Shown here in pieces: positions 1 to 32,232 of a DNA stretch of 32,232 bases. Where the stretch lies: positions 1 to 32,232 of the forward strand of contig JACMPR010000046.1 in NCBI GenBank assembly GCA_014377385.1, given 5' to 3'. Position 1 is the stretch's first letter, and each line of letters starts with the position of its first letter. The stretch is from Ferruginibacter sp. (lineage in GTDB: Bacteria > Bacteroidota > Bacteroidia > Chitinophagales > Chitinophagaceae). A model generated the notes under the pieces. It ran no database searches, was not told where the DNA came from, and was given only the letters and a program-made list of their open reading frames with translations. The position numbers and the translations under genes are program-made.

Positions 1-417
1 CTTACAGAAGTGCAGAGGAATGAAAAGAAAGACGCTTTAAAAAAAGAACAAAAATCAAATACACAGGCGCTTCTTACACCTGATCAGAAGGCAAGGATGT
101 CGGCGGCCCGAAAAACAGACCGGCAGGAAAAAAATGAGAACTCCGAAAAGAGAACGGAAGAACTAAAAACCAAACTTTCTTTAACAAATGAGCAGGTTAT
201 GCAAATGAAAGCGCTGAATGTAAGGAATCACAAGAAAATGAAAGATATCAGGAATGATAATTCCCTCGATGAAGCAGCAAAAAACAAAAAAATGGAAGAA
301 ATCAAAGTCAGTTCGGAAGAAAGACGTAGGGCAATTCTCACAGCCGATCAGTTAAAAAAAATGGACGATATGAAGAAAGGCCATAAACTTAAAGCTGCAA
401 GAAGGGCGGCAAAATAA
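1..417 (+). CDS. Lys/Glu-rich coiled-coil-like protein (Spy/LTXXQ-like or DUF4890-like), 5' end cut by window edge
   Basis: The frame is open from position 1 (LTEVQRNEKKD...), so the listed GTG start at 10 is probably internal. Two repeats of the type 'L(T/S)xxQ(xxM)' (LTPDQKARM, LTNEQVMQM, LTADQLKKM) resemble LTXXQ motifs. Confidence 0.6.
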   Translation, partial: LTEVQRNEKKDALKKEQKSNTQALLTPDQKARMSAARKTDRQEKNENSEKRTEELKTKLSLTNEQVMQMKALNVRNHKKMKDIRNDNSLDEAAKNKKMEEIKVSSEERRRAILTADQLKKMDDMKKGHKLKAARRAAK

Positions 418-444
418 AGCACCTGTATAACTACTTGAATGATA

Positions 445-479
445 CAAAAAAGGACACAAATTTTATTGTGCCCTTTTTT
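445..479 (+). terminator. Rho-independent terminator after the first gene
   Basis: AAAAAGGaCACAA-attt-taTTGTGcCCTTTTTT hairpin followed by a T-tract. Confidence 0.8.
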
Positions 480-561
480 ATTTTGAAAAGCTGCAGGTAA
501 ACAGAAGCCCTGATTGTGAAGGCAACGATATCACTAAAGTCAGGAGGAACGGGGCTAGCGT

Positions 562-1842
562 GTGTCAAAAACCTTACCTTTACCATTCATTACTGTTGCA
601 AAACAGCATAAACTTACCTTCATGAGCCAGTCGCCATTCCAGAAATTTGTATCTCCCAAAAAAAATAGTGTTACTAAAGAAGAGATCCGCCAAGACAAAA
701 AAAAAGCAAGAAAAGAAAAGAATGCCTATTTCGATAAGTTAAAAGAAGAAAAATACCAGGCGAGAATGGCGGCGAAAAACAAAGGCTTTTCCAAAGCTGA
801 AGTGGATGACAGTAAACCTAACAATGTCAGCAAAAAAAACCATGGCAATGCTGAAAAGCCCGTAGGTACGGTAACAACCGATGTAGTGATGCCATTAAAT
901 AAATTCCTGGCCCACTGTGGCGTGTGTTCCCGGAGAGATGCAGTAGCTATTATCAGCGAAGGTAAAGTAAAAATAAATGGCGTTGTAGCCACTGAGCCAG
1001 GGTACAAAGTGCAGCCTGCAGATGAAATCATTTACAACAATAAAAAATTATTTGTCACAAAGAACCTTGTGTATATCTTATTGAATAAGCCAAAAGATTA
1101 CATTACTACCACCGATGATCCTCAGGGAAGAAAAACGGTGTTGGAACTTATAAAGAAGGCAACCAATGAAAGAGTCTACCCTATCGGAAGATTAGATAGG
1201 AATACATCGGGCGTTTTACTGCTGACAAATGATGGTGACCTCACTCAAAAATTGTCACATCCCAGCTACGAAATAAAAAAGATCTACGAGGTAAAGCTGG
1301 ATAAGATATTGAACAAAGCAGATTTTGAAAAAATAATAGATGGTCTTATACTAGATGATGGGCCGGTGTTGGTGGATAGCCTTGCTTATGCAGATTCAAA
1401 AGATAAGTCGATCATCGGTATTGAAATCCACAGTGGCCGCAACCGCATCGTCAGGCGTATTTTTGAGAAGCTGGGCTATGATGTAAAGGGCCTGGACCGG
1501 GTGATGTACGCTGGTCTTACTAAAAAAAACGTAGAACGAAGCAAATGGCGTTACCTAAGTGATAAAGAAATTCGCTTGCTTAAATACATGAATGAATCAA
1601 AAAAGAAAGCGAATAAGATATCTGTTGCAGGTTCTGCTGTGACGGAAAACAAAGTCGTAAAAAACGAAAAACCGAAAGAAAAAAAATTAACCGATAAGGA
1701 AATTGCGACTGCAATTGGCGAACCTATGCCGACAACCAAAAAGGCGGCTCGCGAAAAAGAGGTAAAAGTTCCGCAACCGAGGAAATTTAAAACCCACTCT
1801 GAAAAGAAGAACTTCAAAAACCAGCAAGTTGGCAAAAAATAA
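562..1842 (+). CDS. S4-domain rRNA pseudouridine synthase (RsuA/RluB family) with basic N- and C-terminal extensions
   Basis: S4-like segment 'MPLNKFLAHCGVCSRRDAVAIISEGKVKINGVV', catalytic-region motif 'GRLDRNTSGVLLLTNDG' and 'SGRNRIVRRIFEKLGYDV'. GTG start with AGGAGG at 543-548; an ATG at 622 is the alternative start. Confidence 0.92.
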   Translation: MSKTLPLPFITVAKQHKLTFMSQSPFQKFVSPKKNSVTKEEIRQDKKKARKEKNAYFDKLKEEKYQARMAAKNKGFSKAEVDDSKPNNVSKKNHGNAEKPVGTVTTDVVMPLNKFLAHCGVCSRRDAVAIISEGKVKINGVVATEPGYKVQPADEIIYNNKKLFVTKNLVYILLNKPKDYITTTDDPQGRKTVLELIKKATNERVYPIGRLDRNTSGVLLLTNDGDLTQKLSHPSYEIKKIYEVKLDKILNKADFEKIIDGLILDDGPVLVDSLAYADSKDKSIIGIEIHSGRNRIVRRIFEKLGYDVKGLDRVMYAGLTKKNVERSKWRYLSDKEIRLLKYMNESKKKANKISVAGSAVTENKVVKNEKPKEKKLTDKEIATAIGEPMPTTKKAAREKEVKVPQPRKFKTHSEKKNFKNQQVGKK

Positions 1843-2548
1843 TTTAACGATCGTTTTTGAAAATGACGATTTTGTTGCAGTAAACAAACCTGCAGGCCTG
1901 CTGACCATTCCTGACCGGGAACAATCAGAAAGATCACTGAAAGAAATTCTCCTAAATAAATACGGCAGCATATTCACGGTGCACAGGCTGGATAAGGATA
2001 CAAGTGGCCTGATATTGTTTGCTAAAAATGAAACTGCACACAAATATTTTTCAAGGTTATTCGAAGAAAGGAAAATTGAAAAACATTATTTGGGAATCGT
2101 ACACGGCTCTCCCGAAAATAAAACCGGTAGCATTGATGCGCCCATTGCAGAACACGCCGTAAACAAAGGCATGATGACCGTGAACAGGAATGGAAAACCT
2201 TCTCTCACAAGTTATGAAGTGCTGGATGCAAACCAGGCTTATTCACTCGTTTCATTTCAGCTACATACCGGCCGTACGCACCAGATAAGGGTTCATTCAA
2301 AAAATATTGGTCATCCCCTCGCTTGCGATCCACTTTATGGAGATGGAAAACCCTTGTTGCTATCCTCTATAAAAAAGAAATTTAAATTAAGCAAGCATGA
2401 TGAAGAGGAAAGGCCGATGATCAGCAGGCTTGCATTACATTCCTATAAACTGGCCTTTATCAATGAACAGGATGAACGGGTGGAGCTGGTAGCAGAGATG
2501 CCAAAAGAATTCAGGGCGTTTATGCAACAACTCAAAAAGAATAAATAA
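1829..2548 (+). CDS. RluA-family pseudouridine synthase
   Basis: 'VHRLDKDTSGLILFAKN' and 'LHTGRTHQIRVH' motifs. TTG start overlaps the upstream gene by 14 nt. Confidence 0.92.
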   Translation: MAKNNLTIVFENDDFVAVNKPAGLLTIPDREQSERSLKEILLNKYGSIFTVHRLDKDTSGLILFAKNETAHKYFSRLFEERKIEKHYLGIVHGSPENKTGSIDAPIAEHAVNKGMMTVNRNGKPSLTSYEVLDANQAYSLVSFQLHTGRTHQIRVHSKNIGHPLACDPLYGDGKPLLLSSIKKKFKLSKHDEEERPMISRLALHSYKLAFINEQDERVELVAEMPKEFRAFMQQLKKNK

Positions 2549-2597
2549 AAAATCCCGGAGTACCCAGGACCTTATTGAATTATTAAACTAAAAAAAC

Positions 2598-3236
2598 TTA
2601 ATCGATATTTGGCTGCGGTGTGTAGCGCAGGTAAGGCTTTACAATTGTTACTCCTTTTGTAAACCTTTTTTGTGCATCTTCTGTACTAACGGCCGGCACC
2701 ACAATAACATCTTCACCAGGCTTCCAGTCTGCAGGAGTTGCAACACTATATTTAGCCGTCAATTGTAATGAATCGATCACCCGCAGTACTTCGTTAAAAT
2801 TTCTACCGGTGCTTGCGGGATAGGTAAGCGATAATTTCAGTTTTTTATCCGGACCAATGATAAATAATGAACGAACAGTGAAAGTCTCTGATGCATTTGG
2901 GTGAATCATATCATATAAACCGGCTACTTTTCTATCCTCATCTGCAATGATCGGGAATTCCACGCTGCAGTTTTGTGTTTCATTGATATCGTTGCGCCAG
3001 CTTAAATGCTTATCTATACCATCAACACTCACTGCAATTACTTTCACATTGCGTTTATCGAATTCATGTTTAAGCAATGCTGTTTTACCGAGTTCAGTTG
3101 TGCATACCGGCGTATAATCGGCAGGATGGGAAAATAATACTCCCCAACCATCTGCAAGAAATTCATAAAAATCTATTTCTCCTTCCGTGGTATTGGCCGT
3201 AAAATTCGGAACTGTGTCTCCTAATCTTAAACTCAT
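2598..3236 (-). CDS. Peroxiredoxin, Prx6/1-Cys-like
   Basis: 'FSHPADYTPVCTTELG' active-site motif and Prx6-like length and C-terminal region. Confidence 0.93.
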   Translation of the reverse strand: MSLRLGDTVPNFTANTTEGEIDFYEFLADGWGVLFSHPADYTPVCTTELGKTALLKHEFDKRNVKVIAVSVDGIDKHLSWRNDINETQNCSVEFPIIADEDRKVAGLYDMIHPNASETFTVRSLFIIGPDKKLKLSLTYPASTGRNFNEVLRVIDSLQLTAKYSVATPADWKPGEDVIVVPAVSTEDAQKRFTKGVTIVKPYLRYTPQPNID

Positions 3237-3253
3237 AAAAAAAAATTGAAGAG

Positions 3254-3261
3254 TAAAGATA
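3254..3261 (-). promoter_or_regulatory. Putative -7 element of the peroxiredoxin promoter (TATCTTTA, TAnnTTTG-like)
   Basis: The minus strand reads GTAT-TATCTTTA-CTC upstream of the ATG at 3236. Match to the Bacteroidota -7 consensus is by eye. Confidence 0.5.
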
Positions 3262-3265
3262 ATAC

Positions 3266-3282
3266 TCTACTTAATAAGTAGA
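3266..3282. promoter_or_regulatory. Perfect 8-1-8 palindrome TCTACTTA-A-TAAGTAGA, candidate operator
   Basis: Exact inverted repeat in the intergenic space between divergent peroxiredoxin and Rrf2 genes, 4 bp upstream of the putative -7 element of the peroxiredoxin gene. Confidence 0.6.
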
Positions 3283-3380
3283 CTAATATTTTATTGATTA
3301 ATGTAATTATTTTTGTAACAAGCTTGGCCGGCCGGTAAGCCGCAGAAGCTACGCTAAATACTTTTTACTATTGTACTTAT

Positions 3381-3800
3381 ATGCTTTCTAAAAAAACACA
3401 ATATGGCTTAAAAGCGCTGGGCTATCTTGCTGCCCGATATGGGAAAGGGCCTGTACTTATTGCTGATATTGCTGAAAACAAAAAAATACCTGTCAAATTC
3501 CTGGAATCCATTCTTTTGTTATTAAAGCAAAACAATATCCTCGACAGCAAAAAAGGAAAAGGCGGAGGATATTTTCTCGCCGAATCACCGGGGAATATTT
3601 CACTTGCTGCGGCATTGCGTGTGATTGAGGGACCGATTGCGCTGCTTCCTTGTGTCAGCCTTAATTTTTATAAGAAATGTGCCGATTGCAATGAAACGGT
3701 ATGTGCCCTGAACAAAATAATGGCCATTACCAGGGATGCGACTCTTAAAATACTGGAGAAAAAAAGCTTACAGGATCTTATAGATGACTCATCAGCCTGA
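3381..3800 (+). CDS. Rrf2-family transcriptional regulator with four C-terminal-half cysteines
   Basis: N-terminal winged HTH 'LSKKTQYGLKALGYLAARYGKGPVLIADIAENKKIPVKFLESILLLLKQNNILDSKKGKGGGYFLA', plus C-x8-C-x2-C-x4-C. Confidence 0.93.
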   Translation: MLSKKTQYGLKALGYLAARYGKGPVLIADIAENKKIPVKFLESILLLLKQNNILDSKKGKGGGYFLAESPGNISLAAALRVIEGPIALLPCVSLNFYKKCADCNETVCALNKIMAITRDATLKILEKKSLQDLIDDSSA

Positions 3801-4937
3801 GGAAGCCCGTTTTACAAAAGACTTACCAAACCTGTTTTTAACTTCATCGATTGCCTTGTATAGATCCAACTTTCGTTCAATATCATCAAAGAGATTCGTT
3901 TGCACCGCATCATTTGTAAGTTCACTCAGTTTTACGCCGAGCAGGCGGACGGCACGGTCTTTTTTATATAATTTTTGGAAGAGGTCTTTTACAACTGGGA
4001 TAATCGCATCATCTGCATTTGTGTAGGATATAGTTGTTTGACGGGATGTTGTTTCAAAATCAGGATACCGGATCTTTACCGCTACACAGCCTGCAACCTT
4101 TCCATCCTGCCTGAGTTCAAAGCATATTTTTTCGGTAAGCCGAACCAATTCCTTTTTTAGAAAGGAATTATCTGTCTTATTTTCTTCAAATGTATTTTCA
4201 GAAGAAATTGATTTTGCCTCGTGATAGGGTGTCACTTCACGCAAATGAATTCCCTGGCTTTTGTGCCAAAGATCAATTCCCCATTTACCAAATTTATTCT
4301 CCATTATCTCTGGTCCGGCTTCTTCAATTTGCCGGATCTTTTCTATTCCCATGGCCCTCAGAATAAGGTTTGTCTGCTCCCCTACCCCAGGTATATCGGC
4401 AACGGGTAAAGGCGCTAAAAAATCTTTTTCTTTTCCGAATGGGATCTGTAGAAAACCATTTGGCTTCGCCTGGTTCGTGGCCATTTTTGCCATCATCTTG
4501 TTGCTGGCAAGTCCAAAGGAAATTGGAAGTTTCGTCTCCTCAATAATCAGCTTTCTGAGATCGATAGTCCATTGCAATGGTTTGAAAAATTTATCCATTC
4601 CCGTGAGGTCAAGGTAAAATTCGTCAATAGATGCCTTCTCAAATAAAGGCGCTTTAGATGCAATGATCTGTGTTACCCATCTTGAATATTTACTATAGTC
4701 TGCGTAATGTCCTTTTATAAAAATTGCGTGCGGACAAAGTTGCTTTGCTTTAGCCGATGGCATGGCTGAGTGTATCCCAAATTTCCTCGCTTCATAACTA
4801 CAGGCAGCCACTACACCTCTTTCGCTTCCTCCTACAATTACAGGTTTACCTTTCAATGAAGGATCATTCAAAACTTCTACTGAAACGAAGAATGAATCGA
4901 GATCGAAATGTGATATGATGCGATGGGGGGAATTCAA
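3792..4937 (-). CDS. dinB: DNA polymerase IV (Y-family)
   Basis: 'ISHFDLDSFFVSVEVLNDPSLKGKPVIVGG', 'SIDEFYLDLTGM', 'SFGLASNKMMAKMATNQAKPNG'. Its 3' end overlaps the Rrf2 gene by 9 nt, convergently. Confidence 0.95.
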   Translation of the reverse strand: MNSPHRIISHFDLDSFFVSVEVLNDPSLKGKPVIVGGSERGVVAACSYEARKFGIHSAMPSAKAKQLCPHAIFIKGHYADYSKYSRWVTQIIASKAPLFEKASIDEFYLDLTGMDKFFKPLQWTIDLRKLIIEETKLPISFGLASNKMMAKMATNQAKPNGFLQIPFGKEKDFLAPLPVADIPGVGEQTNLILRAMGIEKIRQIEEAGPEIMENKFGKWGIDLWHKSQGIHLREVTPYHEAKSISSENTFEENKTDNSFLKKELVRLTEKICFELRQDGKVAGCVAVKIRYPDFETTSRQTTISYTNADDAIIPVVKDLFQKLYKKDRAVRLLGVKLSELTNDAVQTNLFDDIERKLDLYKAIDEVKNRFGKSFVKRASSG

Positions 4938-5044
4938 CAGTTAAGAATTGTCAATGGTGGAATTATAAAGTGAGAAATGTTTTGTCTCTCACAGGTATTT
5001 GGAAGTAAGACAAATGTCAATTGCCAATTTTTAACTTTCAACTA

Positions 5045-5572
5045 CTACCCATATATTTCTAACAATCCTTCCGGCAATTCTACATATACTTTTTTATTTT
5101 TCTTATCCAGCTTTATAAGATTTGCTTCATGCACCGGCAAAAGTGCTTCTTTGCCCTTGTAAAGAATGCTGCATAATATCTGGTGAGGTTGTTCAATAAC
5201 TTCAATTATCTCCCCAAGGTTTGTGTCGCCGTCAATCATTGAAAACCCCAATAATGCGATAGGTGCGGCCTTTGCAGCAAATTTTTTAAAATCCACTTCT
5301 TCCAGCCAGGCTTCCTTTGGTGTTAATTTACGGGCTATCTCCTTCGTATCAATTCCTTCCAGTTTAATGTAAGTTTCCGTGTCACTTTTGATGCTGGTCT
5401 TCTCAATAAAATAAGGTAAAAAATTATCTGTTGTTTGTTCAATAAAAATAGTTTCCAATCCCTTTAGCGTTGTTTTTTTGCCAAGGCTGTGTTGTAAAAC
5501 CAGTTCCCCGTGCAGGCCATAACTGGCTGCGAATTTTCCTATTTTGAAGTATTGCGGCATAATGGGATGCAA
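5045..5572 (-). CDS. rimM: Ribosome maturation factor RimM
   Basis: 'FKIGKFAASYGLHGELVLQHS' N-terminus, 'LPVHEANLIKLDKKNKKVYVELPEGLLEIY' C-terminus, and location downstream of rpsP. The start may be the ATG at 5560. Confidence 0.9.
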   Translation of the reverse strand: MHPIMPQYFKIGKFAASYGLHGELVLQHSLGKKTTLKGLETIFIEQTTDNFLPYFIEKTSIKSDTETYIKLEGIDTKEIARKLTPKEAWLEEVDFKKFAAKAAPIALLGFSMIDGDTNLGEIIEVIEQPHQILCSILYKGKEALLPVHEANLIKLDKKNKKVYVELPEGLLEIYG

Positions 5573-5789
5573 GATAACTTATTCTGAATTCCGGATACAA
5601 ACGCTGTATACAAGCGACGAATAAGGTGGGCCGGCTATTGCAGGTTAACAATTTAAAAAATCGATTTTTAATTTTAACAGCAAATCTTACGGAGGCATTG
5701 AACCTGGCAGTTATACAATATGGGCAGATAGGCAAACTAAAAAGCATAGAATTTGTAAAAAAAATCAAAACAGTATTATCAACGACCCG

Positions 5790-5803
5790 TGTTTGATCAA
5801 ACA
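5790..5803. repeat. Perfect 14-bp palindrome TGTTTGATCAAACA in the rpsP-rimM spacer
   Basis: Directly visible in the sequence; function unknown. Confidence 0.55.
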
Positions 5804-5811
5804 TGTTTCCA

Positions 5812-5842
5812 TAAAAAAAGTCCTCCATAAAGAAGGACTTTG
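5812..5842 (-). terminator. Rho-independent terminator downstream of rpsP
   Basis: Minus strand AAAGTCCT-tctttatgg-AGGACTTTTTTT: 8-bp stem and T-tract. Confidence 0.85.
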
Positions 5843-5867
5843 AATGAATTGACTGGAACAGATGGTA

Positions 5868-6362
5868 TTAATCTTCTGCTTTGGTTTCTTCTGATGCAGC
5901 AGCTTCCAGTGATGGTTCAGCAGCTACGGGTACATTTTCTGTTTTTTCAGCAACTTTTCTAACTACCGGAACATCACGGCGTTCGTTACGTGCTTTTTTA
6001 TGAGCACCCTGGCGCCTGTTAATGTTGGCATCGTGTTCCTGGCTCCATTTGGTGAATTTCTCCATGGCGGTAGCTTCATCAAATAAACCTAAACCTACAC
6101 CACGTAATAAATGCTTAAGGAACAATACGCCTTTGAAAGAAAGGATACGGCGAACAGTATCAGTGGGTTGAGCACCTTTCTGCAACCAATCCAAAGCTTT
6201 CTGACGATCGATCTGGATTGTGGCCGGAACGGTCAGGGGATTGTAAGAACCTAATTTTTGAATAAATTTTCCATCACGTGGGGCGCGGGCATCCGCGATA
6301 ACGATGAAATAGAATGGTCTCTTCTTGGAGCCATGTCGTTGCAATCTCATTTTGACAGCCAT
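5868..6362 (-). CDS. rpsP: 30S ribosomal protein S16 with C-terminal extension
   Basis: '[43 protein letters not shown]'. Confidence 0.97.
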
Positions 6363-6490
6363 AAAAAATAGAAATTTTCTTGGTTGTGAATAAATAGGGT
6401 TTCTAGCCTTTTAAAAAAGGAAGGCGAAGATAAGAACCCTGCCTAAATTATCCAAAATAAATTATTGAAAATTATTATAAAATGAGTGTT

Positions 6491-7813
6491 TTAACGTTTT
6501 CCCATTCCCGGCATCCTGCCCATTGGCATCTTATTCATTGTTTTCATCATTTCTTTCATCTGCTCAAATTGTTTCAGGAATTGATTTAATTCAGCAATAT
6601 CTTTCCCGCTGCCTTTTGCAATTCGCTGCTTGCGGCCAGGGTTGATAACATCCGGGTTACGACGTTCTTCCACTGTCATGGAATTGATCATCGCCTCAAT
6701 TCCTTTGAATGCATCATCATTGATGTCGAGGTCTTTTATCTGCTTACCTACGCCCGGTATCATGGCCATAAGGTCTTTTAAATTACCCATTTTCTTGATC
6801 TGCTGCAACTGATTTTTGAAATCCTCAAAGTCAAACTGGTTCTTGCGGATTCTTTTTTCAAGTTTTGCAGCTTCAACTGCGTCAAACTGTTCCTGGGCTT
6901 TTTCTACAAGGCTCACGATATCACCCATACCCAGAATCCGCTGCGCCATCCTCTCGGGATAGAATACATCCAGCGTATCCATCTTTTCACCACTGCTGCT
7001 GAACTTGATTGGTTTATTTACTGTGTATTTGATAGATAATGCAGCACCGCCCCTTGTATCACCATCCAATTTTGTAAGCACTACCCCACTGAAATCGAGG
7101 CGCTCATTAAAAGCAGCAGCAGTATTTACCGCATCCTGACCGGTCATGCTATCCACTACAAATAAAATTTCCTGGGGGTTTACAGCAGCTTTTACATTGG
7201 CAACTTCAGTCATCATAACTTCATCCACCGCCAAACGGCCTGCGGTATCTATAATGATTACATTTTTATTTTTTGCTTTCGCTTCTTTGATTGCATTTTG
7301 TACGATGGAAACGGCATCCTTATTTTCTCTTTCGCTGTAAACATCCACGCCGATTTGACCTCCCAACACTTCCAGCTGGTCAATTGCCGCAGGGCGGTAA
7401 ATATCTGCCGCAACCAGTAAGGGAGATTTTCCCTTTTTAGTTTTCAGGTAATTAGCAAGTTTACCGCTAAAGGTTGTTTTACCGCTACCCTGCAAACCTG
7501 CTATCAGGATAATTGCCGGATTTCCCGAGATATTAAATTCGCTTTCCTGCCCGCCCATAAGTTCGGTCAATTCATCCTGCACAATTTTAACCATAAGTTG
7601 CCCGGGACTAACTGCGGTTAATACTTTTTCACCGAGAGCCTTGTCTTTTATCCTGTCGGTAAATTCCTTTGCAATTTTATAATTCACATCGGCATCTACC
7701 AATGCACGGCGTATGTCTTTTATTGTATTGGCGATGTTAAGGTCCGTAATTCTTCCCTGGCCCTTAATATTTTTAAACGCCGATTCTAGTTTTTCACTGA
7801 GACTTTGAAACAT
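6491..7813 (-). CDS. ffh: Signal recognition particle protein Ffh
   Basis: 'GLQGSGKTTFSGKLANYLK', 'DTAGRLAVDE', 'TKLDGDTRGGAALS', and a Met-rich C-terminus. Confidence 0.97.
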   Translation of the reverse strand: MFQSLSEKLESAFKNIKGQGRITDLNIANTIKDIRRALVDADVNYKIAKEFTDRIKDKALGEKVLTAVSPGQLMVKIVQDELTELMGGQESEFNISGNPAIILIAGLQGSGKTTFSGKLANYLKTKKGKSPLLVAADIYRPAAIDQLEVLGGQIGVDVYSERENKDAVSIVQNAIKEAKAKNKNVIIIDTAGRLAVDEVMMTEVANVKAAVNPQEILFVVDSMTGQDAVNTAAAFNERLDFSGVVLTKLDGDTRGGAALSIKYTVNKPIKFSSSGEKMDTLDVFYPERMAQRILGMGDIVSLVEKAQEQFDAVEAAKLEKRIRKNQFDFEDFKNQLQQIKKMGNLKDLMAMIPGVGKQIKDLDINDDAFKGIEAMINSMTVEERRNPDVINPGRKQRIAKGSGKDIAELNQFLKQFEQMKEMMKTMNKMPMGRMPGMGKR

Positions 7814-7927
7814 GTGTTCTTTCTATTATTCTTTTAGTAATGTATAATTTAGTTTGGTCCTTAGCGGGAAACTATAAGCGGTTGGCTGCAAGCTATTATG
7901 GTGCAACCAGAAGCTTAGCGCTGGTGG

Positions 7928-10675
7928 CTACATCGTAAACGCCGCATTTAAAATTTCCGCCTGTTCTTTCGCATGTATTTTTGAATAACCCGTAGCCGTA
8001 GCCGCACTTGCCTGCCTGCTGATGATATAAAAGTTAATATTCTTTAGATTCATGCGAAGGAAGGTAGCAGCACCCATGTTCATAGGTTCTTCCTGCACCC
8101 AATACCATATTGCTTTACTATATTTTTTGTATAATATGTCCAGTTGATTTTGTGGTAAAGGATACAGCTGTTCCAGGCGTATGATGGCAATGTCCGTCCT
8201 GTTTTCTTTCTGTTGTTTTTCTAAGAGGTCAAAATAAACCTTTCCGCTACAGAGTAGTACTTTGTTGATGGAAGCTGGCTCGGTAACTGCCGCATCGTCA
8301 ATTACTTCTTTAAAACCACCGTTCGTAAAATCCGATAAATCACTGAAACTTCCCGGCAGGCGAAGGTTTGCCTTTGGCGTAAATTCGATCAAAGGTTTTC
8401 TAAACGGCCACGCCAACTGGCGGCGGAGTGCATGAAAGAAATTAGCTGCGGTTGTGATATTCGTTATCACCATGTTTAGTTCTGCACATTGCTGCAAAAA
8501 TCTTTCCATACGGGCGCTGCTGTGTTCGGGGCCTTGTCCCTCGTAACCATGTGGCAGCAACATTACAATTCCGTTCATTCGTTGCCATTTTGTTTCCGAA
8601 GCAGAAATAAACTGGTCGATGATGATTTGAGCGCCATTTACAAAATCCCCGAACTGTGCTTCCCAAAGCACCAATGCATTTGGATTGGCCATGGAATATC
8701 CATATTCAAAACCAAGTACTGCATATTCGCTTAATAAAGAATTGTAAATCCGGAATGGTGATTGGTTTTCATTAAAATGATCCAGCCTGTTGTACTCGGC
8801 ATTGGTATTTTCATCATATAAAACTGCATGCCGGTGGCTAAAAGTTCCCCGTTTAATGTCCTGCCCGCTCATCCGGACATCCTTTCCTTCCGTTAAAAGG
8901 CTTGAATAGGCAAGCAATTCTGCAGTTGCCCAATCAATTTTACGTTGGTCGGTATATAGTTTTACTTTATCCTGGATCAGCTTTTCTACTTTTTTCAACG
9001 GCTTAAAACCGGTTGGCCATTGCATCAGCCCATCGAATAATTTTTTAAGCTCACTCTCTTTAATGGCGGTTACAGGAGACCCAATAAAGTCTTCTGCTGT
9101 TGCCCTGCGAAGGCTTTGCCACCAGGTTTCTGATTTTTGGTATGTGTATGGTAAAGGATTTTGCTTGATTTCGTCCAGCCGGTTTTGTAATTCCGATAAA
9201 AAGTGTTGCTCCATTTGTTTAGCCAGGGCTTTGGCATCAGGTTCTCCATTCTCAATCAGGAATTGTGTGTACACTTCCCGCGGATTGAGGTGTTTGTCTA
9301 TCAGCGCATATAACTGTGGCTGCGTAAACTTTGGTTCATCGCCTTCGTTATGGCCATGCCGGCGATAACACACCATATCAATAAATATATCGCTATTAAA
9401 TTTCTGCCTGTAGAGGGTGGCTACTTCTGCTGCCTTCACCACAGCTTCGGCGTCATCACCGTTTACATGAAAAACGGGCGCCTGTACCATTGCTGCTACA
9501 GATGTACAATAATCTGCACTGCGGGCATCGTCAAAATCTGTGGTAAACCCAATCTGGTTGTTAATAACAAAATGAATGGTGCCGCCCGTGTAATACCCTT
9601 TCAATTTACTCATCTGTAAAACTTCATACACAATACCCTGCCCGGCCACAGAAGCGTCGCCATGAATAAGCAATGGAAGTATTTTATCAAAATCGCTGTT
9701 ATACAATACATCTGCTTTACTCCTGGCAAACCCGATGACCAATGGGTCTACTGCTTCCAGGTGAGACGGATTAGGACAAAGTTTTAAATGTATTTTCTTG
9801 CCTGAAACAGTATCAACATCACTACTGAATCCCAGGTGATATTTTACGTCACCCGTTCCCATCGTGGTATCCGGTGTAGCTGTTCCCTCAAATTCTGTAA
9901 ATATTTGTTCGTATGTTTTGCCTAAAATATTAGCGAGTATGTTTAACCTTCCCCTGTGGGCCATGCCAATAACAACTTCCTCTACATTGTTGGCAGCCGA
10001 CGTATTGAGTATGGCATCCAGCGCAGCGATGGTTGTTTCGCCCCCTTCAAGGCTGAATCTTTTTTGACCGACGTATTTTGTGTGCAGGAATTTTTCAAAT
10101 ATAACTCCCTCATTTAACTTTTGAAGGATACGTTTTTTCTGTTCTATGGCAACCGGTTCGAGGAACGTTTTTTCTATGGCATTGGTTAACCACTCAACCT
10201 TTTCAGCATTTTTAATGTAAGTAAATTCTGCACCGATGTGATGGGTATAAGCCCGCTGAAGATGTGCTACAATATTCTTGAGTGTGGTTTTACCAATATT
10301 TGCGAATTTACCGGCTTCAAATTCTGTATTTATATCCTGGTCTGTTAGCCCAAAGTCGGACAATTCCAAATTCGCATGACGGTTTTTTCTTTCCCTGATA
10401 GGATTCGTCTTTGCAACCAGGTGCCCTTTTTTCCGGTATGCCTGGATCAATTTGTAGACGGCAAACTCTTTCTCTAAACCACCACTATTGGTTGCAGCAG
10501 GCTGGCCGTTCTGTTTACCAGGCATAAGGGTAGTTGAAGCGGAGACGGCAAAATCGAAACCCTCAAAAAATTTACGCATTTCAGTATCAATACTTTCCGG
10601 ATCTTTTACAAAATCGTTGTACATGTTTTCAATGTAACCAGGATGAGCATTGGTAATAAACTGGAAATCCTTCAT
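7928..10675 (-). CDS. sucA: 2-oxoglutarate dehydrogenase E1 component
   Basis: 'GMAHRGRLNILANILGKTYEQIFTEFEG', 'YCTSVAAMVQAPVFHVNGDDAEAV', 'LLPHGYEGQGPEHSSARMERFLQ'. The listed ORF start at 10753 is probably too long; the conserved N-terminus begins MKDFQFITNAHPGYIENMY at 10675. Confidence 0.95.
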   Translation of the reverse strand: MKDFQFITNAHPGYIENMYNDFVKDPESIDTEMRKFFEGFDFAVSASTTLMPGKQNGQPAATNSGGLEKEFAVYKLIQAYRKKGHLVAKTNPIRERKNRHANLELSDFGLTDQDINTEFEAGKFANIGKTTLKNIVAHLQRAYTHHIGAEFTYIKNAEKVEWLTNAIEKTFLEPVAIEQKKRILQKLNEGVIFEKFLHTKYVGQKRFSLEGGETTIAALDAILNTSAANNVEEVVIGMAHRGRLNILANILGKTYEQIFTEFEGTATPDTTMGTGDVKYHLGFSSDVDTVSGKKIHLKLCPNPSHLEAVDPLVIGFARSKADVLYNSDFDKILPLLIHGDASVAGQGIVYEVLQMSKLKGYYTGGTIHFVINNQIGFTTDFDDARSADYCTSVAAMVQAPVFHVNGDDAEAVVKAAEVATLYRQKFNSDIFIDMVCYRRHGHNEGDEPKFTQPQLYALIDKHLNPREVYTQFLIENGEPDAKALAKQMEQHFLSELQNRLDEIKQNPLPYTYQKSETWWQSLRRATAEDFIGSPVTAIKESELKKLFDGLMQWPTGFKPLKKVEKLIQDKVKLYTDQRKIDWATAELLAYSSLLTEGKDVRMSGQDIKRGTFSHRHAVLYDENTNAEYNRLDHFNENQSPFRIYNSLLSEYAVLGFEYGYSMANPNALVLWEAQFGDFVNGAQIIIDQFISASETKWQRMNGIVMLLPHGYEGQGPEHSSARMERFLQQCAELNMVITNITTAANFFHALRRQLAWPFRKPLIEFTPKANLRLPGSFSDLSDFTNGGFKEVIDDAAVTEPASINKVLLCSGKVYFDLLEKQQKENRTDIAIIRLEQLYPLPQNQLDILYKKYSKAIWYWVQEEPMNMGAATFLRMNLKNINFYIISRQASAATATGYSKIHAKEQAEILNAAFTM

Positions 10676-10898
10676 TGGAGCGTTTAATTTTATTCTAATT
10701 GTATTAAATGGGTGGCAAATATCGGTTTTTAAATTCAGGAAATTGAGTGACAACTCATAAAAAATAAAGGCATTATGCCTGTTGTTGAGATGTCAACTCA
10801 AGGGATTACATTGATCCAACGGAAACTGCCAGGATTGCCAGGCTTTGGTATTTTGGAAAAAAAATCTGCCGAATGGCATATTATCAAATGTGATTCCC

Positions 10899-10906
10899 TA
10901 TCTTTG
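10899..10906 (+). promoter_or_regulatory. Putative rpsT promoter -7 element TATCTTTG
   Basis: Match to TAnnTTTG, about 20 nt upstream of the rpsT start. Confidence 0.5.
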
Positions 10907-10926
10907 CAGCCCAAAAAAAGAATTAA

Positions 10927-11184
10927 ATGGCAAACCATTCAGCAACTAAGAAAGATGTCCGTCAAAGCACCAAACGCAATGAGCGCAACCGCTATTACGG
11001 AAAAACTACCCGTAATGCGATTCGCGACATCAAGGCTTTAGAGGAAAAGAAAGCAGCCACAGATAAATTACCAACGGTTGCTTCGATGATCGATAAACTG
11101 GCAAAACGCGGCACCATTCATAAAAACAAAGCCTCTAATCTTAAAAGGAAACTTGCATTAAAGGTGAACGCTTTAACCAAGTAA
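10927..11184 (+). CDS. rpsT: 30S ribosomal protein S20
   Basis: 'MANHSATKKDVRQSTKRNERNRYYGKTTRNAIRDIKAL' and 'GTIHKNKASNLKRKLALKVNAL'. Confidence 0.97.
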   Translation: MANHSATKKDVRQSTKRNERNRYYGKTTRNAIRDIKALEEKKAATDKLPTVASMIDKLAKRGTIHKNKASNLKRKLALKVNALTK

Positions 11185-11210
11185 CTACATTGATGTGTAA
11201 ATTTATATTG

Positions 11211-11239
11211 AGCCTGCTACCCGTAGCGGGCTTTTTTTT
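11211..11239 (+). terminator. Rho-independent terminator after rpsT
   Basis: AGCCTGCTACccGTAGCGGGCT followed by TTTTTTT. Confidence 0.85.
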
Positions 11240-11310
11240 ATGCCCGGTGCGGCCGCAAACCCAGGTAAATCTGAAAATTGAAATATCTTGTAACAGCTAA
11301 ATAATACCTG

Positions 11311-13035
11311 ATGAAATATTTCTACCTGTTAATAATTGCAAGTTGTTTCTCTTGCCCAACTAATGCGCAGCAATCTTCCTTTGAAAAAAGCGACGGCCAG
11401 AAGACCGCAACTTATTTTGAAGCAATTAGCTGGTATAAGGAACTCGACACCAGGTCACCCAAAATACTTCTAAAAAAAATGGGTAATACCGATGCAGGCT
11501 ATCCATTGCATTTGATAATGGTTAGTGCGGATGGGAAATTTGACCCACCGAAGTGGCATAAACAGCGCAAGGTGGTGATCCTCATTAACAACGGCATACA
11601 CCCGGGCGAACCTGACGGGATAGATGCGAGTATGATGCTGGTGAGAGATATTGGAAACGGAAAAGTGCACTTACGACCGAATGTGGTCTTGGCGGTTATC
11701 CCCGTCTACAATATCGGCGGTTGCCTTAACCGAAACGCACACACGAGGGTAAATCAAAATGGGCCGGAAGAATACGGCTTTAGGGGGAATTCGCAAAACC
11801 TTGACTTAAACCGGGATTTTACAAAATGCGATAGCCGGGAAGCCAGGTCCTTTGCACAGCTCTTTCATTACCTTGATCCTGACATTTTCATCGATAACCA
11901 TGTAAGTGACGGCGCCGATTACCAGCATACAATCACGCTCATCACTACGCAGTACAACAAGCTGGGGCCAATACTGGGAAAATGGCTCAAAGAAAGTTTT
12001 GAGCCGGGCATTTACAAAGGCATGTCTGTTAAAAAATGGGACCTGGTTCCTTATGTTGATTTTGAGTCTACGGATCTCAGCAAAGGAATGAATATGTTTA
12101 ATGAAACACCCAGGTATTCATCTGGCTATGCGGCACTTTTTAATACCCTTGCGTTTATAACCGAAACGCATATGCTAAAACCGTATGATCGAAGAGTTAG
12201 ATCAACTTACGACATGCTAAAAACCTTCATTGAGCAGGCGGCCCCAAATTCGGAAACACTCATCAGTTTCAGGACAATAGCAAAACAGTCATCCTTGATA
12301 CAAAGAGAATTCCCGCTAAGCTGGAGCCCTGATACGACGAGGTTTTCTGAAATCTCTTTTAAAGGCTACGAAACTGATTCTGTAAAAAGTGAAGCGACAG
12401 GTTTGCGAAAAATGTTTTATGATCATAGCAAACCTTATACCCGAAAAATAAAATTTTTTGATGTCTTCAATCCGGATAATGTAATAAAAAAACCTGTGGG
12501 ATATATTATTCCGCAAGGTTGGTATGCAGTGATTGATTTATTAAAATTAAACGGTGTTGTTCTAAAACAGTTTGCCCATGACAGCAGCATGCTGCTCGAC
12601 GTTTATCACATCGCTGAATACAAATCGTATACACGACCTTATGAAAAGCATCACAAAAATTATGGTGTAAAAACATCGTCTTCCAAGCAATTGATTTCTA
12701 TTTTAAAAGGCGATTTTTTAATTGAATTAAACCAACCAGCCAACAGGTATATTATTGAAATGCTGGAACCAACCGGCGACGACAGTTTTTTTGCCTGGAA
12801 TTTTTTTGATGCCATACTACAGCAAAAGGAAGGATATAGTGATTACCGTTGGGAAGATTTGGCTGCGGAGGTTTTGAAAAATGATCCTGTTCTAAATGAA
12901 AAACTGGAGATAAAAAAAACTGCTGACCCGGCTTTCGCAGCAAACGCAAGTGCACTTTTGGATTACATTTATAAAAATTCGATATACTATGAAGCAGCCC
13001 ATCTCAGGTACCCCGTTTACAGGATCAACAATTAA
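11311..13035 (+). CDS. Secreted M14-family zinc carboxypeptidase-like protein
   Basis: Signal peptide 'MKYFYLLIIASCFSCPTNAQ'. 'INNGIHPGEPDGIDASMMLVRDI' (HxxE-like zinc ligands), 'QNLDLNRDFTK', 'DIFIDNHVSDGADYQHTITLI'. Confidence 0.85.
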   Translation: MKYFYLLIIASCFSCPTNAQQSSFEKSDGQKTATYFEAISWYKELDTRSPKILLKKMGNTDAGYPLHLIMVSADGKFDPPKWHKQRKVVILINNGIHPGEPDGIDASMMLVRDIGNGKVHLRPNVVLAVIPVYNIGGCLNRNAHTRVNQNGPEEYGFRGNSQNLDLNRDFTKCDSREARSFAQLFHYLDPDIFIDNHVSDGADYQHTITLITTQYNKLGPILGKWLKESFEPGIYKGMSVKKWDLVPYVDFESTDLSKGMNMFNETPRYSSGYAALFNTLAFITETHMLKPYDRRVRSTYDMLKTFIEQAAPNSETLISFRTIAKQSSLIQREFPLSWSPDTTRFSEISFKGYETDSVKSEATGLRKMFYDHSKPYTRKIKFFDVFNPDNVIKKPVGYIIPQGWYAVIDLLKLNGVVLKQFAHDSSMLLDVYHIAEYKSYTRPYEKHHKNYGVKTSSSKQLISILKGDFLIELNQPANRYIIEMLEPTGDDSFFAWNFFDAILQQKEGYSDYRWEDLAAEVLKNDPVLNEKLEIKKTADPAFAANASALLDYIYKNSIYYEAAHLRYPVYRINN

Positions 13036-13120
13036 TAATGAACTAAATCCGAATGTTTGATATGGCTTAAAAACTATTAAAATAGCAGTTCCTGGTACAG
13101 CATTTCTCATCATTTTCCCC

Positions 13121-13128
13121 TACCTTCG
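13121..13128 (+). promoter_or_regulatory. Putative rpsF promoter -7 element TACCTTCG
   Basis: TAnnTTTG-like (one mismatch), placed about 60 nt before the rpsF ATG. Confidence 0.35.
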
Positions 13129-13130
13129 CT

Positions 13131-13151
13131 GCCCGTTCAGAAAAAACGGGC
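13131..13151 (+). promoter_or_regulatory. Hairpin in rpsF leader: GCCCGTT-cagaaaa-AACGGGC
   Basis: Perfect 7-bp inverted repeat 35 nt before the rpsF start. Confidence 0.55.
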
Positions 13152-13185
13152 TAACAATTTTATTTTACAAACAAAAAACAGGGAA

Positions 13186-13542
13186 ATGAGCAACTACGAA
13201 TTGATGGTGATTTTTACCCCTGTGCTTTCTGAGGAAGAATACAAAGCTGCCCAGAAAAAATACGAAGCCCTCGTTAAAGAAAACGGCGGAGAAGTAACGC
13301 ACAGCAAACCATGGGGACTAAAATCACTGGCGTATCCTGTAGCCAAAAAGACAACAGGTCTTTATTGGGTTATGGAGTATACAGCGCCAACCAGCTTCAA
13401 TGAAAAGTTGAAAATTCAACTTTTACGTGACGAATCAGCAATGCGTCACATGTTCACTGTACTCGATAAATACGCCGTTGAGTACAATAACAAAAAGAAA
13501 AGTGGCGTACAATATTCAGGAAACGAAAAAGCGGAGGCATAA
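13186..13542 (+). CDS. rpsF: 30S ribosomal protein S6
   Basis: '[50 protein letters not shown]'. Confidence 0.97.
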
Positions 13543-13544
13543 TC

Positions 13545-13811
13545 ATGGCAAAGACTAACGAAATCAAGTACTTAACAGCCATTAAGGCTGAGAAGCGTCC
13601 AAAGAAATATTGCCGCTTTAAGAAAATGGGCATTCACTACATTGATTATAAAGATGGTGATTTCCTAAAGAAATTCCTGAACGAACAAGGTAAACTATTG
13701 CCACGCCGTATTACCGGAAACTCCTTGAAGTTTCAGCGTAAAGTGAGCGAAGCAGTTAAGAAAGCCCGCCAAATGGCCATCTTACCTTATGTAACGGATC
13801 TAATGAAATAG
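13545..13811 (+). CDS. rpsR: 30S ribosomal protein S18
   Basis: '[52 protein letters not shown]'. Confidence 0.97.
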
Positions 13812-14013
13812 AATTGATGACGACTAGAAAGGTCTGGTTGAGATCATTTAGTTGATTGAGTCAACAATAAAGTTTTTTAAATATCAGGGTCTTTTCCGTC
13901 TATCTCCTTTTAAGGGTAGGACTAGGGTAAGGCTTATTTTTCACCACCCTAACCCCTTGTAATTATCGGGAGAAAGTTTCGCTTTCGGCGGGATTGGGTA
14001 AAAATGCAACAAA

Positions 14014-14460
14014 ATGCAGGTAATATTAATTCAAGACGTAAACAATCTGGGTGGCGTAAATGAACTCGTGACAGTGAAGAATGGTTATGGCCGTAACTAT
14101 CTAATCCCCAGTAAATTAGCAATTGAAGCCAGTCCGTCCAACATGAAAATGATGGAGGAAAAAAAGAAACAACAAGCTAAGAAGGAAGCTAAATTATTAG
14201 CTGAGCTTAATAGTGTAATTGCAGTTCTTAAAGAAGGCACATTGAAAATAGGGGCTAAAACAGGCACCAGTGGTAAAATCTTTGGTAGCGTTACGTCCGT
14301 TCAGATAGCACGCGCTATCAAAGAGCAAAAAGGGTATGAGATCGATCGTCGACGCATCAGCATTCTTGATGAAGTGAAGGAGTTGGGCAGTTTTAAAGCC
14401 AAAATCGACTTCGGAAATGGAAACGAGACTGAAGTTGAGTTTGAAGTAATTGCAGAATAA
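14014..14460 (+). CDS. rplI: 50S ribosomal protein L9
   Basis: 'MQVILIQDVNNLGGVNELVTVKNGYGRNYLIPSKLAIEA'. Confidence 0.97.
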   Translation: MQVILIQDVNNLGGVNELVTVKNGYGRNYLIPSKLAIEASPSNMKMMEEKKKQQAKKEAKLLAELNSVIAVLKEGTLKIGAKTGTSGKIFGSVTSVQIARAIKEQKGYEIDRRRISILDEVKELGSFKAKIDFGNGNETEVEFEVIAE

Positions 14461-14480
14461 CTTTTCTAAGAGATAAAATG

Positions 14481-14510
14481 AAAGGCTCACTTAAAATAGT
14501 GGGCCTTTTC
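14481..14510 (+). terminator. Rho-independent terminator after rplI
   Basis: AAAGGCTCACT-taaaat-AGTGGGCCTTTT. Confidence 0.85.
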
Positions 14511-14723
14511 TTTTCGCGAATACTGGCACAAACGGCAGCCAAATAGTGCATATTAATTTTAATAAAAAAACTACCTGTTTTAACCGGAAATACCTATCTT
14601 TATTATGTACTTAATGGTTTTAGTTTCTTTGCTATTGGCTGAAGTAGCTTTTTTGAAGTCGGATTCAGTTCATTGTTAACAACTAAATCATTCTTTTTTT
14701 ATTATTTTTTAAACGTTTTTACA

Positions 14724-15179
14724 ATGAACATTTACGTAGGAAATCTAAGTTGGACAATGACCGATGAAGATTTAAGCAATCTTTTTACTCAGTATGGTAG
14801 TGTTACCAGCGGTAAAATTTTGAAAGACAAAATGAACGGCCGTAGCAAAGGTTTTGGTTTTGTTGAAATGGAAGACGATGAAGCAGCTCGTACTGCAATC
14901 GCCAACCTAAACGAAACAGAAGTTATGGGTCGTAAATTAATCGTTAACGAATCACAACCACGCCAGGAAGGTGAAGGTGGGTACAAGAAGCGCACTGGTG
15001 GCGGTGGCGGATATGGCGGCGGCGGTGGCGGACGTAGCAGCGGCGGAGGGTATGGCGGCAGCGGTGGCGGTGGCGGACGTAGCAGCGGTGGTGGATACGG
15101 CAGCGGTGGTGGTCGCAGCAGTGGCGGCGGCGGTGGTCGTAGCAGCGGCGGCGGCGGCGGATACAACAGGGATTATTAA
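14724..15179 (+). CDS. RRM RNA-binding protein with Gly/Arg/Ser-rich C-terminal tail
   Basis: RNP2 'IYVGNLSW', RNP1 'KGFGFVEM', then GGGG/GRSSGGG repeats. The ATG at 14724 is preferred over the listed start at 14673. Confidence 0.95.
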   Translation: MNIYVGNLSWTMTDEDLSNLFTQYGSVTSGKILKDKMNGRSKGFGFVEMEDDEAARTAIANLNETEVMGRKLIVNESQPRQEGEGGYKKRTGGGGGYGGGGGGRSSGGGYGGSGGGGGRSSGGGYGSGGGRSSGGGGGRSSGGGGGYNRDY

Positions 15180-15202
15180 TATTCAAGTTATCTCCTAATA
15201 AA

Positions 15203-15237
15203 AAAAATCCTTCACTGAAAAGTGGTGGATTTTTTTT
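15203..15237 (+). terminator. Rho-independent terminator after the RRM gene
   Basis: AAATCCttCACT-gaaa-AGTGgtGGATTTTTTTT. Confidence 0.8.
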
Positions 15238-15369
15238 GCGTTTTTTTAAATCAGCGTACTTCAGCGCGCTGTCTGCAAAGTCTTACAATAAATATTACCT
15301 ACATCTTTTTACATGCTGTATTTTTCGACATCTCACTTGTAAATAAAATTGCTTACTTTTTCCAGCCTT

Positions 15370-16560
15370 ATGCAGAAAATATATTTCATTTTATTCTTTC
15401 TTTTGGAACATCAATTGATTACTGCCGCCAATGATACAAGTTGGTTAAATAAAAAATGGCATGCCTGCAATAAAGATACTGCAGTCTATTACAGCCTTTC
15501 AAATAAAGTGGATACAAGCTGGCATAGGAAAATTTATTATGTTACCCCTTGTAAACTTTATATGGAAGGAAATTATACAGATTCATTGTGTAGGATAAAA
15601 ACGGGGCATTTTAATTGGTTCAATAAGGATGGAGGACGGGAAAGCTCGGCCTTGTATCAGAAGGGTAAGCCCCTTAACATTACTCATTTTCATTCTAATG
15701 GAAAAATAAAAACCAAGCTTGATTACGATAACGCTTACGGTGCAATCTATGTAAATTCCTGGGACGCAAATGGAAATGAATCTCTGATAGATAGCTTTTA
15801 TAATGATGTATTTGGGCACGAATGCCATGAGGATACTGCTTTTTCAAAAGGCATTATCAATAAAGAAGATGACATTTGGCACCTGCGATTTTTTTATCGA
15901 AGGAATGACAGTATCATGATTAATTCATTTTATAAAGAAAGGCTTTGTAAAACAAGAATAAACTATTGGGTGCGGTATTACAAAGGAATTGCAATTGATT
16001 CAATAACCTACAGCAGTAATGGAAAAAAAATATTAGAATGGTTATATACCAATGAAGGGATTAAGAACAAGATAAAAACCTTCGATTCCGGAAAGCTGGT
16101 GAATGAATTATATTTTCATAAAAACGGGCAGAAAAATTACTACAAAGAATATGACAGCACCTGGAAAATAACCATGGCAAAAAACTGGGATGAGCATGGA
16201 CAGGAAATAGCTGTGGATAGCCTGATAAAATACCCGCAACCAATCGAAAATGAAGGGAAATGGAAACAGCAATTGATTAAAAAGATTAACGACAATCAAT
16301 CGTTTAGCCGAAAAGAAAAAAAAGATTTCTACGGAACAGTTTATATCGGTTTCATCATTGACAGCAACGGCAATCTTGACAGTGCCCTAATAACAACAGC
16401 TTCAACTTTCCCGAAAATGGATACAGTTATTTTAAATATTTGCAGGCAGGAGCATACATGGAAGGCCGGTACATACCATGGAAGAAGGGATTTATTTCGG
16501 ATGAGGGCCTATTTTTCTTTTGTAGCCGGAAAACTGGTTGATTATAAACCTTACTATTGA
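15370..16560 (+). CDS. Secreted protein with MORN/YwqK-like repeats and a TonB-C-like C-terminus
   Basis: Signal peptide 'MQKIYFILFFLLEHQLITAAN'. Repeated 'Y..G....(F/H).NG.....Y' units, then 'YGTVYIGFIIDSNGNLDSALITTASTFPKMDTVILNICRQEHTWKAG', which resembles TonB C-terminal-like domains. Confidence 0.65.
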   Translation: MQKIYFILFFLLEHQLITAANDTSWLNKKWHACNKDTAVYYSLSNKVDTSWHRKIYYVTPCKLYMEGNYTDSLCRIKTGHFNWFNKDGGRESSALYQKGKPLNITHFHSNGKIKTKLDYDNAYGAIYVNSWDANGNESLIDSFYNDVFGHECHEDTAFSKGIINKEDDIWHLRFFYRRNDSIMINSFYKERLCKTRINYWVRYYKGIAIDSITYSSNGKKILEWLYTNEGIKNKIKTFDSGKLVNELYFHKNGQKNYYKEYDSTWKITMAKNWDEHGQEIAVDSLIKYPQPIENEGKWKQQLIKKINDNQSFSRKEKKDFYGTVYIGFIIDSNGNLDSALITTASTFPKMDTVILNICRQEHTWKAGTYHGRRDLFRMRAYFSFVAGKLVDYKPYY

Positions 16561-16567
16561 TAAGTAA

Positions 16568-17445
16568 ATGAAAAAATCATTTTAAGTCTTTTTGTGTTTG
16601 TTTGCTGATACTTTTGTTTGTGTCGAAAATGACAGCACATGGCTAAATAAAAAATGGCATACCTGGAATTAAAGACAGCGCAACCTCTATTCACTCGTAA
16701 CAACAAAAGAAACGACCTGGCGGCTTCAGATCTTTTTTGTTAGCAATACTGAACGCTTCATGATTGGATATTTTGAAGCTGCGGCACGTTCAAAAAAAAA
16801 CGGAATGTTCCCGAGGTATAACACCAGGGATTCCATTACGAATTCTATGTTTTATGAAAAAGGAATACCAGGATATATTTGCAATTTTCACGAAAATGGA
16901 AAAAAAATGGTGGTCGTTGACAATGAAAAAAATATCACCACTTATTTAAATTCATGGGATGCTGACGGCAACGATGTAACAGCCGATACTTTTTCCAATA
17001 ACGGCCTGAGCCGTAATTGTCATCAGGACACCGCATGCAGTAAACAAACAGTAAACCTGAATACAGTTTTTGGTATTGTCATTTTTACAATGTGAAAGCT
17101 GATACACGCTTCTACGCATATTTTTTCAAGAAACGATCAGGCAAAACCCAATTACAATATTTGAGAGAATTAATAAGAGATGATACGGTAAAAAAGTAAG
17201 CCCTTTAAGCTTTTTATGGCAATGCTTTTATTGATTTTTTTACTGAGGAAAATGGGAATATCGGGGATATTTTTGTAGAGGAAAGTTTGATTTATCCACA
17301 AAAGGTCAGCCTGATATTAAACGCCTGCAAGACAATTTAACATTGGAACCCATGCACTGTCCATGGAAGACCGGAAAGATTTTTCGGAGTTCATTACTTT
17401 TCTTTTATAAATGGAAAAGTGATTCAGTATCAAACCCTGTATTAA
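16568..17445 (+). pseudogene. Degraded paralog of the 15370-16560 gene
   Basis: Reading across frames gives 'MKKSF*VFLCLFADTFVCVENDSTWLNKKWHTWN', then 'YSLVTTKETTW...NSWDADGNDVTADTFSNNGLSRNCHQDTACSK', then 'WYCHFYNVKADTRFYAYFFKKRSGKT', then 'FYGNAFIDFFTEENGNIGDIFVEESL..PQKVSLILNACK', then 'W...VHGRPERFFGVHYFSFINGKVIQYQTLY*'. These are colinear with the intact upstream protein but separated by stops, frameshifts and a central deletion. Confidence 0.88.
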
Positions 17446-17480
17446 ATGCTTTAATATTTTCACCATTATCATTGCGCATT

Positions 17481-17508
17481 GCATAAAAAACCCGGCATGA
17501 AGCCGGGT
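17481..17508 (-). terminator. Rho-independent terminator for the alpha/beta hydrolase gene
   Basis: Minus strand AACCCGGC-ttcat-GCCGGGTTTTTT: 8-bp perfect stem and T-tract. Confidence 0.85.
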
Positions 17509-17532
17509 TACAAAATACAAATCGGTGTAACG

Positions 17533-18846
17533 TTATTCCTTGTACCAATCTTCTGTGGTGGGCATGGCAAATGGCTTTGTAAAAAAGTTATTCATTATTT
17601 CAAGGAATTGTTCCCTTTTCTCCCATGCCCCGCCGTGAGTAGACCCTGGCAGAATACACAATTGCGAATTGGGTATATTTTGAAATATTTTCAAAAGATG
17701 TTCCGGGCGAATCACATCCCTGTCGCCTCCCATAATAAGACAAGGCGCTTTGATGCTGTTGAGTTTTGAATAAGGGATATTGGGATAATCACGCATCATT
17801 TCGTATAATTTCACCTCGTGTTTATCAGTGGAGGTTTTAATAACCCGGTTGACGGCCGTAACAGCCCAACCAAAAACGGCGGCACTATCCGGTTGAATAT
17901 TTGGTGCATACGCTACGACCCGCTTTACTTTTTTAGGGTAATCCATTGCCAGGAGCAGGCATAGTATAGCACCATCACTTTGTCCCCATATAAATACTGA
18001 ATCAATATTCAGCTGATCGAGAAGCGCATTTACATCAGCGGCCATCTGGTCGTAGGTAAGTGGCTTATCAGTGTCGGTAGAACGCCCCTGCGAACGGCTG
18101 TCGATGGCAATCACTTTGTATTTTTTAATAAGATCCGGATAGTGGCTTGAAGCGTTTTCAATAGAACCGCCGTTGCCATGCAGTACCACCAACGGTGAGC
18201 CGTCACCATAAATTTCATAGTAAAGTTTGATGCCATTCACCTCTGCAAATTTTCCTGCCCTTTTATTGTAACCATAATTTGGAACACCAGTTCCCGTAAT
18301 CTCAAGTACAGCACTTTTTGATACGGCATCCATTAACACGACAGCTTTAAAAAGATCATTGACACCACTTTTACTTTCTGGTCTTCCAACTCCACTTCCC
18401 CATCCCTCCATACCTTTTTCAAAGTCGGCGTTGTAAATAGTTACCCACTTATTCTTTTCTTTTTCTACTTCAACTTTAAAATTATCGTAATAAAATTTAC
18501 CATTCTTTTCTACAAGGGCCCCAATTACAAGCTGGTTGGCAGCCGAATCAATTTTGCCCTGGATAGTATAGGTCTTCCAATTGCTGTTGCGTATAGGTTG
18601 CTTCATCATGTTTTCAAAAAAGCCGGTACGGTTTGGATTGTCAACCCTGGCCCACAGCCTGGCTGATGCGCTGTCGTCTTCTACCGCAGCCTTCACCTGC
18701 GCCTGCAACCTGAAAAGATTTCCTTCGTATCCTTTGGTTGAGATAATGTGAGACCAGGATGCCCAATTTTCCTGTGCAAAACTTTGCTGGCAAAAGCCAA
18801 TACTAATTAACACGGCAAGTAATAATAAATTGCTCCTGTAATTCAT
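17533..18846 (-). CDS. Secreted alpha/beta hydrolase with N-terminal beta-sandwich-like domain
   Basis: Signal peptide 'MNYRSNLLLLAVLISIGFCQQSFAQ'. 'PLVVLHGNGGS', 'VIAIDSRSQGRST', nucleophile elbow 'GQSDG', and 'GSTHGG' near the C-terminus. Confidence 0.88.
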   Translation of the reverse strand: MNYRSNLLLLAVLISIGFCQQSFAQENWASWSHIISTKGYEGNLFRLQAQVKAAVEDDSASARLWARVDNPNRTGFFENMMKQPIRNSNWKTYTIQGKIDSAANQLVIGALVEKNGKFYYDNFKVEVEKEKNKWVTIYNADFEKGMEGWGSGVGRPESKSGVNDLFKAVVLMDAVSKSAVLEITGTGVPNYGYNKRAGKFAEVNGIKLYYEIYGDGSPLVVLHGNGGSIENASSHYPDLIKKYKVIAIDSRSQGRSTDTDKPLTYDQMAADVNALLDQLNIDSVFIWGQSDGAILCLLLAMDYPKKVKRVVAYAPNIQPDSAAVFGWAVTAVNRVIKTSTDKHEVKLYEMMRDYPNIPYSKLNSIKAPCLIMGGDRDVIRPEHLLKIFQNIPNSQLCILPGSTHGGAWEKREQFLEIMNNFFTKPFAMPTTEDWYKE

Positions 18847-19141
18847 GACAGCTGTTTTGTGGTTAAAAAATATCGTTCTGATTCCTGTACAAGAAAGAAA
18901 TTACAAATTATTTAAGTTGCATCATTAGCGCCGGCGTTCTTCGAAGTAATGCATTCATTGATACTTTGGAGGCAATCAAGGTGTGCCGTTCGTAGCCTTT
19001 AAAACACTCACCGTAAAACCCGAATGGGCTAATTTCCTGTTAAGAACATCCGTGCTAAGATTAAAAATACAATGTTATTCTAAATTTTGATATATTGTAA
19101 AACGTGAAAATTGATGCAAAATTTGAGTGATTAAGGATACA

Positions 19142-19603
19142 TCAATGCGTCATCGTCACTTTATAATACGGCCCGCCAACCGGGTAATAATATTCATAAA
19201 CAAAAATATCAGCATCGAGTTGAAGGATGGTCCAGTCTTGAGTTTGATTGTAACTTCCGAGATTTTTTATAACTGATAAATGCGTTTGATCATTGGTGAA
19301 TCCGAATGTTCCCATGCCCAGTAGTTGGGGGTCGGAAGGGTTACATTTTTCAGAACCGCCATCTATAATAAAACTATATGTTGAAGTAAAAGATGTTCTA
19401 TTATCGAGGTTGCATGGCTCCAGGCTAAAGTAATCAACCTCCCATGGATCAGTCGGTGCCGATCTTTTAAGAACATTGGTTTCGAACCAGCCACCATTTT
19501 GAGTAAGAAAATTTATCTTCGTAGCATCTGCTGTTGTCTTATCTTTTTTACAAGAAAAACAAAAGAGCGTGGAGATGAAAAGGGCCAGACATAATTTTTG
19601 CAT
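19142..19603 (-). CDS. Hypothetical lipoprotein
   Basis: 'MQKLCLALFISTLFCFSCKKDK' lipoprotein signal peptide. Confidence 0.6.
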   Translation of the reverse strand: MQKLCLALFISTLFCFSCKKDKTTADATKINFLTQNGGWFETNVLKRSAPTDPWEVDYFSLEPCNLDNRTSFTSTYSFIIDGGSEKCNPSDPQLLGMGTFGFTNDQTHLSVIKNLGSYNQTQDWTILQLDADIFVYEYYYPVGGPYYKVTMTH

Positions 19604-19811
19604 ACCGGAAAATTTGTACGGCCCAAGCGCAAGGGGCCTGTAATAAAATGTTTTTTGAAAGATAAGAATTATTTAAATCTAAAAGCGATGGAAGTGAGGC
19701 TATCTTAGTTTGCTTTTGGCCCGTGAACACCAAGGGTGACTTTTTCTACTCCGAACCGCAGTGCCGGTAGCTAGTATTTCTGTACATTTGTTTTACAATC
19801 TGTTCACAAAA

Positions 19812-20138
19812 ATGAATTCTACCTCTTCAGCACTCAATACTTTATTCAACAGGATTCCCAGGAGGCATAGTACGGATAATGTAAAAGAGATGTATAGCAT
19901 CCTCAATGATTACGAGGAATGCCTCAAAAATATTGAAGCAGAAAATACCTGGTATGAAAAAAATACGGCAATATACTTCGATGAAATTGAAGCCGTGAGA
20001 ATGCTGGTAAAAAAATCCACGGATAACAAAGCATCAAAAAAGAATAAGGATACATTTTTTGATGAAGCCTCGGGTGCCCTGAAAGACGGCATTCAATCGT
20101 TAATTGAAGTTTACGCTGATGGAACGATGACCGGTTAA
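19812..20138 (+). CDS. Hypothetical protein
   Basis: Coherent ORF 'MNSTSSALNTLFNRIPRRHSTDNVKEMYSILNDYEE...'. No family recognised. Confidence 0.45.
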   Translation: MNSTSSALNTLFNRIPRRHSTDNVKEMYSILNDYEECLKNIEAENTWYEKNTAIYFDEIEAVRMLVKKSTDNKASKKNKDTFFDEASGALKDGIQSLIEVYADGTMTG

Positions 20139-20177
20139 GTGTTCATGCACTTTAATCTTCATTCCCCAAAAAAATCA

Positions 20178-20405
20178 TTACGCCTGCTTTTTTGGCGGCA
20201 GGTCAAACGCAATTGCATCATGTTCAAAATGATTTCGATGAGATCCATCACAAAATGGTTTGTTTTTAGAAAGGCCACATCGGCATAAACTTACTACTTC
20301 TCTTCCCTGTAGATTGTACAGTACGCCATTTTTATCGGCAATTTCAAAATCTCCTTCAATCTTTAATGAACCATTATTTAATACGGTAATTTTTGTATTC
20401 GCCAT
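20178..20405 (-). CDS. CDGSH iron-sulfur domain protein
   Basis: 'SLCRCGLSKNKPFCDGSHRNHFE' 2Fe-2S CDGSH signature. Confidence 0.93.
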   Translation of the reverse strand: MANTKITVLNNGSLKIEGDFEIADKNGVLYNLQGREVVSLCRCGLSKNKPFCDGSHRNHFEHDAIAFDLPPKKQA

Positions 20406-20646
20406 ATGTTGATTGTTTATTTAAAGATACCGGATATTATGGTATGGAAAATGAAGGCTGGAATTTTGGGCTACGGCGAGGATGAGAAATTGTCCTCCAT
20501 TTCCATTCAGGAGCAATCATAGTGTCAATTCTTGATTAACTTGTTTACACTAATTTACAGCCTCCCAGCTATAAAGAATGGGATCAGGATTGATTTTTAA
20601 TTGGATCGAAAACTACTGCTAACATCACGCTCGTTTAAATTTAAGT

Positions 20647-21828
20647 ATGAATATTCATTTTTCGTTTAGTGTTATTCTCTTAATTATAGGCATACTCGCT
20701 GGTATATTGTCCGCTATTACACTGCTTTTCGAAAAGTCTAACAGGGAAGCTAACAGGTATTTAACTGCATTGGTATTGGTTTCACTCGGCTCTCTCTTTC
20801 ATAATTTCCTGATAGAAACCACTATTTACAACCAGTATCCTCAGCTTTATTTTTTACCCGTCTTATTGTCTTTTGGCATCGGCCCACTGCTTTACCTGTA
20901 TATAAACAGGCTAATCAATCTTAAACCTTTGAGAAGCAGGAGTGTGTTTTTTCATCTGCTGCCGCTGATTATCCAGTTTGTATTTTATGGTATTTGTTTT
21001 GTTCAAAATGGCGCTGCCAAATACCATATCTATTCAAACTTGTACCAACCTCTTATAAACCCTCTTCAAAACCTGGTAGTTTATTGCTCGGTTTCGATCT
21101 ACATTTATCTCTCTTTTAAAGAAATTCATTTTTTCAAACGACAAGTGAATGACTATTATTCCAACAACAGCAAAATTGCATTGCAGTGGCTGAACAGATT
21201 ACTATACCTGTTTATGCTGTATTACATGCTTTCAATATTATTCGTAATCATATCCTATTCTTTTAATATTTCCTCCAATTATTTTCCGGCTGATCTCCTC
21301 CGATGCATCATCATTTTTACCATTGCTGTGTTTGCGGTAAAACAAAACAGCCTTGTTGATATTCAGCATAATCTCCATTCAGTTATTGCAGAACAGGTTG
21401 AACTGCGTGAAGAAGGGTCGACAAAAGCGACTGCTATCCAACTGCCAGAGCGGGAAATAACAGGCGAAGAAGCATCTGCAAAAGCAAAAGAGGTAAATCC
21501 AGCCCTGCTTAAAAAGATCATCGAAGTGGTAGAAGTTGAAAAATTATACCTCCAGGAAGAATTAACTATTGCAGACCTTGCAAATAAACTGGGGTATAGC
21601 ACAAGGACGATTTCTTTTTCCATAAACAGCGGACTAAAAAAATCATTTTCCCTCTTCATAAATGAATACCGTGTAAACCTTTTTAAAGAAAAAAAAGCTT
21701 CCGGGAAATTCGATCACCTAACGATCATGAGCCTCGCTTATGATTGTGGCTTTAATTCAAAGTCAACCTTTAACCGGATCTTTAAAGAAATAACTGGTTC
21801 ATCCCCTAAGGAACAAAAAAGCTCCTAA
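20647..21828 (+). CDS. Membrane-anchored AraC-family transcriptional regulator
   Basis: Several hydrophobic segments, then C-terminal HTH_18: 'LTIADLANKLGYSTRTISFSINSGLKKSFSLFINEYRVNLFKE...LAYDCGFNSKSTFNRIFKEITGSSPKEQK'. Confidence 0.9.
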   Translation: MNIHFSFSVILLIIGILAGILSAITLLFEKSNREANRYLTALVLVSLGSLFHNFLIETTIYNQYPQLYFLPVLLSFGIGPLLYLYINRLINLKPLRSRSVFFHLLPLIIQFVFYGICFVQNGAAKYHIYSNLYQPLINPLQNLVVYCSVSIYIYLSFKEIHFFKRQVNDYYSNNSKIALQWLNRLLYLFMLYYMLSILFVIISYSFNISSNYFPADLLRCIIIFTIAVFAVKQNSLVDIQHNLHSVIAEQVELREEGSTKATAIQLPEREITGEEASAKAKEVNPALLKKIIEVVEVEKLYLQEELTIADLANKLGYSTRTISFSINSGLKKSFSLFINEYRVNLFKEKKASGKFDHLTIMSLAYDCGFNSKSTFNRIFKEITGSSPKEQKSS

Positions 21829-21979
21829 AAATAGGTGCCAGATCCGGAACTGGTTCATCCAACCAACTATCAATCAGTCATATAAATGTTATCTCGTCAT
21901 TTGTCCCAGATCACGATTCAGGGCGTTAAAGGCTATGCACCGATCTATTTTTGTGTTTCAACATTCAAAAGAAAACATC

Positions 21980-23041
21980 ATGAAACACATTATTATCAAT
22001 CTCGTTATTCTGTTATTAACCCTGGCTTCCTGTCAGCAAAAAAATGCCCGGCCTTTGGAAAATACGGTAAGGGAAACGAAGAATTTTTCCGCAATAGAAT
22101 TAAATTACGAAGCAGGCAAAAGCGCTGCCGGGCGGCTATTCCCGGACAAATTAAGAGATTTACCGAACGAAATAATCGCAACACATTATCCCAATCCCTG
22201 TTCTGCAACCCTGGAAGACAGTATGTATATCTGGAAACACAATACAAGCATTCAGACAAAAGAGGACATGCAAATCGTTGAATATGGCAGTTTTGTTTTC
22301 ACTGAAAAAGGATGGTATCTCAGAGTGAGCATGTCGCCGGCAGATTTTGAAAAATATTATAACTGCAAAGGAGGACTGCTTAAAAAAGGCATGTTATATA
22401 CAGACGATGCCAGCTGGCGAAGGGATAAGAGACTTATTGCCGGTGATGCCATGTGGTATTATATCGCAAAGGATAAAAACGGGCGGTTGCTGAAGGGAAC
22501 TGCCCCAATTGAAACAGAAGGCAAACTTGTAAATTCAACTGTAAAAACCGCAGCTGTAGCGAAAGCGTCTATTGCCTGGACAGGTTACGGGGAGATCGGA
22601 AACTATAGCCTGACCGGAAATATAAAATTAAAAGGTGCTGAAGTGTCTATGGAAGCGGGCAGAATTATACAGGCAACTATCATCATAGATATGAAGAGCA
22701 TCACGCACGATCAAAAACAACTGGAAGAACATCTAAAGGACAAGGATTTTTTTGATGTTTCCAGGTTCCCTGTAGCTATTTTTAAAACCGAAACGGTGGA
22801 TTATAAAAATGCAGGCAACGCCATAGCGAAAGGTAGTCTAACCATCAAAGGAGTTACGAAACCAATTTCCCTTTCTTTGCAAATTAGCAACGCCGGAGAT
22901 ATTACTGTGCTCAAAAGTGAGATCAGCATCGACAGAACTGTCTTTGGTATAAAATACAATTCAAAAAGTTTTTTTGGAAATTTAGGTGACCAGGCGATTA
23001 AAAATAATTTTGACCTGGCTTTTGAGCTTAAATTAATGTAA
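21980..23041 (+). CDS. Lipoprotein with C-terminal YceI-like domain
   Basis: 'MKHIIINLVILLLTLASCQQ' lipobox. C-terminal 'VSMEAGRIIQATIIIDMKSIT...LKDKDFFDVSRFPVAIFKT...GSLTIKGVTKPISL...IDRTVFGIKYNSKSFF'. Listed ORF start 21935 is upstream of the likely ATG. Confidence 0.9.
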   Translation: MKHIIINLVILLLTLASCQQKNARPLENTVRETKNFSAIELNYEAGKSAAGRLFPDKLRDLPNEIIATHYPNPCSATLEDSMYIWKHNTSIQTKEDMQIVEYGSFVFTEKGWYLRVSMSPADFEKYYNCKGGLLKKGMLYTDDASWRRDKRLIAGDAMWYYIAKDKNGRLLKGTAPIETEGKLVNSTVKTAAVAKASIAWTGYGEIGNYSLTGNIKLKGAEVSMEAGRIIQATIIIDMKSITHDQKQLEEHLKDKDFFDVSRFPVAIFKTETVDYKNAGNAIAKGSLTIKGVTKPISLSLQISNAGDITVLKSEISIDRTVFGIKYNSKSFFGNLGDQAIKNNFDLAFELKLM

Positions 23042-23242
23042 TCCAGAAACGGGATAATTCACCGCTCACGCCGTCACCTACGCTTTAGTTAGTCAAACCA
23101 ACTTCGGCTAACCAATGGCTGCGGTATGTGTTTCCTTCACGAATCATCAACACTCAAAAGACCGGCTGATGGGAATTTTTAACGCAAATGAATGTTAGCC
23201 TTTAATTAACCAGGGATGCGATAAAGTATCATTTTTTAAGTA

Positions 23243-26200
23243 TTAATAACATACCGTCATATTTATATTATTTCCTGCTGGTTCTGTTAAGTTCAACTGG
23301 TAGATGCCATGAGGTAACTTTTTATCGAATGTAATTGTTAGCGTACCACTTCCAACTTCATTTTGTATTCTACTAACAAGTAGCTCCTGTCCAAAGTTGT
23401 TGAGCAATCTGGCAACATATAGCCCCACTGGCTTATTGGTCAATTGCAATTTTACAATGCCATCAACAATAGGATTGGGAAATATTTTTATTTCCTGCTT
23501 TTCTTTTTCAAAAAACACTTTTACAATATTTGTATATGTTTTCTTGCCATCCTGATCGACGGCTTTTATACGATAATAATTCCAACCCGCCAATGGCTGC
23601 TTATCCAAAACAACGTAATTCTGACAACCGTTGTTCCTGTTGGGTAGAGTAACTGAAACGGTTTCGAATACTAAACTGCTTCCTGCACGTTCAGTTTCAT
23701 ACTGCTGTATGCTTATTTCATGTTGCACCTTCCAGTTGATATAGATGTCGTTATTTTTACGAATAGCATTTATTGATGTAAAAGTCACCGGCACCGGCGC
23801 AAGCGTAGCAGAGAATATGATCCTGAATCGGTCGGCTGCATAAGAACCTGCGACATTGTCTACTAAGAAACTGACCACACTGTTTCCATTAAAATCTAAT
23901 GCAGTTACCGTTTGAAGGTACTTGTCCTCCAGGAAACAAATTGATCCGGGATGCATTATTTGATTTGCATTAAACTCAAAACGGTAACGTTGACGTTTTG
24001 TATTTGTAAGGTTAAGCACCAATGTATCTTGTCCGGTTATACTATGTCTTTTTTCGACAACCAATAAAATATTAGCTTTTCTTATTGATAAGTTTTCAGC
24101 GTTATTTAAAGATTTCAGCGCATCATGGTCATCAATATTATTGCTATAGTTTTCATCAAAATTTATAAGCAGGCCGTCCGCCATGTACTCTGTATTATCA
24201 GCCTTCAAGCCAAATAAATTGATACGTAATTGCGCTGTTGCTGCCGCAGTATTTACAATAGCTCTGGAGTCGCTGCCAATTTTAGCAGCTTCATTAAAAT
24301 TAATACTGCCGCCTAACGCAGTTGCCTGTACAAGAAATGCCTGGCTACCTTGTATTAAATTTTGGGCGCTGCCGGCAGGTCCATAACTTCCCATTCCGGG
24401 AGTGACGGTATAATTACTCCCATCATAAGAAAATGTCTGGTAAGCTCCATAACCCGAGCTGTTTCCGAGAAATGGGTCCCATATGTAGAAAAAATCTTTT
24501 AAGCCGGATTTCGCTATGTTGCGCAAATCCACGAGCGAAGTATAAGGATTCCCTACGGAGATAAATTCGTTGGCATTTGCAACGATTGCCGGTTGATCTC
24601 CTGTAAACAGGTAGCCTTTGGTACGTAGAATAGTTGGGGTAGCAGGTGAAGTAAAAGAATTTGCAGTTCTATCGCCTCTTATAAATGTCATATATCCACC
24701 GGGAATTTCAATATCGCTGGCATTTGTATTGGTGATGCCTACCCAACTGCCTGTAGCTTGATCCAATTTTTTGATCGACGGGCCATTTGGAGAATAGCGG
24801 TCAAAACCATCGACATCCCATGTAGGACGATCACTGGTGATTTGGATTCCATAACCTGCCACGGGGTTAGAGCCAGTATTGGTTGCTCCTTCTTGCCAGC
24901 TATCCTTAATCGTTTGTGTGCTGTTTGTTGGGATAGACAGGAAGTACCATGCCTTACGTGCCGGGATATAATGCTCTACAGTTACTTCCCCAGTAATGGT
25001 ATTTCCCGTAATTACTCCAACGGTTGCAGTGTTAGATGCGGTTGATTTTAACGTCAACGCATCATTCGTATTCAATGTCATGCCGGTAGCACTGTAAGTA
25101 AGGGAATTATAAATATCCAGGGGGCCTGCAAGGGTAACTCCGGCTGCACTCAGGTTACTTATTATCAGATTATTTACCGCGTTATTTTGAAAAGTATTTT
25201 CAGCGATTACCTGGGAGGATGCACCGCTCATTTCTATGGTACCACTCCCGGCATTTAAAACGCCGGCATTTAAAATGGCTGCTTTTATTTGAAGCGTTGA
25301 ATTGATGGTTAATGAGGCATCGGCTTGTATGACTAACGAGTCAACAACTGCAACACCTGAGTTGATGATAGGGAATACTCTTCCGGGTAAGAGGGTTGTT
25401 GGTATCCATGTTCCCATGACACCATCGGGAACGCCCCTTGTCCAGTTAACCGCTGCAAACCAATCAGCAGTTTCCCCGGCTCCTGTCCAGGTCGTGTTTA
25501 TGGTACAACCCATAGGTATAGACGCAGTTACGCCATAAACAGAAACCGCGCCCGTGGTTGAAAACATCCTTCCATCCAGGATACCACCGGCACCCATAGA
25601 AATGGCACCATTGTGGGAGATCATTGTTCCTTTCATTGAAGTGGAAGCGGCCATAGATATGGCACCTTCTGCTACCCAAAATACGTTACAGGCCGAAGCG
25701 CCATCGACCAGCATGACTGAAGCAGAAGCTGCTGTAGTAAAGGCTCCTCCAATCTTAAAAATAAATATTGAATTGGGATCTCCCTGTCCATCCAACGTAA
25801 GTGTGTCGACGAACGATCCTGCTGCCGCCAACGCATATACGCCGGCATAAAGTATTTCCCCATTTCCCAGTACGGGCAGGTGAGCAGCAGTAGCCGTAAT
25901 AAAGTTCAACTGATTATATGCTGCCAGCAAGTCTATTGAACATTGTGTCGTGGTGGGATCTGCTGTATGCAGGTTACCATTTACAGCAGCGGAATTAAAG
26001 CCGGTGATAGCTCCTTCGTTTGTACCAATATCACCTGTAAACTGAGAAATGCCCGTATTGCCTACTGCCCCTGTAACGGTGAATAATACAAACTTAGCGG
26101 CTGTGCCTAAGTTGGGCGCCTGCAGAACAGCTGAATCAGCAAAAGGCAATTGAAGGGTTGTTGATACATTATCAACCGCAACCGCACCGGTAGTAGATAA

Positions 26201-26824
26201 CATTCTTCCTTCCAGCCTGCCACCTGCGCCAAGAGAAATAGCGCCATTATTGGCGATCAAAGTTCCTTTCATCGAAGTCCTTGCGGCCATAGATATTTCT
26301 CCCTCTGCTATCCAAAATACCCTACCCGCAGATGCCCCATTTACCAAGAGTATTGTTGCAGCAGCAGCAGTTGTAAATGCACCTCCTACCTTAAAAATAA
26401 ATACTGCATTTGTATCAGCTTGCGCATCAAGTGTTAAAACGGAAACCACAGATCCCGCTGCCGCTAACTGATATACCCCGGCATATAAGGTCTCCCCGTT
26501 CCCAAGTACAGGTACATGGGATGCCGTTGTAACGGCAGCGCTTAATTGGGTATAGGCAGAAAGTAGGTCGGCAGTACATTGAGCTGTTACTGCATCAGCT
26601 ATGTGTATGTTGCCGGAAACCACGGAGGTACCGAAGCCGGTAACAGCACCACTGTTGGTACCAATATCTCCTTTAATCCTGGAAATAGCGGTATTACCAA
26701 CGGCCCCCCCGGAAGTATAGAGTACGAAACTTGCTACACTGCCTAAGTTTGGCGCCTGGGCAAAAATGTTGTTATAAAAGAATAACAGCAAAATGATGGT
26801 ACCGACACTAAACACGTTTTTCAT
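23243..26824 (-). CDS. Large secreted protein with two tandem DUF3494 (ice-binding-like) domains and a T9SS-type C-terminal domain
   Basis: Start 'MKNVFSVGTIILLLFFYNNIFAQ'. Two copies of 'QAPNLG..A.FVL...GAVGNT.I....GDIGTN.GA.TGF'. C-terminal 'IKIFPNPIVDGIVKLQLTNKPVGLYVARLLNNFGQELLVSRI...GIYQLNL'. Confidence 0.9.
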   Translation of the reverse strand: MKNVFSVGTIILLLFFYNNIFAQAPNLGSVASFVLYTSGGAVGNTAISRIKGDIGTNSGAVTGFGTSVVSGNIHIADAVTAQCTADLLSAYTQLSAAVTTASHVPVLGNGETLYAGVYQLAAAGSVVSVLTLDAQADTNAVFIFKVGGAFTTAAAATILLVNGASAGRVFWIAEGEISMAARTSMKGTLIANNGAISLGAGGRLEGRMLSTTGAVAVDNVSTTLQLPFADSAVLQAPNLGTAAKFVLFTVTGAVGNTGISQFTGDIGTNEGAITGFNSAAVNGNLHTADPTTTQCSIDLLAAYNQLNFITATAAHLPVLGNGEILYAGVYALAAAGSFVDTLTLDGQGDPNSIFIFKIGGAFTTAASASVMLVDGASACNVFWVAEGAISMAASTSMKGTMISHNGAISMGAGGILDGRMFSTTGAVSVYGVTASIPMGCTINTTWTGAGETADWFAAVNWTRGVPDGVMGTWIPTTLLPGRVFPIINSGVAVVDSLVIQADASLTINSTLQIKAAILNAGVLNAGSGTIEMSGASSQVIAENTFQNNAVNNLIISNLSAAGVTLAGPLDIYNSLTYSATGMTLNTNDALTLKSTASNTATVGVITGNTITGEVTVEHYIPARKAWYFLSIPTNSTQTIKDSWQEGATNTGSNPVAGYGIQITSDRPTWDVDGFDRYSPNGPSIKKLDQATGSWVGITNTNASDIEIPGGYMTFIRGDRTANSFTSPATPTILRTKGYLFTGDQPAIVANANEFISVGNPYTSLVDLRNIAKSGLKDFFYIWDPFLGNSSGYGAYQTFSYDGSNYTVTPGMGSYGPAGSAQNLIQGSQAFLVQATALGGSINFNEAAKIGSDSRAIVNTAAATAQLRINLFGLKADNTEYMADGLLINFDENYSNNIDDHDALKSLNNAENLSIRKANILLVVEKRHSITGQDTLVLNLTNTKRQRYRFEFNANQIMHPGSICFLEDKYLQTVTALDFNGNSVVSFLVDNVAGSYAADRFRIIFSATLAPVPVTFTSINAIRKNNDIYINWKVQHEISIQQYETERAGSSLVFETVSVTLPNRNNGCQNYVVLDKQPLAGWNYYRIKAVDQDGKKTYTNIVKVFFEKEKQEIKIFPNPIVDGIVKLQLTNKPVGLYVARLLNNFGQELLVSRIQNEVGSGTLTITFDKKLPHGIYQLNLTEPAGNNINMTVCY
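25500..26758 (-). repeat. Tandem DUF3494-like domain pair (copy 1 about 26123-26758, copy 2 about 25500-26122)
   Basis: The two 'QAPNLG' anchors lie 636 nt (212 codons) apart, in frame; the protein similarity is obvious across the full unit. Confidence 0.85.
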
Positions 26825-27466
26825 TTTATTTGGATTATATGGAAAAAAAGTATAGCCTGACCTAAGCCGGCAGAAGTGTAGCAAAGTTTACTTGTTGCTT
26901 AAAAAAGCAGCAAGTGCATAGCCTTAATAGTACATAAATTTTGCCCGGCTGTATGCCGGTGATGAGGTGTGTTAATGTGCTGAGGTTTATATGCTTCGCT
27001 TGCTTGCGGCTTGCCTGAACTAAAGAAAAAAAAACTTCATAGGTATGAATATGAATAAAGAAATTAAGATTTTGGTATGCAGTTGTGTTGAAGAGCACGT
27101 TATATAACACCAGGATAACTTATTTATTGTTTCTTTTGACTTTAAATATATTATCACTCCTGTATGAAACGGCATTTTTTAAAAATATGCTTTTACACAT
27201 GGAGCCGGGAGATTTTCTAATGAACGGTCAATGCCGCAACGGCGTGTGAAGATTTAAAGATAGCTGAGCTCACTGGCATCGAGTTTAGTTAAGCTGAAGA
27301 AGGGTTTTATAGCTTTTTTGCATGCTGTGCCTAAAAGGCAAAATAGATTTACAGAAAATGAAATTGGGTTTTCGCTAATCAAGGTCTGGCCCAGAATTTA
27401 TTTAGTAACTGGAGTTCCGTACAAGCCCGGGCTATTTTAATTTTAAGAGCCAATACTTTTTTCAAG

Positions 27467-27488
27467 TCCTTTTACATTCATAAAAGGA
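27467..27488. repeat. Perfect hairpin TCCTTTTA-cattca-TAAAAGGA
   Basis: Perfect 8-bp inverted repeat in the long intergenic region. Confidence 0.45.
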
Positions 27489-27596
27489 TGTAACATATTT
27501 TACCATGATTATTACAGCCTGCACAGCGTGTTTTGAAGCTACAAAGCTGTGCTACATCTGTTATATATGTATTTAACGGCAACAAGTAGTTGTTAT

Positions 27597-29417
27597 TTAT
27601 AGCTTGACGACTTTAGCAGCTTTAAAACTTCCATTGGGTTGTATGAAAGTAAGCTCGGCAATTTCTCCTTTGACATTGCCGGAAAACAAAAGACTGTAGC
27701 CGGTTAAGCTCTTTATTATAAATTTGTCTTTCCCGGTTGGTGCCAGTTCATATTCCGGTTGCCCAGGCACAAATACATATAGGGTATTTTCTCCTTTTAC
27801 GTAAACTTTTACCACGGTACCACCCAAAGAATAATCGCCCGTATATCTTTGAAGACTATCCTTAGGCAGCGGTGTTGTTTTTATCCCTTTTGTAAATACG
27901 ATGGGTTTTACTGAACCTTCCAAAGGAAGAGATGCGGAGACAATATTCCCGGCTTCGTCCATCTGGAACATAATTTTCAGTCCTTCGGCACCGGAGGTAT
28001 CATTATCGGCCACATTTTTATTATCCCAAAGATTAAATACATCATAATTGTTATGCCTCAGGTAAAATTGTTGACGCGGTAAATTGATAAAGAGGGAATC
28101 TTTTTGTGCAACAATCTCAAAAGTTTCTTTGCCACCTGAAGTATAGGAACCGGTGTATTCTTTCAATGGATGCGTAGGGGAAGTTTCTCTCTTACGATCA
28201 GCGGCTGCAGATTTCTTTGCTTCCTTCGCCTTGTTTCTTCCTGCAGTATCTGCACTAAAAAATTGCGATTGCCAGTCGCGGTATTTGAGGCCAAGCAACC
28301 GATCGGCCATCAGGTTCCTTATCATCCCCGGGACATTGGATCCATTTTGGTTGCACAACACCACGATGCCGATACTGTCTGACGGGAAAAAACAGGTACT
28401 GGCGCTAAAGCCATCGATATTGCCGCCATGCTCTACCCGGTAATGGCCACGGTAACTTGCAATCATCCAGCCGAACCCATAATTCGACAGGAAATTATCG
28501 GGCCTTTCTTTAGAAGGCAATGCGCCGCCGATTACCATTTGCGAACTTATTGCTTCGCCAAGATAGGGAGCAGGTAAGATTTCTTTGCCGTTATACTTTC
28601 CGCCGTTAACCCAAACCGTTAGCCATTTGGCCATATCGTTTACGCTGCTGTTTATACTTCCGGCAGGTGCCATTCCGCTTATATCGTAGTATTCCGACCT
28701 CTTGATGATACTGTCCTGCTTTAATCCATATCCTACGGCGATATCTTTTGCTTTCATCCATTCCGAAAGGGATACATTTGAATTGGTCATTCCCAATGGT
28801 TCAAACAGCCGCTCGCGGATATTATCCTCCCAGCTTTTACCAGTGATCTTTTCAACCACAACTCCCTGGAGCAGGTACATGAAATTATTGTATTGCCATT
28901 TGCGCCGCAAAGGTTCAGATGGCTCCATGTATTGTATCCGCTGCATTAATGTATCACGTGAAGCGGAAGGAAAATAATACCACGAATAATCATAACGCGA
29001 AATACCGGTCCGGTGACACATCATGTCACGCAACGTTATGTTATTATTCATATCATTGTTGAAAAAATTAAGTGCCGGTAAATAATTGCGTACAGGTTTA
29101 TCAATGTCTGCCTTACCATCATTGGCAAGTAACCCCACCAGGGAAGCCGTAAATGCTTTTGTGCAGGAGCCGATGGCAAATTGCGTATTGGCCGTTACAG
29201 GGGTTTTTGCTTCCCAGTCTTTATACCCAAAGCCTTCAGCATATACCAGCTTGTTTTTTTCTATAACTGCTACCGCAAAACCCGGGGCCTTCCATTCTTT
29301 AAGTACACGGGCAAAAGCGGTATCAAGTCCGGCGAAACGTTTCTCCGTAAAGTTTTTCTTTTGGGCAACGCAGGTCAGCGCAATCATGCAAAAAAGTAAA
29401 GCAGTTATTCTCTTCAT
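27597..29417 (-). CDS. Serine hydrolase, beta-lactamase class C/S12-like, with C-terminal DUF3471-like region
   Basis: Signal peptide 'MKRITALLFCMIALTCVAQ', 'IGSCTKAFTASLVGLL' (SxxK), 'YNNFMYLLQG' (YxN), 'HGGNIDGFSAS' (HGG). Confidence 0.92.
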   Translation of the reverse strand: MKRITALLFCMIALTCVAQKKNFTEKRFAGLDTAFARVLKEWKAPGFAVAVIEKNKLVYAEGFGYKDWEAKTPVTANTQFAIGSCTKAFTASLVGLLANDGKADIDKPVRNYLPALNFFNNDMNNNITLRDMMCHRTGISRYDYSWYYFPSASRDTLMQRIQYMEPSEPLRRKWQYNNFMYLLQGVVVEKITGKSWEDNIRERLFEPLGMTNSNVSLSEWMKAKDIAVGYGLKQDSIIKRSEYYDISGMAPAGSINSSVNDMAKWLTVWVNGGKYNGKEILPAPYLGEAISSQMVIGGALPSKERPDNFLSNYGFGWMIASYRGHYRVEHGGNIDGFSASTCFFPSDSIGIVVLCNQNGSNVPGMIRNLMADRLLGLKYRDWQSQFFSADTAGRNKAKEAKKSAAADRKRETSPTHPLKEYTGSYTSGGKETFEIVAQKDSLFINLPRQQFYLRHNNYDVFNLWDNKNVADNDTSGAEGLKIMFQMDEAGNIVSASLPLEGSVKPIVFTKGIKTTPLPKDSLQRYTGDYSLGGTVVKVYVKGENTLYVFVPGQPEYELAPTGKDKFIIKSLTGYSLLFSGNVKGEIAELTFIQPNGSFKAAKVVKL

Positions 29418-29638
29418 AAAAAAGTAGTTAGTATGTTAACATCTAAAACGTAAGTTATAGAATACAGCAGGAATACTCGTACAAAAACTAATTTATTGTT
29501 TCTTTCAGGTATTTGAGGCCTGCACGACTATACAATTTTCGTGGATGAGTGACGTATGGACACCGGTCAGAAGCAGTGCGCCAATAAAAACATGAAATAA
29601 AATTGATCCCTTAAAGATAAACCCTGATGTTTTTTTAA

Positions 29639-30380
29639 TTATTTAATACCAATGGTTACCCATCTAAGTCCATTTCCAATCCCACCAAATCCCCTTATTT
29701 TTTGCATCGGAACCATCAGAGAATTTTTTGAAATATCCTTCATTACTTCTGTTAGTGCAAGAAAACTTTCTTGTTGCAGGTCGACAGCAACCGTTCGTTT
29801 TACGGAACCATCGGGGCTAATAATGGCGGCAACAAGCACTAAGTTTGAGTAATTTCCCGAGCCCGAAGCACTCTCTGATAAATCTTTTTTGAGGTTAGCC
29901 GGATTATCAAAGTAGGGCACACCAAATTTTAATTTACTATCAGTTGTTGCTATAGGAGAAATTATTTTAGATGAACCAACTTCAAGTGTTTCAGGATTTA
30001 TTTCCAGAGCCAATACATTGGCAACTTCGCTTTTTTCCGGTTTCCGTTTTATGAATTAAAAAAAGCTTACCATTACTCTTTTTGAGCACCCGCAAATCTG
30101 TATAATATATCCCCTGGCGATCAGACAAACCAACACGCTTTAACCCGTGCATGGTTGAATCAAACTGAATAATTTCAGCTCCCCTGTAATAGGGTGTTCG
30201 CGTTCTTCCCTCTGTTGTAATTTCATGAGCAATCCACTTGCCGCCAATGTTAATCAGGTCTCTCCCTTCATATTTATTATCACTAAGTAGTGAAAGCGAA
30301 CTTTAGATTTCCTGAGAATTGCTATACATAGGCAAAAGAAAAAAGCAGCATAGAAGCAGGGTATCTCCTTTAAAAAACAT
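29639..30380 (-). pseudogene. Degraded secreted-protein gene with one nonsense codon and one frameshift
   Basis: Minus strand ATG at 30380 gives 'MFFKGDTLLLCCFFLLPMYSNSQEI' (signal peptide), then TAA at 30303-30305. The same frame continues 'SSLSLLSDNKYEGRDLINIGGKWIAHEITTEGRTRTPYYRGAEIIQFDSTMHGLKRVGLSDRQGIYYTDLRVLKKSNGKLFLIHK'. A shift near 30040-30065 then enters the frame of the listed 29639-30013 ORF ('..EKSEVANVLALEINPETLEV...'). Confidence 0.78.
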
Positions 30381-30473
30381 AAAAGAATTTTAGAATAAAT
30401 ATTATTTCGAAAATATATACGGATTTTAATTTCAATGCTACATTAAGAATCTATAACGGAGAACTGTTACAAA

Positions 30474-30959
30474 TTATAATTGATCGTGCTTTGCCTTAAG
30501 AATATCGTCAATGATGTCAAGATGATGCTTGGCATGAATACACATAAACCGAATACTGGATTTATAATTCAGTAAACCCAGATATGGGTGATCAATAAAA
30601 CTCCTGGGGTTTAATCCATCAGTCGCATTAATTTTTTCCTTTGCTATTTCCATGTATTTTTCAATTCTTGCCAGGCTTGACTTCTCCTTTGGCACAACCG
30701 ATTTTGGCGCTTTTCCTTTTCCTCTCGGAATTTTGCACATCCCAAGTACAAGGAGCCGGTTTTTATTAAAATGACATTTATAATTAGCCGGATCCGATCT
30801 TACTAATTGCTCGGTGATGATGATGGTTGCTATTAAAGTATGCTCGATATGCCAGGCAACATTCACCGACGACAACTGCGGGTTGATAACTTCTCTGTGA
30901 GGAATTTTGGTTTCAAGTTTTTGTATCAGCAGTAATAATGTATTTAGCTTCATTTCCAA
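30474..30959 (-). CDS. DinB-superfamily / DUF1569-like protein
   Basis: 'VAWHIEHTLIATIIITEQL' and 'CIHAKHHLDIIDDIL' His motifs, plus the intervening 'KIPRGKGKAPKSVVP'. Confidence 0.65.
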   Translation of the reverse strand: MEMKLNTLLLLIQKLETKIPHREVINPQLSSVNVAWHIEHTLIATIIITEQLVRSDPANYKCHFNKNRLLVLGMCKIPRGKGKAPKSVVPKEKSSLARIEKYMEIAKEKINATDGLNPRSFIDHPYLGLLNYKSSIRFMCIHAKHHLDIIDDILKAKHDQL

Positions 30960-31474
30960 TTTTTGGAGTTAGTAATCATCCTACAACAGGTCAAGAAGAT
31001 TTATTGTTCGCAGGAATACTGCTGTGGATGGTAGTTATAATTTCACCCATAAACAGGTTGATATTTTACGTCTCCGGTTTAGTGTTTATCAACTTACAGG
31101 GAATCGAAATATCATTTGTATTTGCGGGTTTAAACCCTTTAAATTTTAAATGGGTCAATCCTAATGCCGTGACGTTTACCAGCGCAGTAGCCGTGCTACC
31201 TTGGTAGCCTGCACGTATCAATATTACACTGATTCTACAAACACCGCTTTAAAGTGTTTTTTGCTGCTGCAAATTATTTAATCTTGTTATTAAAAGGCGC
31301 CTGCCGATTCTTCAACAGCTGCAAACAATCTTTTAATTTAATTAAAAACAATAATAGCAATGGCCATCCGTTATATATAAATAATTGGGTTTATGTACGT
31401 GATTTAACTTTAGAAAAGAAAAACGTGTCAGTAGTCCCTGCTAAAAGTACTTTACAATTTAAATAACCTTACTC

Positions 31475-32232
31475 ATGAAAACAAATGTTGCCCTTGCAAT
31501 CGTATTATCATTTTTACTAAATGTAACTTCGGCTCAAACAGTACAAACCTGTTTGACGGAAAGTTTTAGTGGTCAAACTGCAGGCTGGACCTATTCACAG
31601 GGAGCTCACGTAGGAAACTATACAAATCCTACAGCTGCATGCGCTGAAGACCGTGGAATTATTACACCCGGCGTAGGTGGCAATAACCCCTGCAATATTC
31701 AAACACCAGAATTCATTTCTACAGGTGCGACAATGGTAGGTTTAACTTTTGACATCATCGTACTTAATGCAAATTTAAAATGTGATACCTGGAAGAATTA
31801 TGCCTGTGAGACTTCTATTGATGTATTCTATTATGTGGCGGGGATAAGATACACCGGCATCATTGACCAGCCATTGCCACCAAACGGACCAGGAAATCCT
31901 ACATCGGTTTCCTTAAGCTTTAACCCTGGAAATAATTTACAGCTTGGCACAGCATATAAAATTGAGATGTGCTTCAAACCTAAAAGTGGCGTGGGAAATT
32001 GTATCCAGCAAAACACCAAATATGTGTTTGATAATTTCAGGAATTGCGAAACATCCAGCCGGGCTATAACCCCAAATGAACGTTCAGCAAGCAATGGACA
32101 TACTCAGCAGAATACGCCCATGAATGTAACGTCGGCTCAAACAGTGCAAACCTGTTTGACGGAAGGTTTTAGTGGTCAAACTGCTGGCTGGACCTATTCA
32201 CAGGGAGCTCATGTAGGAAACTACCCGAACCC
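31475..32232 (+). CDS. Secreted repeat-containing protein, 3' end beyond window
   Basis: Not in the ORF track because it has no stop within the window. ATG at 31475 gives 'MKTNVALAIVLSFLLNVTSAQTVQTCLTESFSGQTAGWTYSQGAHVGNYTNPTAACAEDRG...' and stays open to the window end. A second copy of 'NVTSAQTVQTCLTE(G)FSGQTAGWTYSQGAHVGNY' begins at 32123. Confidence 0.9.
   Translation, partial: MKTNVALAIVLSFLLNVTSAQTVQTCLTESFSGQTAGWTYSQGAHVGNYTNPTAACAEDRGIITPGVGGNNPCNIQTPEFISTGATMVGLTFDIIVLNANLKCDTWKNYACETSIDVFYYVAGIRYTGIIDQPLPPNGPGNPTSVSLSFNPGNNLQLGTAYKIEMCFKPKSGVGNCIQQNTKYVFDNFRNCETSSRAITPNERSASNGHTQQNTPMNVTSAQTVQTCLTEGFSGQTAGWTYSQGAHVGNYPN
31520..32232 (+). repeat. 603-nt in-frame tandem duplication (second copy truncated by window edge)
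   Basis: 31521 'atgtaacttcggctcaaacagtacaaacctgtttgacggaaagtttt...' versus 32124 'atgtaacgtcggctcaaacagtgcaaacctgtttgacggaaggtttt...'. Offset is 603 nt (201 codons), with about 9 differences in the 109 nt available (counted by eye). Confidence 0.92.

Follow-up and report, generated by a model that had tools for sequence, protein, structure and literature searches.

Adhesins that are exported by the T9SS and carry repeated jelly-roll modules have precedents in HagA and the gingipains. In Porphyromonas gingivalis the repeats of HagA, RgpA and Kgp disrupt short-read assemblies, and their adhesin modules are differently arranged between strains (PMC5266723). The gene described here resembles these three in its layout, with repeated adhesin-type modules ahead of a C-terminal sorting domain in what would be another surface protein exported by the T9SS. 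It differs in that it repeats one domain type directly, without a protease domain, and occurs in another family of the Bacteroidota. The K1 adhesin domain of Kgp (4itc) is among the structural matches of the repeat unit (Foldseek E 1.4e-6, TM 0.49-0.52), a similarity at the level of fold class only. By sequence the gene falls outside the cleaved adhesin family, which was absent from Pfam matches at E values up to 1 for the unit and up to 0.5 for its relatives. A literature search on tandem duplication in T9SS proteins returned nothing pertinent. We consider it well supported that the gene encodes a T9SS protein with at least three tandem, cysteine-containing jelly-roll domains and a type A C-terminal sorting domain.

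The window, i.e. the whole stretch of DNA that was analysed, is the complete contig C296 (32,232 bases), one of 394 contigs in a draft genome that is 84% complete with 3.7% contamination. Translation from the ATG at position 31475 (+) gives a reading frame that has no stop before the window end, and since the window end is the contig end, the gene is truncated by the assembly. The initial annotation had indeed pointed to a gene missed by the ORF track and running off the window. By eye, the N-terminus has the pattern of charged, hydrophobic and small residues that is typical of a Sec signal peptide. The start and hydrophobic part of this presumed signal peptide, MKTNVALAIVLSFLL (31475..31519, +), are present once and lie outside a direct repeat with a period of 603 nt (201 codons) that starts at 31520 and again at 32123. 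The repeat boundary is located exactly at codon 16 and splits the presumed signal peptide between MKTNVALAIVLSFLL and NVTSAQ. Repeat unit 1 (31520..32122, +) comprises the signal-peptide tail NVTSAQ, a domain of about 175 residues with 8 cysteines, and the linker TSSRAITPNERSASNGHTQQNTPM; the interdomain linker at 32051..32122 (+) corresponds, on comparison of the translations, to the linker of the last unit on contig C90, which leads up to the C-terminal signal. Of repeat unit 2 the initial 110 nt are present (32123..32232, +), after which it is truncated by the contig end. The two copies agree in 101 of these 110 bases (92%), far above chance, and the bases 5' of the boundary show no similarity. 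Eight codons differ, six of them synonymously and two with an amino acid change (S>G and T>P). The 201-codon duplication bounded inside the signal peptide, and the mostly synonymous character of the differences, thus stand as first described. Signal-peptide cleavage would take place only after the first NVTSA; the internal NVxSAQ is unlikely to be cleaved because no hydrophobic stretch precedes it.

Two other genes in the window were noticed. A secreted protein of 1213 residues at 23243-26884 (-) contains a tandem pair of ice-binding-like domains (PF11999, E 6.9e-70) that are 67% identical at a spacing of 212 residues, and by eye has a T9SS-like tail; the repeat gene has in it a neighbour that is likewise a surface protein with domains in tandem. 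The gene at 14673-15179 (+) encodes an RRM-like RNA-binding protein with a glycine-rich, repetitive tail.

An AlphaFold model obtained with unit 1 of the window and eight relatives was nearly all beta (pLDDT 84.2, pTM 0.81). A Foldseek comparison with the PDB retrieved Eph ligand-binding domains, MAM-containing astacin/meprin, CBM22, a porphyran-binding module and the Kgp K1 domain with E values around 1e-6 and TM scores around 0.5, which indicate fold class only and not function. The predicted fold is like that of MAM, CBM22, Eph ligand-binding and other jelly-roll domains, but at 10-19% identity no sequence relationship is demonstrated. Cysteines 11, 41, 88, 96, 161 and 176 of the unit are invariant in an alignment of eight sequences, which suggests that they form disulfides. 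The Cys-containing beta-sandwich that had been proposed from the letters alone is in agreement with this predicted structure. In Pfam and NCBIfam the unit has no family over the curated cut-off, with sub-threshold matches only, and a PDB sequence search gave no family for the unit. WD40-type matches in the PDB sequence search fall on the C-terminal domain and are irrelevant to the unit.

The weakest step in our reading is the role of the domain, for which we lean slightly towards a multivalent binding function, with a glycan or protein as the ligand, at the cell surface. The domain could be an enzyme or a purely structural surface spacer instead of a binding module. We regard this as rather unlikely in view of the structural neighbours, which are mainly binding modules, and of the larger relatives, in which the domain is accompanied by Ig/cadherin-like regions and by a C-terminal signal of the same kind, as is common in surface binding proteins.

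The distribution of the domain was determined by profile searches. With the own genome counted, it was found at genus level in 9 of 93 genomes, at family level in 21 of 399 and at order level in 10 of 399, and among these ten is one weak match from outside the family; a search of 396 genomes at the phylum level gave no further genome with the domain. There are about 25 relatives, nearly all from the same family, and the named ones are mostly metagenome-assembled genomes labelled Chitinophagaceae, with some labelled Sphingobacteriales or Bacteroidetes. Going by these labels, the genome of the window presumably also comes from an uncultured member of Chitinophagaceae. A contig scan with a single-protein query gave no match and one with an alignment query found eight relatives; phages and plasmids searched for the unit gave no match. 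The proteins of other genomes to which the profile was applied are single-copy, as opposed to the tandem copies here; a comparison of copy number across related genomes had been suggested at the outset. The nearest relative in layout is a protein of 293 aa from Bacteroidetes bacterium SZAS-16 of the same genus (G004; L012, identical to L017). It likewise has a signal peptide, one domain with 55-57% identity to the unit, a linker and a T9SS C-terminal domain, but it is single-copy and closer to a paralogue on contig C316 (70%) than to the repeated gene. In other relatives an Ig/cadherin-like region is inserted before the sorting domain. The C316 paralogue (L007 1-603, -) has one unit and is truncated by the contig end directly after the domain. 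The C-terminal remainder of this paralogue was sought in the genome and not located; four short sorting-domain proteins, at contig ends or in short frames, were considered as the missing end and rejected, being unlike the G004 protein by eye.

Within the whole genome the unit is confined to the 3' terminus of C296, the 5' terminus of C90 and, as a paralogue of 57-59% identity, C316. In a search at the DNA level the start of C90 is the sole other site of high identity (93% and 90%) and has the same orientation. The 603-nt period is also present on C90 (L006), which opens at codon 56 of a unit, continues with a complete unit and ends with 76 residues that match the sorting domain, the stop of the frame ending at 1275 (L006:1-1275). 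This C-terminus is a Por_Secre_tail (PF18962, E 1.3e-9; TIGR04183, E 1.3e-8), the T9SS C-terminal domain for which a search had been advised. We conclude that C90 probably is the off-window continuation of the gene on C296. No read joins C296 to C90 in this draft assembly, and the join is our inference; the assignment as T9SS type A cargo applies to the C296 gene only if C90 continues it. The genome encodes the T9SS translocon protein SprA (TIGR04189, 2403 bits against a cut-off of 200) and has 59 matches to the sorting domain. The product of the joined frames would accordingly be a Sec-exported, T9SS-dependent surface or secreted protein. The further copies that had been expected downstream appear to be the partial and the complete copy on C90, and the gene likely holds at least three copies of the unit; the number could exceed three. 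Should the truncated pieces on C296 and C90 belong to one unit, 55 bases are missing and the protein would have three units and about 694 residues. A 5-base overlap of the contig ends is about 18 codons out of register and was treated as chance. C90 also carries, at 4198-5256 (-), a gene for a protein with tandem repeats (CAGQSYTFGG...GCDS) that is truncated by the contig end and has an apparent gliding-type C-terminal domain.

The incomplete copies were scored at the sites that distinguish unit 1 from the last unit. On C296, the beginning of unit 2 is unit-1-like for 44 bases and last-unit-like after that, and the partial unit on C90 is mainly last-unit-like and then unit-1-like from about base 500. 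The clustering is non-random (runs test p 5e-5; breakpoint tests p 0.0025 and 5e-5). Both incomplete copies thus look like mosaics, unit-1-like at the ends and last-unit-like in the middle, a pattern that points to recombination between units. It fits with the two cut pieces being one middle unit, short of proof.

A different explanation for the two contigs is that they belong to separate paralogous genes, with one multi-copy gene beginning on C296 and a second one, located elsewhere in the genome, ending on C90. The assembler left the contigs unjoined, and examination of the gene neighbourhoods in relatives yielded no relative with both flanks together; one G010 contig that matched both flanks was discarded, since one of the matches was a 34-residue edge match and the relative orientation differed. 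Still, the assembly has exactly one start and one end that carry the unit, both cut within the unit and with matching orientations, and the linker and the mosaic pattern of the cut units suit a single middle unit. Two separate genes are therefore improbable.

The rates of nucleotide substitution (NG86) bear on how the copies were maintained. For the two complete copies, unit 1 and the last unit, dN is 0.040 and dS 0.427 (dN/dS about 0.09). The partial C90 unit gives a dN of 0.018 and a dS of 0.238 against unit 1 (dN/dS 0.07), and a dN of 0.018 and a dS of 0.225 against the last unit (dN/dS 0.08). These values indicate purifying selection and not an assembly duplication, and the initial annotation had favoured selection on both copies over an artefact from the mostly synonymous differences seen by eye. 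Tandem duplications commonly arise and collapse and the relatives manage with one copy, and the copies could thus be a transient duplication without functional value; we hold this to be improbable as well, since the dS of 0.43 and low dN between the first and last unit imply copies that were long retained and constrained. That a single copy in the cell was chained by the assembler from different strains is very improbable, even for a draft assembly with contig ends within the repeat, since the tandem junctions lie independently within both contigs with an in-frame PM/NVxSAQ that is not found in single-copy relatives, and since the complete copies differ by a dS of 0.43 at a dN/dS of about 0.1, which is above strain variation.

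The composition of the units suggests how the array of tandem domains may have arisen. The internal linkers (TSSRAITPNERSASNGHTQQNxPM) continue as the signal-peptide tail NVxSAQ, and in the C90 translation the linker of the last unit, TSSRPITPNERPGSNGNTQQNIPM, leads into the sorting domain (DHFTLSPNPT...). It follows that the duplication took in the full stretch from behind the hydrophobic core of the signal peptide up to the sorting domain. The unit had been described as the cleavage-site end of the signal peptide plus the mature domain, which holds for these two parts and is now extended with the linker before the C-terminal signal. The ancestor probably had the layout of the nearest relatives, with a signal peptide, one domain, a linker and a C-terminal signal. 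A tandem duplication would then have fused the linker end (QQNxPM) to the signal-peptide tail (NVTSAQ), by which the whole passenger was duplicated in frame and the hydrophobic core and the C-terminal signal remained single. No clear microhomology was seen when the junction was inspected by eye. Recombination between copies may later have partly rewritten the units, with crossing over or gene conversion between the first and last units producing the middle one, and purifying selection would have maintained them.

A broader proposal, which we put forward tentatively, is that the domain represents an uncatalogued family of jelly-roll binding domains largely confined to T9SS proteins of Chitinophagaceae, of which one member became a multivalent array here by copying of the whole passenger, with a unit number that may vary through recombination between copies as reported for hagA. 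Apart from the duplication route and the uncatalogued domain, this is an ordinary repeat-containing surface protein. Because each internal unit carries both the signal-peptide tail and the linker found in front of the sorting signal, the two endpoints of the duplication are still legible. The gene thereby makes readable a route from a one-domain to a multivalent T9SS cargo protein, and it points to a domain family that is so far absent from Pfam and NCBIfam.
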